Below, in pieces: positions 1 to 64,000 of a stretch of 64,000 nucleotides of DNA; position 1 is the stretch's first letter, and every line of letters begins with the position of its first letter. A program made the position numbers and the translations under genes. Source of the DNA: Candidatus Korarchaeum sp. (lineage in GTDB: Archaea > Korarchaeota > Korarchaeia > Korarchaeales > Korarchaeaceae); the NCBI GenBank assembly GCA_038888615.1, contig JAWAID010000001.1:1-64000 (forward strand), read 5' to 3'. Under the pieces are notes generated by a model. That model ran no database searches. It had not been told where the DNA came from and saw only the letters and a list, made by a program, of their open reading frames with translations.

Positions 1-192
1 TATTGCGTTCCTCCTCCTTCCCCCTATGAGGGCTATCCTTCCGGGTCGAATGGAGGAGCGGGACACCTCGCTGAGGGATATCATCGCGGCGCAGCGCAGC
101 TCACTAAGTTAAAGTTGGGGGCAACCGATGACCGCTGGCATGTGGCGTGGGGGCGAGCCGTCTCCTCAGCCATCTCGATGTACTTAGATTAA
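1..192 (+). CDS. C-terminal fragment of an unidentified protein (cut by window edge)
   Basis: The first reading frame is open from base 1 to a TAA at 190-192, giving 63 residues that end in ISMYLD. The segment reads like a folded C-terminus (glycine-rich stretch, then a likely helix around RWHVAWGRAVSSA). No family is recognised and the start lies outside the window. A short open run in GC-rich DNA can occur by chance, so this could be spurious. Confidence 0.35.
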   Translation, partial: YCVPPPSPYEGYPSGSNGGAGHLAEGYHRGAAQLTKLKLGATDDRWHVAWGRAVSSAISMYLD

Positions 193-594
193 ACGTAAAT
201 TTTTCCGAGAAAAATAGGTGGAGATCAGCCTTATTCGATCCCATATCCTGTGATATTTTTTGAAAATAGGGGATAGTCTTATTACGAGTGTGAATCTTGA
301 ATTTGAGCCCGATCCTCAGTCCGATTGAGGAAAAAAAGCACCTCATGAGCGTGCTCTTGAGGAGCCGGGATGCGGGGTTGAGGAGGGGAGGGAAGGAAAG
401 CGGGGCCTAGCCTTCCTGAGGGAAAGTTTGTATGTAGCTTCTAGAAGCTCTCGAGGCCATTATGCACACGATCCGGATCGCGTGCATATGCGCTAGTTAT
501 GCAGTGATACGTTGTGAAGAGTTGAATTTGGGATGGGTTTGTGAGGGCGGCGGAGGTACGCATCTGAATTTAATAGCTATATGCCCTAATTACG
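193..594. other. Intergenic region, 402 bp
   Basis: No convincing gene. It contains small inverted repeats (CCTCA...TGAGG near 333-354, and the AGCTTCTAGAAGCT palindrome near 436). A TATA-like aatttaata near 566-574 lies about 25 bp before the ATG at 595, which fits a leaderless transcript. A short reverse-strand reading frame at 104-346 has no supporting signals. Confidence 0.5.
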
Positions 595-1101
595 ATGATG
601 AGAACGATAATGGAGCTGGTGGCTCCGATAGCCATGATGCTCTTCGTGGCCCTGAGCCACGAGGCGATGCACGTGATCGCGATACTCCTGCTCGGGGGGA
701 GGTTCGAGCTCGTGTTGATCCCCTCAGGCCTGGCGCTCTTCAGCGTGAGAGCTGATGTTAGATACCCCGGTGTGGTGGCTGCCGTGGGAGTGTTATCCCT
801 ACCGTTGGTAGGGATGCTCCTGGAGCTGCTCAGGGTGAGGAGGAACGTTTGGCTAGCCTTCCTCTCCTTCTCCGCCCTGGATATAGTGGTGAACCTGTTC
901 ACCGGGATGGGGGATGGGGCTTACTTAGCGACACCGAAGCTGGATCCATTGAGCAGCGCTATTTCCTTCTGGATGAGGATAATAGCCTTCAACATCTTCC
1001 TCTACACATTCATGCTGGACGTGGACGATAGGATCCTGCACAGCGTTGGCTACCAGCTGAGCTTGTTGGAGGAGCTCTTGAATGATAAGCCCAAGGGCTA
1101 A
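595..1101 (+). CDS. Small membrane protein with HExxH metalloprotease-like motif
   Basis: The 168-residue protein is mostly hydrophobic, with four to five likely membrane segments. An HEAMH sequence sits at about residues 22-26 inside the first segment. HExxH in a membrane helix is the zinc site of site-2-type (M50) and related intramembrane zincins, so a membrane zinc peptidase is a reasonable guess. No clear second zinc-ligand motif (NPDG or similar) is visible, and the length is below the usual M50 size, so function is unproven. The TATA-like box about 25 bp upstream supports the ATG at 595; ATGs at 598 and 610 are alternatives. Confidence 0.6.
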   Translation: MMRTIMELVAPIAMMLFVALSHEAMHVIAILLLGGRFELVLIPSGLALFSVRADVRYPGVVAAVGVLSLPLVGMLLELLRVRRNVWLAFLSFSALDIVVNLFTGMGDGAYLATPKLDPLSSAISFWMRIIAFNIFLYTFMLDVDDRILHSVGYQLSLLEELLNDKPKG

Positions 1102-1191
1102 GTGTGGATATACTTATCCATATTTAACTCAGAACCCTTTCTCTAAGAAGGTATATAAAGAGGTGTGAAGGGGGTGAGAGTTACGAATCTT

Positions 1192-1791
1192 ATGAAGGTG
1201 GATAGGAGAAAGCTACATGAGGCTATGGATCCCAATACCTCTGAGAGGACTCTAGAGGAGCTTGCGGGTGATGCAGATGAACTCATTAGAGCGTCTGTAG
1301 CCGGAAACCCCAGAACCCCTAAGGAGGTCCTAGAGAAGCTTGCGGGTGATGAGGACTGGTGGGTTAGGATGTGTGTGGCGAGAAACCCCAATGTTCCTGA
1401 GGAAATCTTAGAGAAGCTTGCGGGTGATGAGCGTTGGGAGGTTAGGGCGGTTGTAGCCGGAAACCCCAGAACCCCTGATAAGGTTCTGGAGAAGCTCGCG
1501 GATGATAAAATGCGAAACGTTAAGGAGGCTATAGGTAAAAACCCTAGAACTCCCAAGGAAGTTCTAATGAAGCTTATGAGAGAGCATTGGATTGTTAGGA
1601 GGGCTGTGGCCTCTAATCCCAATGTTCCTGAAGAGTTAATTGAGAAATTGGCGAATGATGAGGACTGGGAGGTTAGGTGGGCTATAGCTAAGAACCCGAA
1701 AACCCCTATGAGGCTGCTGACCAAATTAGCGAATGATGAGAATGAATATGTAAGGAAGGAGGCCATGGCGAGATGTGCGCAAGCTGTTTAA
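1192..1791 (+). CDS. Leucine-rich repeat variant (LRV)-like helical repeat protein
   Basis: About seven tandem units of 24-26 residues follow the pattern NP(R/N)(T/V)P(K/E)EVLEKLAGDE..(V)R..VA, matching the LRV family of alternating 3-10 and alpha helices. Such proteins form curved solenoids that usually bind proteins or nucleic acid. The partner cannot be inferred here. An upstream GTG (1165) would extend the protein by nine residues. I chose the ATG at 1192 because a strong TATA sequence (tatataaag, about 1152-1160) would start transcription near 1182, downstream of that GTG. The repeats are nearly identical at DNA level (gagaagcttgcgggtgatga recurs), suggesting recent repeat expansion or homogenisation. 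Confidence 0.75.
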   Translation: MKVDRRKLHEAMDPNTSERTLEELAGDADELIRASVAGNPRTPKEVLEKLAGDEDWWVRMCVARNPNVPEEILEKLAGDERWEVRAVVAGNPRTPDKVLEKLADDKMRNVKEAIGKNPRTPKEVLMKLMREHWIVRRAVASNPNVPEELIEKLANDEDWEVRWAIAKNPKTPMRLLTKLANDENEYVRKEAMARCAQAV

Positions 1792-1954
1792 ATGAAATCC
1801 CCTCACCTTTAAAGTACCTTCAATTGGATGTGCGGGGGGATTAGAAAGATTCCTTCTGATCCTCTATAATGGGTTCATCGACTCTCAAAGATATAATTAG
1901 ATGATCCCCTTACCGTCCTCCACAGTATTCGTAAAATGAAAGTGGTCTTGAGAA

Positions 1955-2350
1955 TCAACGACTATCACGATCCTCCCTAACGGAGAGGACCGAAAACCCA
2001 TCTTCTACACTTCCCTTTAAAATGCTAAGAGTAAGCTCTAAGTGAGTTTTTCTCCACTCTTCATCTATCTTCATCCATTCTCTCATTATTTGCTCCCATC
2101 TTTCCTCTATCCATTTTACACCCGCCCCCACATCCTTTTTCCACTTAAGCATCTCCCTCTTCCGTTTCCCCATATATTTTCTCCACTCAGCCATCTCCTC
2201 CAGCTTTTTCATCTTCTCCTCATCACTTCCCTCTCTTCTCTCCTTTATCCTCTCCCATCTCTTCAGTCCCTCCTCCCACCTCTTCTCCATTTCTTTCCAC
2301 TCATTCACCCTCTGCTCCATCCGCTTCCCAGCGAACTCTACAGAGGACAT
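1955..2350 (-). CDS. Highly charged, tryptophan-rich coiled-coil protein
   Basis: From the ATG at 2350 (good GGGAG site upstream) this encodes 131 residues dominated by Lys, Arg and Glu. Nine tryptophans lie at residues 18, 25, 32, 56, 70, 80, 85, 92 and 99, so two runs are spaced exactly seven apart. That is the heptad spacing of a coiled coil with Trp in the core. No known family is recognised. The reading frame can be extended upstream to 2428, but that segment looks unlike the rest and has no ribosome site. The reverse frame is also open because of the pyrimidine-rich strand, so expression should be treated as probable, not certain. Confidence 0.55.
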   Translation of the reverse strand: MSSVEFAGKRMEQRVNEWKEMEKRWEEGLKRWERIKERREGSDEEKMKKLEEMAEWRKYMGKRKREMLKWKKDVGAGVKWIEERWEQIMREWMKIDEEWRKTHLELTLSILKGSVEDGFSVLSVREDRDSR

Positions 2351-2600
2351 TACCACTCCCGCGTGAAAACCCAGTTGAGTCATAAAAACTTGTTTACAGC
2401 GATGAGTACTCTCGAGTCCTGCTCCCACACTCCTCTCTGCTTCATTCTGGAATTATATACACTCATCTGAGGGATGTTTAATTAGTTTCACTGAGACTGG
2501 GAGCTCTAAATCCCTCATGTAAACGGTTTTGAGAAGTTTGACTCACCACATCAGATGTCCGTTGAACCGAAAAAGTGTTTTGAGAGCTAGAGGCGTCACC

Positions 2601-4781
2601 TCAACCGGCTTTCCTCCTGTAGAACACTAATCCGATGAGGAGCAGGACCACCACTACCGCTATTATCAACGCTATGGATTCGATCCCGACCGGCTTAGGA
2701 GCAGTGACGCTCTTTGTCTCCGTAGTCACTTCAGCAGCCTTCATGAGGGAGTTGGCTTCCTTTATCTTGATCGTAGCCTTTTCTATGACGTTAGCCATTT
2801 CTCTTACCCTCCTCTGGTACTCGTAGAGGGACACTGCGTAGTACATCCCCACGACCCGAGCTTCCTCGCTGTAATCCGTCAAGTTCTTAGCTAGCTTCTC
2901 ACTAATCGAGTTGTACTCCTTCCAGAGGTCGTAGAGAGGCGCTAAGTGTCCCAAGCCTCCCCAGGTTATCTTGGGCCACCCCGGGGACTTGTGAGCCAGT
3001 TCCCTCTTGAAGACCTCGTAGCTGTACCTGGGGGCGTACCAGTTTATGCTCACTCCCTCCATCATGGATAAAGCTGTCTCAGCGTCCCCCTGCTTGAGGG
3101 CCTCGAGAGCCGACTTCAGGCATACGGTATCTGATTCGACCTGCTGATGCGGGTATATCGTACCATCCCAGGGATCCAGTGCTGTAAGCCCTGAGAGGAG
3201 GATCCTAGCAGCTTCCCTCACCCTCTCATTTACCTCGATAGCTAAGCCATCGGGGAATTCCCTCTTCCTCAACTCATTGAACTCAGAAGCTGCTCTGCTG
3301 AACTCCTCTAACTTGCTGAGGAGGTCATCCGGGTTCACCCCGAGTTCCCTCATCAGGGTGGCGTTCAACCGCTCCTTCATGTGCTCCGCCCTAGCGGTGA
3401 AGTCGTAAGGGAGTATTTGCGACCTATCGAACCTCACTAAGATCTTAGAGCACACCTTAATTATGTTGCTAAGGTAGTCCCAGTCCAACAATTCGATCGC
3501 ATCGAACTGCGTGTGGTACATGCCCCTCCTAAACCAATCTGAGAAGGTGTCGGTGTTCACGCTCGGCACTCCAGCTGCCGTGTAGGGCCAGGCCTCCGTC
3601 CAGCTGTAGATCTCCCCGAATGGATCCTCCCAACCGTAGGGTAGGAGGTCCCTGCTATCCTCCAGAACCTCCGATAGGAAGCTCGATAGCTCAGGGACCA
3701 CATCAACCCCTAGCCTAACGCCCTTGTGGGCCATTCCCTCTACGTTGAGGTAGATCACCGCTCTGCTCTGCCACTCCGGATGGGCCTCCGTGATACGCCA
3801 CCAGGCCCCTATCAACCAGTCGTAGTAGGAATCCACTACCCCGTACTCCTCAGCTGTGTGCGTCATGAAGACGAGGGTCCTCTCCGGGACGTATCCGCTT
3901 TCCTTCACCGCCTTAGCTAGCGTTAAAACAGCCGCTACAGCAGCCGTATCGTCCATAGCACCGTAGAACCACGCATCGTGATGAGCCGCTATCAGGATGT
4001 ACTCATCAGCCCTCCTACCGGGGACGTAGCCTATCGTGTTCCAACCCGTGCCCTTCCTCACCTCGGCTAAGCTCACCATTCTAGCCCTAACGGGACCCTT
4101 CTCGAGCATGCTCAAGATCTCCTGGGCATCTTCCTTGCTTATCACTATGATCGGAACGAAATCGGAGCTATAGAGACCGTCAAAGCTGTGGAGGGCGTTT
4201 GGATGTTGAGCGTAGCTCCCGTTGGGAGGATTGAACAGTATCACTCCCTTGGCTCCTCGAACAGTGGCTTCGTGAGCTATCATGTTGAGCCACCCATCAT
4301 CTGGATTCCAGTACGCTAAGACGAGCTTTCCACTGACGTTCACCCCCTCGTAGTTCTCCCTTAGGCCACCGGCTACGTAGACAAGCTCCCCCTCGATCCC
4401 CCTCTCTCCGGTCCCGGGCGATCCCCCGTAGGAGGAAGCCAAGTAGACCTTACCGTTCTCCAGCTCCAACCTAGCTCCCCTGAACTCCCAAGCGTCCACG
4501 GGAACCGGCTCTAAGGATACGTTCGCTAATCCCATTTTCCTCATCTCCTCAACGATGAACTTCGCTGACTCGAGGTCCTGCTCAGTACCCGCTACTCTAA
4601 AACCGAGGAACTTGGGTTCCTTGTAGGATCCTATGCTCGTGAGCTTCTCGACTATGTACTTGGCGTAGCTTATGTCCACCTTCTCAGCCAACGATAGCTC
4701 CTCCGTAGCAGAGGGAAGCGCCTGGACGGGGGGTATCACCAAGAGGAGTATCAGTAGAACGGGGAGCATCGACTTATTCAT
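2601..4781 (-). CDS. Secreted, membrane-anchored M28-family zinc peptidase with PA domain
   Basis: The 726-residue protein has an N-terminal signal peptide (MNKSMLPVLLILLLVIPP) and a C-terminal membrane helix followed by YRRKAG, so the catalytic part faces outward. A protease-associated domain lies at about residues 110-240. The M28 zinc core is visible: AAHHDAWFYGAMDD (about 267-280), HTAEEYG (about 308-314) and YHTQFD near 422. The arrangement resembles transferrin-receptor/glutamate-carboxypeptidase-like M28 enzymes, which remove terminal amino acids from peptides. It probably supplies amino acids for the Liv transporter and fermentation enzymes elsewhere in the window. The C-terminal half (about 460-690) is a helical dimerisation-like region. 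Confidence 0.88.
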   Translation of the reverse strand: MNKSMLPVLLILLLVIPPVQALPSATEELSLAEKVDISYAKYIVEKLTSIGSYKEPKFLGFRVAGTEQDLESAKFIVEEMRKMGLANVSLEPVPVDAWEFRGARLELENGKVYLASSYGGSPGTGERGIEGELVYVAGGLRENYEGVNVSGKLVLAYWNPDDGWLNMIAHEATVRGAKGVILFNPPNGSYAQHPNALHSFDGLYSSDFVPIIVISKEDAQEILSMLEKGPVRARMVSLAEVRKGTGWNTIGYVPGRRADEYILIAAHHDAWFYGAMDDTAAVAAVLTLAKAVKESGYVPERTLVFMTHTAEEYGVVDSYYDWLIGAWWRITEAHPEWQSRAVIYLNVEGMAHKGVRLGVDVVPELSSFLSEVLEDSRDLLPYGWEDPFGEIYSWTEAWPYTAAGVPSVNTDTFSDWFRRGMYHTQFDAIELLDWDYLSNIIKVCSKILVRFDRSQILPYDFTARAEHMKERLNATLMRELGVNPDDLLSKLEEFSRAASEFNELRKREFPDGLAIEVNERVREAARILLSGLTALDPWDGTIYPHQQVESDTVCLKSALEALKQGDAETALSMMEGVSINWYAPRYSYEVFKRELAHKSPGWPKITWGGLGHLAPLYDLWKEYNSISEKLAKNLTDYSEEARVVGMYYAVSLYEYQRRVREMANVIEKATIKIKEANSLMKAAEVTTETKSVTAPKPVGIESIALIIAVVVVLLLIGLVFYRRKAG

Positions 4782-4883
4782 GATCTCCCCCGGCCGCTCC
4801 TGTCGTTTATAATATAAGCTTATCTAACCATTTGGTCAAAATTTGAATATTACCTTGGGAAGTTGGTTTGCGGTTAGCTGTGC

Positions 4884-4911
4884 GCTTCGAGAAGCTGAGT
4901 TGCTTCAACTC
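4884..4911 (-). terminator. Two small hairpins at the end of the XRE regulator gene
   Basis: GAGTTG-CTT-CAACTC (4897-4911) and GCTTC-GA-GAAGC (4884-4895) are perfect small inverted repeats lying directly at and after the regulator stop codon. There is no clear T-run, so a role in termination or 3'-end stability is only suggested. Confidence 0.3.
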
Positions 4912-5677
4912 AAGATAGTTCCCTGAGCCTACTTACCAGCTCATTAACGTCCCTCAAGGTGCTTACAGCGAGAGGAACCCTCATTACCGAAGCTAGTTTC
5001 ACACCTAGTTCATCGACACCCTCGGGATTCAGTCCGTGCAGCACGACCAGGCTGGGCCTTACGTCAATTACCTTCAGGGCTACTAGGGGGCTCCTACCTG
5101 CCGATACCCTGGTGAATATCAGAGCCCTCTCGGTCGAAGTCCCGAAGAGCCTCATGAAATCAGAACCGCTCAGGTTAAGTATCGCTTTGAGACTATCTAT
5201 CACGGTATAACCATGCACGTAGGTCGGTTGAGGGGCCTCCACTATTACCCTACCTTCTATCGCCTCTAAGAACCTCTCGAGTTCTATCGGGAGGGTGAAC
5301 TCGTTTATGTCGACCACGCTCGAGAGGAGGGGAACTAGGCCAGATGTCCTGACCAGCGTCCTGAGGACGGTCCCCCCTCTCTTCTCGTCCTCCTCTATCA
5401 AGGCCATCACGAATCTCTTCAGCACGAGAGAACCTGGGCTCTTCCTCCTACTGGACTCGTAGTCCGAAACTACTGAGGCCGAGACACCTAGAGCCCTCGC
5501 GAGCTCACTCTGCTTGACGCCGAAATATTCCCTCCATTTCCTCATCGCTTGACCTATGTTCTGGCTGAAGAGTATGTCACCGGCAACCTTCTTAGCGACT
5601 ACTTCCTTCAGTATCCTCCTGTGGTAGTCCGCTAGGAGCTCGCTGTTGATCTCTTCACCCGAGTCCATCGATACCAC
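4910..5677 (-). CDS. XRE-type HTH transcriptional regulator with archaeal C-terminal domain (COG1709-like)
   Basis: This 255-residue protein has a helix-turn-helix at about residues 45-85 (MRKWREYFGVKQSELARALG, then SASVVSDYESSRRKSPG), the classic Cro/C1 pattern. The remaining 150 residues match the general layout of a conserved archaeal regulator family whose C-terminal domain has no assigned ligand. It is probably a DNA-binding repressor or activator acting as a dimer. The start is supported by the archaeal family length. The neighbouring SWIM gene lies 47 bp upstream on the same strand, so the two may be co-transcribed. Confidence 0.85.
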   Translation of the reverse strand: MVSMDSGEEINSELLADYHRRILKEVVAKKVAGDILFSQNIGQAMRKWREYFGVKQSELARALGVSASVVSDYESSRRKSPGSLVLKRFVMALIEEDEKRGGTVLRTLVRTSGLVPLLSSVVDINEFTLPIELERFLEAIEGRVIVEAPQPTYVHGYTVIDSLKAILNLSGSDFMRLFGTSTERALIFTRVSAGRSPLVALKVIDVRPSLVVLHGLNPEGVDELGVKLASVMRVPLAVSTLRDVNELVSRLRELS

Positions 5678-5724
5678 TGGGGGTTAGGATGGCTCCCAAT
5701 TATAAAGTCTTCGCCATTCAACGA

Positions 5725-6093
5725 TTAGGGTCTTGGCATCACCCCTTCCGATGACAGTAGGCCCTTCAGTACTCCAGGGAGTTCCTGGTCCCTGTGCTCC
5801 ACCACTATCAGTTTTCCGAGCTCCTTAGATATGATAACCGAGGCAACGTGATGACATAGCCCCCTCCTACCCCTTATCACGACGTTCAAGTAGTAGTCTT
5901 GGCAAGAGCAGACCCACCCCTCGGAGACCAGGTGATCTCCCGAGGATCCCCTGACCACGTAGAAGTACCTCCTGCTGGGTAGGAAAACGTGTTCCTCAAC
6001 ATGGCCTCTTAGGGCATACCTTAAGGCTTTGAGGGAGCTCCTCCAAGGAAGAGCAGTTAGCAGAGAATGTATTTTAATCCGCCTATCATCCAT
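5725..6093 (-). CDS. SWIM zinc-finger protein
   Basis: The 122-residue protein contains a SWIM motif of the form CxCx(n)CxH: WVCSCQDYYLNVV followed by GLCHHVASV (about residues 77-105). SWIM fingers bind zinc and usually mediate DNA or protein contacts. No other domain is visible. I chose ATG 6093 over an in-frame TTG at 6099. The start lies only a few bases from the divergent phosphoesterase start at 6102, so the two promoters must lie inside each other's coding sequences. A direct functional link to that gene is inference. Confidence 0.8.
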   Translation of the reverse strand: MDDRRIKIHSLLTALPWRSSLKALRYALRGHVEEHVFLPSRRYFYVVRGSSGDHLVSEGWVCSCQDYYLNVVIRGRRGLCHHVASVIISKELGKLIVVEHRDQELPGVLKGLLSSEGVMPRP

Positions 6094-6101
6094 CCCCAAG
6101 G

Positions 6102-6806
6102 ATGAGACCCATATGGGGAAGGCCTGCCTTAGAGATAAGCGTTGGGGGCGAGCGATGGATACTGATAGCTGACCTTCACATAGGGTATGAAATCGAGCTA
6201 GCCACTAAGGGTGTTTACGTCCCCGATCAGAGCGGTAAAATACTCGGGAGGATAGTCTCGCTCGGAAGCGCTGAGGGTCTCCTCATAGCGGGGGACCTGA
6301 AGCACTCCATCGGCCCCTTCCCGAGCAGCAGGATCAGGGAGTTCCTAGATGGGCTACGCAAAAGCTTCAAGAGGGTAGAGGTTGTTCAGGGGAACCATGA
6401 CGGGGGTCTTCATAGCCTTGCTGGAGGAGATCTCGTTGTCCACGGGACTAGGGGCGTTCCCCTGGGCGATGCCTGGATCTTCCACGGTCATGCTTACCCG
6501 GATGAGGAGTCATCCTCCTACGATTTCGGGATAATGGGTCACGTTCATCCATCAGTGTCCTTGAGAGGTATCGGAAGAGTACCTGTTTGGGTTGTGGGAG
6601 ATTCCTCGTGTGAGAACCTTCCGAGGACAATAATCCTAGTCCCCGCTTTCAATGAGTTAGTTGGCTACGGCGATATACTGAACCCGAGCGATTCAGGGCC
6701 CATATTCCCCAGGTGCTTCGACGCGGACTCAACCGATGTGCTGACGCTCGAGGGTGAGTACCTCGGGACGCTATCCTTCCTGCTCAGTAGGGGAAAGCTT
6801 ATATAA
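6102..6806 (+). CDS. Metallophosphoesterase of the COG1407 (ICC-like) family
   Basis: The calcineurin-like motifs are all present in 234 residues: DLHIGYE (about 24-30), GDLKH (about 63-67), GNHDGG (about 97-102), GHAYP (about 129) and GHVHPS (about 146-151). These residues bind two metal ions that hydrolyse phosphodiesters. Archaeal members of this family are often found near DNA repair helicases and are suspected nucleases, but no helicase is adjacent here. A TATA-like gtattttaat at about 6069-6078, inside the SWIM gene, predicts a leaderless transcript starting at this ATG. Confidence 0.85.
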   Translation: MRPIWGRPALEISVGGERWILIADLHIGYEIELATKGVYVPDQSGKILGRIVSLGSAEGLLIAGDLKHSIGPFPSSRIREFLDGLRKSFKRVEVVQGNHDGGLHSLAGGDLVVHGTRGVPLGDAWIFHGHAYPDEESSSYDFGIMGHVHPSVSLRGIGRVPVWVVGDSSCENLPRTIILVPAFNELVGYGDILNPSDSGPIFPRCFDADSTDVLTLEGEYLGTLSFLLSRGKLI

Positions 6807-6833
6807 TGATTCAGCGGCCTTCGCTGAGGGATA

Positions 6834-8234
6834 TTGGAGAGCCGAGATGTCCTAGTAGTCGGAGCTGGTCCTGCCGGTATCTTCGCAGCTATGGAGGTCA
6901 AGAAGTCCCTTCCCAGCGCTGAGGTCACGATAGTCGAGATGGGGAAGGATATAAGGGGCAGGAGGTGCCCTCTGAAGTCCGCCGGTAGGTGCCTAGCCTG
7001 TCCCACGTGCGACGTGATGTCCGGCTTCGGAGGGGCGGGTACTTTCAGCGACGGGAAGCTCAACTTGACTAAGGAGGTCGGTGGAGACCTAGCGAGCTTA
7101 ATAGGGGACAAGGAGTTCTGGGATCTGGTTGAGTACGTCGATAGGACTTTCATCGAGTTAGGGGCACCCGATCAAGTTTACGGAGAGGAATTGGAGGAAG
7201 TGGAGAGATTGAGGAGGAAGGCACTGAAGGCGGGCCTCCTACTGGTCCCCTTCAGGATAAGGCACATGGGGAGCGATGGGGGGTACAGGGTGCTCCTGAA
7301 CCTGAGGAGGAGGATCGAGGAGATGGGGATAGAGGTTAGGTTCGGGATACCTGCCACTAGGATACTGACTGACGGTAAGAGGGTATCTGGAGTGGCTCTC
7401 TCAAACGGTGAGGAGTTGAAGGCTAGCTACGTCGTCCTCACCCCGGGAAGGGTGATGGAGAGCTGGTTAGTGAGCGAGATGAGGAGGCTAGGGGTTAAGG
7501 TGAACGGTGGGAAGGTCGACCTCGGTGTGAGGGTTGAGGTCCCTTACGAGGTCATGCGTGAGTTCACGGACGTCCTCTACGAGCCGAAACTCATATACTA
7601 CAGCGATACTTTCGATGATAAGGTCAGGGTCTTCTGCGTTAACCCTAGGGGCGAGGTCGTCACTGAGTCCTACTGGGGGATAGTAACTGTCAACGGTATC
7701 TCCAGGAACGATTTGAAGACCGAAAACACGAACTTCGCTTTACTAGTCACTACGGAGTTCACCGAGCCCTACAGAGATACCATATCGTACGCTCTCAGTA
7801 TAGCTAAGATGGCTAACGAAATAGCGGGCAATCAGCCCATAGTTCAGAGGTTAGGGGACCTGAAGAGGGGGAGAAGGTCCACCGAGGCTAGGCTCAGTAG
7901 GAGCGTGGTCAGGCCCACGTTACCGGGAGCGACACCCGGAGACCTGAGCTTCGTCCTCCCGTTCAGGTACTTGAAGGACGTCTTGGAGATGCTGAAAGCG
8001 ATGAACGAGATAATGCCAGGAATTTACTCCGACCACACGCTCCTCTACGGAGTTGAGGTGAAGCTTTACGGAGCTAAGATCGATTTAAAACCTAACCTGG
8101 AGACCAAGGTGATAGAAGGGCTTTACGCCGGAGGGGATGGTGCCGGTGTATCCAGAGGACTCGTGCAGGCAGCTGCTTCCGGGGTCTGGATAGGGAGAGA
8201 TATCGTTAGGAGACTCCTTCATGGATCGATTTGA
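6834..8234 (+). CDS. FAD-dependent dehydrogenase (COG2509 family)
   Basis: The 466-residue protein begins with a Rossmann FAD-binding motif (VLVVGAGPAGIFAAMEV, residues 6-22) and has a cysteine-rich segment (CPLKSAGRCLACPTCDVMSG, about 45-64). A second FAD contact, GLYAGGDGAGVSRG, lies near the C-terminus (about 430-443). This matches the uncharacterised NAD(FAD)-dependent dehydrogenase family. The substrate is unknown. The cysteine cluster could bind a metal or an Fe-S centre, which is inference. Start is TTG, 27 bp after the phosphoesterase stop in the same direction, so an operon is likely. Confidence 0.82.
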   Translation: MESRDVLVVGAGPAGIFAAMEVKKSLPSAEVTIVEMGKDIRGRRCPLKSAGRCLACPTCDVMSGFGGAGTFSDGKLNLTKEVGGDLASLIGDKEFWDLVEYVDRTFIELGAPDQVYGEELEEVERLRRKALKAGLLLVPFRIRHMGSDGGYRVLLNLRRRIEEMGIEVRFGIPATRILTDGKRVSGVALSNGEELKASYVVLTPGRVMESWLVSEMRRLGVKVNGGKVDLGVRVEVPYEVMREFTDVLYEPKLIYYSDTFDDKVRVFCVNPRGEVVTESYWGIVTVNGISRNDLKTENTNFALLVTTEFTEPYRDTISYALSIAKMANEIAGNQPIVQRLGDLKRGRRSTEARLSRSVVRPTLPGATPGDLSFVLPFRYLKDVLEMLKAMNEIMPGIYSDHTLLYGVEVKLYGAKIDLKPNLETKVIEGLYAGGDGAGVSRGLVQAAASGVWIGRDIVRRLLHGSI

Positions 8235-8361
8235 GGTAAGTTCAAGGGAGCTGGACGAGCTCTTCGGGAAGGGGAGCTTCCTAGGTACTTCCAGACAGCT
8301 GAGAATTCTTTATTAATTTCTCAATAGTATTAAATCATGATCGTAACCGAAAGGTGCGAGT

Positions 8362-8538
8362 ATGCCACTCGGCGTTAGGGAGGAGAGGACCTTCAAGAAG
8401 AGATACGTAAGCTACCTCAAGGTCCTGAAGGAGTTAAATATAGAGAGGGCTGATGAAATAGCTGCATTACTGACCGTAGCCGAGATACTCTCCTCACTAA
8501 GGAAAGTCGATGTCAACCTGACCTCCCCTCAAGCGTGA
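8362..8538 (+). CDS. Small conserved-looking protein, 58 residues
   Basis: The reading frame from ATG 8362 to TGA 8538 encodes 58 residues beginning MPLGVREERTFKKRYVSYL. It is helical and charged, with codon choice like that of its neighbours (AGG, CTC, GAG). An AAGGTG site lies 8 bp upstream, and an AT-rich promoter-like stretch (tctttattaatttctcaatag) lies near 8310-8330. No family is recognised. It is too short for many gene finders and may be a small DNA- or RNA-binding protein, but function is unknown. Confidence 0.5.
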   Translation: MPLGVREERTFKKRYVSYLKVLKELNIERADEIAALLTVAEILSSLRKVDVNLTSPQA

Positions 8539-8591
8539 GGCATCGGACACCTTAGCCCGCGTTCTGCTTAAAAAAGGGGGGGATGTACTTC

Positions 8592-9197
8592 TTAGAGTTT
8601 CGCTTTAAGCTCCTCCGCCCTCTTCCTCACGTTAGTAAGTACATCGAGGAATAGGTTGTTCCCATGGGAGTCTATCGCTACCATCGTTGGACCGAAGTTC
8701 TCAACCTCCACGACCCACATCGCTTCAGGAACCCCTAAGTCCAACCAGTGGACCTCCACCACTCTCCTTACCGCGTTCGTAGCGAGCACCGAGACACCAC
8801 CTGGGTAAGCGAGGTAAGCCGCACCGTACTCCTTCATCCCCTGAGTCGTCTTCTCGAATAGGCCCCCCTTCCCTATGATCAATCTAACGCCGAATTCCCT
8901 TATGAAATCGGCTTCTACGCTCTCCATCCTGGCACTCGTCGTGGGTCCGAAGCCGTATACTCTCCACTCCTCACCCACCTTACCCACTATGGGACCACAG
9001 TGGTAGAGGGCCATGCCCTCGAGCTTCACCGGGATCTTATCCTTCTCACCTTTAGCAGCTAGCTCCAGAGCTCTCCTATGCACCTGATCTCTTCCAGTTA
9101 TTATTATCCCATCCAAATAGACTACGTCTCCTACTTTAAGCTTCCTGACCTGATCCTCGGTAACGGGAGTCCTCAGCCTATACTCCATCCGGATCAC
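8592..9197 (-). CDS. fumB: Class I fumarate hydratase, beta (C-terminal) subunit
   Basis: The 201-residue protein matches the C-terminal domain of iron-sulfur fumarases (also L(+)-tartrate dehydratase beta). Typical features are the KVGDVVYLDG start, HCGPIVG (about 66-72), GPTTSARM (about 84-91), GKGG (about 109) and VSVLATNAVRRVVEVHWLDLG. It works with the alpha subunit encoded 3 bp upstream to interconvert fumarate and malate in the cytoplasm. The two-gene form is usual in archaea. A tartrate-specific enzyme cannot be excluded by sequence alone. Confidence 0.9.
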   Translation of the reverse strand: MIRMEYRLRTPVTEDQVRKLKVGDVVYLDGIIITGRDQVHRRALELAAKGEKDKIPVKLEGMALYHCGPIVGKVGEEWRVYGFGPTTSARMESVEADFIREFGVRLIIGKGGLFEKTTQGMKEYGAAYLAYPGGVSVLATNAVRRVVEVHWLDLGVPEAMWVVEVENFGPTMVAIDSHGNNLFLDVLTNVRKRAEELKAKL

Positions 9198-9200
9198 CCC

Positions 9201-10079
9201 CTAAGGCGGTAAGATTATCTTCAAGTTACCGTCCCTGTCGAACACACCCTCAGCTCTCCTGAAAGCCCAGCACTGCGTACTTATACCTACTGGTAGACTC
9301 GCTGGGTGCTTGTGGGCCCACTCGATCTTAACTCCCAGGGCGTAAGTCCTGCCTCCAAGTCCCATAGGACCAAGTCCAAGGGAATTTATCATTTCTAAGA
9401 GTTCTTTTTCAAGTTCTGCTAGTTTTGGATCGGGGTTTGGCTCATTCAACCTCCTAAAGGTCGCTTTCTTCGCTAGTTTTATCGCCAGATCCGCGCTACC
9501 TCCGACGCCGACCCCCACTATTATCGGGGGACAGGGTTGAGGACCCGCATCCACCATGGCATCTATTACAGCTCTCTTTATCCCTTTAACCCCTAAAACG
9601 GGGCTGAGCATGTATACCTTGGAGGTGTTCTCGCTACCTCCTCCCTTAGCCAAAAACATCACCCTCATTCGATCTCCTGGAACGAGTTCCACGTGCACTA
9701 TCGGGACGTACCTCCCCGTGTTGTCGCCCGGGTTCTCCCCGGTCCAGGGGTTCACGGTGTTCGGTCTGAGGGGTATCTCGGCGGTGGCCCTCCTTACCGC
9801 TTCCTCTATCACGGACCTCACCTCGGATCTCATCGGAAAGTCATCCCCTAGCTCTATGAAGAACGTTGGTGTTCCCGTATCTTGGCACATCGGTATCTTA
9901 AGCCTACCTGAGGCTTCTATGTTCTTCAGAATCGCGTCTAAATTAGCTTTAGCGACTGGGTTGTCCTCTACCTCATATGCCCTAATCAAAGCCTCCTTAA
10001 CGTCTTTGGGTACATTAAAAGCAGCTTCCCTCATCATCTCAACGATCCCGTTGATAACAGACTCCCTGAGATCTCCCAT
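9201..10079 (-). CDS. fumA: Class I fumarate hydratase, alpha (N-terminal) subunit
   Basis: The 292-residue protein has the iron-sulfur dehydratase motifs: IPMCQDTGTPTFF (about 56-68), RPNTVNPWTGENPGDNTG (about 100-117), GGGSENTSKVYML (about 144-156) and CPPIIVGVGVGG (about 180-191), with a third cysteine in STQCWAFRRAEG near residue 267. Three cysteines would hold the [4Fe-4S] cluster that binds substrate. It is the first gene of a two-gene operon with the beta subunit and serves the fumarate/malate step of central carbon metabolism. Confidence 0.92.
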   Translation of the reverse strand: MGDLRESVINGIVEMMREAAFNVPKDVKEALIRAYEVEDNPVAKANLDAILKNIEASGRLKIPMCQDTGTPTFFIELGDDFPMRSEVRSVIEEAVRRATAEIPLRPNTVNPWTGENPGDNTGRYVPIVHVELVPGDRMRVMFLAKGGGSENTSKVYMLSPVLGVKGIKRAVIDAMVDAGPQPCPPIIVGVGVGGSADLAIKLAKKATFRRLNEPNPDPKLAELEKELLEMINSLGLGPMGLGGRTYALGVKIEWAHKHPASLPVGISTQCWAFRRAEGVFDRDGNLKIILPP

Positions 10080-10595
10080 ACGGAGCCCCCACTAGCGACA
10101 TTGTATAAATTATTAACTTTTCGTTCCTCCTATAGCTTACCTCCCACCGCGCTGAGGGATGTTCAACCGGAGCTTCCGCGGCTTCTCCCCGCACCACGAT
10201 CAAGAAATTTGAGGATAAAAGACCGTTTCGCCGGGTAGGGCTTATCAAATTCTCATAGTTCTTGTGTCGATTGGTTTTTTTTTTTTTGGGGGGAAGCGCT
10301 ATTCACTGAGGTTCATTAAACGCTCCTCAGTACAACCAGCGGAGCTTTGGGGAGATGTTAATGAAGGGAGGATTGAGCTTCCAAAGTCCATGGTGGATGG
10401 GGAATACCTGAGAGCGAGATCAGAACCCTCTTGGCCAGCCCGTCGAAGAATCAGCTGAGGAGTCTAGATGCGAGTCCCGTACCGTTAAGCTCGAGGAGTG
10501 CTCAAGATCCCGCGCAGAACAGCTAGTAGCCGCGGTGAACCACGGGGAGGGCATAACCCGTCTAGAAAGACTTAGAAAACCGGGAGGGGGGCCCG
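10080..10595. other. Intergenic region, 516 bp, with T13/G6 homopolymer junction
   Basis: The right flank of the fumarase operon holds its promoter region (aaattattaac near 10107-10117 in reverse). A run of 13 T followed by 6 G lies at 10275-10293. Several imperfect inverted repeats occur near 10527-10545 (CCGCGG...CCACGG). A 64-codon forward frame at 10264-10458 starts through the homopolymer and has no ribosome site, so I do not call it a gene. Confidence 0.5.
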
Positions 10596-11906
10596 CTATA
10601 CTCGATTGCTGAGAAGGGATCCGAGTCTCCTTATCCCCTCATCTATTGTACTGGGATCGTTATAGGAGTACCCGAGTCTCATGCCGTTCTTGGGTATCCT
10701 CTTGGTGACGTCCAACAGTTTACCATCTGCTGGATCGTAGATATACCCCTTCAATGGGTAGAAAGCCTCTCCTGGAACGTAAAGTACGTCGTTTGGTATA
10801 GCTACCTCCTCTAAGAACTTTTTACTATCGAAATCCTTATCCGATGACTCCCACCATATGAAGAACCCCCCTGTCGGATCCGTCCTCTTTCCGTCAGGGA
10901 AGCTCTCATCTATAGCTTTCGCCATGGCCTCGTACCTCCTCTTATAACCCTCCCTTACCTTCTCTATGAACTGATTGAAGTAAAGCTCGTAATAGAGCTT
11001 CGCCATCTTTTGCGTTATCGTAGGCGTGCATAGGTCATAGTACCCCTTAGCCTTCACTACCTCCTCCCTTATCTCAGCGGGCATCAAGTTATAGCCCACC
11101 CTGAGGACGGATACCTCCTTGCTCGTGGTCCTCATGTAGATGACGGTGCTTCCATCCCCGTCGAAAGCTCTTATCGGCTTCAACCTCTCCCCCCTGAACT
11201 GGATCTCCCTATAGGCTGCGTCCTCTAGCAGGTAAACACCGTTCTCCTTAGCTATTTCCAGTAACTTCCTCCTCCTGCTCTCGGGCAAGGTTGTCCCTGA
11301 TGGGTTATCCGAATCCGGTACCACGTAGATCAACTTGGGTTTCCTTCCTAGCTCCCTCTCAGCTTTCCTTATTGAATCCTCAACGTACTCGGGGATAATT
11401 CCGTCCTCATCCCCGGGCACCGCTATTGTGTTCCCGTACAATTTCGTCACGACGTTCACGAACCCCAAGTAGACCGGAGCCGGGACTATCACTATGTCCC
11501 CGGGGTTTAGAAGGACATCTAGAGCTAAGTAAATCATCTGCTGGGACCCTGTTGTCACTACCACCTCCTTCCATCCTTCCTCCTTATCGAGATTTATGGA
11601 GTCCCTCTCCCTCAGTAGGTTAGCTAGAGTCCTCCTAACATCAGGAAGGCCATCCGTTGGACCGTAATTGTAATCCTCGATGACCTCCGTCTCCTTTCCA
11701 GAGAAGACGTCCTCTAGCTCCCTTAAGGCGAGTCTCATCAGGATCATCGGGAAGGCTCCCGTCGGTATTACACCGGGCTTACCACCGGCGAAGTAGTACT
11801 TCACTTTGTACCTGAGCAGCCTCCTTATCTCGGACTCAGGGATCAACTTGGTCCACTCAGCTAGATCGACCCTAGGTGAGGGCAAGCTAACACCGCATTC
11901 ACCCAC
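10596..11906 (-). CDS. Class I/II PLP-dependent aminotransferase (LysN/MocR-like fold)
   Basis: The 436-residue protein has the fold-type I aminotransferase layout: YNYGPTDGLPDVRR (about 79-92), TTGSQQMIYLALD (about 115-127), PDSDNPSGTT near 197-206, and the PLP lysine in TTSKEVSVLRVGY (about 260). It most resembles archaeal 2-aminoadipate/aromatic/branched-chain aminotransferases, which transfer amino groups to 2-oxoglutarate. Substrate cannot be fixed from sequence. With glutamate dehydrogenase and IorAB in the window, aryl or branched amino-acid catabolism is plausible. Start is GTG. Confidence 0.85.
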   Translation of the reverse strand: MGECGVSLPSPRVDLAEWTKLIPESEIRRLLRYKVKYYFAGGKPGVIPTGAFPMILMRLALRELEDVFSGKETEVIEDYNYGPTDGLPDVRRTLANLLRERDSINLDKEEGWKEVVVTTGSQQMIYLALDVLLNPGDIVIVPAPVYLGFVNVVTKLYGNTIAVPGDEDGIIPEYVEDSIRKAERELGRKPKLIYVVPDSDNPSGTTLPESRRRKLLEIAKENGVYLLEDAAYREIQFRGERLKPIRAFDGDGSTVIYMRTTSKEVSVLRVGYNLMPAEIREEVVKAKGYYDLCTPTITQKMAKLYYELYFNQFIEKVREGYKRRYEAMAKAIDESFPDGKRTDPTGGFFIWWESSDKDFDSKKFLEEVAIPNDVLYVPGEAFYPLKGYIYDPADGKLLDVTKRIPKNGMRLGYSYNDPSTIDEGIRRLGSLLSNRV

Positions 11907-12080
11907 AGGTAAAACAATTTAATCATAGGAGGACTTATAAGGGATATTTTTGGATAAATCTTCAACCGAATAGTCAGGCTATCTATATTTATCCTAGTAC
12001 ACTTTGCAGTTTGGTTCAAAAAACAATTGGATTATTCGATTACAGTAACTTGGGACCCTGTACACGCCGCGATCTCAGCA

Positions 12081-12509
12081 TCACCACTTTGGTCTTCCTC
12101 TATAACCCTCACTCCTCTCTCTGAAATCCCTCCTTCTTCTCTGGGGCCTGAAATCACTTGGGGCTTCTGGCATATCCTCAGGGACGTCCTCCGCTTTCAC
12201 AAAACCTTCACCACTTGTTTCAGAGAAGCTCCCCATGTTCCCTAGGTTCAGCTGAACCTTCCCCCTGTAGACGGTTGTGAAAGCGTTTTGGAGCTCGATA
12301 ACATCCCCTTCCCTCAGTTTGCCCGCATGATCTCCCCAAAGGACGAGGACCACTCTTCCTGTCTCATCACCAACCGTCGCTTCTGATAGGGTTCTGGGGC
12401 CCCTCTTGGTCTCTACAACTCTCGACTCACCAACTTCGAGGACCCGGACCTTCACATTCACGCTGTTCTCTCCGGGTCTCAGATCCAATACCTTACGACT
12501 CGTCGACAT
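12081..12509 (-). CDS. ssb: Single-stranded DNA-binding protein, single OB fold (Sulfolobus type)
   Basis: The 142-residue protein has an OB fold over about residues 10-105 (VNVKVRVLEVGE, TVGDETGRVVLVLWGD, GDVIELQNAFTTVYRGKVQLNLG) followed by an Arg-rich flexible tail (RPQRRRRDFRERSEGYRG). This is the crenarchaeal SSB layout, in which the OB fold binds single-stranded DNA and the tail contacts partners. It differs from the multi-OB RPA of most euryarchaea. A TATTTAAA promoter palindrome lies about 45-50 bp upstream of the start. Confidence 0.88.
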   Translation of the reverse strand: MSTSRKVLDLRPGENSVNVKVRVLEVGESRVVETKRGPRTLSEATVGDETGRVVLVLWGDHAGKLREGDVIELQNAFTTVYRGKVQLNLGNMGSFSETSGEGFVKAEDVPEDMPEAPSDFRPQRRRRDFRERSEGYRGRPKW

Positions 12510-12888
12510 ACCACTCGCCTCGAAGGCGTTACTTCACCCCCACCTTCAGCTATTTAAACGTGATGGATGAGTATCCTGCGAGTTTATCTGAGGGCTCACG
12601 GCCACAATTCAAGGGTTTTCAGATGCCAGATAGTTCCATTTTGACAGGAGGAGTTTTGTCAGGAGGTTCCTATGCACCGACCCTTGTGGCTCGAGACAGT
12701 ATTACATAAGTTGGAATTTTCATAATTGTATGCTGAGTTGCACATAAATAAATTTTTTGTACTGCGGGATTTAGGTTAATAATTTCCATATTTTATGGAT
12801 TATTCGAAATATATTCTAAATTTATATCTATGGAATTACACTAATAAGAAACGTTAAATATCTTCAATTCTTAAGTAGTCGGATCACT
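12510..12888. other. Divergent intergenic region, 379 bp, AT-rich
   Basis: The SSB side has TATTTAAA (about 12552-12559) suited to the reverse strand. The right half is very AT-rich (about 12720-12870) and holds several TATA-like stretches that could drive the radical SAM gene at 12889. A near-direct repeat GACAGGAGGAGTTTTG / GTCAGGAGGTTCC occurs near 12640-12670. I see no gene. Confidence 0.5.
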
Positions 12889-14328
12889 ATGAGCGGGGAA
12901 AATAGCATCGATATCAATAAGCTGATCTATGACATAAGGAGAATCCTGAATAATAGCTTCGCTAGAAGCTTCATAAGAATGATCGGAACCCCTAAAAATC
13001 TCTCTAAAATACTCGCTATATACGCGGGGATCGAGGAACCCCGGGGCTCGAAGGAGAGGGTCCTCTCACACACGATAGGCACCATACTATCTAAGTCCGC
13101 TGATAAATTCGGCTTCGATGAGTCTCTCCTCAAGGAGAGATTGAAGGATCCCTATATGAGAAGGGGAATAGCGAACATACTGCTCGGGATAGCTTACTAC
13201 GGTATAACTAGGCCTCAGAGGCTCTATTCGCCTTTCATGGTCGTGTGGGACTTCACGAAGAGGTGCAACCTCTCCTGTCTCCACTGCTACGCTAGCGCCT
13301 CCCCTCTACCATCTCATGATGAACTGAGGCTTGAGGAGAGGATGGAGGTCTTGAGGCAGATGGATGAGGCTGGTGTGGCTGCTATCTCCTTCTCAGGAGG
13401 TGAACCGCTCATGGTCCCGGATTTCTGGTCCGTAGCTAAGAGAGCCTCTGATGCTGGTATTTACGTGAGCGTAGCCACTAATGCTACGCTGATAAGGCCT
13501 GATATCGCAAGGAGGCTCAGGGAGGTCGGCGTTAGGTATGTTGAGGTCAGTCTAGATTCCCCGAACCCAGAGTCCCACGACAGCTTCAGGGGAGTTAGGG
13601 GGGCGTGGGAGAGATCTGTTGAAGGATTGAGGAACGCTAAGAAAGCCGGTATCGATGTTGGTATCGCTATGACGGTGACTAAGAAGAACTATAAGGAGGT
13701 AGGCGACATGTTGAGACTCGCTAAGGAACTGAATGCGGACAGGTTCATAGCTTTCAACTTCATACCGACGGGTAGAGGCAGGGAGATCCTCGAATACGAT
13801 CTGAGCCCTGAGGAGAGGATGGAGGTACTGGAGCTGCTTTACTCCGAGTTATCTAAAGGTTTCCAAGCTTTCTCCACGAGTCCTGTTTACGCTGTTATCT
13901 CACTTAAGAATGCCGATAAGGTAGGGAAACTCACACCGACGCATTTCGTTGAATTGGCGATACCCGAGGAGTACATGTCAGCTGGCTTCGCGTTAGGCGA
14001 GTTCCTAGGAGGGTGCGGTGCCGGCAGGATATACTGCTCCGTAGAGCACAATGGTGATGTGCAGCCTTGCGTCTTCATGCCTTTGGTGGTGGGAAACGTG
14101 CTTAAGGATGGCTTTCTCAGTATCTGGCAGAAAAGCGAGCTCCTGAATAAGCTCAGGGACAGGGATAGGGTTGACTACGCTTGCTTCTCGTGCAGCTATA
14201 AGTACGTATGTGGAGGGTGCAGGGCCAGGGCATTAGCCTACTACGGCGACCCACTAGGCCCCGATCCGAGCTGCGAGTTCAACAATGAACTCTGGAGGGA
14301 ATTAGCTTCCATGATCCAGGGAAGGTAA
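12889..14328 (+). CDS. Radical SAM/SPASM-domain protein
   Basis: The 479-residue protein has a radical SAM core with the cluster motif CNLSCLHCY (about residues 127-135) and the AdoMet-binding SFSGGEPLM (about 168). A C-terminal SPASM region carries CGAGRIYCSVEHNGDVQPC (about 370-388) and CFSCSYKYVCGGCRARA (about 429-445), enough cysteines for auxiliary [4Fe-4S] clusters. SPASM enzymes modify peptides or tetrapyrroles, or mature other enzymes; the closest general resemblance is to the AhbD/PqqE-like group. About 110 residues precede the core and are not recognised. Its end overlaps the convergent pgsB-like gene by 27 bp. Confidence 0.85.
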   Translation: MSGENSIDINKLIYDIRRILNNSFARSFIRMIGTPKNLSKILAIYAGIEEPRGSKERVLSHTIGTILSKSADKFGFDESLLKERLKDPYMRRGIANILLGIAYYGITRPQRLYSPFMVVWDFTKRCNLSCLHCYASASPLPSHDELRLEERMEVLRQMDEAGVAAISFSGGEPLMVPDFWSVAKRASDAGIYVSVATNATLIRPDIARRLREVGVRYVEVSLDSPNPESHDSFRGVRGAWERSVEGLRNAKKAGIDVGIAMTVTKKNYKEVGDMLRLAKELNADRFIAFNFIPTGRGREILEYDLSPEERMEVLELLYSELSKGFQAFSTSPVYAVISLKNADKVGKLTPTHFVELAIPEEYMSAGFALGEFLGGCGAGRIYCSVEHNGDVQPCVFMPLVVGNVLKDGFLSIWQKSELLNKLRDRDRVDYACFSCSYKYVCGGCRARALAYYGDPLGPDPSCEFNNELWRELASMIQGR

Positions 14329-15318
14329 TCTCCCGATCTCCTCCAGCATCAGATCGACAAATTTAGTTTTTCTATTGGCTAATAGTGTTAGGATAGCCCC
14401 CTCCTTCACCGCGAGCTCAATCACGCTCCTAGCGGAGCTCAGGTCCTCCTTCAGAGGGACGCACTTCTCCCCAACGTAATTCGCCACGGACTTCGCAGCA
14501 TAACCGCTCACGAAGATGGATCTGATGAGGTCCTCCTTAGACCACCTCTTCAGAAAATCAGCGAAGAGGGATGTTCTATCCTTCCTGTCACTCCTGAAGT
14601 TCGCTGAAATAACCATGCCTCTTCGATACTTCTTCAGCAAGTGATCTATCAAAATCTCGGCGCTATCAGGATCGTTCACCTTAGCCCCGTTATACCAAAG
14701 AAGCTCTCCGCTTCTCCTTATGCTCATCATGCTCTCAACCATAGAGAGTAAACGTATTTTCTCCTCCTCTCTTAATCTTTCTCCCGTTACCAGCGTCAAA
14801 ACTTCTTCAGCTATTCCCACCGACTCGGACCCCGGTATCCCGTAGCTTCTCGCTCTGACGTACTCAGTCCTGAACTTGCGCAATCCATCTCTCATCACCT
14901 CCTCCAATTCCCCACTGCTCTCCCCGCTTATTACCACCTTAACGTGCTCGTTCAGGGATGAGATGAAGGACTTGGCTATCTCCCTCCTGTCCTCACCTAG
15001 GAACTCCGTGTGATCCATCCTCACGTTAGTCACGATCACGATACTCGGCTTCACTATCCTGTGAAAGACCCTCATAGTATAAGGGGTTATCGCCTGATTC
15101 TCGATGATCGCAACGTCATGGGGGATCTTAATCACCTCAAGGTTCTCATCTAATACGGACCTCGGCCTGTTTATCTTGAAGCGTTCATTACTCACTCTCA
15201 CGACAGCTTCCTCTCCAGTTGTCTTCGAAACCACCTTCAGCCCTCTCTCAGTGAGGAGATCGTGTAGCATGTTCACTGTAGTCGTCTTGCCACGCGTTCC
15301 GGATACCGAGATCCTCAT
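14302..15318 (-). CDS. pgsB: PgsB/CapB-like Mur-ligase-fold amide ligase
   Basis: The 338-residue protein starts with the P-loop SVSGTRGKTTTVNML (residues 4-18), the signature of the poly-gamma-glutamate synthase CapB/PgsB subgroup of Mur ligases. Further family features are IIENQAITPYTM (about 91-102), VTNVRMDHTEFLGEDR (about 115-130) and SANFRSDRKDRTSLF (about 239-253). The family activates a glutamate carboxylate with ATP and adds another amino acid. It is shorter than bacterial CapB (around 390 residues). Its start overlaps the capC-like gene by 4 bp, so they are co-translated. Substrate in an archaeon is unknown. Confidence 0.8.
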   Translation of the reverse strand: MRISVSGTRGKTTTVNMLHDLLTERGLKVVSKTTGEEAVVRVSNERFKINRPRSVLDENLEVIKIPHDVAIIENQAITPYTMRVFHRIVKPSIVIVTNVRMDHTEFLGEDRREIAKSFISSLNEHVKVVISGESSGELEEVMRDGLRKFRTEYVRARSYGIPGSESVGIAEEVLTLVTGERLREEEKIRLLSMVESMMSIRRSGELLWYNGAKVNDPDSAEILIDHLLKKYRRGMVISANFRSDRKDRTSLFADFLKRWSKEDLIRSIFVSGYAAKSVANYVGEKCVPLKEDLSSARSVIELAVKEGAILTLLANRKTKFVDLMLEEIGRLPSLDHGS

Positions 15319-15743
15319 GAGAATCTCCTAACCAACCACTGAGCGAGGTAGAGGGTCAGGAACGTAGCTATGAATAAGATAGCTGATGTAACTTGATCCC
15401 TACTTGAGTGCGCATCATAAGCCATTTGCCCCGAGAGTAAAGATAATGCCAGGGAAATTGTGTCTGAACTTATGAGGGAGTAAGGGAACATCGTTAATAG
15501 TGATGCGAGTAACTGGATGTGAAACACGCGCATTCCATATATCAGGAACTTCCTGAACATGAGTTCACCCAGTATCAGCGATATTGAGAAGCATCCTAGG
15601 AACATCAAACCGAAAAGAGGTCTATCGATCGCGTAGATAGCTCCTATCACCGGATAGGGCACTAAGTTCCTGATGCTGTAACGCCTGTACAACGTATAAG
15701 ATACTAATATCGTTGCCGTTGAGAGTACGAATTCAAGAAGCAT
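15315..15743 (-). CDS. pgsC: PgsC/CapC-like membrane protein
   Basis: The 142-residue protein is almost wholly hydrophobic with four to five membrane segments. Its length and its position directly upstream of a CapB homologue match PgsC/CapC, the small membrane subunit of poly-gamma-glutamate synthase (about 150 residues). The segment RRYSIRNLVPYPVIGAIYAI (about 20-39) resembles the loop following the first helix of CapC. The call rests largely on the pairing with pgsB. It lies 167 bp from, and divergent to, glutamate dehydrogenase. No CapA or CapE homologue is adjacent. Confidence 0.68.
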   Translation of the reverse strand: MLLEFVLSTATILVSYTLYRRYSIRNLVPYPVIGAIYAIDRPLFGLMFLGCFSISLILGELMFRKFLIYGMRVFHIQLLASLLTMFPYSLISSDTISLALSLLSGQMAYDAHSSRDQVTSAILFIATFLTLYLAQWLVRRFS

Positions 15744-15864
15744 ATATCAGCTCTGCCCGACGCGTATAAATACGTTGCTCCCGAGATCGTGCCGGAGACT
15801 TTGCGGATTTAATGTAGAATATTTTGACTCTAGTTCGAGGTGACCCCACCTCACTAGGAAAAAA

Positions 15865-15872
15865 TTTTTAAG
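15865..15872 (+). promoter_or_regulatory. TATA box of glutamate dehydrogenase
   Basis: The sequence tttttaag follows a purine-rich BRE-like stretch (aggaaaaaa). It would place the start of transcription near 15892-15897, just before a strong GGAGGTG ribosome site at 15898-15904 and the ATG at 15911. Confidence 0.55.
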
Positions 15873-15910
15873 AAAAACCTGCGCGATGATCCAGGCCGGA
15901 GGTGTCATTC

Positions 15911-17179
15911 ATGGCCGAGCAGTTGAACCCTTGGGAGAACGCCCTTAAGCAGCTGGATAAGGCTGCTAAGGTGCTGAAACTCGATCCAGGTCTACACCAG
16001 ATCCTAGCAACCCCGAGGAGAGTTTTAGAGGTCCAGATACCGGTTAGGATGGATGACGGTTCTATCAAGGTCTTCATGGGATGGAGGGTACAGCACAACG
16101 ATGCCAGAGGACCCTTCAAGGGAGGGATAAGGTACCACCCAGATACCAACGTTGATGAGGTTAAGGCCTTAGCTATGTGGATGACTTGGAAGACCGCCGT
16201 CGTGGATGTACCGTTCGGCGGTGGTAAGGGAGGGGTCAGGGTAGATCCCAAGGCCCTAAGTCCAAGGGAGTTAGAGAGGCTCACTAGAAGGTACGCTTAC
16301 GAGATATCCCCGATAATAGGTGTTGATATCGACATACCGGCCCCCGATGTTTACACGAACCCGCAGACGATGGCTTGGATAACCGACACCTACAGCATGC
16401 TCAAGGGTTACTTCGAGCCCGGTGTGATAACTGGTAAGCCCCTGGAGATAGGGGGCAGTGAGGGTAGGAATGAGGCCACAGCCAGGGGACTGCAGTACGT
16501 CACTGAGGAGGCTGTTAAAGTGCTTGGGATTGATCCTAAGAAGGCTAAGGCAGCTGTCCAGGGTTATGGTAACGCTGGCTACTTCTCAGCTAAGTTCATG
16601 CAGGAGCTCGGTATGAAGGTAGTTGCCGTTAGCGATTCCAGGGGAGCCATATACAACCCCGATGGACTCGATCCCGATAAGGTCCTAGAGCATAAGAACA
16701 GGACTGGCTCGGTGGTCGGATTTCCAGGGGCTACTTCCCTCGATAACGATCCTAAGAGAGCTAACGAGAAGATCTTAGAGCTTGATGTCGATGTCCTCAT
16801 ACCTGCAGCTGTTGAGAACGTCATAACTGATAAAAATGCCGATAAAATAAAGGCTAAACTCGTAGTGGAGGCTGCGAATGGACCGACTACGCCTGAAGCC
16901 GATGCCATACTTTACGAGAGGGGGGTCATCGTGGCTCCCGACATCTTGGCCAACGCCGGTGGTGTTACCGTGAGCTACTTCGAGTGGGTACAAGCCAGGA
17001 CTAGGGAGTGGTGGGATGTAGATACCGTGAGGATGAAGCTGAGGGCTAAGATGACGAGGGCTTTCAGGGACGTCTATGAGATGCATAAGGAGCTTAAGGT
17101 CGATATGAGGACTGCCGCACTCGCATTAGCCGTTAAGAGGGTAGTTAGAGCGATGGAGCTTAGGGGGATCTGGCCCTAA
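15911..17179 (+). CDS. gdhA: NAD(P)-dependent glutamate dehydrogenase
   Basis: The 422-residue protein has the family's substrate and cofactor motifs: GPFKGGIRYHPD (about 71-82), PFGGGKGGVRVDP (about 102-114) with the catalytic lysine region, and the Rossmann segment VQGYGNAGYFSAKFM (about 217-231). It converts glutamate to 2-oxoglutarate plus ammonia, reoxidising or supplying NAD(P)H. Length is typical of hyperthermophile hexameric enzymes. ATG 15911 was preferred over GTG 15902 because GGAGGTG lies 6 bp upstream of it. It recycles 2-oxoglutarate for the aminotransferases in this window, and it is divergent from the PgsBC-like pair that may use glutamate. Confidence 0.96.
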   Translation: MAEQLNPWENALKQLDKAAKVLKLDPGLHQILATPRRVLEVQIPVRMDDGSIKVFMGWRVQHNDARGPFKGGIRYHPDTNVDEVKALAMWMTWKTAVVDVPFGGGKGGVRVDPKALSPRELERLTRRYAYEISPIIGVDIDIPAPDVYTNPQTMAWITDTYSMLKGYFEPGVITGKPLEIGGSEGRNEATARGLQYVTEEAVKVLGIDPKKAKAAVQGYGNAGYFSAKFMQELGMKVVAVSDSRGAIYNPDGLDPDKVLEHKNRTGSVVGFPGATSLDNDPKRANEKILELDVDVLIPAAVENVITDKNADKIKAKLVVEAANGPTTPEADAILYERGVIVAPDILANAGGVTVSYFEWVQARTREWWDVDTVRMKLRAKMTRAFRDVYEMHKELKVDMRTAALALAVKRVVRAMELRGIWP

Positions 17180-17281
17180 ACTCTTTTCCTTTTTTACTTT
17201 GATCTGACCTCCCTCGTGCTATCTTAAGAAAATTTTTGAAGTTTTTGAATTTAAGTGGGGTCATCTATGGGGACGTAGTCT

Positions 17282-18364
17282 CTACTGAGAAGCCCTGAGT
17301 TCCTCTATCCTCCTTCTGGGTAAGGGTAGCTCGGGTCTTTCCGGCAATATGCCCTGCGGTCTGAACATCGCTATCAGCACTATTGTAAGCCCTATCAAGA
17401 TATACTCAAGCCAGTTGGGATTTATTGGTATAAATGACTCTAAAGTGGTCTTATATGCAAATATGAGACTCCTTATGGTGGAAAATGCGAAAGTTCCGAC
17501 CACTATGCCCTTGTTATTCCCGGTGCCACCTAGCATCATGAAGGCCCAGGGCCAGAAGGTCCAGGTCACCCTGGTGTAAGTGTAGGCCTTCAGACTCATC
17601 GTGTACAGAGTCCATAGGGCCCCCCCTATAGCGGCGATCGAGCCTCCTATTATCAGGACCTGGGCTCTAAGCTTCACTATGTCCTTTCCAAAGGCTCTAG
17701 CGGCTATTTCCATGTCCCTCATGGCTTTGAGAGATCTTCCAAACGGGGATCTGAGTAGCAATTGAAGGTACACGAAGATCATGAGGGCTATGGCTAATAT
17801 CACCATGGAACTGAAGAAAAATCTGGCCTGACCCGCCCCTACGAACCTGAACACGTCCGGGACCATTATGCCCTCCGTCCCTCCAGCGATCGGATCGTAG
17901 TACTTGACCACCGTCTGAAGCGCCTCACCGAATGCCAGCAGCGTGATCCCCAAGTAGGCTTCGCGAAGTCTTATCGCGGGGTAGGAGGCTACGTACCCTA
18001 TCGCGCCGCCCATCAGCGCTGCTATGACTAGAGCTAGTAGTAACATTAAGATTGACTCCAAGGGGCTGGAGCTCAGCCTCCTGTTCATCTCCTCCACTAC
18101 CTTCAGGTTCGTGAAGATATCTGTGTATTCGTAACCCCATGGAAGTCCGTAGTAAAGGGCCATTAGCCTCCCAGCAATGGAACCCGCTCCCAGGGCTCCT
18201 GCTAGTACAGCGAGGACTCTACCGAACTGCGGGACCCCCGCTATGCCGACCTCTAAGTTCAAGCTGAGGGTCACAATAAGGAAGATACCGAAGTTGACGA
18301 TAATGCTCAGAGACAGAGGATCTAATATTAAACTCATGAGGTTCTCCAAGGAGGTCACCTCCAC
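17282..18364 (-). CDS. livM: Branched-chain amino-acid ABC transporter permease (LivM)
   Basis: The 360-residue polytopic membrane protein has the LivM sequence SYPAIRLREAYLGITLLAFGEALQ in its first half (about residues 128-151), with the Arg-Leu-Arg..Tyr-Leu-Gly-Ile-Thr core typical of the family. The cytoplasmic coupling region contains SPFGRSLKAMRDMEIAARAFG (about 207-227). About nine membrane segments are visible. It overlaps the end of livH by 10 bp. The true start may be a TTG or ATG (18337) just inside the frame, after GGAGGTG. It pairs with LivH to form the channel for branched-chain or related amino acids. Confidence 0.9.
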   Translation of the reverse strand: MEVTSLENLMSLILDPLSLSIIVNFGIFLIVTLSLNLEVGIAGVPQFGRVLAVLAGALGAGSIAGRLMALYYGLPWGYEYTDIFTNLKVVEEMNRRLSSSPLESILMLLLALVIAALMGGAIGYVASYPAIRLREAYLGITLLAFGEALQTVVKYYDPIAGGTEGIMVPDVFRFVGAGQARFFFSSMVILAIALMIFVYLQLLLRSPFGRSLKAMRDMEIAARAFGKDIVKLRAQVLIIGGSIAAIGGALWTLYTMSLKAYTYTRVTWTFWPWAFMMLGGTGNNKGIVVGTFAFSTIRSLIFAYKTTLESFIPINPNWLEYILIGLTIVLIAMFRPQGILPERPELPLPRRRIEELRASQ

Positions 18365-19320
18365 ACAGATTTCCTCAGTCTCTCGACCACTCTACTCAAC
18401 TGTAAACCGCCAATCCCCTCGGGGTAGAACAGTAGGAAGACCGACATCACTAGGAGCGGTATGAGTGGTTGGTAAACGACCAGGTTCCTGGAGACGTATG
18501 TCGCTAGCAACGTTATCAGTATGTACTCACTCAGCCCTATCAGGTAACCTCCGGCTAGGCTACCGAAGAGGGAGTAGATGCCACCCACTATGGCCCCCGC
18601 GAACTCGGGGACTATCACCAAACTCCCTACCGCAGGCGTCCCGGTGATTACCATCGAGAGTATCGCTCCAGCAAGACCTGCGAAAGCACCTCCAAGGAAC
18701 CAAGACGTCAGATACACGACTTCGGGGTTTATTCCGACTATCTCGGCTAGTGAGGGGTTCTCTATGGTGACTCTCACTGCTATGCCAAATTTAGTCCGGT
18801 TTAAGATGTATTTCAGCAAGATTATGACGGTCATCACGATGGATACCGATACTATCGGGATGCCCCTCAGTACGAAGTCGCCCGACTGGACTATGGATAC
18901 GTCCTCCGTGGATAATACGATAAGCCTAGCATTCACCTTATATTCCTGAGTAAGGTAATCCGCTATTATGTTGAGTAAGGCTAAATATATGAGATCTACC
19001 CCCAATGTGGACATCATAAGAGTTACCATGTCAGCTCTCCTTTTCAAAAGCCACCTGTTGACTGAGAGGTACGTTATTACTCCCAAGACGCCCGAGATCA
19101 ACGCCGCTACCGGAAAGAAGACGTACGTAGGATAACCCAGGTCCCTGAATAATACCTTGCTGAATATGAAGACCGTATACAGTCCAAAAGCTGTCATAGA
19201 GGCATGGGAAAAATTAAAGGTACCTGTAGTCATGTAGATCAGGGTTATTCCAGCAGCAGCTAGAGCTATCGCAGCAGAGTAACTGACTGCAGTCATTAGA
19301 ACTTCCAGCACACCGAGCAC
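18355..19320 (-). CDS. livH: Branched-chain amino-acid ABC transporter permease (LivH)
   Basis: The 321-residue membrane protein begins with AAAGITLIYMTTGTFNFSHAS (about 21-41), the LivH N-terminal signature. It carries the cytoplasmic loop RTKFGIAVRVTIENPSLAEIVG (about 173-194) and GALAGAILSMV-type helices near the C-terminus. It is the first gene of the livHM transcript and is divergent from livK, 191 bp away, so both promoters lie in that gap. Start is GTG 19320 or GTG 19311. Confidence 0.9.
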   Translation of the reverse strand: MLGVLEVLMTAVSYSAAIALAAAGITLIYMTTGTFNFSHASMTAFGLYTVFIFSKVLFRDLGYPTYVFFPVAALISGVLGVITYLSVNRWLLKRRADMVTLMMSTLGVDLIYLALLNIIADYLTQEYKVNARLIVLSTEDVSIVQSGDFVLRGIPIVSVSIVMTVIILLKYILNRTKFGIAVRVTIENPSLAEIVGINPEVVYLTSWFLGGAFAGLAGAILSMVITGTPAVGSLVIVPEFAGAIVGGIYSLFGSLAGGYLIGLSEYILITLLATYVSRNLVVYQPLIPLLVMSVFLLFYPEGIGGLQLSRVVERLRKSVWR

Positions 19321-19511
19321 CCCCTGACGTCATCAAGCCGCAGATCGATGATTTTGTAGGGGGATCTCAGCACATTATTTAAGCTTTGAGTCCATCTCTC
19401 ATTAACCTAACGGCGAGAGGTACGATCCTACGGGTATCGGTCAGTGGGATTCCAATCGCACATAAGAGTTAAAATTAAATGTGGGACCCACCCGCCAAAG
19501 CGGTGAGGCCT

Positions 19512-20867
19512 ATGAGCAATAGGCTAGCTTATGTGCTAATCTTAGTCGCTCTCCTGCTCGGATCGGGCGTGGGATATGCGCTCAGGGGGGGTGGAGGTAC
19601 TGTAACGATAACTACCACGGTCACTGAGACCGTTTCTACCCCCGCTCCAGCTGGAGCAGTTGGATTGAGTGGGGAAGTTTACGTTGGAGCTCTTCTACCC
19701 CTTACAGGACCTCTTGGCTCGTTCGCCGAGAACGATATGGTGGTATTGAAACTCGCAGAGAGTGATGTGAACGCCTGGTTAGAGCAGGTAGGAGCTAAGT
19801 GGAGGGTGAAGGTGATCTTTGAGGATACGGCCCTGGATCCCAAGCAGACTCTAGACAAGGTCCAGGCCCTCCACTCAAGAGGGGTAAAGATATTCATAGG
19901 ACCCATGGCGAGCTCGGAAGTCAAGGAGATTAAGGGATACGCCGACGCTAATAAGTTGCTCGTGATATCCCAGAGTTCCACCTCTCCAGCGCTCGCCATA
20001 CCAAACGACATGATATACAGGTTCTGTCCTCCGGATGAGTTCCAAGGTGCTGCCTCAGCCAAGGCCACCTTCGACCTGGGAATAAGGTACGTCGTGGTTG
20101 TTTGGAGAGGGGACGCCTGGGGAGACGGGCTCGTCGATTCCTACGAGAAGGCCTTCGTTGAGTTGCTCAAGCAAAGCGGTGAGAAAGGCGACATATTGGG
20201 GAAGAGCAATGCAAAGGGGATCAGATACGATCCTGAAGCCAAGGAGTTCACGGCGATAGCTTCCCAGCTGGCAAGCATTGTGCAGGAGTTGGTGAGAAAC
20301 TACGGGGAGGATAGGGTAGGGGTTTACTACGCTGGCTTCGGGGAGTACGTTCAGTTCGCGGCAGCGGCGTCGCAGTATGATGTCCTAAGGAAGGTTAAGT
20401 GGATCGGATCGGACGGTACGGCCCTTCTAGGAGATATTCAGACCAATGAAAACGTCGCCAAGTTCTCCTATGAGACAAAGTTCGTAAGCCCCATGTTCGG
20501 TACGATCTCCCCGCTTCAGGAGAGGATAGCCTCCGAGGTCAGGAGGCAACTCGGAAGGCTTCCAGAGAGTTACGCTTACGCTGCCTATGATGCCCTCTGG
20601 CTCATAACCATGGCCCTTGAGATCACGGATAGCTATGACCCCGTGGCTGTGGCCAAGGTACTGCCCTCACTGACTCAGAGATGGTACGGAGCGACTGGTG
20701 TATTCAAGCTCAATGAAAACGGGGATAGGGCTTTCTCGGACTACATGTTCTGGATGGTAGTTCCAGCGGACGGCAAGTACGAGTGGAAGGTAGCTGGGAG
20801 CTACTCCTACGAGACAGGAGCCGTATCTTGGACGAACGAGTTCATGAAACTCCTGGGAAGAAAGTGA
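19512..20867 (+). CDS. livK: Branched-chain amino-acid ABC transporter substrate-binding protein (LivK-like)
   Basis: The protein (451 residues from ATG 19512) has an N-terminal hydrophobic anchor (LAYVLILVALLLGSGVGYAL) followed by a Thr-rich linker and a periplasmic-binding fold of the Leu/Ile/Val class: VYVGALLPLTGPLG, FEDTALDPKQTLDKV, GPMASSEVKEI, SQSSTSPAL. In archaea such proteins stay tethered outside the membrane by the N-terminal helix. ATG 19512 is chosen because GGTGAG lies just upstream and the TATA-like ttaaaatta (about 19467-19475) predicts transcription starting after the more distal ATG 19479. Confidence 0.9.
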   Translation: MSNRLAYVLILVALLLGSGVGYALRGGGGTVTITTTVTETVSTPAPAGAVGLSGEVYVGALLPLTGPLGSFAENDMVVLKLAESDVNAWLEQVGAKWRVKVIFEDTALDPKQTLDKVQALHSRGVKIFIGPMASSEVKEIKGYADANKLLVISQSSTSPALAIPNDMIYRFCPPDEFQGAASAKATFDLGIRYVVVVWRGDAWGDGLVDSYEKAFVELLKQSGEKGDILGKSNAKGIRYDPEAKEFTAIASQLASIVQELVRNYGEDRVGVYYAGFGEYVQFAAAASQYDVLRKVKWIGSDGTALLGDIQTNENVAKFSYETKFVSPMFGTISPLQERIASEVRRQLGRLPESYAYAAYDALWLITMALEITDSYDPVAVAKVLPSLTQRWYGATGVFKLNENGDRAFSDYMFWMVVPADGKYEWKVAGSYSYETGAVSWTNEFMKLLGRK

Positions 20868-21091
20868 GTCCCCCACCTTACCTGCCAAATTTAATCAATT
20901 TTTATTACTTTTCTTATAGAATGTGGGACAGTAGGAGCTGATGAGTGCTAATTATACCCTTAAAGTGTACATACGGGTGATGAGTGGATGCAGTACTCGT
21001 TCGCCCCGAGGCTCCCTGCGGAGGTCTCGGCGCGCTAACCATTAAATTAACTCCACTAGAGGTCTCAGTAACCCCAGATAGGTGGTTCCGA

Positions 21092-21862
21092 ATGGGAGCG
21101 GACAGGGAGTCCAACGCATTGCTTTTAACTGAGAACCTAACCAAGAAGTTCGGTGGATTATATGCCGTTAATGGAGTGTCCATAAAGGTCAGGAGAAGGA
21201 GCATTACGATGATAATGGGACCCAACGGCTCCGGAAAGACAACCTTGATCAACGTATGCTCAGGAATACTGAAACCCGATGAGGGCAAGGTCCTCTTTGA
21301 CGGTAGGGAGATAACTGGTTGGCCTCCTCATAAGATATACAGGCTCGGATTCATCAGGACCTTCCAGATACCAGCGCCCTTTCTAAAGCTCAGCGTACTG
21401 GAGAACGTTTTGGTGAGCATGAGGAATAGCGGTGAGAACCCATTAAAATCCCCTATAAGACCCATCTGGATCAGGGAAGAGGAGGAGAACGTGAGAAAAG
21501 CTTTCAGCATACTCAAGAGGGTGGGTCTAGAGGACCTCTGGGACAGGGAGGCCTATAAGCTCGGGGGAGGACAGTTGAAGATGTTAGAGGTAGCGAGAGC
21601 TCTGGCGTCCGGAGCCAAGCTGATCGCACTCGATGAGCCGATAGGTGGCGTTGATCCCTCTTACGCGAACGAGATACTTAGCTACCTTGACAACTTAAGG
21701 AGGGACCTCGACGTCACCTTACTCCTAATAGAGCACAGGATAGATATCGCCCTTCCCTTCGCTGACTACGTTTACGTCATGGATAGGGGGAGGATCATAT
21801 CGCAGGGCTCACCGGAGGAGGTCTCAAATGACCCGAAGGTAGTGGAGGTCTACTTAGGGTGA
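21092..21862 (+). CDS. livG: Branched-chain amino-acid ABC transporter ATPase (LivG)
   Basis: The 256-residue ATPase has Walker A GPNGSGKTT, Q-loop region FIRTFQIPAPF (typical LivG sequence RTFQ), signature KLGGGQLKMLEVARAL, Walker B KLIALDEP and the family insert IGGVDPSYANEI. It hydrolyses ATP to power LivH/LivM. An in-frame GTG at 20984 would add 36 residues that do not resemble the family, so ATG 21092 (with AGGTGG upstream) is preferred. It overlaps livF by 4 bp. Confidence 0.92.
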   Translation: MGADRESNALLLTENLTKKFGGLYAVNGVSIKVRRRSITMIMGPNGSGKTTLINVCSGILKPDEGKVLFDGREITGWPPHKIYRLGFIRTFQIPAPFLKLSVLENVLVSMRNSGENPLKSPIRPIWIREEEENVRKAFSILKRVGLEDLWDREAYKLGGGQLKMLEVARALASGAKLIALDEPIGGVDPSYANEILSYLDNLRRDLDVTLLLIEHRIDIALPFADYVYVMDRGRIISQGSPEEVSNDPKVVEVYLG

Positions 21863-22590
21863 TCTCGATGGCTGACAGGTTGGTTGAAGTCAAGGACCTT
21901 TACTCCGGATATGGGAAGCTCAGGATACTATTTAATGTCAACTTCTACGCTGAGGCCGGCGAGATAACCGTGATAGTTGGGCCCAACGGTGCTGGTAAGA
22001 CGACGCTCTTGAATAGCATAATGGGGATGGCTACGATCCACTCGGGGACCATCAGGTTTGAGGGGCGTGATATAACCAGGCTCCCCACTTACAGGAGGGC
22101 GAGGATGGGCCTAGCTTACTTACCGCAGTACGGGAACTTAGCAGCTGGTTTAACCGTTGAGGAGAATCTGAGGATGGCCGGTCACTTACTGAGCCCCGAT
22201 GAGGTGGAAGGAAGGGTCCATGAGGTAGTTGAGTTGTTCCCTAAGTTAAGGGAGCTGCTCCAGAGGAAAGCAGGAACGCTGAGTGGCGGGGAGAGGAGGA
22301 TGCTAGCGATAGGGATAGCCCTCATGAGGAGACCGAAGGTCCTGCTTTTAGATGAGATGACCACGGATCTCGCACCCATAGTGGTAAACCAGGTCCTAGG
22401 CAAGGTAGTTGAGTTAAGGGACTCGCTGGGGCAGACAGTAATTATGGTGGAACAGAACGCCAAAAAAGCCTTGGAAATAGGGAATAGAGCTTATCTCCTA
22501 GTCAGCGGTGAGATCAGGTTCGAGGGAGATCCCAGAGATCTATTGAACAATCCTCAACTTTCTAAACTGTATCTTGGGATAGTGAGGTAA
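21859..22590 (+). CDS. livF: Branched-chain amino-acid ABC transporter ATPase (LivF)
   Basis: The 243-residue ATPase carries the LivF start VKDLYSGYGKLRILFNV, Walker A GPNGAGKTT, LAYLPQYGNL (the LivF Q-loop region), signature TLSGGERRMLAIGIALM, Walker B KVLLLDEM and a final VEQNAKKALEIGNRAYLL segment. It is the second nucleotide-binding subunit of the transporter. The 4-bp overlap with livG indicates translational coupling. The initiating codon may be the GTG at 21859 or ATG 21868. Confidence 0.93.
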   Translation: MISMADRLVEVKDLYSGYGKLRILFNVNFYAEAGEITVIVGPNGAGKTTLLNSIMGMATIHSGTIRFEGRDITRLPTYRRARMGLAYLPQYGNLAAGLTVEENLRMAGHLLSPDEVEGRVHEVVELFPKLRELLQRKAGTLSGGERRMLAIGIALMRRPKVLLLDEMTTDLAPIVVNQVLGKVVELRDSLGQTVIMVEQNAKKALEIGNRAYLLVSGEIRFEGDPRDLLNNPQLSKLYLGIVR

Positions 22591-22669
22591 AATCTTAGGT
22601 TTCTCTAGACATAGTACGATCATTCCCATAAGTTTTTAAGTTTGACTCGACGATCCTCACGGGACCCGC

Positions 22670-23953
22670 ATGATGCTCAGCGTGGAGGAGGCCAAGCGTT
22701 TCCTTCAGTCAGCTTACCCGATAACCTATCCCGTGGTTTTTGAAAGGGCTAAGGGAATTGAGATGTGGGACGTCGAGGGAAGGAAGTACTTAGATTTCCT
22801 CTCGGGCATAGGGGTGGTAAATTACGGGCACTCCCATCCTAAGATAGTTAAAGCCGTGCAAGAGCAGATGGAGAGGCTCGCTCATGTTTCGATGCTCTAC
22901 TATAATGTCCCTGCAGTCCTACTAGCTAAGAAGCTAGCTGAGATAGCTCCGGGGGGATTAAAGAAGACCTACTATGCTAATAGTGGGACCGAGGCCGTGG
23001 AAAGCGCCATCAAGTTAGCTAAGAAGTACTCCGTGAAGGTTAGGGGAGGAACGGGTGCTTACGTAATAGCGTTCGATTGCGCCTTCCATGGGAGAGGTGG
23101 TCTAACGCTAACATTGACCGCATCGCATAAATACAAGAAGTTGATGGGGCACTTCGCCAGCTACCCAGGGGTAGTTCACTTACCCACGCCCTACTGTTAC
23201 AGGTTCCCCGGCGACATTGAGACCTGTAGGGACTACACGTTAGAGAAGGTTGATGAGTACATCAGGTACCGCCTAGGCCCCGAGAACACAGCAGCTGTGA
23301 TCGTGGAACCCGTTATTGGCGAGGGAGGAATAATAGTCCCTCCGGATGGATGGTTAAAGGAGCTGGAGAGAATATGCAGGGAAAACGATGTCCTGCTTAT
23401 TGCAGACGAGGTTCAGAGCGGTTTCGGACGGACCGGAAGGATATTCGGACATGAGTGGGAAAACGTGAGGGCGGACATCATGACCATGGCTAAGGCCTTA
23501 GGCGCTGGGCTCCCCCTCGGGGGAATAATGGCTACCGAGGAAGTCGATAATGCTTGGGAGCCAGGGGATCATAACGTCACGTTTTCTGGAAACCCTGTAG
23601 CCTGTGCAGCAGGTTTAGCGGGCATAGAGGTATTATTAGAGGAGAAACTCCATGAGAACGCCCTCAGAGTCGGGAATTTCATAATGAATAAGCTTAAGGA
23701 CGCCGCCCCTAAGGTAGTGGGTGAGGTGAGGGGGAGAGGTCTGTTCATCGGAGTGGAGATAGTCAAGGATGGGAAGAAGCCAGATCCCGATGCGACGAAG
23801 AGGATAAGGGAGGAGATGTTCAGGAGGGGTTACATAGTAGGGACGGGTGGTATATTCGGCAACGTCGTGAGGATCCAACCACCGCTTGTAGTCACGGTGG
23901 AACAGGCAGACAGGATGACGGACGATCTGCTTGACGTTATGAAGTCTCTTTAA
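22670..23953 (+). CDS. Class III aminotransferase (4-aminobutyrate/ornithine type)
   Basis: The 427-residue protein has the class III features: LDFLSGIGVVNYGHSHPKI (about 42-60), YANSGTEAVESAIKLAKKYS (about 102-121), LLIADEVQSGFGRTG (about 242-256) with the PLP-contacting Asp, and the Schiff-base lysine in MTMAKALGAGLPLGG (about 271-285). It transfers amino groups from an omega- or side-chain amine such as GABA, ornithine or acetylornithine. It could also be one of the archaeal broad-specificity amino-acid racemases of this fold. It lies 79 bp after livF in the same direction and may use the imported amino acid. Confidence 0.88.
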   Translation: MMLSVEEAKRFLQSAYPITYPVVFERAKGIEMWDVEGRKYLDFLSGIGVVNYGHSHPKIVKAVQEQMERLAHVSMLYYNVPAVLLAKKLAEIAPGGLKKTYYANSGTEAVESAIKLAKKYSVKVRGGTGAYVIAFDCAFHGRGGLTLTLTASHKYKKLMGHFASYPGVVHLPTPYCYRFPGDIETCRDYTLEKVDEYIRYRLGPENTAAVIVEPVIGEGGIIVPPDGWLKELERICRENDVLLIADEVQSGFGRTGRIFGHEWENVRADIMTMAKALGAGLPLGGIMATEEVDNAWEPGDHNVTFSGNPVACAAGLAGIEVLLEEKLHENALRVGNFIMNKLKDAAPKVVGEVRGRGLFIGVEIVKDGKKPDPDATKRIREEMFRRGYIVGTGGIFGNVVRIQPPLVVTVEQADRMTDDLLDVMKSL

Positions 23954-24220
23954 GGGTTTAATCCTCTTAACTTTTTCAAGCTGTTCAATGAGTTTAATGT
24001 TTATGATAGGGCAGCACCGCTTGGAAGAGGGTGAGAGGAGACGTTGGGGGTCAATTACCCCTGGGTGAATCATCCGTCCCCATCAGTCTGGGATGGCTAT
24101 TTCATTCCCCGCTCAACTGGTTCCCGCTGTAAATATAAGTTTGAGGTTCAACATGACAACATCGGATGAGGGACGAGGTTATATACTCCTTACGATGATA
24201 TCTGGTGTAAGGGAGGTGCT

Positions 24221-25270
24221 TTGAGCTTAATGCTACACAAGTTTAGGAGAGATCAGTACGCTGATTACATCATAAGAGCTGTCAGAGAGGACTCTCCCTG
24301 GATGATCGACATTAGAGGTGGTCTCTCAATTCTATTACTAAGAGACCTCGATGTGGATGGTAATCAGGTAAAGAGTGGGCTCCTAGTGGATTTTCGACCA
24401 TCTCCCGATGCGAGTAGATCCGGCAGATTGAGTCCCATGGTACTAGTGAGGGATGGAGATAGCTGGAGGATAGTAGACTCCATATGGACTCTCGGGAGGA
24501 TAGCTGGTGGTACTGTAGCCTCTGCTTTCTCCCAGAACCCATCGATACTTCTAGATCCCCTCTCCTCGGCAGCTGTCGTGAGAAGGGTCCTCCCTAGGAT
24601 TAAAGACATCGGGATCTGGCAGGGCTCCGACTTCACCGAGATCCTGCAGTATCAAGCGGAGTCCTCGGTGATGGGTGAGAGGTCCGGGGAGGAGATACAG
24701 CTATTACTCGAATCTATCCTGAGCTATTTGAAGGATGATGGTGTGAGCGTGTCGGGGAATATTAACATACTATTGGGGAGCTGGTCCGTTGAGGAGTTCA
24801 GGAGGCAGTTCTCAGTAGGACTTGAGGTGATTAGGGTTATTGAGGACGAAGCCCAAGCTCTCTACGATGGGATATACCAGCTAGTTAGAGTTGACGAATT
24901 CGTTTCCTTAAGGAGAGATGAGTTCAACCTTCTAGGGGAAAATGCGGAAGTATCTCAATCCGTCTCACTTGGCTGGATCTTCTACTCTTTCGAGAGAAAT
25001 CCCTCAGGAGAGGGTCTGAGCAGGGAGTATTATAATGAGCTCGGTAGGGTCCCCGTGGAAATCGAACTGGATCTCGATGATACCGCAGGGTGGAAGAGGG
25101 TGATGGTGCATTGCACCAGAGCTATACTGAACGACTGGTTATCGAAGAAGAAGGACTTGATAGAAGAGGAGCCGGAGATCAACAGGAAGAGTGAAACCCT
25201 CAGTAGAATGTTGAGGAACGTCTTAGGGCAGGAGTACAGCCTTAGCGGTAGCTTAGAGGGGTTCTTCTAA
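24221..25270 (+). CDS. Unrecognised soluble protein, 349 residues (weakly NurA-like)
   Basis: The protein is soluble and acidic. Features seen are FRRDQYADYIIRAVRED at the N-terminus, SGLLVDFRPSPDASRSG in the middle of the first third, and a C-terminal helical region with CTRAILNDWLSKKKDL. The alternation of beta-rich segments and the late EIELDLDDTAGWKRVMVHC stretch is reminiscent of NurA-type nucleases, but the catalytic Asp motif near the start is not clearly present, and no HerA gene is adjacent. I therefore leave function open. A TATA-like gttatatact (about 24178-24187) and GGGAGGTG just before TTG 24221 support expression; ATG 24230 is the alternative start. Confidence 0.6.
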   Translation: MSLMLHKFRRDQYADYIIRAVREDSPWMIDIRGGLSILLLRDLDVDGNQVKSGLLVDFRPSPDASRSGRLSPMVLVRDGDSWRIVDSIWTLGRIAGGTVASAFSQNPSILLDPLSSAAVVRRVLPRIKDIGIWQGSDFTEILQYQAESSVMGERSGEEIQLLLESILSYLKDDGVSVSGNINILLGSWSVEEFRRQFSVGLEVIRVIEDEAQALYDGIYQLVRVDEFVSLRRDEFNLLGENAEVSQSVSLGWIFYSFERNPSGEGLSREYYNELGRVPVEIELDLDDTAGWKRVMVHCTRAILNDWLSKKKDLIEEEPEINRKSETLSRMLRNVLGQEYSLSGSLEGFF

Positions 25271-25689
25271 ATAGATAGTCATTCTTAAAGCTTTCCAAGA
25301 TTGATCGGAGTTCTCACCTGGGACGACCCGATTATGTGGGTTTTAATATCCCCCCTCCCCCCATATGGGGGGGATATCTACTCCTAGCTACTCATGAGCG
25401 ATTCTACTTCTTATCTTGGGAAACTAAGGTCTCTGATGTATGATAGTAACTGATGATATCTATTTTATGGTCTTTGGTTGATATAAAACTCATAAGTTTC
25501 TATTTTTCCTAATTCGTGATTCTAATTAATGCTTAGCTCTAATGGAACATTCTGCTTACCATTTTGTCGGAGAAATTGAGAGTTATTAGAGCTTTTCCAC
25601 TTGATTGGAGTCACCTGGTATGGATTCGTAATCTTTTTAAATAAACTACTCGGTATTTTCAGTATAGGGAGGCGGAGGTGAGGGTAAAA
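25271..25689. other. Intergenic region, 419 bp
   Basis: The region is AT-rich apart from a striking C/G palindrome listed separately. The segment just before 25678 contains a promoter-like tttttaaataaac (about 25631-25643) followed by GGAGGCGGAGGTG, fitting the AdoMet decarboxylase-like gene. No reading frame with gene-like composition is present. Confidence 0.5.
25346..25377. repeat. ATATCCCCCC...GGGGGGATAT palindrome
   Basis: Arms of about 10 bp flank a 12-base loop that is itself C-rich (TCCCCCCATATG). The element stands alone in AT-rich intergenic DNA, 75 bp after the stop at 25270. It may be a transcription terminator, a protein-binding site or the remains of a mobile-element end. Confidence 0.55.
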
Positions 25690-26082
25690 ATGGTGAGGGC
25701 CTTCGAGTACCATGTGATAGGTGAGCTCCTTGGTATCAACAGAGATCTACTAGAAAGCATTGAGTTCGTGGAGAGCGCCCTCATAGAATCCGTCCTAAGC
25801 TCCGGGTTAACATTATTCGACGTTCTTACTAAGAGAAAACCCAATGGAGGAGTTCTGAGCATCGCGATAATAGGGGAGTCTCACGCTGCAGTTCATACAT
25901 GGCCCGAATCGAGGAGCGTAACTGTCTCGATATCCTCCTGCAAGGACTCACCGAGCACCTGGAAGGTATTCTGGGAGTTAAAGAGGATCTTCGGGGCAAC
26001 CGATCACAAAGCGATGGAGCTGAGGAGCGGAATTTTACTCTTAGAGAGGATCGAAAGGGGATTGATAGAGACCCTGGTATGA
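25690..26082 (+). CDS. speD: Pyruvoyl-dependent S-adenosylmethionine decarboxylase-like enzyme
   Basis: The 130-residue protein has the self-cleavage motif IIGESHAAVHTWPE, where the Ser becomes the pyruvoyl group, and the downstream catalytic cysteine in SISSCKDS. Length and motif order fit bacterial/archaeal class 1 AdoMet decarboxylases, which make decarboxylated AdoMet for spermidine synthesis. Related archaeal proteins have changed specificity to arginine, so substrate is uncertain. The PYGVSG segment usual before the motif is replaced by PNGGVLS. GTG 25678 is an alternative start. It is convergent with cas6, 3 bp apart. A second, catalytically degenerate family member lies at 52942. Confidence 0.82.
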   Translation: MVRAFEYHVIGELLGINRDLLESIEFVESALIESVLSSGLTLFDVLTKRKPNGGVLSIAIIGESHAAVHTWPESRSVTVSISSCKDSPSTWKVFWELKRIFGATDHKAMELRSGILLLERIERGLIETLV

Positions 26083-26085
26083 CCC

Positions 26086-26901
26086 TCACTTCCTCTTGAC
26101 CTCGAACCTGATCCTCCCAAAGCCCATGTTCCTCATGTGACCCACGCCTATCAGTTCCCCGAACATGAGCAGCGTGTTGAGCCAAGTGGCCATCTCCTCG
26201 TGAGATGATCTATGCCACTCGGGATGGTCTATCACCTTGTAGTTCACCCAACCCAAGAAACCGACGAACGTCTTCTCCCCACCCATCTCGACTGGCTTCG
26301 TTGTGCAGAGCTCATAGCCAGTTTCCACGACACTCAGATCAGCCCATGTTGCTATTAACCTAGTCTCTGGACCTTTCTTCGGGGAAAGCGCGTTCCAGGC
26401 TGATGCTAAGGAGGAGATCACCATTCTAGGGTTAGGGTAGAGGTAACAGTACTGTGAAGTAGCTCTCCTGAAGCAGGTAGGGGTCAGGAAGCGTAGCCTG
26501 AAGTTCCTACAAGGCTTATCTTGAATGAAGTCTAATATGTTTATTTCTTGATATGTATAGCTGATAACTTTAAAAGGAATTTCTTTTATTGTTATGGTTG
26601 GTTTCTTAAATATCCATGATTTTATGGCCTCGCTCACGGTATCGTCATCGAATACTATTATGGAGCCCCTGTACTCGGAACCCATGTAAACAGGTTCCTC
26701 AAGGGATCCGCAGGGCATCTGCTTCCTCTCCCTCCTAAGAGCCTCGACGAATATCCTCTTGGAGGACATCTCCAGAGCTTTGGCTAACAAGGGGTCTTGT
26801 GATGATATGGATCTCAGTAGAGAAGCTCTAAAGAAGGGTCCTGTGAATGGTACCACGCCATCCTTCTGACTCGTCACTTCAACTTCGATTATCGAGATCA
26901 T
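26086..26901 (-). CDS. cas6: CRISPR repeat endoribonuclease Cas6 (orphan)
   Basis: The 271-residue protein shows the Cas6 double-RRM layout. The centre has the family's FRLRFLTPTCFRR segment (about 134-146) and YPNPRMVISSLASAWNAL. The C-terminal part has GYELCTTKPVEMGGEKT and FVGFLGWVNYKV, and ends in the glycine-rich loop GVGHMRNMGFGRI (about 253-265) that binds the repeat RNA. Cas6 cuts precursor crRNA at each repeat. No CRISPR array or other cas gene is in the window, so it must act on a distant array or have another RNA target. The catalytic histidine cannot be assigned with confidence. Confidence 0.86.
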   Translation of the reverse strand: MISIIEVEVTSQKDGVVPFTGPFFRASLLRSISSQDPLLAKALEMSSKRIFVEALRRERKQMPCGSLEEPVYMGSEYRGSIIVFDDDTVSEAIKSWIFKKPTITIKEIPFKVISYTYQEINILDFIQDKPCRNFRLRFLTPTCFRRATSQYCYLYPNPRMVISSLASAWNALSPKKGPETRLIATWADLSVVETGYELCTTKPVEMGGEKTFVGFLGWVNYKVIDHPEWHRSSHEEMATWLNTLLMFGELIGVGHMRNMGFGRIRFEVKRK

Positions 26902-26972
26902 GATTTAATCCCCCTTTCAGGCACCGGTCTCATATTAAAAGGGAGCTCTTCAAGTTATAATCATGGATCTAT

Positions 26973-27554
26973 ATGAACGGTGGAGGAACGGAAAGGTGCT
27001 TGGGGAAGCCCATCGTTCTGATAGTCGGACTACCCGGTAGTGGGAAGGACGAGGCCTCCAAAGCGCTCAGGGACCTTCTCGGATACAGGGTTATCAGGAT
27101 GAGCGATCTGCTCCTTGAGGAGTTGAGGAGGAGGGGTCTCAGTGAGACCCGCGAGAACCTGAGGACCCTAGGCTTAGAGCTCAGGAACAGGTTAGGGGAA
27201 GGGGCTTTGGCTAAGCTAGCCATAGAGGTAATAGTGAGCTCCCCCCCTCCCCGTTGTTTCGTCGTGAACGGTATAAGGAACATAGAGGAAATAGATGAAT
27301 TCATTAAGGAGTTCGGGGATGATGTTATTACTATAGCGATGCTAGCATCTAAGAAGACAAGGTTTATCAGGATGAGGGCGAGGATGAGGGAGGGGTTTGA
27401 CAGAGGAAGCTACGAGGACTTCCTCAGGGACGATAGGGACGAGATAACGACCTTCCACCTCGGGGATGCCATAGCCTATGCGGATAGATTCCTCGTAAAC
27501 GACGGATGCCTAGAGGAGATGAGGTGGAAGTTGATATCGATGGTCACCGACTAA
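26973..27554 (+). CDS. UPF0200-family P-loop kinase-like protein
   Basis: The 193-residue protein has a Walker A GLPGSGKDEAS (about 15-25), a DxxLxxELRRRGL region that follows the kinase lid pattern (about 37-51), and VVNGIRNIEEID (about 93-104). It belongs to the archaeal UPF0200 family, related to nucleoside- and dephospho-CoA kinases, whose substrate is not established. It ends 11 bp inside the convergent radical SAM gene. The ATG is preceded by gatctat with little ribosome-site signal, suggesting a leaderless transcript. Confidence 0.8.
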   Translation: MNGGGTERCLGKPIVLIVGLPGSGKDEASKALRDLLGYRVIRMSDLLLEELRRRGLSETRENLRTLGLELRNRLGEGALAKLAIEVIVSSPPPRCFVVNGIRNIEEIDEFIKEFGDDVITIAMLASKKTRFIRMRARMREGFDRGSYEDFLRDDRDEITTFHLGDAIAYADRFLVNDGCLEEMRWKLISMVTD

Positions 27555-28611
27555 CGGATCTCCATCTCAGTCTCAACCTCTCAGCGGTTTCGAGAGCCTC
27601 CCTCAACTCACCGGGACTCGGTCTTCTATTAATCTCTGTTACCTCTGAAGCCCTGTACTCGGGCCTGTACTGGTCCATCACATTCACTAAGGCCCTAGGG
27701 ATATGAGCTGCTATCCACTCCAGGATGGGTTTCGTGCAACAGCTCAGGTGATTGGGCAGCACCAAGTGCCTGACTATGATCTCACCGGGTGGGAATTCGT
27801 AGGCTATGGAGAGGTTCCTCCTGACGATCTCGGAGTAATTAGTGACCCCGCTCAATCTCCTCGCGCACTCGTTGTTCCAGTACTTGAAATCGGGGAGCCA
27901 GAGGTCAACTACCCCTAGGAGTAGCTTCATCCCCTCCTCGCTCATGTACATGTTGGAGTTCCATATGACCGGGAAATTACCAGAAGCGTACCTGAGGGAT
28001 AGTATTATCGTGTGCATATTGGGCGTGGGCTCCCCTCCTACCAGATTCACGTTCCTAACGCCCCTCTTCCTCAGGTCATCCATAACCTCAGCTAGCTTTT
28101 GTGGAGTAACGCTCTCCCCGGATTCAGGGAATTGGGATATATCCCAGTTCTGACAGTACACGCACTTGAAGTTGCAACCTGAGAAGAAGATTGTGCCTGA
28201 GGGGCTCACCGGGGGTTCCTCGCCCATGTGGATGAAGTAGCTCGAGACCCTGGTCTCATTCACCCTACAGACGCCCCTCTCACCCTCCACCCTGTTCACC
28301 CCGCACCTCCACTCGCAGAACCTACAGCTCTTCGCTATCTCCAGTGAGAGGTAGGCCTTCAGGTCTAAGAGCGACACGCGTCCATCGTTCCCTCTGGGCT
28401 CGCTCTCACTCTCCAAAGCTTCCCTGAGGATTCTCAAACCCTCCTCATGGGCTTCCCAAGGGTCTTCCTTTGGATCGACGTGAATCAGTTTCGATAATTT
28501 GAAGAGAGGGGGCTTTCTACCCTCAACTACCTCAATGTAACGGGTTAGTGACTCCCTCACCTCCTTTTCCTCGAAGGCTGAGATGCAATCCGGTCTTAGG
28601 AACCACATCAT
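27544..28611 (-). CDS. PflX-like radical SAM protein (COG1313)
   Basis: The 355-residue protein has an N-terminal cysteine group (CRFCEWRCGVNRVEGERGVC, about 99-118) and the radical SAM cluster motif SGCNFKCVYCQNW (about 145-157), followed by NLVGGEPTPNMH (about 187). This is the layout of the family related to pyruvate-formate-lyase activating enzyme; some relatives serve as activators or RNA/protein modifiers, and the substrate here is unknown. ATG 28611 follows GGTGGAG. A longer frame to 28656 would run into the structured RNA region. The 137-nt inverted-repeat RNA candidate (28634-28770) lies 23 bp upstream and could be its leader. Confidence 0.82.
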   Translation of the reverse strand: MMWFLRPDCISAFEEKEVRESLTRYIEVVEGRKPPLFKLSKLIHVDPKEDPWEAHEEGLRILREALESESEPRGNDGRVSLLDLKAYLSLEIAKSCRFCEWRCGVNRVEGERGVCRVNETRVSSYFIHMGEEPPVSPSGTIFFSGCNFKCVYCQNWDISQFPESGESVTPQKLAEVMDDLRKRGVRNVNLVGGEPTPNMHTIILSLRYASGNFPVIWNSNMYMSEEGMKLLLGVVDLWLPDFKYWNNECARRLSGVTNYSEIVRRNLSIAYEFPPGEIIVRHLVLPNHLSCCTKPILEWIAAHIPRALVNVMDQYRPEYRASEVTEINRRPSPGELREALETAERLRLRWRSVSR

Positions 28612-28633
28612 CTCCACCAGGGAGGCGGAGGCG

Positions 28634-28770
28634 GGGTCACCCGGCGCTGAGTACAAAGGGGATGGCGTCCTTGTGGACGCCTGTGAGCGGGGCCAATCAT
28701 GGGCCCCTTCCCCCGATGCTGTACTGCGCTAGCCCGCGAAGGGCTAAGCCCGCGAAGGGCCGGGTGACCC
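28634..28770 (-). ncRNA. Candidate 137-nt structured RNA
   Basis: The ends pair perfectly over 11 bp (GGGTCACCCGG with CCGGGTGACCC). Inside, GCGC..AGTAC pairs with GTACTGCGC, GGGG with CCCC, and three strong hairpins occur: GGCGTCC-TTGT-GGACGCC, GGGGCC-AATCAT-GGGCCCC and tandem AGCCC-GCGAA-GGGCT / GCCC-GCGAA-GGGC. On the reverse strand an atatatat TATA box (about 28793-28801) lies about 27 bp before the 5' end of this fold. It could be an independent ncRNA or the structured leader of the radical SAM gene. It does not match the conserved cores of tRNA, RNase P or SRP RNA that I know. Confidence 0.5.
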
Positions 28771-28856
28771 ATCCCATATGCGCACTACCGTGAATATATA
28801 TTTTTCGGTTCGGGCCCCAGGGGAACTTTTATCTCCTCTAACCCCTCCGAACTCCC

Positions 28857-29699
28857 GTGATCCTCGACAGGATCAGGTTCGGTCCAGCGGGTTACCCCAT
28901 CGACGCCCCCAGGGAAAGGGCTTTCTCTTACCTACGGGAGATAGGACTGGATGCCATGGAGTACCAAGCGGTGAGGGCGATACCCAAGAACGAGGCCGTC
29001 TTATCCTGGGTGAGGGAGGAATCCAGGAGGAACGATATCCTGCTCTCCTTTCATGCCCCTTACGCGATAAACCTATGCTCTAAGGAGAAGGGAGAGGCTA
29101 GTGCAAGGAGAATAGTTGACTCAGCGATCGCTGCGGCTAAGATGGGAGCTTTTCACGTGACTTTTCACCCGGGCTATTACGGAAGTATGAGCAGGGAGGA
29201 AGCCCTCAAGCACGCGGTAGATCGACTCAAGGGTATTAGGGAGGAGCTCAAGGCACTGAATTTAGATATTGAGCTAGGACCTGAAACCACTGGAAAACCA
29301 TCTCAGCTCGGTTCACTGGATGAAGTACTCTCAATGGCTGAGGAGGTAGATGAAGTCTCCCCTACAGTGGACTTCGCTCATGTACATGCTAGGGAGGGAG
29401 GTGTCATAAGGAGCAGGGAGGATTACGAGAGGCTGCTTGATGAGATCGAGAGGAGACTAGGGGATCTTAACGGTCTGGTAATCCACTTCACGGAAGTCGA
29501 GATCGCTAAATCAGGTATCGGGGAGAGGATGCATCACGACATAGGGTCCGGTTACGGTCCTCCCTACGAACCCCTCGCCGATATAATGGCTGAGTATAAA
29601 CTGAGATGGGTCGTTATATCAGAGTCTCCTACCTTGGAGAGGGACTCTGTTAAGATGAGGTCCATCTACGAGGAGGCTCTCAGGAGGGTTCTGGGCTAA
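28857..29699 (+). CDS. TIM-barrel protein of the endonuclease IV/xylose isomerase-like superfamily
   Basis: The 280-residue protein follows the AP endonuclease 2 barrel: LSFHAPYAINL (about 61-71), HVTFHPGYYG (about 98-107), IELGPETTGK (about 140-149), TVDFAHVHAREGG (about 173-185), VIHFTEVE and VISESP at the end. The His, Glu and Asp residues at the strand ends match the metal ligands of endonuclease IV, so it may cut DNA at abasic sites or act on a sugar. A GTG start about 25 bp after an acttttatc TATA element predicts a leaderless transcript. Its stop codon lies inside the 29693-29726 palindrome. Confidence 0.8.
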   Translation: MILDRIRFGPAGYPIDAPRERAFSYLREIGLDAMEYQAVRAIPKNEAVLSWVREESRRNDILLSFHAPYAINLCSKEKGEASARRIVDSAIAAAKMGAFHVTFHPGYYGSMSREEALKHAVDRLKGIREELKALNLDIELGPETTGKPSQLGSLDEVLSMAEEVDEVSPTVDFAHVHAREGGVIRSREDYERLLDEIERRLGDLNGLVIHFTEVEIAKSGIGERMHHDIGSGYGPPYEPLADIMAEYKLRWVVISESPTLERDSVKMRSIYEEALRRVLG

Positions 29700-29726
29700 G
29701 TATGAATAAGTATTCATACTTAGCCC
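29693..29726. repeat. Perfect 15-bp inverted repeat at the tnpB remnant boundary
   Basis: GGGCTAAGTATGAAT-AAGT-ATTCATACTTAGCCC forms a 15-bp hairpin with a 4-base loop. The TAA stop of the TIM-barrel gene is inside its left arm. It may be a terminator for that gene or a subterminal palindrome of the adjacent IS200/IS605-type element. A smaller hairpin, GCCTCT-AAATC-AGAGGC, follows at 29740-29756. Confidence 0.6.
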
Positions 29727-29739
29727 TTGGGACTCACCA

Positions 29740-30822
29740 GCCTCTAAATCAGAGGCCCCCGTCAGGATGAACCCGCTCCAAGCAATAGGCCCCTCGAAGA
29801 GCTTAGGGCTCGGAGAAAGCCCCTCCATCTGAAGGTATAATTTACGGCAGCGTTAAGCTGCCTATCCATCATCAACCCGCATTCGTAAGCTCCCTTCGGG
29901 GCATTTACCATCCCACATCTGGAGCATCTTTTACTCGTATCCTTGGGGTTGAGGATCATGACCCTCGACTTATATGACATAAGAGACTGTATGATTTTCC
30001 AATCGCTCTTCGCAACTTTTCTGTTATGCTTTCTCGATTTACTGAGCATCTTTCCTTCCTTAGATCCTCGAAGCCACGCACATAACCTCGGTACTCCCTA
30101 GACAGGAATGTGGTCAGCTTGTGAACGAAGTCTTTAGCTCTGTCCCTCTCCCTCCTCGAGTATTTAGCTAAAACTCTCTTGAGAGAGGGCTTCTTGGACG
30201 CTTTAGGCTGTAACTGATCCATCCCAGCTTCGGATTGAAGCCATCCAAGCTCTTCAAATTGCAGTCCCACGCTATCTTCCCAATGGTTTTTTCTTCTCTT
30301 TCTTTGAACTTGAAGGTCATCGTTAGGTACTCTTCCCTTAGTATGAGCTCTCCCAGCTCCCCTCACCCTCCTCGAGAACCAGGCCCTCGAGATATCGAAA
30401 ACCAAATATTCCTCATAGGGCCTTACGCTTATCTTTATTTTCCCCTCTCTGTAGCTGTAAAGAGTCCCCTTTACCCTAACAAACCTCTTCTTTATAAAGG
30501 GCTTCTCCTCACTTTTTCCCTTCAAATAGTTCCTTTTCCAGGACTTCAGGATGCTGTAGGCCTCCCTTATGGCTGAGTCAACGTAATGCTTCGAGTAGCC
30601 CCAATCCTCCATTAACTCATCCCTCAGCTGTCTCTTGAACTCATTGCTTTTCGGTATTGTTGGGTTGCGTCCATCATGCTTCCATACGACCGCCCATATC
30701 CCATCCAAAGCCCTCTGAAGCAGCAGCCTGTACGCTTCGAGGAACTCTGAGACATCGTATTTATGTTTAATGCTGTAAGCCCTGTAGCTCGCTGGCACTC
30801 GCTTAGTGTTGTGGCTTGACAT
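29740..30822 (-). pseudogene. tnpB: Decayed tnpB of an IS200/IS605-type element
   Basis: The N-terminal part (from ATG 30822, SSHNTKRVPASYRAY) runs to about 30345. It then continues in other frames: ELILREEYLTMTF and AWDCNLKSLDGF (RuvC-I Asp), back to KDFVHKLTTFLSREYRG and GFEDLRKE (RuvC-II Glu), then SYKSRVMILNPKDTSKRCSRCG and MDRQLNAAVN (zinc ribbon and RuvC-III Asp), then EGLSPSPKLFEG in yet another frame. At least four frameshifts are needed to join them. The second zinc-ribbon CxxC is reduced to YECGL. The element encodes no TnpA and cannot make an intact RNA-guided nuclease. Confidence 0.82.
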
Positions 30823-30930
30823 TCAGCTTCCTATCGCCTCATCTTATTAAAAAATTATCCCCATCTACCCCGCATTTCTATACTTAACCTACCTATCTTG
30901 GAACTGCTGATGACGGCGTGGGTGAAAATA

Positions 30931-30938
30931 TTTATAAT
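30931..30938 (+). promoter_or_regulatory. TATA box of tRNA-Asp
   Basis: The sequence tttataat, preceded by a gtgaaaata BRE-like stretch, lies about 25-30 bp before the first base of the tRNA. Confidence 0.55.
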
Positions 30939-30962
30939 TACGATGACCCATCCAAGATCGGT

Positions 30963-31036
30963 GCCCGGGTGGTGTAGCCCGGTCAGCATAGGGGCCTGTC
31001 GAGCCCCAGACCCGGGTTCAAATCCCGGCCCGGGCG
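30963..31036 (+). tRNA. tRNA-Asp (GTC)
   Basis: The acceptor GCCCGGG (30963-30969) pairs with CCCGGGC (31029-31035). The anticodon stem-loop is GGGGC-CTGTCGA-GCCCC with anticodon GTC. The T arm is CCGGG-TTCAAAT-CCCGG. The discriminator base is G, and CCA is encoded directly after it (31037-31039). The PUA-domain gene begins 12 bp later and may be read from the same transcript. Confidence 0.95.
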
Positions 31037-31051
31037 CCATTTACTACCTCG

Positions 31052-31573
31052 ATGGAAGGGGTGAGGGGGATAAAATTCAGGAAGTATTTTTTGACTCTAA
31101 AGGAGAGTAGGGATGTCATAGATAGATCATTAGCGGAGATCCCCGGGATGGAGAGGGTCTTTCAGAGGAGGAAGGTATCCCTCCAAGTTCTTGAGGTGCC
31201 TTTTAAGAAGAGTACGGCTAAGATCTACTACCTGGAGGGTGATCCCGTATTAGTGGGGCTCCCCGATACCAAGTTAATACCCTTCTTAACGGCTGTGGAG
31301 AAGTTCAACTTGCCCCTACCTAAGGTGATCGTGGACTTAGGGGCCGTGAAACCGATAGCGAGCGGAGCCGATGTAATGGGACCTGGAGTAAAGGAAGTTG
31401 AGGGGAGTTTCAATGAGGGCGACCTTGTGGCGGTCGTCGATGAGAAATTCAAGGCTGTTATAGCGATAGGAGTGGCGCTCAGACCCTCCGGCGAGGCGAG
31501 GGAGAGGGGTAAAACTATTAAAAATATTCACCATGCCGGGGACTCGTTGTGGAAAGCTGTATCCCTCAAGTGA
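31052..31573 (+). CDS. PUA-domain RNA-binding protein, archaeal MCT-1/Tma20 homologue
   Basis: The 173-residue protein has an N-terminal domain (KFRKYFLTLKESRDVID, about 8-24) followed by a PUA domain at about 90-170 (PKVIVDLGAVKPIASGADVM, GDLVAVVDEKFKAVIAIGVA). This is the layout of the MCT-1/Tma20/eIF2D family, which in eukaryotes binds the 40S subunit and promotes recycling or re-initiation. A role with the archaeal ribosome is likely but inferred. It starts just after tRNA-Asp, and the ACD-alpha-like gene follows after 11 bp. Confidence 0.85.
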   Translation: MEGVRGIKFRKYFLTLKESRDVIDRSLAEIPGMERVFQRRKVSLQVLEVPFKKSTAKIYYLEGDPVLVGLPDTKLIPFLTAVEKFNLPLPKVIVDLGAVKPIASGADVMGPGVKEVEGSFNEGDLVAVVDEKFKAVIAIGVALRPSGEARERGKTIKNIHHAGDSLWKAVSLK

Positions 31574-31584
31574 GGTGAAATGGC

Positions 31585-32886
31585 GTGAGGAATAAAGTGG
31601 AGTTAATAGAGACGCTTTTCAATCCTAAATCCATAGCGATAGTCGGTGTTTCAAAAACTCCTGGGAAGATCGGACATGAGATAATGAGTAATATAGTTAA
31701 ATGCGGATTCAGAGGGCCGCTCTACCCCATAAGTCATAAGTACGCTGAAGTCCAGGATATAAGGTGTTACAGATCTGTCCTCGATGTAACGGACGATGTG
31801 GATCTAGCGATCTTATCGACCCCTGAGGACTACATTCCGAAGGCGCTGGAGGAGCTAGGAGCCAAGGGTGTGAAGGTAGTGGTGGTCTCATCCGGCAGGA
31901 GGGGAAGCCCCTTAGTGGGGAGGATAGCGGATGCCTCTAAGAGGTACGGTATGAGGGTGCTCGGGCCGTCCTCACTGGGGATCTATTATTCTAAGAGTAA
32001 GCTGAACGCTACACCGATCCCCCTAAGTACTGAGGGGAGAGGAGTCGCTCTCATCTCGGAATCCAAGACCCTGGGGATATCGATGGTGAACTATGGACTC
32101 TCTGAGGGGATAGAGTTCTCCACGGTAATAGGTACTGGTGCGAAAGCTGATATCGATGAGCAGGACCTCCTCGAATACTTAGCTGAGGATGACCAAGTGA
32201 GATCCATAGTGATACACCTAGAGACCCTGAGGGATCCTAAGGCGTTCACAGAGAGCTTGAAGAACGTCCTGAAGAGGAAGCCAGCTCTATTAGTGACGGG
32301 ATCTAGGGAGATAATTAAGAGACTTGAGCCCATGAAGAAGGAGCTCCCTATTCTAAAGGACTTCACTACTGCTCTCGACCTGTCCGCGATATTCGCTGAT
32401 AGGAGGATAGAGGGGAGGAGGGCCCTAATCGTGACGAACAGTAGTGGGGCTTCGAACTTGCTTATAGGATCTCTTGAAGGTACTAGTATAGAGCTCGCTG
32501 TACTTAGTGAGGCTTTTTTCGACGATATAAGGATGTTCGTACCTGAGGGATCTTCCTCCGGTAATCCACTCGACCTAACTTCCGATGCGAGTCCCGAGAT
32601 ATTCAGAGGCGTCATAGAGGGTAGCAACATGCACAGTGATGAGTTCGATTTCATACTACTGGTTTACTGTGAGACCAACCCTATGGAGCTGGATAAGTTA
32701 CGTACGATGTTAACAGAGCTCAGGGATCTGGTAAATAAGCCCCTGATACCCGTTCTTCTTGGAGGAGACTCAGTCAAGAGGACGGTTAAGGAGTTAAGGA
32801 GGGAGGGGGTACCCTCTTACTACAGCATCAGCAGAACCGTTAGGGCCTTGGATTCTACGGTTAAACATCTCCTCGCTTCAAAGTGA
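31585..32886 (+). CDS. ADP-forming acyl-CoA synthetase alpha-like protein lacking the phospho-His loop
   Basis: Residues 1-130 form the CoA-binding Rossmann domain (NPKSIAIVGVSKTPGKIGHE, PLYPISHKY, DLAILSTPEDYIPKALEELG). The second domain is clear in VALISESKTLGISMVNYGLSE and GTGAKADIDEQDLLEYLAED. In active ACD alpha subunits the next segment holds SHTG(S/A)LAG with the phosphorylated histidine. Here that stretch, after KRKPALLVTGS, is shortened and replaced by EIIKRLEPMKKELPILKDF, so the histidine is missing. The remaining ligase_CoA-like domain continues to the end. No beta (ATP-grasp) gene is adjacent. Start is GTG after GAGGTG. Confidence 0.78.
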   Translation: MRNKVELIETLFNPKSIAIVGVSKTPGKIGHEIMSNIVKCGFRGPLYPISHKYAEVQDIRCYRSVLDVTDDVDLAILSTPEDYIPKALEELGAKGVKVVVVSSGRRGSPLVGRIADASKRYGMRVLGPSSLGIYYSKSKLNATPIPLSTEGRGVALISESKTLGISMVNYGLSEGIEFSTVIGTGAKADIDEQDLLEYLAEDDQVRSIVIHLETLRDPKAFTESLKNVLKRKPALLVTGSREIIKRLEPMKKELPILKDFTTALDLSAIFADRRIEGRRALIVTNSSGASNLLIGSLEGTSIELAVLSEAFFDDIRMFVPEGSSSGNPLDLTSDASPEIFRGVIEGSNMHSDEFDFILLVYCETNPMELDKLRTMLTELRDLVNKPLIPVLLGGDSVKRTVKELRREGVPSYYSISRTVRALDSTVKHLLASK

Positions 32887-33021
32887 ATCTCATACGATAG
32901 ATCGGAGTATGGGGCTTCTCCGGAAGCCGCTCAATACCCCGTGACTACGGAGCGCATCACCTCTCTTTCACGCTTGAATGAAGGGTTTTAAGTTTTTACT
33001 GGTGAGAGCGATGGGGATTTC

Positions 33022-34914
33022 ATGGGTGATCTACTAGCCCCACCTAACACCTTGGAGGTCCTGTTGGGCAATGAAGCGATAGCTAGGGGAGCTCTGGAGG
33101 GTGGTCTCAACGTAGCTGCGGCCTATCCAGGGACCCCAAGCACGGAGATAGGAGAGGCCCTATCCGTAGCAGCTAAGAAGTTGGGGATTTACTTCGAGTG
33201 GTCCTCAAACGAGAAGGTCGCTGCTGAGGTAGCCATAGGGGCCGCTTGGTCAGGACTGAGGTCCATGACCATGATGAAGCACGTCGGCTTCAACGTAGCA
33301 GCCGATGCAATATTCACTCTAACGTACGCTGGGCTCACGGGAGCGATGGTGATAGTATCAGCGGATGACCCTCACTGTCACAGTAGTCAGAATGAACAGG
33401 ATAACAGGCACTATAGTGAAGCTGCTGGTCTTCCCATGCTGGAACCATCCAACGTTCAAGAAGCTAAGGATTTCACCAAGGAAGCGATGGAACTATCTTA
33501 TAGGTACAAGATACCGTTCATGATAAGGACTACGACTAGAGTGAACCATCAGAGAGGTCCTGTCAAACTCGGTGAGATAACGGCTAAGCCATCTGTAGGT
33601 ACATTTGAGCCGCCGGAACCCGACAGGTACCTCCAGGTCGGAGCTATAGCTAGGAAACATCACATAGAGCTGTTGAAGAAACTGAGAGACATTCAGGAGA
33701 TCTCAGGAAATTACGCTCGAATTGAGGGGCCTCAGGATGCTGAGATAGGGATCGTGACATCGGGCGTATCCTACGCCCATGTAAAGGATGCCCTCAGGCT
33801 CTCAGGTCTAGAGGCAAGGGTCCTCAAGTTGGGCATGACCTTCCCTTTACCGGAACGCACTATCGGGGACTTCCTCAGATCTGTAAACACTGCTTTCATA
33901 GTTGAGGAGCTCGATCCATTCTTAGAGCTGAGGATCAGGGCTATCGCGAAGGATCATGCCCCTGACCTCGAGATACTGGGGAAGTTAACTGGCCACATGC
34001 CCCAGTTCCACGAGTACACCGTGAGGACGGTCCTAGAAGGGCTATCAAAAGCTTTTGGAGTAAAATCCCCTATAGATTTCGCTGAAATCGATAGGAGAAG
34101 CTTAAGCATTGCTAGTAAGGTTCCACCAAGACCGCCTATTCTCTGTCCAGCTTGTCCCCATAGATCAGCGGGTTACGCGTTGAGGAGGGCTGCTGGGAGG
34201 GCCGTCTTCATGGGTGACATAGGATGTTACGCTCTCCTGTTCCAACCCCCGTTTAAGGTAGAGCACGTGACTCACGCCATGGGTTCCTCTATAGGAATAG
34301 CTAATGGAGTTAGCTTATCCACCCACCAAGATGTGATCGCCTTAATAGGGGACTCGACTTTCTTTCACGCTGGGATCCCGGCTCTGATAAACGCCGTTCA
34401 TAATAGGAGGAAGATGACCGTCGTGATAATGGATAACAGGACCACGGCCATGACGGGACACCAGTCGCACCCGGGCGTGCCTTACGATGCTATCGGCAGG
34501 GAGGCCCCCAGTGTAGATTTAGAAGCGTTAGTCAAGGCGATTGGAGCTAATTACGTTAAGGTAGTGGATCCGTTCGATCATAAGGAAACAGAGAAAGCTT
34601 TTAGGGAGGCCTTAAAGAGTGAAGGTGTCTCAGTAGTTATAACTAGGAGGGAATGCGCCTTACTGACTGTGAGGAACCTAAGGGCTCAGGGGAGGAGAAT
34701 AATCCCCTATAAGGTGAACCCCGAGAGGTGCACTTACTGCAGGGTTTGCATAAATACTTTTGCCTGTCCAGCTTTCATTGATAAAGGTTCCTCCGTTGAG
34801 ATAGACCCTGCTGTCTGCTTCGGTTGCGGTGCTTGCGTCCAGATATGCCCCTATGAAGCGATAGAGCCTCAAGATGGTTCACTCAACTGGAAGGAGGAGG
34901 GTCTGGGGGTGTGA
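33022..34914 (+). CDS. iorA: Indolepyruvate:ferredoxin oxidoreductase, alpha subunit
   Basis: The 630-residue protein has the oxoacid oxidoreductase pyrimidine domain (AAYPGTPSTEIGEAL, EWSSNEKVAAEVAIGAAWSG), the TPP-binding region (MGDIGCYAL, ALIGDSTFFHAGIPALINAV, IMDNRTTAMTGHQ) and two C-terminal 4Fe-4S ferredoxin motifs (CTYCRVCINTFACP and CFGCGACVQICP). It oxidises aryl 2-oxo acids, made by transaminating Trp, Phe and Tyr, to aryl-acetyl-CoA, reducing ferredoxin. It overlaps iorB by 1-4 bp depending on that gene's start. Confidence 0.95.
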   Translation: MGDLLAPPNTLEVLLGNEAIARGALEGGLNVAAAYPGTPSTEIGEALSVAAKKLGIYFEWSSNEKVAAEVAIGAAWSGLRSMTMMKHVGFNVAADAIFTLTYAGLTGAMVIVSADDPHCHSSQNEQDNRHYSEAAGLPMLEPSNVQEAKDFTKEAMELSYRYKIPFMIRTTTRVNHQRGPVKLGEITAKPSVGTFEPPEPDRYLQVGAIARKHHIELLKKLRDIQEISGNYARIEGPQDAEIGIVTSGVSYAHVKDALRLSGLEARVLKLGMTFPLPERTIGDFLRSVNTAFIVEELDPFLELRIRAIAKDHAPDLEILGKLTGHMPQFHEYTVRTVLEGLSKAFGVKSPIDFAEIDRRSLSIASKVPPRPPILCPACPHRSAGYALRRAAGRAVFMGDIGCYALLFQPPFKVEHVTHAMGSSIGIANGVSLSTHQDVIALIGDSTFFHAGIPALINAVHNRRKMTVVIMDNRTTAMTGHQSHPGVPYDAIGREAPSVDLEALVKAIGANYVKVVDPFDHKETEKAFREALKSEGVSVVITRRECALLTVRNLRAQGRRIIPYKVNPERCTYCRVCINTFACPAFIDKGSSVEIDPAVCFGCGACVQICPYEAIEPQDGSLNWKEEGLGV

Positions 34915-34916
34915 TC

Positions 34917-35528
34917 ATGGGTGAGTTGAGGGAGTTCAACGTGATAGTCGCGGGCGTCGGTGGTCAGGGGATACTCTTCACGACGAACGTCATAGCGAGG
35001 GCAGCTCTCAAGGTGGGTATGAACTTCGTCCAAAGCGAGATCCACGGGCTATCGCAGAGATATGGGTCTATAAGAACTGAGCTCAGGATAGGGAGCGATG
35101 TCCATAGCCCATTGATACTTGAAGGGACCCTGGACCTGCTTATCGGTATGGAGCCCTTAGAGACGCTCAGACACGCTCCTTACGTATCCGAGAGGACAAC
35201 TATTGTGATGAGCGATCATATAATCCCACCCACAGCGGCTTACCTCAGTAGATCGAGGATACCGAGTTTGGAGGAGATCTTGGAGGATCTGAAAAGCTTG
35301 AGACCTAAGAGGTTAGCTGTAGTTGATGCTTATGGTTTGGCTGAGAGGGCTGGGGACTATATAACAGCTAATGTCGTGATACTAGGGGCAGCTCAAGCTA
35401 CCGAAGCTCTACCATTCTCAAATGAGGTCCTGAGAAGCGCTGTTGATGAGCTATCCCCTCCGAGATATCGTGATTTAAATTTGAGAGCTTACGATCTCGG
35501 GAGGGAGGCAGTCTCCCTTCCGAGGTGA
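34917..35528 (+). CDS. iorB: Indolepyruvate:ferredoxin oxidoreductase, beta subunit
   Basis: The 203-residue protein matches the gamma-type domain of 2-oxoacid oxidoreductases: VIVAGVGGQGILFTTNVIARAAL (about 8-30), SEIHGLSQRYGSI and GEPLETLR-like LIGMEPLETLRHAPY. It pairs with IorA for electron transfer. GTG 34911 is an in-frame alternative. ABCE1 starts 4 bp after its stop, so the two Fe-S proteins share a transcript. Confidence 0.93.
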   Translation: MGELREFNVIVAGVGGQGILFTTNVIARAALKVGMNFVQSEIHGLSQRYGSIRTELRIGSDVHSPLILEGTLDLLIGMEPLETLRHAPYVSERTTIVMSDHIIPPTAAYLSRSRIPSLEEILEDLKSLRPKRLAVVDAYGLAERAGDYITANVVILGAAQATEALPFSNEVLRSAVDELSPPRYRDLNLRAYDLGREAVSLPR

Positions 35529-35532
35529 TCCT

Positions 35533-37311
35533 TTGCCCGGCAGAAGGATCGCTGTAGTGGACAGGGATAGGTGCAATCCTAAGAAGTGCGGTTTGGAGTG
35601 CGTGAAGTACTGCCCCGAAGTGAGGATGGGAGTGGAAGATACTATAAAATTAGTTGATTCTACTTTGCTAATTGATGAAAATCTTTGTACAGGTTGCGGA
35701 ATCTGTGTCAAAAAATGTCCTTTCAGTGCCGTATCGGTGGTGAGGCTCCCTGAACCCGTGGAGGGGGAGGAGGTCCATAGATACGGGCCCAACGGGTTCA
35801 CTTTATTCAGGCTCCCCCTGGTTCGGTTCGGGAAGATAGTAGGACTCGTTGGTCCTAACGGAGTTGGGAAGACCACATCCATATCGATCCTCTCGGGAAG
35901 GATCAAACCGAACCTAGGCCTTATAGGTAGGGAAGTCAGTTGGGATGAGATCCTAGAGAGGTTCAGGGGATCTGAGCTCCATAACTACTTTAAGAGGCTG
36001 ATCGATAATGAGGTGAAGGTCGTCCTAAAGCCCGAGAGGATAGATAAGATTCCTGAGGTCGTTAAGGGTAAGGTATCGGACGTCCTGAGGAGAGTTGATG
36101 AGAGAGGCTCTTATGATGAAGCCGTCTACTTGATGGAGCTCGAGAACTTGAGGGATAGGGGGCTCAAGGAACTCAGCGGAGGGGAGTTGCAGAGACTCGC
36201 TCTCGCTGCGGCCTACCTGAGGGAGGGAGATCTGTACATATTCGATGAGCCCACGAACTACTTAGATGTCTTCCAGAGGATGAGAGCCGCTAAGCTGTTG
36301 AGAACCCTTCAGGAGAAGAGTAAGGCTTTGATAGTAGTTGAACACGATCTAGCGGTCTTGGACTACCTGAGTGATTATGTGCATGTGCTTTACGGTGAGC
36401 CCGGGGTTTACGGTGTCGTCAGTAACCCTCACTCGACCAGGGAGGGTATCAACATATTCCTGGACGGCTACCTACCGGATGATAACGTTAGGTTCAGGGA
36501 GGAAACCATATCCTTCCTGCAGAGATCCGTCCCATCTGAAGCATCTCCTGAGGTGATAGCGGCATATTCCGATCTTAAGAAGAGCTTCGATGGCTTCTCC
36601 CTTCACGTTGAGGGGGGTGAGATCCGCGCTGAGGAGGTTATAGTAGCAGTGGGGCCTAACGGGATAGGCAAGACCACTTTCGTGAGACTTCTAGCCGGTG
36701 AGATAAAGCCTGACAGTGGAGTGCTTTACATGGAGGGTCTCAGGATCTCTTATAAACCCCAGTACATCAGGCCGACCTACGAGGGAACTGTTGAATCCTT
36801 CCTGAAGAGGGTGACTGGTGCGAACTACTCGAGCGCTTACTTCAGGGCCGAGGTGATGAAGAGACTGGGGATAGAGAGGCTCCTCGATAGGTACTTGAGT
36901 GAGTTGAGTGGGGGGGAGCTGCAGAAAGTAGCTATAGCGTCTTGCCTCGGTAGGGAAGCTGATATCTACCTCATAGATGAGCCCAGCGCTTTCTTAGATG
37001 TTGAAGCGAGGTTCGCGGTGGCTAAAGCGGTTAGGAGGAGGATAAAGGGGGAGAGGAGGGCGGTCATAGTGGTCGAACATGACCTCCTCTCCGTGGAAGC
37101 CTTCGCGGATAGGGTGATGATATTCAGAGGGAAACCGGGGGAGGAGGGACGTGCCTCTAGACCTAAGGACCCTAGGGAAGGCTTGAACGAGTTCCTAATG
37201 GAAGTTGATGTCACGTTCAGGAGGGATCCTGAGACCGGCAGGCCCAGGGTGAACAAGCCGGGCTCCAAGCTGGATCAGATGGCCAGGGCCTCGGGGAGGT
37301 ATTACCCTTGA
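35533..37311 (+). CDS. ABCE1 ribosome recycling ATPase (Rli1)
   Basis: The 592-residue protein has the N-terminal Fe-S region CNPKKCGLECVKYCP and CTGCGICVKKCP, then two ABC ATPase domains: Walker A GPNGVGKTT (about 112) with LSGGELQRLAL, and GPNGIGKTT (about 376) with LSGGELQKVAI, plus the two hinge segments. It splits 70S-type archaeal ribosomes after termination together with aRF1/Pelota. Start is TTG. The end overlaps the downstream membrane-protein gene by 4 bp. Confidence 0.97.
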   Translation: MPGRRIAVVDRDRCNPKKCGLECVKYCPEVRMGVEDTIKLVDSTLLIDENLCTGCGICVKKCPFSAVSVVRLPEPVEGEEVHRYGPNGFTLFRLPLVRFGKIVGLVGPNGVGKTTSISILSGRIKPNLGLIGREVSWDEILERFRGSELHNYFKRLIDNEVKVVLKPERIDKIPEVVKGKVSDVLRRVDERGSYDEAVYLMELENLRDRGLKELSGGELQRLALAAAYLREGDLYIFDEPTNYLDVFQRMRAAKLLRTLQEKSKALIVVEHDLAVLDYLSDYVHVLYGEPGVYGVVSNPHSTREGINIFLDGYLPDDNVRFREETISFLQRSVPSEASPEVIAAYSDLKKSFDGFSLHVEGGEIRAEEVIVAVGPNGIGKTTFVRLLAGEIKPDSGVLYMEGLRISYKPQYIRPTYEGTVESFLKRVTGANYSSAYFRAEVMKRLGIERLLDRYLSELSGGELQKVAIASCLGREADIYLIDEPSAFLDVEARFAVAKAVRRRIKGERRAVIVVEHDLLSVEAFADRVMIFRGKPGEEGRASRPKDPREGLNEFLMEVDVTFRRDPETGRPRVNKPGSKLDQMARASGRYYP

Positions 37312-37979
37312 GGATCTTAGGTCTCTTACTAGCGAGGGAGGAGGACCTCAGGAGGTTCGGGATGGATTTAGATCCTCTGAGCTCACTCATATCCCTCTTC
37401 CTCTTCCTGACTTTTAATGCTACCTCACTCATCCTCCTGGATCTCAAGATATCCTGCTCCAGCGAAGTCGTGGATGAGAGAATCCGCGCTTTTCTAGAGG
37501 TCAAGAACCTGCTAGCGATATACTCCTGGTTGATCATCGCTTCAAGTTGGATACTCACCGTAGCTCTATTCACGAGGGTCGTCCCGGTTAAGCTTAACAT
37601 GAGACCTAGAAAATACTTTTATGTAACGAGCAATTGTTCGATAATTTATGCGATTATCGGGGGACTTAATACATTCATTTTAATAGTTTCTCAAGGGAGG
37701 ATAATCTCTTGTGAAGGTTCTGGATGGAAGGACCTCCTGCTTAAACTCTTCCAGGAGATCATAGGCTACTTCCTCTCCTCTCCAACCATATTAGTTCCCA
37801 TTCTCTCGCTGTTCTCAACCATATGGTTCACATTGATACTCTTCAGGGTGCACCACATCTCCCTGGGGATGAGTAAGCTGGAGTCCCTCTACTACTCACT
37901 GGGGTTCACGTTCACATTCATACTGATGTCAGCTATGCTCATCCTCTCGGTCGCTACCTTATCACTCCTGTCACCTTAG
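37308..37979 (+). CDS. Polytopic membrane protein of unknown function
   Basis: The 223-residue protein has four to five hydrophobic segments (LLGLLLAREED start, SSLISLFLFLTFNATSLILL, LAIYSWLIIASSWILTVAL, IIGGLNTFILIV, FTLILFRVHHIS, FTFILMSAMLILSVATL). No family is recognised. Its TTG start overlaps the ABCE1 stop, so it is co-translated. It ends inside the convergent G1P dehydrogenase gene by 26 bp. Confidence 0.6.
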   Translation: MRILGLLLAREEDLRRFGMDLDPLSSLISLFLFLTFNATSLILLDLKISCSSEVVDERIRAFLEVKNLLAIYSWLIIASSWILTVALFTRVVPVKLNMRPRKYFYVTSNCSIIYAIIGGLNTFILIVSQGRIISCEGSGWKDLLLKLFQEIIGYFLSSPTILVPILSLFSTIWFTLILFRVHHISLGMSKLESLYYSLGFTFTFILMSAMLILSVATLSLLSP

Positions 37980-39066
37980 CGAGCTTCTCAGCAGCGCTCA
38001 GCGTCAGGCCAGAGGTCCCCAGTATAGTGTACCTCTCCCTCACCTTATGAGCGATTGTGAGCGCTTTGATCACGAGTTCAGGGTTTATACCAGCCTCCTC
38101 AGCGGTAGTAGGTACTCCTGCTTCGATGAGCTTCTCCCTTATGGATTTCCAGTCCTGACCCTGTAAGTAAGCCATCATAATGGTCCCTAGTGCGACCTGG
38201 ATCCCGTGAGGTGATGTCCTCGCTCCCGTTTCTAAGGATAGCATATCCAAAGCGTGACTGAACATGTGCTCACTCCCACTAGCCGGTCTTGAACTCCCAG
38301 CTATGCTCATAGCCACACCGCTCCCTATCAGGGCCTTGACCAGTATCCTAGTGGACTCCTCCAAGCGAGCTCTTATCTCATGGGCATGGTCCATAGCTAT
38401 CTTGGCGCTAAGAAGGGACATAGATGCAGCGTACTCACTGTAAGGTTCATCCCTCAGCTTATAAGCTAGTTCCCAGTCCCTAACTGCTGTTATCTTCGAG
38501 ATTAGATCTCCGAATCCCGACTTAAAGGTGATTGGGGATGCTCTGTTTATTATGGTGGTGTCCGCTATTATCGCAGTAGGAGCCTCTATCCGCTTCACAA
38601 TTCCCAGCTTCTCCTCTACCTCCTTGGAGAGCATGAAGCTTATCGCGGGAGAAGCGATACCATCGTGACTCGCTGAGGTTGGGACGACTAAGTATCTCAC
38701 TCCCATCTCAGCTGCGACTAATTTAGCGATATCTAAGGGTCTCCCACCACCAACGCCTATGACAAGGCCCGCGCCTGTCTTACTAGCGACTCTCACAGCG
38801 TTGACTAAGTCCTCGATGCTCCCGTGTTCGGATACTATGTGGAAGAGTTTATGCTCAGCTTCTAGTGATGAGATCAGGTCCTCGGCCACGACTCTCGTAA
38901 CGCTGGGCCCACTTATCACTACTATTGGAGAACCTACGCTCAAGCTCTGCAGTACCTCCTCGACCTTGGAGATGGCATTAGGCCCGAAGAATATATACCT
39001 TGGACTCTCTATCTTTTCAAGCCCTTTCCTATTCTCCAACTTTCCGCACCAGGTAACGGGGCTCAC
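37954..39066 (-). CDS. egsA: sn-glycerol-1-phosphate dehydrogenase
   Basis: The 370-residue protein has the iron/zinc alcohol-dehydrogenase-like fold of EgsA/AraM: YIFFGPNAISKVEE (about 24-37), VIGVGGGRPLDIAKLVA (about 100-116), PTSASHDGIASPAIS (about 128-142), and metal-binding histidines in SEHMFSHALDML (about 267-278) and SPHGIQVALG. It makes sn-glycerol-1-phosphate from DHAP, the chirality-setting step of archaeal lipid synthesis. Start is GTG. Confidence 0.92.
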   Translation of the reverse strand: MSPVTWCGKLENRKGLEKIESPRYIFFGPNAISKVEEVLQSLSVGSPIVVISGPSVTRVVAEDLISSLEAEHKLFHIVSEHGSIEDLVNAVRVASKTGAGLVIGVGGGRPLDIAKLVAAEMGVRYLVVPTSASHDGIASPAISFMLSKEVEEKLGIVKRIEAPTAIIADTTIINRASPITFKSGFGDLISKITAVRDWELAYKLRDEPYSEYAASMSLLSAKIAMDHAHEIRARLEESTRILVKALIGSGVAMSIAGSSRPASGSEHMFSHALDMLSLETGARTSPHGIQVALGTIMMAYLQGQDWKSIREKLIEAGVPTTAEEAGINPELVIKALTIAHKVRERYTILGTSGLTLSAAEKLAKVTGVIR

Positions 39067-39125
39067 TGCCCAATATAACGGTAGCGGGTAATTCTTTATT
39101 TATGCGATACCTCGGGAGTTAGTGG

Positions 39126-39839
39126 ATGCGTATGAACACCAAGATGCTAGCTGCTGTGTCTTTGAACGTGGTCTTTGTAGCGTTACTTCTGATCTGGCCA
39201 CTGATCAATTCACCTAGGTTCTCAGTATCGATCGAGGAAAACGTCGTTCCATTGGGTGGGCGACTCAACTTCACTCTCTCCTTCCCCTCAGTCCCGTCTG
39301 AGGTGAGGGTTGAGGTGATAGATCCTAGGATCAATAGGACCCTTTACTCCGCCTCCTTGAGCCCTAGCAGCGAGGTCAAGGGGAGCGTGAGGATAGAGGA
39401 GGGGAAGTTCGGTATCGGATTTCACGTCTTAAAGGTTTATGCTATTTTAAACGGCCGAGAAGTCGTTGAAGAATCTTACTTCAGTGTCTACGGGGCTGCT
39501 CCCATCTACCTCGAGCTCTCAGTAGAGAGGCCCACTTTAATCGTGGAGATGAGGCAAACCGAGGGCAATTACACTCAAGTCAGCGAGAAGATAATAGCTA
39601 GAGTTAGAACGGATGAGGGACCCGTTGAGGGCGTTAAATTACTAGCTGTCCCCATAGGGTCCAACTCCACGGTGACGGAGGTCGCTAGGACAGACAGCAA
39701 GGGGGAGGCCGTGCTGGAGTGGCGAGCTAACGTGAGCACTAACTCCACTTATAGAGTGGTAGTGCAGGCAGTTAAGCCCGGGCATCCACTGGCATCCGGT
39801 GAGATCAGCATAGAGGTCGTCGTGAGGAGAGGTGACTAG
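39126..39839 (+). CDS. Membrane-anchored extracellular Ig-like protein
   Basis: The 237-residue protein has an N-terminal hydrophobic anchor (MLAAVSLNVVFVALLLIWPL) followed by about 200 residues of beta-sandwich composition, with two Ig-like repeats ending in APIYLELSVERP-type and EISIEVVVRRGD strands. Several N-x-S/T sites (NFT, NRT, NYT, NST) suggest glycosylation outside the cell. No specific family is recognised. The ATG lies about 25 bp after a ttctttattta TATA region. It ends 4 bp inside the convergent metG gene. Confidence 0.65.
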   Translation: MRMNTKMLAAVSLNVVFVALLLIWPLINSPRFSVSIEENVVPLGGRLNFTLSFPSVPSEVRVEVIDPRINRTLYSASLSPSSEVKGSVRIEEGKFGIGFHVLKVYAILNGREVVEESYFSVYGAAPIYLELSVERPTLIVEMRQTEGNYTQVSEKIIARVRTDEGPVEGVKLLAVPIGSNSTVTEVARTDSKGEAVLEWRANVSTNSTYRVVVQAVKPGHPLASGEISIEVVVRRGD

Positions 39840-41515
39840 AGCTCCCTAGCTGATAGCACCTCTCCCCTCTCCCTTATCTGCCTCAACTTCTCAATTAGCT
39901 CCTCCTTCCTTATCTTCCTAAATAGAGGCTCGACGGACCTCACCCTACCTATGGCGTCCGTGGAGAAGGCTGCCCTCATGTCAGGCTCGCCATCTAACCC
40001 GAGCATATTCCATAGCTTCTCAGCGGAGAAAGGTAGGAATATGTGCATGTAGTAAGCTAAGATCTTTAGAAGCTGGTAAGAAACTAATATAGTGGAATTC
40101 GCTCTCTCTCTATTCACTTCAAAGTCCCTCCAGGGCTCTCTACTGTTGAAGAACTTATTACCTAGCCTAGCTATCTCTATGAGACCCTTAAGAGCATCCC
40201 TCAGCCTTATCTTAATCAGATTATCCTCTATAATTTTTCCTACGGATTTGACTTCCTCTAGAAGTGAATTGGACTCCTCATCGAGCCGAGTTAGGGGGAC
40301 AGTTCCCCCGTACCTGGAGTCTATGAACGAGAGTACTCTATGAGCTAGGTTCCCCACTATATCGTTCAGCTCATCGTTAACCTTCGATTCGAAATCCTCC
40401 CAGGAGAAGTTCGAGTCCCTCTGCTCAGGTCTCGTGTAGATCATGTAGAACCTCCAGTAGTCAGGTGGGAGGAGCTTCAAGGCCTCATCCATCCATATGC
40501 CTCTTCTCTCGCTCTTAGAGAACTTCTCACCCTCATATAGCAGGAATTCCGTTGAGGCCACGTTGAAAGGTAACACGTAACCTTCCCCACTCGACATTAG
40601 GAGGGCGGGGAATATTATGGTGTGGAAGGGAATGTTATCCTTCCCGATGAAATAGACGGATCTTGTCCCACTATCCCTCCAAAACTTATCAAATTTATTT
40701 GCTTCATTCCTTCTAGTGAAATATTCTTTTACTGCAGAAACGTAGCCGAGAACGGCCTCCATCCAGACGTAAATCGTCTTCCCCTCAGAGCCAGGGAACG
40801 GTGCAGGGATTCCCCACTTATTGTCCCTGGTTAAGGACCTCGGTCTGAGTCCTTCATCGAGCATTGATAGAGAAGCCGCTCTTGCATTGTCGGGTAGATT
40901 TTCATTACCCTCTATGTATTTCCTCAATTCCTGAGAGAACTTCGGGAGGTCGAAGAACCAATGTTTAGTCCTCCTCATTTCAGGGACGGATCCGCATATG
41001 GAGCACTTGGGATCTAGCAGATCCGTGGGGTTAAGCAGCCTACCGCAGCGATCGCATTGATCCCCATGGGCCCTCTCGTACCCGCAGTAGGGACACCTCC
41101 CCGTCACGAATCTATCCGGGAGGAACATCTCGTCCTTCAGGCAGTAGAGCTGCTCTATCTCCCTCTCAAAGATATGCCCGTTCCTGTATATCTTCAAGTA
41201 GAACTCCCTAACGAACTCCTTGTGGACCTCACTCTCTGTCCTGGTGTAGTTATCGAAGCTTATCCCGAAGCCCCTGAATAGCTCGCTCACGTACTCGTGC
41301 ATCTCATCGGTGAGCTCCCTAGGGGACTTTCCCTTCCTTATGGCCTCTATCTCTATCGGAGTCCCATGCTCGTCCGAGCCCGATACGAAGACGACTTCCT
41401 CTCCCACCTTCCTGAGGTACCGCGCGAATACGTCCGATGAGAGCACCTGAACCAGCGTGCCCAAGTGAGGGACCGTGTTTATATATGGCCAGGCGGAGGC
41501 GACTATCCACCTCAT
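39836..41515 (-). CDS. metG: Methionyl-tRNA synthetase
   Basis: The 559-residue enzyme has the class I HIGH-type motif in YINTVPHLG (residues 11-19), the zinc knuckle pairs CPYCGYERAHGDQCDRCG and CSICGS (about 141-175), and the KMSKS-type loop GEKFSKSERRG (about 331-341). The anticodon-binding helical domain follows. The C-terminal tRNA-binding domain of many bacterial enzymes is absent, as in many archaea. It charges tRNA-Met. Confidence 0.96.
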   Translation of the reverse strand: MRWIVASAWPYINTVPHLGTLVQVLSSDVFARYLRKVGEEVVFVSGSDEHGTPIEIEAIRKGKSPRELTDEMHEYVSELFRGFGISFDNYTRTESEVHKEFVREFYLKIYRNGHIFEREIEQLYCLKDEMFLPDRFVTGRCPYCGYERAHGDQCDRCGRLLNPTDLLDPKCSICGSVPEMRRTKHWFFDLPKFSQELRKYIEGNENLPDNARAASLSMLDEGLRPRSLTRDNKWGIPAPFPGSEGKTIYVWMEAVLGYVSAVKEYFTRRNEANKFDKFWRDSGTRSVYFIGKDNIPFHTIIFPALLMSSGEGYVLPFNVASTEFLLYEGEKFSKSERRGIWMDEALKLLPPDYWRFYMIYTRPEQRDSNFSWEDFESKVNDELNDIVGNLAHRVLSFIDSRYGGTVPLTRLDEESNSLLEEVKSVGKIIEDNLIKIRLRDALKGLIEIARLGNKFFNSREPWRDFEVNRERANSTILVSYQLLKILAYYMHIFLPFSAEKLWNMLGLDGEPDMRAAFSTDAIGRVRSVEPLFRKIRKEELIEKLRQIRERGEVLSAREL

Positions 41516-41574
41516 CTCAGATCTCTCGAGTCCATCGTAAGAATATTTAAAGTGCGCACTTCCCCCTTACGTCA

Positions 41575-42030
41575 ATGAGACCCATAGATGAATGTACCTT
41601 CAAGTCAAACGAGGAGTTCCTCTGGCTTCTCGATAGCCTCAACTCCTCATCCGAACAGTACGAGAGATTGAGGATTTTGTGTAGGCTTAATGGGTACCTT
41701 AGGTTCCTCTTCTTCGAGATATTAGAGGAGAACGTACAAAATGCCTCAGGGGGAGATTTGAGCACCTTGATATGCGGGATCCCTGTAGTTATAGAGAAGA
41801 GCATTGATCTATGTGAGATATCATCTGAGGAGAGAGAGGTGATCTGCGGAATAGTCATGGATTCCCTGAGCTTAGCTCTTCTAATGGCTAGGAAGCTCGG
41901 GAGGGATGGTTACATCTCCGAGGTGGTGAGGGATATTCAAGCTAAGCTCCAAGAGAAATCTGAACTGGATGATGAGCTTCGGATCCTCTTGAGATCTTTT
42001 TCGGACTCCTTCATCAGACTATTCAGATGA
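41575..42030 (+). CDS. Unrecognised all-helical protein, 151 residues
   Basis: The sequence is predicted helical throughout, with amphipathic segments such as EEFLWLLDSLNSSSEQYERL and ILLRSFSDSFIRLFR, and has two cysteine-containing stretches (LICGIP, SIDLCEIS). No family is recognised. It is divergent from metG, and its end overlaps the convergent ribL by 12 bp. Confidence 0.55.
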   Translation: MRPIDECTFKSNEEFLWLLDSLNSSSEQYERLRILCRLNGYLRFLFFEILEENVQNASGGDLSTLICGIPVVIEKSIDLCEISSEEREVICGIVMDSLSLALLMARKLGRDGYISEVVRDIQAKLQEKSELDDELRILLRSFSDSFIRLFR

Positions 42031-42453
42031 GCAGAACTGATTCAGGACCCTCCTTATTATATATGAGGTGGAGCTATCTCCGAACCTCGGTAACCTCACT
42101 ACCTCCACCCTTAGCCCCCTTCTCCCGAGCTCCTCCTTCAGCCAACCCTCGTCCGCCCACTGATCGTAACCCAGGGCGATGACATCCGGTCTCAACTTCA
42201 TTATCGAGTCAAGCGGGTCCCTCTCACCTATCACGACCCTATCAACGGGTTTCAGGTTCTTGACTATATAAGCCCTAGCTGACTCGTCTAATACAGGATC
42301 CCTCTTCTTGAACCTCCTCACATTCTCATCTCTCGCTACAATAACTATCAATTCCCCATCCTCACCGGCTAGGCTCTTAGCTTCCCACAACATTTTTATA
42401 TGACCTTCGTGCAGTATGTCGAAGGTACCCGCCACTACTACCTTACGCCCCAT
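42019..42453 (-). CDS. ribL: FAD synthase, archaeal cytidylyltransferase type
   Basis: The 144-residue nucleotidyltransferase has the HxGH-type motif in GTFDILHEGHIKML (about 8-21) and the C-terminal STSYIIRRV (about 128-136). The RDENVRRFKKRDPVLDE segment (about 40-56) and ALGYDQWADE (about 91-101) are characteristic of RibL. It adenylates FMN to FAD. Confidence 0.9.
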   Translation of the reverse strand: MGRKVVVAGTFDILHEGHIKMLWEAKSLAGEDGELIVIVARDENVRRFKKRDPVLDESARAYIVKNLKPVDRVVIGERDPLDSIMKLRPDVIALGYDQWADEGWLKEELGRRGLRVEVVRLPRFGDSSTSYIIRRVLNQFCSSE

Positions 42454-42497
42454 CCAGCAGCCGCTCTCTCCAAGATTTTAAAAAGCCGAGTGGGGAG

Positions 42498-43397
42498 ATG
42501 CCTGTGAAGATGCTCGAGGACCTGATGAAGGAGGAAAAGCTTTCCGTCTGTAGCCATGGTGAGGATCTAGATGGCCTCACCTCAGCCTCTCTACTGATAG
42601 CCATCAGACCCGAGGGTCTGGAGGTCTACTTCTCAGCTCCCTATGAGATAAAAAACTTCAAGGGTAGCTACGATGTTGTCCTAGACCTCCCCCCACCTAT
42701 CGGAGGCACCCGCGTACTGATAGATCACCATATCTCAAATACCTCCCTTCTGGATAGAGTTAAGACTCCCATACTGAGGCCGGAGTACCCATCTACAGCT
42801 AGGTTGCTCTATGAGATCCTCTCTGAGTTGGAACCGGGGGTGAGGAGGTACTCCGAGCTAATTGACCTCACCGACGCCACGGACTCCGGGAGGATGGATT
42901 TGGAATCAGCTCTCTTCACGTCGGCAGCCAGGAAGTTGTTCAAGGAGAGGAAGAGGAAACTACTTGAGGTGTGCAGGGATCTCCTGAGAGCTCCCCCTGC
43001 TAGCTCCAGGGACCTCGTGGATCTCCCTTCCCTAAGGTCTGAGGTGAACTTCCTAATCAGGGAATACGGGAGCCTGATCGAGAGGATCCTTTCCCTCTCC
43101 GAGGGAGAGGCCATACTACTCAACGTGAGGAACTACCCATCCTATCTCGTTCCACTGATACAGTTAGCGTCCCAGAGCTACAAGTTGCTAGGTACACTAA
43201 CTAAGGGGTCCGACGGTTTACTGAGGCTCTCCCTGAGGAGTAGGCCCGACTCCCCTCTAACCGCGCTTCAGTTAGCGGGGGCCCTCGGAGGAGGGGGGCA
43301 TGAGCACGCCGCAGGAGCCTTAGTTTCTCCCTCCATCGTGCCGGAAGTCGTGGATAGGATTAGGAAGTTCCTCCCACTTGATATAGTGGATCTCTGA
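42498..43397 (+). CDS. DHH/DHHA1 family phosphoesterase
   Basis: The 299-residue protein has DHH motifs in SHGEDLDGLTSASL (about 19-32) and VLIDHHISN (about 73-81), and a C-terminal DHHA1 motif GALGGGGHEHAAGA (about 262-275). Such proteins hydrolyse short RNA/DNA or cyclic dinucleotide-derived products (nanoRNase, GdpP, RecJ-like). The substrate cannot be told from sequence. The gene is divergent from ribL and followed by the hairpin and C/D sRNA. Confidence 0.83.
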   Translation: MPVKMLEDLMKEEKLSVCSHGEDLDGLTSASLLIAIRPEGLEVYFSAPYEIKNFKGSYDVVLDLPPPIGGTRVLIDHHISNTSLLDRVKTPILRPEYPSTARLLYEILSELEPGVRRYSELIDLTDATDSGRMDLESALFTSAARKLFKERKRKLLEVCRDLLRAPPASSRDLVDLPSLRSEVNFLIREYGSLIERILSLSEGEAILLNVRNYPSYLVPLIQLASQSYKLLGTLTKGSDGLLRLSLRSRPDSPLTALQLAGALGGGGHEHAAGALVSPSIVPEVVDRIRKFLPLDIVDL

Positions 43398-43474
43398 GGA
43401 CTCTCCTCTTCCAGATACCGGTGGACCTAAGTCTTCGCAAGCGGGATCGCTTATCGCTAACGCAATGAGTTCCC

Positions 43475-43504
43475 CGAGACTTCACGTTTTAACGTGAAAT
43501 CTCG
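43475..43504. repeat. 13-bp hairpin with palindromic core
   Basis: CGAGA c TTCACGTT-TT-AACGTGAA a TCTCG pairs 13 bp with one mismatch. CCCTCGAGGG follows at 43506-43515. It stands between the DHH gene and the C/D sRNA promoter and could terminate the former. Confidence 0.5.
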
Positions 43505-43545
43505 ACCCTCGAGGGGTTTTAAATGGTATCAAAAGGTCACTACTG

Positions 43546-43604
43546 GGGCGATGATGAGGGAGGTGATCCATGATTGCTATGATTTGAGTTGGGCGGCTGA
43601 GCCC
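43546..43604 (+). ncRNA. C/D box sRNA
   Basis: A 59-nt unit is bounded by the terminal stem GGGC (43546-43549) and GCCC (43601-43604). A C box ATGATGA (43551-43557) and a D box CTGA (43597-43600) lie next to the stem, and a C'-like TATGATTT stands in the middle. A ttttaaat TATA element about 27 bp upstream and a downstream CCTTTTTATTCTTT mark a transcription unit. C/D sRNAs guide 2'-O-methylation of rRNA or tRNA; I could not assign a target. Confidence 0.72.
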
Positions 43605-43638
43605 TACCTTTTTATTCTTTCGACTACCTAATTATCTC

Positions 43639-43995
43639 ATGAGCTCGGCCTTGGTGAAGGATGTGAGTTCTCTGGAGTTCTCAGAGGTGCCTGGGTCTAG
43701 GGGTGCTCATATAAAGTGGATCTTCTCCCCAAAGGACGGGGCTCCCACCTTCGCCATGAGGTTGATCAAGGTGGAGGCCGGTGGTACCATACCGGAGCAC
43801 TCACACCCTTGGGAGCATGAGATTTTCATCCTGAAGGGAAGCGGGAGGATAAGGGTGGGTGAGAACACCTATCTGGTCTCTGAAGGTAACGCTATACTGA
43901 TCCCTCCGGACGTACCTCATGAGTATCACGCTACGACGGAGATGCTCTTCCTCTGCATGATACCCAACTCAGGAGTGCCAGCTGTATACAGGTAG
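43639..43995 (+). CDS. Single-domain cupin protein
   Basis: The 118-residue protein has the cupin motif 1 GGTIPEHSHPWEHEIFILKGSG (split about 48-69) and motif 2 SEGNAILIPPDVPHEYHA (about 83-100), with His and Glu residues that would bind a metal. The barrel could be an enzyme or a sensor; the ligand is unknown. The thpR start GTG follows immediately after its stop. Confidence 0.85.
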   Translation: MSSALVKDVSSLEFSEVPGSRGAHIKWIFSPKDGAPTFAMRLIKVEAGGTIPEHSHPWEHEIFILKGSGRIRVGENTYLVSEGNAILIPPDVPHEYHATTEMLFLCMIPNSGVPAVYR

Positions 43996-44565
43996 GTGAA
44001 GGCCTTGGCCATAAGGAGTTTCATAGCCATAGATGTGAGAGATCCCGATGTGATCGCGAAGATCTTGAATATCCAGGAGGAGTTAATCTCGTCTAATGCT
44101 AAACTGAAACCTGTGGAGAGGGAGAACCTGCACCTCACGTTGAAGTTCCTGGGGAATGTCGAGGAGAACCGCCTCGATATCATCAAGAAGATTATGGATG
44201 ATGTCCTGAGGGGTTTCCAACCATTCGAGATGGAACTTATCTCTGTCGGAGCTTTCCCAACGGTGAGCAGACCTAACGTCGTTTGGATAGGAGCTGGTGA
44301 GGGGAGAGACTCCTTCATAAGGATCGCAGCTGAGCTAGACAGAGCCCTATCGAGACTGGGATTCCCAAGGGAGAAGAGAGAGGTAGAACCTCATCTCACG
44401 ATAGCTAGGGTTAAGGGCTCCATCGGGAACCTCCCTGAGGTCATCAGGAGGCTCTCTGATGCGAGGGTGGGCTACATTACTGTGGAGGAGGTAAAGCTTA
44501 AGAAGAGCACCTTAACGCCCGAGGGCCCCATATACGGGGACCTCCATACAGTGAGCCTAGGTTAG
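43996..44565 (+). CDS. thpR: RNA 2',3'-cyclic phosphodiesterase (ThpR/LigT)
   Basis: The 189-residue 2H phosphoesterase has the two HxTx motifs HLTLKFLG (about 44-51) and HLTIARVKG (about 133-141). It opens 2',3'-cyclic phosphates on RNA ends and, in reverse, can ligate tRNA halves. Start is GTG directly after the cupin stop. Confidence 0.92.
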   Translation: MKALAIRSFIAIDVRDPDVIAKILNIQEELISSNAKLKPVERENLHLTLKFLGNVEENRLDIIKKIMDDVLRGFQPFEMELISVGAFPTVSRPNVVWIGAGEGRDSFIRIAAELDRALSRLGFPREKREVEPHLTIARVKGSIGNLPEVIRRLSDARVGYITVEEVKLKKSTLTPEGPIYGDLHTVSLG

Positions 44566-44612
44566 TGATCTCTAATTAGTTTGGCAGAGGTAATCCATCG
44601 GATTTAGTCCGC

Positions 44613-44813
44613 TTAAGCTGCTGGAGGAGCTGGTTTCAATGTGAGGAGCTTCCAAGCTATTATGAGCATGAGAACCGATATTATAAAGAGCTCTATTGAG
44701 GACAGCACTCTGAGCATGTAGAGGAAGGTCCTCTCATCTACCAAGAGGACTAGAAGTGATGTGAGCACTAGGATGACCCCTCCCGCTCCGAAGATAAGAC
44801 CTTTCCACTTCAC
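44613..44813 (-). CDS. Small two-helix membrane protein
   Basis: The 66-residue protein has two membrane helices (GLIFGAGGVILVLTSLLVLL and SSIELFIISVLMLIIAWKLL) and a Pro-rich tail. No family is recognised. It lies divergent to the SAM hydrolase gene, 49 bp away. Confidence 0.5.
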   Translation of the reverse strand: MKWKGLIFGAGGVILVLTSLLVLLVDERTFLYMLRVLSSIELFIISVLMLIIAWKLLTLKPAPPAA

Positions 44814-44862
44814 ATTGCTAGATCATTGGTGGCAATATTAAAAAATAGAGGTGTAATCTGCG

Positions 44863-45639
44863 GTGATGGTCACTCTGTACCTGCTCACTGACTTCGGTTA
44901 CCAGGACTACTACGTAGGGGCCGTGAAGGGTGTCATAAGATCGATCTGCCCGAGGGTCGAGGTGGTCGACCTATCCCATGGGGTTCGTAGATTTGACGTG
45001 AAGCATGGTGCTTTCATACTCTGGCAGAGCTTGAAGTGGTTGGAGAGGGACTCCATAGTCTTAGGCGTAGTTGATCCAGGAGTAGGTACATCTAGGGATC
45101 CTATAATCATCAGGTCGGGGCACATCACATTCGTAGGTCCTGATAATGGTTTATTTTGGCCAGCGGTTCAGAGCATAGGTTCTTACGATGTCTACAAGAT
45201 AGATCTTAGAGGTACAGGACTCGCTGAGAGGAGAACCGGTACATTCGATGGGAGAGATGTGTTCGCTCCCGTGGCCGCCATGCTAGCCTGCGGAAGGTCC
45301 GTTGATGAAATAGCATTTGAGAAGAAGACGATGGAGGCGTTAGATCTATGGCGTGTGAGAGTTGAGGGTAAGCGGATATATGGGGAGGTGAGGAACATAG
45401 ATCGCTTCGGGAACATAGTAACGAACATACCTTGGAGCTACGTGAATTTCGAGAGAGCGTTAATTAGAGTGGGTAGTTCTTATGGAAAAGCCAGAACATC
45501 TGCTCATTACGGATACAGGGGGCTCCTCATCATGAGGGGAAGCAGTGACCTGGTGGAGGTCTCCGTAGCTAGGGGAAGCGCCGCTGATCTCCTCGATGCC
45601 GAGGTGAACGATGATATCTCACTAGAGGTGATAGAATGA
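44863..45639 (+). CDS. SAM hydroxide adenosyltransferase (SAM hydrolase, DUF62)
   Basis: The 258-residue protein matches the fluorinase-like SAM hydrolase family: LLTDFGYQDYYVGAVKGVI (about 6-24), DLSHGVRRFDVKHGAF (about 37-52), GVVDPGVGTSRDPI (about 68-81), VGPDNGLFWPA (about 92-102) and IDRFGNIVTNIP. It uses water to cleave S-adenosylmethionine to adenosine and methionine. It overlaps the next gene by 4 bp. GTG 44863 or ATG 44866 starts it. Confidence 0.88.
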   Translation: MMVTLYLLTDFGYQDYYVGAVKGVIRSICPRVEVVDLSHGVRRFDVKHGAFILWQSLKWLERDSIVLGVVDPGVGTSRDPIIIRSGHITFVGPDNGLFWPAVQSIGSYDVYKIDLRGTGLAERRTGTFDGRDVFAPVAAMLACGRSVDEIAFEKKTMEALDLWRVRVEGKRIYGEVRNIDRFGNIVTNIPWSYVNFERALIRVGSSYGKARTSAHYGYRGLLIMRGSSDLVEVSVARGSAADLLDAEVNDDISLEVIE

Positions 45640-47279
45640 TCCTATCGTTAGAAGATTTAAGCGGTGAATCGGAGCAGATCGTCGGTTCTAAGGCCTGGAA
45701 TCTGGCTAGGGTCCTATCATCGGGCGTAAGAGTACCTAGAACGTTGGTGATTCCCTCCGAGGAGATCTCCAAGATCTTAAATGACTCGGGCCTGAGGCAT
45801 GCGATATTCGAGTTATCCAGGATTTTATTATCGGGAAACTTAACGGAAGATTTGTTGGAAATGGAGAAGGATCTGAAATCTCAATTCCTATCGTTGAAGT
45901 TACCTGATGATCTGGTGAAGGAGGTGGTCGCTAGTGTCAAGGGGAGGATGAGCGGTTTCCTCATAATACGTCCTTCGACTTTCTCCCCCGGGATCTCTGA
46001 TGGTGATCTAAAGGGGAGAATGCCATCCTTTTACTGCGGACTCGATGAGGAGGAGATAGAAAGAGCTCTACTAAAAGTCTTATCTGAGTCATTCAACCTT
46101 AAAGCGATGGCTAGGATCTTGGATCTTGGCGTTTACCCGGAGGACGTATCCCTAGCCCTCATGCTACAGGAAGCAGTGGTCCCCAGGTCCTCCGGAGTAG
46201 CGGTCTGCTGCCCCGCCGGAAGGAGCGAGATCCTGGTGAAGTCGACTTGGGGCTCGATGAACGGAGCCCCTACGGATAAGTTCAGGATAGGTATAGACCT
46301 CGGTGATCTGATAGAGAGTGAGATAAACGAGAAGAAGATCAAACTTCTGCCTACAGAAAGCGGCATCATAGAAGTGAGCATTGACAGCGATCTATGGCTC
46401 ATGCCCTCCCTATCTAAGGAGGAGGTCAAGGAAGTGGCGAGCATCTCCCTAGATCTCTCGCTCACGTTCGGGACACCCACAGTAGTTGAGTGGATGATCA
46501 GGGAGGGATCGAGTTCCCTCCTCGTGATACAGGCCTACAGGGAGTCAGGGAAACCTAGGATGAAGGCTTTAGAGAGGAAGCTGGTTAACCTCATAGAATC
46601 AAGGGCTGCGGGCGTAGCAGTGGAGAAGGTTCAAGCACAAACAAAACCTCCCGTTAAGATAATTACTGAGGAAGAAGCTGTGTTCCCTCCACTAGCCTCG
46701 AGGGTCTACACTAGAGGGCTTAGCTACTCAGATCTCGTTGACGGTTTCCTAATAACTAAGGAGCAGACTAGAGGAATAGAGAGCTGCGATCGCGTGATCC
46801 TAATGATCGACGGGACTGAGGATATCGGTGAGGAGTTCCTGAGAAAGTGCAGAAGCCGCTCCCTTGTGATTAGATCAGGAGATCTGTCGAAGGCTGAGGA
46901 GATAGGGAGGAGGATCCTGTCCATAATCCCTAGTGGCATGCTGATACTTTACGCGGATGACCTGAGATACCTGGTATCCCCTAGGAGGATCTCGAGTATT
47001 TTCTCAGGACTCCTAGTACCAATCGAGATCCTTTCGGAAATAGAAGGAGAAATTCTGGGGGATCTCCTCAGAACGATGAGGAGGACCTTCGAGTGGGTTG
47101 GTGTGGACTTGAAGGAGACTTTACCATCGATCGATCTGATCTGCACTTTGCTAAGGACGGGGATACATGATTTCGTCCTCAGCGATCATATAGCCTCAAA
47201 ACAGGCCCAACTTATCCTCAGAGCTGAGAGAAGAATCCTTTTAGATTTAGTCAGGTTCAAGCTAGATCAGGGGGAATGA
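45636..47279 (+). CDS. Degenerate PEP-synthase/PPDK-like protein lacking the phosphohistidine domain
   Basis: The N-terminal 320 residues resemble the PPDK_N ATP-grasp region: EQIVGSKAWNLARVLSSG and VRVPRTLVIP (GG..NL..L pattern), FLIIRPSTFSPG, LMLQEAVVPRSSGVAVC, STWGSMNGAPTDKF and VVEWMIREGSSSLLVIQAY. The usual GGxxSH phosphohistidine domain is not seen, and the C-terminal 200 residues are far shorter than the PEP-binding barrel. The protein may keep nucleotide binding or kinase function and lack PEP synthase activity. It is translationally coupled to the SAM hydrolase and followed after 1 bp by the next gene. Confidence 0.6.
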   Translation: MILSLEDLSGESEQIVGSKAWNLARVLSSGVRVPRTLVIPSEEISKILNDSGLRHAIFELSRILLSGNLTEDLLEMEKDLKSQFLSLKLPDDLVKEVVASVKGRMSGFLIIRPSTFSPGISDGDLKGRMPSFYCGLDEEEIERALLKVLSESFNLKAMARILDLGVYPEDVSLALMLQEAVVPRSSGVAVCCPAGRSEILVKSTWGSMNGAPTDKFRIGIDLGDLIESEINEKKIKLLPTESGIIEVSIDSDLWLMPSLSKEEVKEVASISLDLSLTFGTPTVVEWMIREGSSSLLVIQAYRESGKPRMKALERKLVNLIESRAAGVAVEKVQAQTKPPVKIITEEEAVFPPLASRVYTRGLSYSDLVDGFLITKEQTRGIESCDRVILMIDGTEDIGEEFLRKCRSRSLVIRSGDLSKAEEIGRRILSIIPSGMLILYADDLRYLVSPRRISSIFSGLLVPIEILSEIEGEILGDLLRTMRRTFEWVGVDLKETLPSIDLICTLLRTGIHDFVLSDHIASKQAQLILRAERRILLDLVRFKLDQGE

Positions 47280-47280
47280 C

Positions 47281-48348
47281 TTGGGCCCCCTCACATTATC
47301 GAAGTCGGAGCTTAAGAGAGCCATCTCCATTACGCTGATCCTAATAGCAGCACTCCTAATCTTAACAGAGACATCTAGAGGGATCTTGGCCTTGGACTCG
47401 CACAGGATCTACGGATTGACGCTATCTTCCCTCCTCCTATACTTGGCTCTGAGGTTGAGAGGATCCGTCAATAGGAACTTCCTCCTTCTCTTCGTCCTCT
47501 CATTGATCTTCCCGCCAACCTTGATTCTAACTCTACTGTTACCCAGAGAGCGACATGAGAAGACGCGTAAGGCAGTTCGGGAGGGTGAGGAGAAGTTCTT
47601 CGATTTGTTAGACGCATCCTACAGATCGAACCTGATAATCTGCCGATCCATCAGGCTGATGGGGTCCCTCGCTACCTCTCTAGCATCGCGGATCTCCAAA
47701 CACAGGAGGGTGATCTTAGTCGACTGGAACGGTAACGCTCACTCGAGACTCGGGGAAGTCGAGTGTAGGATAGCTAACCCTTCAGATCTCTGGTTCGGAT
47801 ACCAAGGTAACCTAGGGTCCTCCTACTACATAACGCTCTCTGAACTCCTCTCCTACTTGACGGGAGCAGACCCCTCATCCATCCTGGGGCTTCTGACGGG
47901 GGATACTCCCCCTGTTCCAAGGGACCCGAGGATAGGCGATCATGAACCGATAATCTCCTCAGCGAGGTCTGGCGGTTTGAGGATAGAGGATGCCCTCCCG
48001 AAGCTAGTTGGAGTCTTAATTATAGATGCTTCTAAGCTGAACGCTAAAGGTAAGAATTTAATCTCTCTCATGACGCTCTTTCAGTGCTCTGTTTACACTG
48101 AGAGGGATTTCCTAGTGATAGCCCCTCTACTCAGTCCGCTCACGGACAGGAAGCTCAACCCCAGGATGAGGGATGAGTTGAGATGGATTATATCTTCCCT
48201 CTCTAAGGCAGGGTGTTTCATATTATCGACTGAGGAATCTTTAGGGTTCTCCGATGAATTCGATAATGTCCTCGAGTGCGATAGCTGCGGAGGTCCCGTT
48301 TACAAACTGGATGGCTTCCGCCTCTGTCCTCGGATAAGGGATTGTTAG
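47281..48348 (+). CDS. Membrane-anchored protein with C-terminal zinc-ribbon-like end
   Basis: The 355-residue protein has three N-terminal hydrophobic segments (LILIAALLILTETSRGILAL, LTLSSLLLYLALRL, FLLLFVLSLIFPPTLILTLLL). A cytoplasmic domain of about 250 residues follows, beginning with RRVILVDWNGNAHSRL. The end has CDSCGGPVYKLDGFRLCP, a possible zinc ribbon. No Walker A motif is visible. Start is TTG. It is the last gene of the SAM hydrolase cassette. Confidence 0.6.
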   Translation: MGPLTLSKSELKRAISITLILIAALLILTETSRGILALDSHRIYGLTLSSLLLYLALRLRGSVNRNFLLLFVLSLIFPPTLILTLLLPRERHEKTRKAVREGEEKFFDLLDASYRSNLIICRSIRLMGSLATSLASRISKHRRVILVDWNGNAHSRLGEVECRIANPSDLWFGYQGNLGSSYYITLSELLSYLTGADPSSILGLLTGDTPPVPRDPRIGDHEPIISSARSGGLRIEDALPKLVGVLIIDASKLNAKGKNLISLMTLFQCSVYTERDFLVIAPLLSPLTDRKLNPRMRDELRWIISSLSKAGCFILSTEESLGFSDEFDNVLECDSCGGPVYKLDGFRLCPRIRDC

Positions 48349-48567
48349 GGGCCATCCACCTCTAAAATCTATAACCTAATATGCCTGATCAAAAACTCTT
48401 GATGTATCTCATAACATTCTGAGACGGTTTGCGAGATCTCGGGGGAACATCGAGGGATCTGAGACTCGGGCGGTGATAGGGGTTATGCTTCCTTAAAGAG
48501 GACTTTGTCCCATCGAGGTGAGGCCCTTCGAGCCTCTTGTTGTCCGTTAATCATGACCCGAGCAGCA

Positions 48568-49755
48568 CTAGGCCTGCTCGTGTGGAAACTTCCGAGTGCG
48601 AAGGGCCGTGCAGGGATAAAAGGGTCGTCTGGGGGGCGAACGGTAGAGATAGGAGGCTAGCTTGAGAATGCCGTGATAACTACCCCTGTTTCCCGTAATC
48701 GCCTCAGCCACGATGGACTCTGGGATCAGGTTTACGATCCTCCTGAGGATCCCTAATCTCATTAGAGCATCCGCTGCTCTCCTGTAGGTGAGACCATCAT
48801 CTACTAAGGGTTTCACATGCTTATTAATGCTTAATACGTACTCCCTCTCAGGAGAGTCGCTCTCTAGGGAAATCGAGAGAAGATAAGCGGAGATCACGGC
48901 TGTGTGAATTCCCCCACCGTTCGAAGGGATTACCATACCGGCGGAGTCACCCAGCAAGAATATGCCGTCGCTGGCTAGCGTCCTGACGATGCCCCCGACT
49001 GGAACGAACCTACCCCTCAGATCCCCACGTGGATTCAAACTCACACCGATCCGGGATAGGAATTCTCTCACGTACCTGAGGGCCTCTGAGGCATTGTACA
49101 TGCTCATCCTAACCCCCAGCCCGACGTTCGCGCGGGAGTTTCCCCTGGGGATTATCCACGCGTAAGCGCCTGGTGCTACTCCCTCATCGAAGAAGAGCTT
49201 CACCTCGTTGGGATCATCGATATTCAGATCTACCTCGAACGGGAAGGCTATTGAAACATCATCGCAATCGATCTCGTCCTCCCCCATCATCGAGGATATC
49301 CTGCTGGGGAATCCATCTGCTCCGATGATGTACCTAGCCGTGTACATCCCCCTGTTCGTCAGGATCCTGTAGAGTGACCCCTCCCGCTTCAGGGAGATGA
49401 AGCTCTCCTTGAGCAGGACCCTAGCGCCTTCCCCCTCCGCTTGCTCGAGTCTCTCCCTGAGTAGATCTCTCCTCCTTATCGAGTAACCGACGTAGGGAGT
49501 CCTGAACGTCCTCCCGAGCAGCTCGATACGGATGCTGCGGAGCTTGTGCACTATGAAGGGGCTCACGAATTCGAAGTACTCGGAGCCCAGATCGCTGCGG
49601 ATCCTCAGCGAGCTAGGATCCGGAACGTACTCACCGCAGATAGTCCCGGGGTGAGGGTTCCTCTCTATCGTGAGGACCTTGTAACCTCTATTCGAGAGGA
49701 AGAATGTAGCTGCTGCTCCAGCGGGTCCGGCACCCACTACAGCTACGTCGTACAA
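48568..49755 (-). CDS. Geranylgeranyl reductase-family FAD oxidoreductase
   Basis: The 395-residue flavoprotein starts with VAVVGAGPAGAAATFFLSNRG (FAD Rossmann) and has GADGFPSRISSMMG (about 145-158) and FLLGDSAGMVIPSNGGGIH (about 267-285), typical of geranylgeranyl reductases that saturate archaeal isoprenoid chains. It is 1 bp from the Tes-like gene in the same operon, which strengthens the lipid assignment. Start is TTG. Confidence 0.87.
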   Translation of the reverse strand: MYDVAVVGAGPAGAAATFFLSNRGYKVLTIERNPHPGTICGEYVPDPSSLRIRSDLGSEYFEFVSPFIVHKLRSIRIELLGRTFRTPYVGYSIRRRDLLRERLEQAEGEGARVLLKESFISLKREGSLYRILTNRGMYTARYIIGADGFPSRISSMMGEDEIDCDDVSIAFPFEVDLNIDDPNEVKLFFDEGVAPGAYAWIIPRGNSRANVGLGVRMSMYNASEALRYVREFLSRIGVSLNPRGDLRGRFVPVGGIVRTLASDGIFLLGDSAGMVIPSNGGGIHTAVISAYLLSISLESDSPEREYVLSINKHVKPLVDDGLTYRRAADALMRLGILRRIVNLIPESIVAEAITGNRGSYHGILKLASYLYRSPPRRPFYPCTALRTRKFPHEQA

Positions 49756-49756
49756 C

Positions 49757-51487
49757 TCACTCTGCCGCCCTTCTATAGCCCATTACCTTCTCTAAGAAGG
49801 GCTCATACGTCTTACGGTATAACTCCGATGATTCCAGCTTCCTTATATCCCTCTTGTACTTCATGGAGGGACCCACCTTCCCGGGTCCGTACTTCCTCTC
49901 GTACTCCTCGAAGCTCATCGAGTGCTCCCTCAACACGGCGTCCCTGTATACGTCGGATAGCACGTTGTAAGTGCAGAAGGGTATCATCCTCCCGTCTGGG
50001 GAGAAGTAGTGTATGTCGCACTTCAGAACCCTCTGAACATCGTAATTGTAGAGATCCATGAAGTGCATCATACCTAGGAACAGGGATTTGTAGTGGAACT
50101 CGCCTAAAGCTTCGTAACTCCTCCTCAAGAGTATGTTCCTCAGTATCTTGATTAGGTCGACACCAGGCGGCTGTTTCTCCCTCTCTATGAAGCTAGGTAA
50201 CTTGTACACTACTTTTAGCAACGTCATTAGTCTGTTGGCTCCTTCCGTCATCTCCCTAGCCTTCTCCGATAGGAACTCGTAGAAGCCCTCGACATCCACG
50301 AAATCCGTTATGGGCACGAACCTCTTGAGCTCCCTCTTACCGTTAGAACTCTCAAACACTGGGAAGACGTAAGTAGCCATTCCGCAAGCGGGATGGTTCG
50401 TGAGCATAAGCCTAGGCTTCTTAGTCAGCGCCTCAATGAACTGACTTATTGGAACAGTGAATGGAACTGGATACCAAGCTTCGCTATTTATCTCTCCATC
50501 GGTTTGTTCCTCTATCCTCTTTATGACGTCGGGTATCGTTATCCTGTACCTCTCCCTCTGAACCCTGGGCATCCTGCCTGTCAGGGAAACCGGTTGGAAG
50601 TTGACCCCTCTGATCACGTCCATGTTGTAAGCTGCGAACCTCACTATATCCCCCACTTCCCCATCGTTTATCCCCCTTATCACCGTGGGGACTAGCACTA
50701 TACTGGTCATAGAGGACCTCCTAGCTAGATCTAGGATGTAGGGCATCTCCCAGTGGGTCTTCGGGTTTGCGATCGGGGTTACCCCATCGAAACTCAGGTA
50801 CATGGTGTTAACCCCTGCCTCCCTTAGCTCCTTCATGAGCCAGGGTTTCTCCAGGAAGGCGATTCCCTCCGTGTTGAGTTGGATGTGTGTAACCCCCTTC
50901 CTCTTGAGCAGCCTCACTATATCGACTATATCATCCCTGAGCAGGGGCTCGCCTCCGGTTATCTGCACGGCGTTACCATGAGCAGGCTTCTCCTTGAGCA
51001 TTAGGTCCACCATCCTGTCTATCTCCTCTAGCGTGGGTTCGTAAACGTATCCCGCTTTCTCCGCGTAGAAGAAGCAGTACCAGCAATCCATATTACACCT
51101 GTTAGTGACCACTAGGTTGGCTAGAGCTATTGTGTTCCAGTGAGCTTCGCATATACCACAGGAGAACGGGCATGGGGCACTTATGTTAGTATGAGGCGGA
51201 TATATCCCTCTCCCTTTCACTTCGAACTTCATAGCCTTCCTGAAGAGTTCAGCATCACCCCAGTAAACGTCCTCAAACTCCCCGTGATCGGGACACACCT
51301 TCCTTATGTGAACGGCCCCATCCCTCTCGAAGATGACCGCTGGGAGCAACCTATAACACTCAGGGCAGACGGATGATGTGTACCTAACCAATCTCTCCCT
51401 CTCTCTCAGTTGAGGTCTCGGACCACCGACCTGTATCCTTCTCCCCTTGATCTCGAAGGACCGGGGTTTGACTACTTCCATCACCAT
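49757..51487 (-). CDS. tes: Tetraether lipid synthase-like radical SAM protein (Tes)
   Basis: The 576-residue protein has an N-terminal cysteine region (SVCPECYRLLP, KVCPDHGEF, APCPFSCGICEAH), the radical SAM motif CNMDCWYCFFY (about 132-142), ITGGEPLL and a C-terminal cysteine region (CDIHYFSPDGRMIPFC). This layout matches the MJ0619/Tes family, which joins two archaeol chains to make GDGT tetraethers. The pairing with geranylgeranyl reductase supports membrane-lipid function. MMP-type molybdopterin-related paralogues share the N-terminal layout, so the substrate is inferred. Confidence 0.82.
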   Translation of the reverse strand: MVMEVVKPRSFEIKGRRIQVGGPRPQLRERERLVRYTSSVCPECYRLLPAVIFERDGAVHIRKVCPDHGEFEDVYWGDAELFRKAMKFEVKGRGIYPPHTNISAPCPFSCGICEAHWNTIALANLVVTNRCNMDCWYCFFYAEKAGYVYEPTLEEIDRMVDLMLKEKPAHGNAVQITGGEPLLRDDIVDIVRLLKRKGVTHIQLNTEGIAFLEKPWLMKELREAGVNTMYLSFDGVTPIANPKTHWEMPYILDLARRSSMTSIVLVPTVIRGINDGEVGDIVRFAAYNMDVIRGVNFQPVSLTGRMPRVQRERYRITIPDVIKRIEEQTDGEINSEAWYPVPFTVPISQFIEALTKKPRLMLTNHPACGMATYVFPVFESSNGKRELKRFVPITDFVDVEGFYEFLSEKAREMTEGANRLMTLLKVVYKLPSFIEREKQPPGVDLIKILRNILLRRSYEALGEFHYKSLFLGMMHFMDLYNYDVQRVLKCDIHYFSPDGRMIPFCTYNVLSDVYRDAVLREHSMSFEEYERKYGPGKVGPSMKYKRDIRKLESSELYRKTYEPFLEKVMGYRRAAE

Positions 51488-51545
51488 TCCAGCACCTCAC
51501 ATCATGCTATAGAGTTATTAATAAATATTACTACATCATGGGGGG

Positions 51546-52157
51546 ATGGAAATTAAAGAGGATGAAAATTGTATTCTGATAATATATGAGCTAGTTTCAC
51601 TATTGTTATCTTACGATTATGAAACTGTTAAATTGAGAGTCGAGGATATATTGAACGAATACACGCGGAATTGTCTCGCGAAAGGGGAATCGCGTGAGAA
51701 GTTCTCCTCCTTCATCTCCGATGTGATCGCGTACGCTAAGTCCAAGGAGGATGTTGAAGGGTTCCTCAAGCTACTAAGAGGTAGGATCCTTGAGGATAGG
51801 GAGCTCAGAGAGCTAGCCACTTTGGTCTTCAGGGAGATATGCAATGCTGAGGTAGCGAGGATCTGCAGGGGATGGGGAGAGGACTTAGAGCCCGCTGTCA
51901 GGATGGCATACCTGAAGTGTCTCCTGAAGTTATTTGAGAGAGGCGAGGTAGGAGTTGAGGAGCTCGGTTCATTTATAGAGGACCCCTCACCTAAGATCAG
52001 GCTTACTTTAGCCTCTGCGCTCTCACTGCATGCCGATAGGAGCGAGGTGAGGTCTCTCCTGTTGAAGATGCTTGGGAAGGAAAGGAGGAGTGAGGTGAGG
52101 AACGTGATAATAGAATCCCTCTCGATTCGTAAAAATTTGGATAAAAAATATCCCTAG
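51546..52157 (+). CDS. HEAT-like helical repeat protein
   Basis: The 203-residue protein is helical throughout, and its C-terminal part has HEAT-type units (EDLEPAVRMAYLKCLLKLFE, DPSPKIRLTLASALSLHA, RRSEVRNVIIESLSIR). No family is recognised. It is divergent from the Tes operon, 58 bp away, and precedes the UPF0173 hydrolase by 126 bp. Confidence 0.55.
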   Translation: MEIKEDENCILIIYELVSLLLSYDYETVKLRVEDILNEYTRNCLAKGESREKFSSFISDVIAYAKSKEDVEGFLKLLRGRILEDRELRELATLVFREICNAEVARICRGWGEDLEPAVRMAYLKCLLKLFERGEVGVEELGSFIEDPSPKIRLTLASALSLHADRSEVRSLLLKMLGKERRSEVRNVIIESLSIRKNLDKKYP

Positions 52158-52283
52158 TTGCATCAATTTATTGATCGGAGTCGCCGATAGATCGTGTATG
52201 ATCGTTACTGAGGATGTGAGGTCCTCGCCGTGGGTCCCAGGGAAATTTTTTTGTAGGGGGCGCAGTGATCGGTAGGTGATACC

Positions 52284-52952
52284 TTGGTCAGGGTCACTTT
52301 CCTGGGACACTCCGCCTTCCTCCTGGAGGGTAGCAAGAGGGTCCTCATAGACCCTTGGATAGATGGAAACCCTCAATCCCCTATCAAACTCGAGGAATGC
52401 AGAGGTGCCGATGTGTACGTGATAACCCACGACCACGGCGACCATGGCCTCAGCGATGCCATTAGGCTCTCGAAAGCGCATGGAGGTACCGTCGTCTCCA
52501 TATACGAGATAGCGGAGAAGGCAAGGAGGGAAGGGGCGAACTCCTTGGGAGCGAACATAGGTAGTTTCTTCGAAGTTAACGGTGTGAGAGTGGTCCTCAC
52601 TGAGGCCTTACATAGTAGCGGCGTTGGAGCTCCGGTCGGTGCTGTGATAGAGCTCGATGGTAAGAGAGTGTACCATGCAGGGGACACGGGGGTCTTCTAC
52701 GATATGAGGATAATAGGGGAGCTCTACAGACCTGATCTTGCCCTACTTCCCATCGGAGGGCATTATGTGATGGGTCCCCTCGAAGCAAGCCTCGCCGTGG
52801 AGCTTTTAGGGGTGAGCAAGGTGATACCGATGCACTATCAGACCTTCCCGGTGCTCCAGGGCAAGCCTGAGGAGTTGAGGAGGTTACTGGAGAGCAGAGG
52901 ATTGAGGGCCGAGGTAATAGTACTTAAGCCAGGAGAGAGCTATGAGCTATGA
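52284..52952 (+). CDS. UPF0173 metallo-beta-lactamase-fold hydrolase
   Basis: The 222-residue protein has the MBL motifs: GHSAFLLEG (about 7-15), THDHGDHG (about 49-56, HxHxDH), ALHSSG (about 112-117), HAGDTG (about 131-136) and PMHYQTFP near 182. The two-zinc site is intact. The family's substrate is not established. Start is TTG. It overlaps the AdoMetDC-like gene by 11 bp in the same direction, implying translational coupling. Confidence 0.87.
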   Translation: MVRVTFLGHSAFLLEGSKRVLIDPWIDGNPQSPIKLEECRGADVYVITHDHGDHGLSDAIRLSKAHGGTVVSIYEIAEKARREGANSLGANIGSFFEVNGVRVVLTEALHSSGVGAPVGAVIELDGKRVYHAGDTGVFYDMRIIGELYRPDLALLPIGGHYVMGPLEASLAVELLGVSKVIPMHYQTFPVLQGKPEELRRLLESRGLRAEVIVLKPGESYEL

Positions 52953-53310
52953 TATAAAACCGAAGGAAGTCCAGGTAATAGCTGAGCTTTACGATGTAGT
53001 GGAAAGGGAGGTCTTGGATTCCCCAGGGAGGATGAGGAAGTTCCTCTTAGAAGTGGCCGCTGGTGCTCATGAGGAAGCCCTTCACGTGCACGTGCACGAA
53101 TTTGAGCCCTATGGTCTCAGCGGTTTCCTCATGACGAGCAAGGGTTACATTGCGATACACACTTGGCCCGAGCACTGCTACGCCACTGTCAACATCGTGA
53201 GTTTCTCGGATGCGGAGTGGTCCTGGAGGACCTATAAGGTGATCGTGGGGCTCCTGAGGCCTAGGCAGCAGAGCGCTGTAGAGATCAAGAGCGGATTGGA
53301 TTTCCAATGA
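52942..53310 (+). CDS. AdoMet decarboxylase-family protein without the pyruvoyl serine
   Basis: The 122-residue protein aligns over its full length with class 1 AdoMet decarboxylases (VAELYD-like start, EREVLDS, FEPYGLSGFL, AIHTWPEHCYATVNI). At the processing site, where SESH is expected five residues before HTWPE, it has SKGY: Glu is Lys, the pyruvoyl-forming Ser is Gly and the next His is Tyr. The later catalytic Cys is Phe (VSFSD). It cannot make pyruvoyl by the known route, so it is probably a regulatory partner or has a new role. Coupled to the MBL hydrolase; its end overlaps the convergent methylthiotransferase gene by 26 bp. Confidence 0.82.
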   Translation: MSYDIKPKEVQVIAELYDVVEREVLDSPGRMRKFLLEVAAGAHEEALHVHVHEFEPYGLSGFLMTSKGYIAIHTWPEHCYATVNIVSFSDAEWSWRTYKVIVGLLRPRQQSAVEIKSGLDFQ

Positions 53311-54610
53311 TCTCGCTGAGTTCTACTTCATGAAGAATCCCAGCTCTCCCTAACTCCTTTTTCACCTCGCCTATCAGGTAGTTCTGCCTGAAGTCTACTA
53401 TCTCCACCAGGTAGAAGTACCCAGGTTTGGCGTCCTCGAGAGCCACGGGCTTGTAAGAGTTAGTCCTTCCCTGGACCCCCTTCCTCCCTACCTCGGAGAC
53501 GAGGACCTCAAGTTCCCTGCCGAGATACCTTTCGTTCACCCTCTCCTTCACTTTATTGACAAGCTCGCTCAGGATCTTGCTCCTCCTGGACACCACCCCA
53601 TCGGGCAGCTTCCCCATCCTAGAGGCCGGGGTATTCGGTCTGGGCCCGAACCTGCTCACGTTAACGACATCGGGCTCCACCCTCTCTATCAACCTCAGGG
53701 TCCGCTCGAAGTCCTCCTCGTCCTCCGTTGGGAAGCCCACTATCACGTCCGTGCTAATGGTCACCTCTTTAAGCTCTTTTCTCGCTAGATTAACGATTGA
53801 TAGGAACTGTTCAACTGTATAATTCCTCCCCATCGCTTTAAGGACTTCATCAGATCCGCTTTGAACTGGCAAGTGAAGGAACTTGTAGATCTTAGCGGAC
53901 CTGAGGGATTCGATTAAGTCGCCCGCTATGGGTAGGGCTGAGCTCGGTGTCATCATACCGACCCTCACCCTGAACTCCCCAGGTATACTGCTCAGATCCA
54001 TCAGTAAGCTCGCTAGATTATCTCCCTTATCTCTCCCATAAGCCGCAGTGTCCTCAGCGGTAAGCCAGATCTCCACAGCCCCTCTCACGAGGAAATGCTC
54101 GACGAGCCTCATGATGCCACTCTTAGGAAAGCTGGTCAGTCTCCCCCTAGCCAACCTGGTTATGCAGTAAGTGCATGCCCCCATGCATCCCTCGGCTATC
54201 GGCACGATCCCTATCAAGCCCAGGGGGTCCCTCAGGTAGGAGGACTTGTCCAAGAACCTGAAGTCCAGGTGATATGCTTCCCTCCCCTCTAAAGCAGCTG
54301 AGACAGCTTCTACGATCCTATCAATGGACCGAGGCGATACGAACACCTTAGAGAACCTCCTGAGGACTTCCGTTTGGGACTTCGCCATGCACCCCGCTAC
54401 CACTAAGGGAGCATATTTAGAGAGTTCTCTCGCCCTATGAATCATCTTCTGCTCCGTTGGTGTCTTTACATTGCAGGTATTGAGTATTATGACGTCGGCT
54501 TGAGAAGGATCCCCGACTCTCTCGAAACCACTACTCTTGAGAAGCTCCTCCATTATCTGCGAATCCGACTTGTTCATCGAACAGCCATGGGTCTCGATGA
54601 AGAACCTCAA
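53285..54610 (-). CDS. tRNA t6A37 methylthiotransferase (CDKAL1/e-MtaB type)
   Basis: The 441-residue protein has the N-terminal MTTase domain cysteines (THGCSMNKSD, LNTCNVKTP, VVAGCMAKSQ), the radical SAM motif EGCMGACTYCITRLARG (about 139-155), and a C-terminal TRAM domain (about 375-440). It adds a methylthio group to t6A37 in tRNAs decoding ANN codons. DUF211 is 8 bp upstream on the same strand. Confidence 0.9.
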   Translation of the reverse strand: MRFFIETHGCSMNKSDSQIMEELLKSSGFERVGDPSQADVIILNTCNVKTPTEQKMIHRARELSKYAPLVVAGCMAKSQTEVLRRFSKVFVSPRSIDRIVEAVSAALEGREAYHLDFRFLDKSSYLRDPLGLIGIVPIAEGCMGACTYCITRLARGRLTSFPKSGIMRLVEHFLVRGAVEIWLTAEDTAAYGRDKGDNLASLLMDLSSIPGEFRVRVGMMTPSSALPIAGDLIESLRSAKIYKFLHLPVQSGSDEVLKAMGRNYTVEQFLSIVNLARKELKEVTISTDVIVGFPTEDEEDFERTLRLIERVEPDVVNVSRFGPRPNTPASRMGKLPDGVVSRRSKILSELVNKVKERVNERYLGRELEVLVSEVGRKGVQGRTNSYKPVALEDAKPGYFYLVEIVDFRQNYLIGEVKKELGRAGILHEVELSEIIGNPIRS

Positions 54611-54618
54611 CAGATCAT

Positions 54619-54927
54619 TTACCTCCTTTCCTCAGACTCCACTGTGACGCCATCTATACTCGCTACGTTCCCACCGTAATACCTGATGAGCTCCAGTATA
54701 TCATCCTCATCCAGATCATCCCCCTCTATGACCAGCTTCAGCCTCTCTATATTCGTATCGTAGTCCCTGACCTCTACATCGACCCTCCTGACCCCTTCAA
54801 GCTTCGATACAGCGTCAGCTATCTCTATTATATTCGGATCATGGGGCTTCACGACGTCAAGCACTAACTTCCTTATGAATGTCCTTTTATCTCCCTTATT
54901 ATCGGGAGAGAATCCTAAACCTAGCAC
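54619..54927 (-). CDS. DUF211 protein (COG1888, ferredoxin-like fold)
   Basis: The 102-residue protein contains FIRKLVLDVVKPHDPNIIEI (about 17-36), VRRVDVEVRDYDTNIE and the C-terminal YYGGNVASIDGVTVE, the family hallmarks. The fold forms ring-like oligomers in related archaeal proteins. The role is unknown. It may be read together with the methylthiotransferase gene. Confidence 0.85.
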   Translation of the reverse strand: MLGLGFSPDNKGDKRTFIRKLVLDVVKPHDPNIIEIADAVSKLEGVRRVDVEVRDYDTNIERLKLVIEGDDLDEDDILELIRYYGGNVASIDGVTVESEERR

Positions 54928-54942
54928 TCGCTGGATCCTCCC

Positions 54943-55320
54943 TCACTCATGCGCATACCCCTCAGTATATAAGTTTTTCCCACACCTGAGCTCGAGGAAT
55001 AATTTAGCTATCACCTTATTCACGGTTCTACTCTTCCCTCCCTTCAGCTTGATCAGCTTTATCTTATCCCTATATTCCTCCGGAACATCTAGATATTTAG
55101 AGAACGTGACGAATACCTTTATCCCCCTCTTCACGCAGTACTCGAGTAGCTCCCTCAGATCTCTATTCCTCCCCCTGACAGCGCTCCTAGGCTGCCAGAC
55201 AGCCCCATAACCTAGGTAATTTAACCTCCTCTGAACCGAGAAGTAGAAGTCCCTGGGGACCGTCCTATCGAAGAAGAAAGGGGTCTTATACCTCTTCCTC
55301 ACCCTCCTCCGCACTCTCAT
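54943..55320 (-). CDS. Basic protein of unknown function, 125 residues
   Basis: The N-terminus is strongly basic (MRVRRRVRKRYKTPFFF) and a motif GAVWQPRSAVRGRNRD occurs near residue 38. The C-terminal half has GIKVFVTFSKYLDVPEEYRD. No family is recognised; RNA or DNA binding is a guess from charge. It overlaps the end of dtdA by 35 bp on the same strand and is followed by DUF211. Confidence 0.6.
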   Translation of the reverse strand: MRVRRRVRKRYKTPFFFDRTVPRDFYFSVQRRLNYLGYGAVWQPRSAVRGRNRDLRELLEYCVKRGIKVFVTFSKYLDVPEEYRDKIKLIKLKGGKSRTVNKVIAKLFLELRCGKNLYTEGYAHE

Positions 55321-56116
55321 CCCTCAGAACTCTCCTCACCCTAAGGACATCAACCCCCAAGTTCCTCAGGGCTTCCTCGATCCTCTCCCTGTCCTCACCC
55401 CTTAACCCCTTGTTATCCACTATAGCGCAGTTCACGGGCTCAACGCTCCTAGCTATGGCCTGTCTCACCATCCTCTCATCCACCCACTCGGCGTCCAACT
55501 TCCTCACCGCATGTCCTATGGCGAACCTCGTGAGGAGCTCAACTTTGGTGAAGTGCTCGTTCACATGTGGACCCCCGAAGGCAACGGCTGCTATGAACTT
55601 CCCGTCCCTCCATGATTCTATAGCTTCCAGAATCGACTCAGATGCTACTCTCAATCCCTCCTCATCGCTCCAAGCTCTCTCATCACATCCTATCTCGAGG
55701 AAGGCCGTTGGTAGGTCCAGAGTGGGTCCGTGATGCGTCGGCTCAAAGCCGACCCAGTATCCTATCTCCCCGGCCCTCTTGTTAGCCGCTATCAGGTATT
55801 CCTTCATCAAAGAGGGCACCGCTATGGAAAGTTTGAAGTGATCCCCACCGTATTTAGCCCTCCCGAAGTTTCCAGGAGCGTGAGCTGTGAATATTGGATG
55901 ATCCGGTGTGCCTTTATGTTTCGATAGAATTAAGATGTAATCGAATCCTGAGAAGAGGTCCTCTTTAAGGTATAGGGCCTCCCTATCTAGCTCCAAGATC
56001 TCGCAATCCTTATCGGATAACCTGAACTCCTCACCTGCTATATCTCTTATCTTCTTCGCGATTCCGGAACCCGCAGGGTCCCTCCTGGAGTAAGCAAGAG
56101 CGATCCTACTCATCAC
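55286..56116 (-). CDS. dtdA: D-aminoacyl-tRNA deacylase (DtdA/GEK1 type)
   Basis: The 276-residue protein has the archaeal DtdA motifs LSKHKGTPDHPIFTAHAPGNF (split about 59-79), GYWVGFEPTHHGPTLD (about 118-133), FLEIGCDERAW (about 138-148) and AFGGPHVNEHFT (about 177-188). It frees D-amino acids from mis-charged tRNAs using bound zinc. The true start may be the second ATG at 56113. Confidence 0.92.
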   Translation of the reverse strand: MMSRIALAYSRRDPAGSGIAKKIRDIAGEEFRLSDKDCEILELDREALYLKEDLFSGFDYILILSKHKGTPDHPIFTAHAPGNFGRAKYGGDHFKLSIAVPSLMKEYLIAANKRAGEIGYWVGFEPTHHGPTLDLPTAFLEIGCDERAWSDEEGLRVASESILEAIESWRDGKFIAAVAFGGPHVNEHFTKVELLTRFAIGHAVRKLDAEWVDERMVRQAIARSVEPVNCAIVDNKGLRGEDRERIEEALRNLGVDVLRVRRVLRDESAEEGEEEV

Positions 56117-56163
56117 AGGACACAGTAATCTCCTTTTTATAAAGGAGGATCACTCACCTAGGG

Positions 56164-56751
56164 TTGAAGTTGGACGCTCACAGGACCTTAGCTCTGCTAC
56201 TATCCCCCGTCACTGTGGGACTGATAGCGGTGTTGACCTTAAGCCTATCTGAAGGGAGCTTAGTCATCCTGATCTCACTGGTCTTCATCGTCGTGGTACC
56301 GATAGCCGATGTGATCAGAAGGTATCTGAAGGGGGAGATCGATATACTGGTCCCGGAGAGATCAATGAGGGGGAAGTTCTTCGCCCAAGCATCGCTTTCC
56401 TACTTAATAGGGTTCATCCTGCTCAGGTTAGCCGGTAGTAAAATGCTCTCACTGCTCTCCCTCACGTACCTCCTCGTCAGCCTAGCTCTGATAGTGATAA
56501 ACAGGAGGATCACGAAGATCAGTGTTCACATGGCGGGCATAACGGGACCGGCGACCTTCCTGGTATACTTCGGGAACTACTTAGGCTACGCTATGACCCT
56601 ACTGATACCCCTGCTAGCGTGGTCCAGGTGGAGATCCGGCTCTCACACGTTAGGGCAGGTGATCTTGGGGTCTCTGGTCTCCTTCCTAATAACGATCAGT
56701 ACCTGTCACGTCCTTCACATCATCGAGGATGGAGGAGAGCTTCTCCCTTGA
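56164..56751 (+). CDS. PAP2-like membrane phosphatase-family protein
   Basis: The 195-residue protein has five to six membrane segments and a degenerate PAP2 signature: SVHMAG (about 118-123) in place of PSGH, and SRWRSGSHTLGQ (about 157-168) for SRx5HxxxD, where the last residue is Gln. VPERSMRGKF may be the first motif. Phosphatase activity on a lipid or polyprenyl phosphate is therefore uncertain. Start is TTG. It overlaps the convergent TIM-barrel gene by 66 bp. Confidence 0.65.
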   Translation: MKLDAHRTLALLLSPVTVGLIAVLTLSLSEGSLVILISLVFIVVVPIADVIRRYLKGEIDILVPERSMRGKFFAQASLSYLIGFILLRLAGSKMLSLLSLTYLLVSLALIVINRRITKISVHMAGITGPATFLVYFGNYLGYAMTLLIPLLAWSRWRSGSHTLGQVILGSLVSFLITISTCHVLHIIEDGGELLP

Positions 56752-57507
56752 GATCCTGAGGTAGTCCGGGTCACTTGAGTGCACCTCCAACGTGATAGTA
56801 CCCCTATACATACCCTTAGTGAGCTCCACCGCGACTTCCCTCCAAGGGATCCTCCCAGCTCCTATCGGCATGTGGAGATCGCTGTTCATATCGTTATCGT
56901 GAGCGTGCAAATGCATCACATCCCTCCCGCACTTCTTCAAGTAAGCCCTGAGCTTCTCAATACCCCCGTTCATCATAGCGTGCCCTAGGTCGAGTGTCAT
57001 GAGGAGCCCCTCGACATTATCCAGCAGATACCTGATATCCGGAGGGGACCTGAACGCCCCATGATCCACGTTCTCCACTAGGATCTGAACACCCAACTCC
57101 CTCCCCTCCTTGATCAACTCCCTGAACCCTATGACGTTGAGCTCCCTCGCCTTATCCCTCACCGCCGCGAGCCATCCCGGAGTGAAGGGATGGAATGTCG
57201 CGAAAGCTGACTCCAGCTCGCTCGCTATCCTGAGTATCTTACTAGCCGCCCTCAGGGCCCCGGACCTCACATCATCATAGGGATGCGCCACCTCCAGGTA
57301 GTAGGGGGAATGTATCAGCACGAAAGCGTTGTACGACTCCAGCTCATCCTTGAGATCCCTCATCCTAAGCTCTATGGAATCTACCCACGACAGCGGCCAC
57401 TCCACCGTGAGCTCTACGAACTCCATATTCATCTCGAGCAAGTTGCTCACCTCCTCAATTAGATCCCTGTGCGGGTTGTTCATTCCCCCGAAAACGTGGT
57501 CAGCCAT
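56686..57507 (-). CDS. Sugar phosphate isomerase/epimerase-like TIM-barrel protein
   Basis: The 273-residue protein follows the AP endonuclease 2 barrel: LIHSPYYLEVAHPYDD, ATFHPFTPGW (about 99-108), ILVENVDHGAFRSP (about 135-148), TLDLGHAMMNGG and MHLHAHDNDMN (about 196-206), ending in TITLEVHSSD. The substrate is unknown. The extreme convergent overlap with the PAP2-like gene is real in both frames. Confidence 0.8.
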   Translation of the reverse strand: MADHVFGGMNNPHRDLIEEVSNLLEMNMEFVELTVEWPLSWVDSIELRMRDLKDELESYNAFVLIHSPYYLEVAHPYDDVRSGALRAASKILRIASELESAFATFHPFTPGWLAAVRDKARELNVIGFRELIKEGRELGVQILVENVDHGAFRSPPDIRYLLDNVEGLLMTLDLGHAMMNGGIEKLRAYLKKCGRDVMHLHAHDNDMNSDLHMPIGAGRIPWREVAVELTKGMYRGTITLEVHSSDPDYLRISREKLSSILDDVKDVTGTDRY

Positions 57508-57709
57508 AGATCACGAGGGCTCAGTGCGAATATAAATTTAGAGTAGAGAGCTAAACTCCCTCAAAATGTTAAAAGTATACTATATTTTCCAATTTATGGT
57601 AAATAATACTCTATTTAATTGGAAAGCTCGTTTATTAATTTTCACAATCTTCGTTAAAGGTTTAAGAGCGGTTGTATGATGCTATTACTCAGCGCGCATG
57701 GAACGGATG

Positions 57710-57784
57710 GGGCCCGTAGCTCAGCAAGGACAGAGCGACGGCCTTCGGAGCCGTAGGTCGCGGGTTCGAGTCCCGCCGGGCCCG
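57710..57784 (+). tRNA. tRNA-Arg (TCG)
   Basis: The acceptor GGGCCCG (57710-57716) pairs with CGGGCCC (57777-57783). The anticodon stem-loop is ACGGC-CTTCGGA-GCCGT with anticodon TCG. The T arm is GCGGG-TTCGAGT-CCCGC, and the discriminator base is G. CCA is not encoded, unlike tRNA-Asp in this window. Confidence 0.95.
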
Positions 57785-57847
57785 TTCCCGCACAATCAGT
57801 TTGGATCCTCACGAAGATATAAAAAAAGAGGGGGTTTCCTATCATGG

Positions 57848-58078
57848 TCATCTCTTCCAGACGGCCTCCACAGCCATCTCTATATCTCTGTCGGTAACGG
57901 TCTTCCTCTTAGCATGTTTCGCGAGATCTACTGCATGCGCTCCGACTTCGCGAGCAAATCTCTCGAGATGATAGACCATTCTCTCTCTAGCATCGTCGCT
58001 CACTCTCTCCGCGCCCGCATCCTTGATTATCCTGTATACAGGCGCGAGGGGTAGATACCTAGTCTGTTTCTGGGGCAT
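57848..58078 (-). CDS. Archaeal histone, HMf-like
   Basis: The 76-residue protein is a histone fold from end to end: LPLAPVYRIIKDAGAERVSD, ARERMVYHLERFAREVGAHA, KHAKRKTVTDRDIEMAVEAV. It dimerises and wraps DNA. A strong TATA region (TATATTTAAG on the reverse strand, 58131-58140) and AGGTGATA ribosome site just before the ATG support high expression. Confidence 0.96.
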   Translation of the reverse strand: MPQKQTRYLPLAPVYRIIKDAGAERVSDDARERMVYHLERFAREVGAHAVDLAKHAKRKTVTDRDIEMAVEAVWKR

Positions 58079-58853
58079 ACCATATCACCTCATTAACAAA
58101 CCCTATAAGGGCCTTGTGAACAGAGTTGGACTTAAATATAAGCTTTTCTGAAATTAGGAGTTTCGATAGCGATGTGGGTAGCAGTAAGTCCACTTTGACC
58201 GAGGGTCTTCTCTCTCAATACACTATTAACCCTCGATACCACACGATCACATCTTCAAATTAAATTTAAATAAATATCGTAAAACTTCTGTTATAGTTAA
58301 TTTACTATTTTAATAGTTAAAATATGCTTGTTAATATTTCCATAAAATCGACTAGAAGATATTCTTTTAATTAGGTTTCAACAACACCTTTAAATGAGAT
58401 CTAATCCATGTTAGTGAATGTGAAATAACACAGTGGAAATGTACCCCCCAAGTCCCTAAATGCATTCCTATAAGGGCTTAGATGACCTCTATGCAGACTA
58501 AGATCACTGGAGTCATAGACATCTCCACGAGAAGTGATTTTCATACAAATTTTCATTATATCACCCTAAAGTAAATAAAATAACTTTTTAGATTGAGATA
58601 AATTCCTTAGAAAGCCCAGAGAGTTAATTTCTACAAAAATAATCTCCTGGGTTTTCAGGGGTTAAAAGCCACTCGTAGAGTACGGCTTAGGGTGGTAGGC
58701 TCAGTGACCTCTCATCAGAACGGTAGATTGAGGAGTGTCGAATGGGACTACCGTAGGGTTTCAGGTACACGTTCACGCATCGCTCCCCCGTTCGGAAATT
58801 CACCCTAGGAAGAGGCTTAATAAATTCAGCTAACCTCTAGTATAGGTGCCCTC
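58079..58853. other. Intergenic region, 775 bp, AT-rich with an inverted repeat
   Basis: The left end carries the histone promoter. The centre (about 58250-58640) is very AT-rich without gene-like frames. ACGGTAG (58720-58726) and CTACCGT (58748-58754) form a 7-bp inverted repeat in a GC-richer segment that follows a ggttaaaag TATA-like element, so a small RNA is possible. No protein gene is seen. Confidence 0.5.
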
Positions 58854-59579
58854 ATGTCCCCTGAGATCGGAAAGGGATTGAGGCTCCTCTGCTCCACGGA
58901 GTTCTTCTGGGGATCAGATATCGGCGATGCAATTACCTACATAGTGAGGAGCGGGTGTGAGGGTGTTCTAATTTCAACGGAGCCCCCTCATTACTTCCCC
59001 TCGATGCTCCATAGGGAGAGTGTGAGGACGCTTAGGGACCTCATCAGGAGCTTGGATGTCATCGTTGCCGTGAGATCCCCGGAGACTGATGTGAACCTCT
59101 TCAGCAGCAATCCTTACATTTCAGAGGCTTCTCAAAGGAGTATTGAAGACTCCATTGGTCTTTCCCTCTATATAAACGCGGACTTCTCGGTAATAAGACC
59201 ATCGAACGCTCCCATCTCCATCAATTACGGGATGTTCCTCAGTAAAATGCAGAAGATCCTATCCGGAGTAGGAAGGGATGCTTACATAGCTCTCGAGCTG
59301 ATAGGGAACAACTCCGAGGAGATCGTCCCTAGGATTAAAGATAGGAGACTAGGCGTTATCTATGTTGATGGAAGGAGCCCTGAGGGACTCCTGAAAAGCG
59401 ATAGGTTAGTTGGAATATCAATGTACTTCCAGGGATCGCAACCCCTCAGGGTGATCCCCGGTATGAGGGCAAGCACCCCTTACTTGATGCTCTACCCTTC
59501 CCAGAGGAGGATGCATAAGGCTGAGGACTTCAAGAGGATCATAGCTAAGGTGAAAAATTGGAGAGAAGGTTTCTTCTGA
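58854..59579 (+). CDS. TIM-barrel protein, AP endonuclease 2-like (divergent)
   Basis: The 241-residue protein has a barrel-like pattern (GCEGVLISTEPPHYFPSM, DVIVAVRSPETDVNL, SNPYISEASQRSIEDSIGLS, DFSVIRPSNAP, AYIALELIGNN, GVIYVDGRSPEGLL). The SNPYISEASQRSI segment is typical of this superfamily, but the metal ligands near the C-terminal strands are weak. The function is unknown. It is followed convergently, after 4 bp, by the creatininase-family gene. Confidence 0.6.
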   Translation: MSPEIGKGLRLLCSTEFFWGSDIGDAITYIVRSGCEGVLISTEPPHYFPSMLHRESVRTLRDLIRSLDVIVAVRSPETDVNLFSSNPYISEASQRSIEDSIGLSLYINADFSVIRPSNAPISINYGMFLSKMQKILSGVGRDAYIALELIGNNSEEIVPRIKDRRLGVIYVDGRSPEGLLKSDRLVGISMYFQGSQPLRVIPGMRASTPYLMLYPSQRRMHKAEDFKRIIAKVKNWREGFF

Positions 59580-59583
59580 TTTC

Positions 59584-60336
59584 TCAGATGGACTCTTGCC
59601 TATCCCATCCCTCTATCACATTCAATATCTCCTCAACGATCCTCTCAACTAATCTCTCTACGAAATTTGACGCTTCCTCATGCCTCGGGATCTCCTTAAC
59701 GAACTTATCGTCGTAAGCTAATACGGATCCGGGGAGGGGTACTGCTTGAACGCCACTCCTCAGCCTGTAGATCTCTCCATCCTCGATCCCCCCCTTAACT
59801 AGGGATCCGTCTATCGCTAGTATTATGGCTGTCTCATCGATACCGGCGTGACCCCCGCTGCCCCCGAAGATCTCCTCAGCGATTTCCCTCGCTAGATCCC
59901 ACCACATCACCATGGCTACCCTCAACCTCAGGTCAAGCCAGGCCCTCCTCATGGCCCTAGAGATGCTGTTCACCTGACCCGATCCTCCGTGTCCATTCAT
60001 CAGTATCACTCTCCCGAAACCGTTACTAGCTAACTCGGACAGGATCTCGTGAATTAAGGACTCGAGAGTGGAATCGCTTATTGTTATGGTGCCCATATAG
60101 CCGGAGAGACCTACCGCGACTCCGTAGTAGAGTGGAGGAGCTACTAAGGCGTTCACCTTCTCCGCTACCCTCAGGGATAGCCACTCAGATATCAGGAAGT
60201 CCGTACCTAAGGGTAGATGCGGACCGTGAGCTTCACAAACCCCAAGAGGAAGTATAGCTAATTCAGTTTCCTCAATGGCCTCTTGGAACTCCCTGTAGCT
60301 CATTAACCAAATTCTCCTATCCTTAAGTCCGCTCAT
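59584..60336 (-). CDS. Creatininase-family amidohydrolase
   Basis: The 250-residue protein has the creatininase metal motifs ILPLGVCEAHGPHLPLGTD (about 24-42), LMNGHGGSGQVNS (about 111-123) and GHAGIDETAIIL (about 157-168). The family hydrolyses cyclic amides; archaeal members such as ArfB act on formamide intermediates of flavin/F420 synthesis. Which applies here is unknown. It overlaps the cDPG-synthase-like gene by 4 bp and is translated from the same message. Confidence 0.85.
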   Translation of the reverse strand: MSGLKDRRIWLMSYREFQEAIEETELAILPLGVCEAHGPHLPLGTDFLISEWLSLRVAEKVNALVAPPLYYGVAVGLSGYMGTITISDSTLESLIHEILSELASNGFGRVILMNGHGGSGQVNSISRAMRRAWLDLRLRVAMVMWWDLAREIAEEIFGGSGGHAGIDETAIILAIDGSLVKGGIEDGEIYRLRSGVQAVPLPGSVLAYDDKFVKEIPRHEEASNFVERLVERIVEEILNVIEGWDRQESI

Positions 60337-61655
60337 CGTTTAACCCTCTCGAGGAACTCGTCTATTACGCCCTCCAAGGTCAGGGTACCGATCTCCTGGA
60401 GCTCGTAGTAAACGTGGACAGCTGGTTTGTTTATCCTAAGATAGCGGCTTATATCCGTCGGGGTCCCTAGAACGACGGACTCCGCAGGTGATCTGTTTAT
60501 CGTCTCCTCAAGCTCCCTCATCTGGCTCTCCCCATAGCCTACCGCTGGGAGGACATGCGATAAGTGAGGGTACTTCTCGTAGGTCTCCCTTATGGAGCCC
60601 ACTGCGTAAGGCCTGGGATCTATCACCTCTGCCTTGAGCTTCCGCGCCATCAGGTAGCCGGCTCCGAATCCCATGTCCCCATGAGTCACCGTGGGGCCAT
60701 CCTCAACTACTATCACCTTCTTCCTCTCGATGAGCTCGGGTTTATCGACGGTGTAGGGGATAGCTGCAGTTATTATCTTAGCCCTCGGATTAACCCTCTC
60801 CACGTTGCTCATGACCTTCTCCACATCCGAGTAGCAAGCCGTATCCACCTTGCTTATTATCACGACATCCGCCATCCTCACGTTGACGCTTCCGGGCCAG
60901 TAAGTCAGCTCGTGACCTGCTCTAAGCGGATCAACGACCGTTATCAGGAGGTCGGGTTCGTAGAACGGAAAGTCGTTATTCCCTCCATCCCATAATATCA
61001 CATCACCCTCCTTCTCAGCCTCCCTCAGTATTTTCTCGTAGTCCACTCCGGCAAAGACGACGTTACCTAGTCTCAAGTGCGGTTCATAATCCTCCCTCTC
61101 CTCTATGGTTGCGTTGTGCCTATCCAGGTCCTCCAGCGATGCGAACCTCTGGACTATCTGTTTCCTCAAGTCCCCGTAGGGCATGGGGTGCCTGACCACG
61201 GAGACCCTCAAGCCCTTGCCCCTGAGTATCCTCGAGATCCTCCTGCTCGTTGGGCTCTTCCCAGCCCCGGTCCTAACGGCAGTGACGGCTATTACAGGCT
61301 TATTTGATTTGAGCATGGTGCTCTTCGGCCCAAGCAACATGAAGTCAGCTCCGCAAGCTTGAGCGAGAGCCGCCCTCTCCATTATGTACTGGTGGGAGAC
61401 GTCGCTATAGGAGAAGACGACTAGATCTACTTCCTTCTCCCTTATTAACCTCGGAAGATCCTCCTCCGGATATATGGGAATCCCGTTAGGATAGAGGGGG
61501 CCCGCTAGCTCAGGGGGATATATCCTACCAGCTATGTTCGGGAGCTGGGCCGCTGTGAACGCTACCACCTCGTACTGCTCGTTGTTCCGGAAGAACACGT
61601 TGAAGTTATGGAAGTCACGGCCGGCTGCACCCATGATGACTACTCTCCTAGCCAT
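60333..61655 (-). CDS. Cyclic 2,3-diphosphoglycerate synthase/GTPase-like protein (COG2403)
   Basis: The 440-residue protein (ATG 61655, GGTG upstream) has an N-terminal Rossmann-like segment RRVVIMGAAGRDFHNFNVFF, a P-loop AVRTGAGKSPTSRRI (about 124-138), an Asp-rich WDGGNNDFPFY and a second-domain VISKVDTA. This is the layout of methanogen cyclic 2,3-diphosphoglycerate synthase and of the COG2403 predicted GTPases. Production of the thermoprotectant cDPG is possible but unproven. It is divergent from thiL. Confidence 0.78.
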   Translation of the reverse strand: MARRVVIMGAAGRDFHNFNVFFRNNEQYEVVAFTAAQLPNIAGRIYPPELAGPLYPNGIPIYPEEDLPRLIREKEVDLVVFSYSDVSHQYIMERAALAQACGADFMLLGPKSTMLKSNKPVIAVTAVRTGAGKSPTSRRISRILRGKGLRVSVVRHPMPYGDLRKQIVQRFASLEDLDRHNATIEEREDYEPHLRLGNVVFAGVDYEKILREAEKEGDVILWDGGNNDFPFYEPDLLITVVDPLRAGHELTYWPGSVNVRMADVVIISKVDTACYSDVEKVMSNVERVNPRAKIITAAIPYTVDKPELIERKKVIVVEDGPTVTHGDMGFGAGYLMARKLKAEVIDPRPYAVGSIRETYEKYPHLSHVLPAVGYGESQMRELEETINRSPAESVVLGTPTDISRYLRINKPAVHVYYELQEIGTLTLEGVIDEFLERVKR

Positions 61656-61669
61656 AACGCGCACCTACC

Positions 61670-62686
61670 GTGTCACCAGGTAACGGATTTAACGTTAAGC
61701 ACCCCTATGGGACCGTGAGACCTGAGAGGGAACTGATAGATGAGATAATGAAGCTCGTTAAAGAGGATCCCGGGGAGTTGCTAAAGCTGGGTAGGGATGA
61801 TGCTTCAGCTAGGGAACTGGAGCGAGGTGTTTACATATTCAAAATGGATATGGTTTCCTCATCCACTGACTTGCTCCCTGGGATGAGCTTGAGCCAGCTC
61901 GCGAAGAAGTGCGTCACTGCTAACTTCTCGGACATAGCTTCCAAGGGAGGTAGACCCGTCCTCTTCATGTCCTCAGTGGGCTTACCCAGGGACCTCAGTG
62001 ACGAGGACTTCCTATCCATATTCAGGGGTTTCGAGGAGGCGATGAGAAAGTACGGAACTCACTTAGTGGGGGGAGACCTCGGGGAGTCCAAGGAGATCGT
62101 GATATCGGGCTTCGCGCTCGGTAGAGTTGAGGTGAGGTTAGTGGGAAGAGGAGGGGCTAAGCCCGGGGATGTTTTAATGACGACAGGGTGCTTCGGGCTC
62201 ACTTGGCTCGGTTTCAAACACCTCTTGGAGGGTCTGGAGATACCGGAACGGTTGAAGGAGGATGTCCTGAGAGCCGTGTATGAGCCCGAGGCCAAGGTGG
62301 AGGAAGGGATTGCGATATCCCGCTATGCCTCGTCCACTATCGATAGTAGTGACGGTCTCTACTGGTCATTAAGGGAACTCTCCAGAGCTAGCGGCCTCGG
62401 TTTCCTGGTGGAGGACCTTCCGCTAGATGAGAGAGTGAGGGAGTACTTGGAATGTAAGGAGATGGATATCATTGAGGCCACCTTTCACGGAGGAGAGGAG
62501 TATGAGATAGTCTTCACTGTTAGGGAAGACCTGGTTCGTGAAGTTACTGAGGAGCTGGAGCTCCTGAACCTGGAGCCGCTGAGGATTGGGAGGGTCATCG
62601 AGCACGAGGGTATCTACCTGAGAGTTGGGGATGGGATCTTGGAAGTCCCCGAGGGTGGGTGGGAGCACTTCAGAGAGGTAAGTTAA
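61670..62686 (+). CDS. thiL: Thiamine-monophosphate kinase
   Basis: The 338-residue protein has the PurM-like N-terminal (LGRDDASARELERGVYI, MDMVSSSTDLLPG), VTANFSDIASKGGRPV (about 83-98), GGDLGESKEI and the C-terminal TIDSSDGLYWSLRELS. It phosphorylates thiamine monophosphate to TPP, the cofactor of IorA. GTG 61670 starts only 14 bp from the divergent cDPG-synthase-like start, so the promoters overlap coding DNA. Confidence 0.9.
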   Translation: MSPGNGFNVKHPYGTVRPERELIDEIMKLVKEDPGELLKLGRDDASARELERGVYIFKMDMVSSSTDLLPGMSLSQLAKKCVTANFSDIASKGGRPVLFMSSVGLPRDLSDEDFLSIFRGFEEAMRKYGTHLVGGDLGESKEIVISGFALGRVEVRLVGRGGAKPGDVLMTTGCFGLTWLGFKHLLEGLEIPERLKEDVLRAVYEPEAKVEEGIAISRYASSTIDSSDGLYWSLRELSRASGLGFLVEDLPLDERVREYLECKEMDIIEATFHGGEEYEIVFTVREDLVREVTEELELLNLEPLRIGRVIEHEGIYLRVGDGILEVPEGGWEHFREVS

Positions 62687-63317
62687 CTAGCTCCCCCATC
62701 GATGGGACCACCACGTCAACGTTCAGTTTGGATAACCTGATCCTATCGACGAAGTCTGAGATCTCCCTATCACTCCCGTGGAGCGGGACCACCTTCCTGG
62801 GGACAACTGCTCTCACTATTCTAACGGCTTCGGAGGGACTGGAATTGGGTGAAGGAGATCCTACGGGGATGAACGCGAGATCCACTGGAGAGAACGCCTG
62901 GAACCCCTTGGAAAATCCAGTACTGTCCCCGTGAAAGATAGCTACACCCTCTATCTCTAGAGGCAGGACCACGGGATGGTGACCGGGGTGAACCGATCTT
63001 AAAGCGTGCACTCTAGCACCTCCGATCTCCACCGTCTCACCGTCCTTCACCCTATGGACCCTCTCCCCTAACCTCCCCCTCAGTATCCTGTGAACCCCGG
63101 GGTTGCAAACGACGCTGATATCGAACTCCCTAGATATGCTCTCGAGGAAGGTCTCATCGAAGTGGTCCGAGTGCTCGTGAGTGAAGAGAACCAGGTCTAC
63201 CCCGCCCAACTCGGATATCTCCTCCGGGGAGAAGAGGGAAGCTGGATCCAGGAGGACTCTCAGATCTCCGCACTTTAGGTAGATGGCTGAACTTCCCTTC
63301 CAGACTAAGGATATCAA
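62670..63317 (-). CDS. MBL-fold metal-dependent hydrolase
   Basis: The 215-residue protein has DLVLFTHEHSDHFDE (HxHxDH, about 40-54), ALRSVHPGHHPVV, FHGDSTGFS (about 126-134) and VVPLHGSDREI. Zinc ligands are complete. The substrate is unknown. It overlaps the cyclophilin-like gene by 4 bp upstream and thiL by 17 bp at its end. Confidence 0.83.
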   Translation of the reverse strand: MISLVWKGSSAIYLKCGDLRVLLDPASLFSPEEISELGGVDLVLFTHEHSDHFDETFLESISREFDISVVCNPGVHRILRGRLGERVHRVKDGETVEIGGARVHALRSVHPGHHPVVLPLEIEGVAIFHGDSTGFSKGFQAFSPVDLAFIPVGSPSPNSSPSEAVRIVRAVVPRKVVPLHGSDREISDFVDRIRLSKLNVDVVVPSMGELVNLPL

Positions 63318-63709
63318 ATCCTCATCAACTCCACGCTAGTCCCCGTCCTGAGCCCACTTACCAACTCGATGCCCGATATTACTCTCCCCATGGGGTTAAC
63401 TAACTCGTTAAGTCTGACGTCTGAGAGAGCTATTACCAACATCTTCTTGGAAAGCGAGTACGCTACGTGACCCCTCCTCATCGAGCCTCTCGGTTTCTCA
63501 GATCTGGTATCTATAGGAGCTGAGATGTAGAGGAGCTCACCGCTGTTCACGACCATCCCCCTGATGGGGAGGCTCCTGTAGAACCTCTCGATCGTTATGG
63601 GAGATAGATGTCTGATGAGCTCCATACTCACTGCATCGGAGTCATCCCATCTCAAGATCACTCTGTAGCTCCCTATCCCTTCTATCCTCTCCCTCAATAC
63701 CCGCTTCAC
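63314..63709 (-). CDS. Cyclophilin-like-fold protein (COG2164-like)
   Basis: The 131-residue protein has YRVILRWDDSDAVSMEL at the start, LPIRGMVVNSGELLYISAP in the middle, and ends in GLRTGTSVELMRI, in line with the archaeal TM1367-like cyclophilin-fold family. Isomerase activity is not shown for these. It is in an apparent operon with the MBL gene and S25e. Confidence 0.65.
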   Translation of the reverse strand: MKRVLRERIEGIGSYRVILRWDDSDAVSMELIRHLSPITIERFYRSLPIRGMVVNSGELLYISAPIDTRSEKPRGSMRRGHVAYSLSKKMLVIALSDVRLNELVNPMGRVISGIELVSGLRTGTSVELMRI

Positions 63710-63735
63710 CTCAGGGGAGGGGTCTAAATAGTAAG

Positions 63736-63993
63736 TTACCCCTCCTTCACTGCTCTCGCCTTAGTACCCATATAAATCCTTATCCTAGAGTTCCCGTCCA
63801 CGTAAACCACTAGGCCCTCCCTCTCGAGATCCCTGAGGAGCCTCCTAGCGATGCTCACCCTTATGTTATACTTCATAGCGAGGGATTGAGGTGTTATATA
63901 GCTCGATCTAACTACTTCCTTCCTAATCTGATCTAGTAGCTGGGGTTTAAGTTCGATATCCCTGATCAACTTCTCAGCCTTCTCAGCGCTCAC
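63736..63993 (-). CDS. rps25e: Ribosomal protein S25e (N-terminus may be cut by the window)
   Basis: The protein has the S25e winged-helix sequence: LLDQIRKEVVRSSYITPQSLAMKYN then IRVSIARRLLRDLEREGLV (split in two), ending in GNSRIRIYMGTK. It is a small-subunit ribosomal protein of archaea and eukaryotes. A GTG at 63993 would start an 85-residue form. The frame stays open to the window end, and S25e normally has a Lys-rich N-terminal extension, so the true start may lie beyond base 64000. Confidence 0.9.
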   Translation of the reverse strand: MSAEKAEKLIRDIELKPQLLDQIRKEVVRSSYITPQSLAMKYNIRVSIARRLLRDLEREGLVVYVDGNSRIRIYMGTKARAVKEG

Positions 63994-64000
63994 GGTACCA

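Follow-up and report, generated by a model that had tools for sequence, protein, structure and literature searches.

Reciprocally degenerate AdoMet decarboxylase paralogues in Korarchaeia: a proposed heterodimer with one composite active site

What can a protein do that resembles AdoMet decarboxylases from end to end and has no serine from which a pyruvoyl group could be made? A gene for such a protein lies at 52942-53310 of the window, the 64,000-nucleotide stretch of Candidatus Korarchaeum sp. DNA analysed here, and a second member of the family lies at 25690-26082. A sequence-only reading took the second gene to be canonical and offered two roles for the first: a non-catalytic partner that activates its paralogue as the trypanosome prozyme does, or a new ligand-binding function. 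We refer to the paralogues as K (52942-53310) and C (25690-26082), and residues are given in Thermotoga maritima numbering unless stated otherwise. In class 1b AdoMet decarboxylases (AdoMetDC, SpeD) two chains lie face to face, each active site drawing on both. The bacterial or archaeal protein is a half-unit, two of which stack via their beta-sheet faces (PMC5201418).

RESULTS

K is a conserved AdoMet decarboxylase paralogue without the pyruvoyl site

The features of K and its immediate surroundings are as follows.

52284-52952, forward strand: UPF0173 metallo-hydrolase, directly upstream of K (NCBIfam PRK00685, 1.1e-69)
52942-52952, forward strand: 11 bp (ATGAGCTATGA) shared by the end of the hydrolase gene and the beginning of K
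52942-53310, forward strand: K, ORF of 122 aa with an ATG start; AdoMetDC paralogue without the pyruvoyl Ser, proposed active-site-donating subunit
53101-53121, forward strand: K F54-S60 (FEPYGLS), equivalent to T. maritima Phe49 and Ser55 and human Phe223 and Ser229 (PMC3975893); retained 21/21
53140-53148, forward strand: K K67-G68-Y69 in place of Glu62-Ser63-His64; pyruvoyl site gone
53158-53172, forward strand: K H73-E77 (HTWPE), equivalent to T. maritima His68 and Glu72 and human His243 and Glu247; retained 21/21
53203-53205, forward strand: K F88 in place of the catalytic Cys83

The relationship of K to class 1 AdoMet decarboxylases along its whole length was borne out by a Pfam AdoMet_dc match over residues 12-116 (6.9e-22) and by the PDB chains that align with it, those of T. 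maritima and A. aeolicus AdoMetDC; the class is 1b. NCBIfam TIGR03330 matches at 66.6 bits, under its equivalog cut-off of 75.65, and the top Foldseek match of an AF2 monomer model (pLDDT 91) is T. maritima AdoMetDC 1tlu. The FEPYGLSG and IHTWPE motifs are intact, and both the retention of PYGLSG and IHTWPE and the replacements described earlier (Glu-Ser-His by Lys-Gly-Tyr, catalytic Cys by Phe) can be read directly in the alignment. Each of the 21 orthologues has Gly at the position of Ser63, Tyr at that of His64 and Phe or Tyr at that of Cys83, so that an intact Glu-Ser-His motif occurs in none of them; Glu62 is absent from 18 and present in three.

K occurs in 21 genomes from four genera of one Korarchaeia family, and C in 18 of those same genomes; in the three K genomes without C the contig carrying K is too short to reach the syntenic position of C, about 26 kb away. 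In this 1.67-Mb genome K and C are the only two SpeD-family members, and a complete SpeD was not found. Pairwise dN/dS values (pairs with dS below 1.5) of 0.02-0.30 for K and 0.01-0.18 for C indicate purifying selection on both. In a maximum-likelihood tree K and C each form one clade (100/99 support each) and join as sisters at 96/63, a placement that is unsure because both branches are long. Outside the family, each of two relatives, G025 and G027 (loci L071 and L072), carries a single complete SpeD. From the matches listed by a scan that covered 84,980 species genomes, 70 non-Korarchaeal loci were kept, at most 39% identical to K, and every canonical domain examined among the matches listed has both Ser63 and Cys83. 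A search of phages gave no match to K. A diverged SpeD-like ORF of the 71%-complete genome G021 (L070:2098-2433), with QSH, the Cys present and Glu in place of His68, was set aside, as its flanks are unlike those of the syntenic loci and it may be contamination.

The paralogue at 25690 is half-degenerate

25690-26082, forward strand: C, pyruvoyl-forming AdoMetDC paralogue without the FxPxGxS loop, proposed catalytic subunit (Pfam AdoMet_dc, 3e-23)
25837-25857, forward strand: C K50-L56, where the equivalents of Phe49 and Ser55 are gone (here Lys and Leu)
25876-25884, forward strand: C E63-S64-H65, self-processing site intact; retained 18/18
25939-25941, forward strand: C C84, catalytic Cys; retained 18/18

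The description of this gene as canonical did not hold. Phe49 and Ser55, and with them the FxPxGxS motif, are missing from C in 18/18 orthologues. His68 is gone from four of the 18, which belong to only two outer genera, and the C of Methanodesulfokora, a genus of the same family, is without it; Glu72 has been lost in more genera. In some genomes, this one included, both His68 and Glu72 are present, and of the seven residues considered below only Phe49 and Ser55 are missing. TIGR03330 matches C at 68.4 bits, again under the equivalog cut-off of 75.65, and an AF2 monomer model (pLDDT 89) has T. maritima AdoMetDC 1vr7 as its top Foldseek match. Thus, the AdoMetDC fold and end-to-end sequence similarity were found for both K and C (Pfam, PDB profile search, Foldseek), while neither has the full class 1b residue set in one chain. 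If the pair proposed below is real, the annotation of both genes needs correction: neither would encode an AdoMet decarboxylase that is complete by itself, and it would be wrong to write K off as dead.

Two neighbours of C are recorded here. A Cas6 gene (26086-26901, reverse strand) lies tail to tail with it, and a Cas6 relative stands beside C in nearly all loci of the family. Upstream, a 349-aa protein (24221-25270, forward strand) has no Pfam match and is conserved family-wide.

K and C have lost opposite parts of the active site

We aligned 88 canonical domains with 21 K and 18 C sequences and counted residues column by column, positions being those of T. maritima.

Phe49: canonical 87/88, K 21/21, C 0/18
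Ser/Thr55: canonical 87/88, K 21/21, C 0/18
Glu62: canonical 84/88, K 3/21, C 18/18
Ser63 (pyruvoyl source): canonical 88/88, K 0/21, C 18/18
His68: canonical 88/88, K 21/21, C 14/18
Glu72: canonical 86/88, K 21/21, C 8/18
Cys83: canonical 88/88, K 0/21, C 18/18

Each of these seven catalytic or binding residues is fixed either in K or in C, and in the genera whose C is without His68, K retains it. With three retained residues drawn at random from seven, an exact complement is expected by chance with a probability of 1/35, a figure of modest weight on its own; what lends the complementarity weight is fixation across the 21 K and 18 C sequences together with the correspondence to human AdoMetDC described below. 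No general complementarity was detected over all 19 strongly conserved positions (Fisher test, p=0.25, not significant), because Asp79, Gly84 and Arg112 are gone from both K and C, and the claim therefore rests on the seven residues defined in the literature. In canonical SpeD each of the three doubly lost residues reaches 92% conservation or more (88/88 for Asp79), and they are perhaps needed only for the symmetric homodimer.

The human enzyme divides the seven residues in the same way

The bacterial or archaeal enzyme functions as a pair of identical chains, and the conserved residues of one such chain combine those that the eukaryotic chain distributes over its two halves (PMC1282579). In human AdoMetDC (AMD1, class 2) Glu67, Ser68 and Cys82 lie in the N-half and Phe223, Ser229, His243 and Glu247 in the C-half, as checked on the PDB chains; human Ser229 is equivalent to T. 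maritima Ser55 and human Ser68 to Ser63 (PMC3975893). This is the partition seen between our two genes, so that at all seven positions C is the counterpart of the N-half and K that of the C-half. The likeness between K and the human C-half extends to the lost pyruvoyl site, where both have Gly for Ser63 with a Tyr close behind (DGTYWTIHITPE in human, KGYIAIHTWPE in K). In the two-halved enzyme of animals and plants, AMD1 included, the halves are fused in one chain (PF01536), whereas here two unlinked genes stand 26 kb apart. A PF01536 search of these genomes gave no match, but its controls were silent as well.

A proposed C:K heterodimer

Since C lacks residues that K retains, half of the active site most likely comes from K, and since each is without a different half, the two are probably functional only as a pair. 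Judging from the residue pattern, we consider it likely that C and K are obligate partners in a heterodimer, in which a single active site built from both chains makes decarboxylated AdoMet. The ancestor of both would have been a homodimeric class 1b AdoMet decarboxylase whose copies decayed in opposite ways, leaving a whole active site only in the C:K heterodimer, at the face between the chains. C would contribute Glu63, Ser64 (the pyruvoyl source) and the catalytic Cys84, and K would contribute Phe54 and Ser60 of the FxPxGxS loop, His73 for pyruvoyl formation and Glu77 for binding the AdoMet ribose. Self-cleavage of C at Ser64 would yield the pyruvoyl group with the help of K, and the second, mirror-image site of the dimer would be dead. 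The second step in making the pyruvoyl group requires human His243, the equivalent of K His73 (PMC3975893). What we show is the residue pattern with its conservation, the co-occurrence of the two genes and their pathway context; the pairing of the chains, the dependence of C on K for processing and the identity of the substrate are inferred. The T. maritima S55A mutant still self-processes (PMC3975893), so a C homodimer could keep some activity where only Phe49 and Ser55 are missing. The distance of 26 kb between K and C, with no shared operon, counts against the pair.

The prozyme comparison made earlier is the best reading in outline, though probably not in the allosteric mechanism, since K retains the residues that C has lost. 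In the allosteric version C would be weak but self-sufficient, and K would shift its conformation and donate no residues. K does lack the pyruvoyl site, as the Trypanosoma brucei prozyme does (PMC5201418), and the two paralogues co-occur. However, C is everywhere without Phe49 and Ser55 and in some genera without His68 or Glu72, and K retains all four; substrate-binding residues are dispensable in an allosteric partner, and the T. brucei prozyme, an allosteric partner of an enzyme that has its active site in a single chain, has lost the ligand-binding residue Y243 (PMC5201418). The residue pattern thus favours active-site donation, and we regard the allosteric version as improbable. K would count as a prozyme in the broad sense, namely a subunit that originated as a duplicate of its partner and activates it (PMC3663545), if it is the partner of C.

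Polyamine context and substrate

An aminopropyltransferase-family protein is encoded in all 13 genomes checked, and this genome has a SpeE-type aminopropyltransferase together with a deoxyhypusine synthase. The former requires decarboxylated AdoMet and the latter spermidine. As no complete SpeD was found in this genome, the C:K pair is the only visible source of decarboxylated AdoMet, which would pass to the aminopropyltransferase (SpeE). K also retains the Glu that binds the AdoMet ribose and both central-region prolines, one of which is missing from C.

Arginine decarboxylation is possible as a second activity. According to a 2023 survey, AdoMet and arginine decarboxylases can be told apart by a single conserved Pro (PMC10407285). 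A division into two activities, with a C homodimer that decarboxylates a different amino acid, for instance arginine, alongside a C:K heterodimer acting on AdoMet, is in our judgement unlikely. It would agree with the repeated origin of SpeD-derived arginine and ornithine decarboxylases, as the survey describes it (PMC10407285), with agmatinase-family genes in 13/13 genomes and with the pyruvoyl arginine decarboxylase of the usual archaeal type (PF01862), which was not found in 10/13. Against it, C of some genera is without His68 and Glu72, and SpeD-derived arginine decarboxylases are, by the account of that survey (PMC10407285), little diverged from AdoMetDC, unlike C. The tRNA agmatidine synthetase TiaS, another known user of agmatine, was found in 0/13 genomes of Korarchaeia and close relatives, in a search whose controls worked, so that tRNA-Ile there apparently does without agmatine. 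Moreover, a diamine could come from a different enzyme. Directly downstream of the deoxyhypusine synthase gene on contig 2 of this genome (L192:1046-2080) is a relative of PLP decarboxylases, with weak matches to LysA and carboxynorspermidine decarboxylase, which is a candidate ornithine or arginine decarboxylase.

The UPF0173 hydrolase neighbour

The 11-bp overlap of K with the UPF0173 gene was confirmed at 52942-52952 and is exact in 14/14 congeneric orthologues compared; in other genera the two genes overlap differently or are separated by a short gap. The hydrolase lies directly upstream of K on the same strand at 21/21 K loci (this one and 20 relatives), so the pairing with a SpeD-like gene recurs in all the relatives that carry K. 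The regions covered around the lone SpeD gene of each outside relative do not contain the hydrolase. Thus, the earlier suggestion that K is coupled to a metallo-hydrolase stands for gene order, and shared expression is likely; a functional link is putative.

This constant neighbourhood, and the fact that K does not adjoin C, would suit a separate role for K as a ligand sensor or hydrolase partner that does not act with C. Such a role would leave unexplained both why K has kept exactly the residues C has lost and how C works without them, and we hold it to be very improbable. The new ligand-binding function proposed earlier is less likely for the same reason, as the residues that K retains are precisely the AdoMet-binding and processing residues missing from C. 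That K is a decaying pseudogene or a sequencing error, as its missing catalytic residues might suggest, is refuted by conservation, with identical substitutions and intact frames in 21 genomes of four genera under the purifying selection reported above, and has practically no chance of being right.

DISCUSSION

The proposed heterodimer of C and K can be set against several known systems. Class 1b SpeD (T. maritima TM0655, PDB 1tlu and 3iwc) has the same fold and chain length, and its full residue set is found across K and C together; known members are single genes whose products form homodimers with two active sites, whereas here neither chain is complete. The trypanosomatid AdoMetDC/prozyme likewise combines an active subunit with a pyruvoyl-less paralogue, although the heterodimer is only proposed for Korarchaeia. 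The trypanosome enzyme belongs to class 2 and is regulated by an allosteric switch, while K would instead complete the active site; given the different classes, the two origins are presumably independent.

Further parallels come from the 2023 survey (PMC10407285). A bacterial SpeD fusion described there similarly joins an intact and a degraded SpeD, but in one chain, a likeness drawn from the description only. Crenarchaeal pairs of a SpeD-derived arginine decarboxylase and an AdoMetDC are, as here, paralogues that share a single archaeal genome, but both are active pyruvoyl enzymes, unlike K (PMC10407285). The survey proposes that the eukaryotic enzyme arose by fusion to a half that was defunct, and it reports no such fusion found in archaea (PMC10407285).

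We think it reasonably likely that K and C represent a natural obligate heterodimeric archaeal AdoMetDC in which a homodimer with shared sites has been split into two reciprocally degenerate genes, a living, unfused counterpart of the stage presumed to precede the eukaryotic fusion, with an equal division of labour reached independently. A literature search, with most subscription journals outside its scope, found no published description of such a two-gene pair. If true, K and C would be a clear example from nature of complementary decay in duplicated subunits with a shared site, both becoming indispensable, and a real pair would bear on the origin of the eukaryotic AdoMet decarboxylase. The models of K and C also match human spermine synthase, presumably through its N-terminal AdoMetDC-like domain, a non-catalytic use of the fold.
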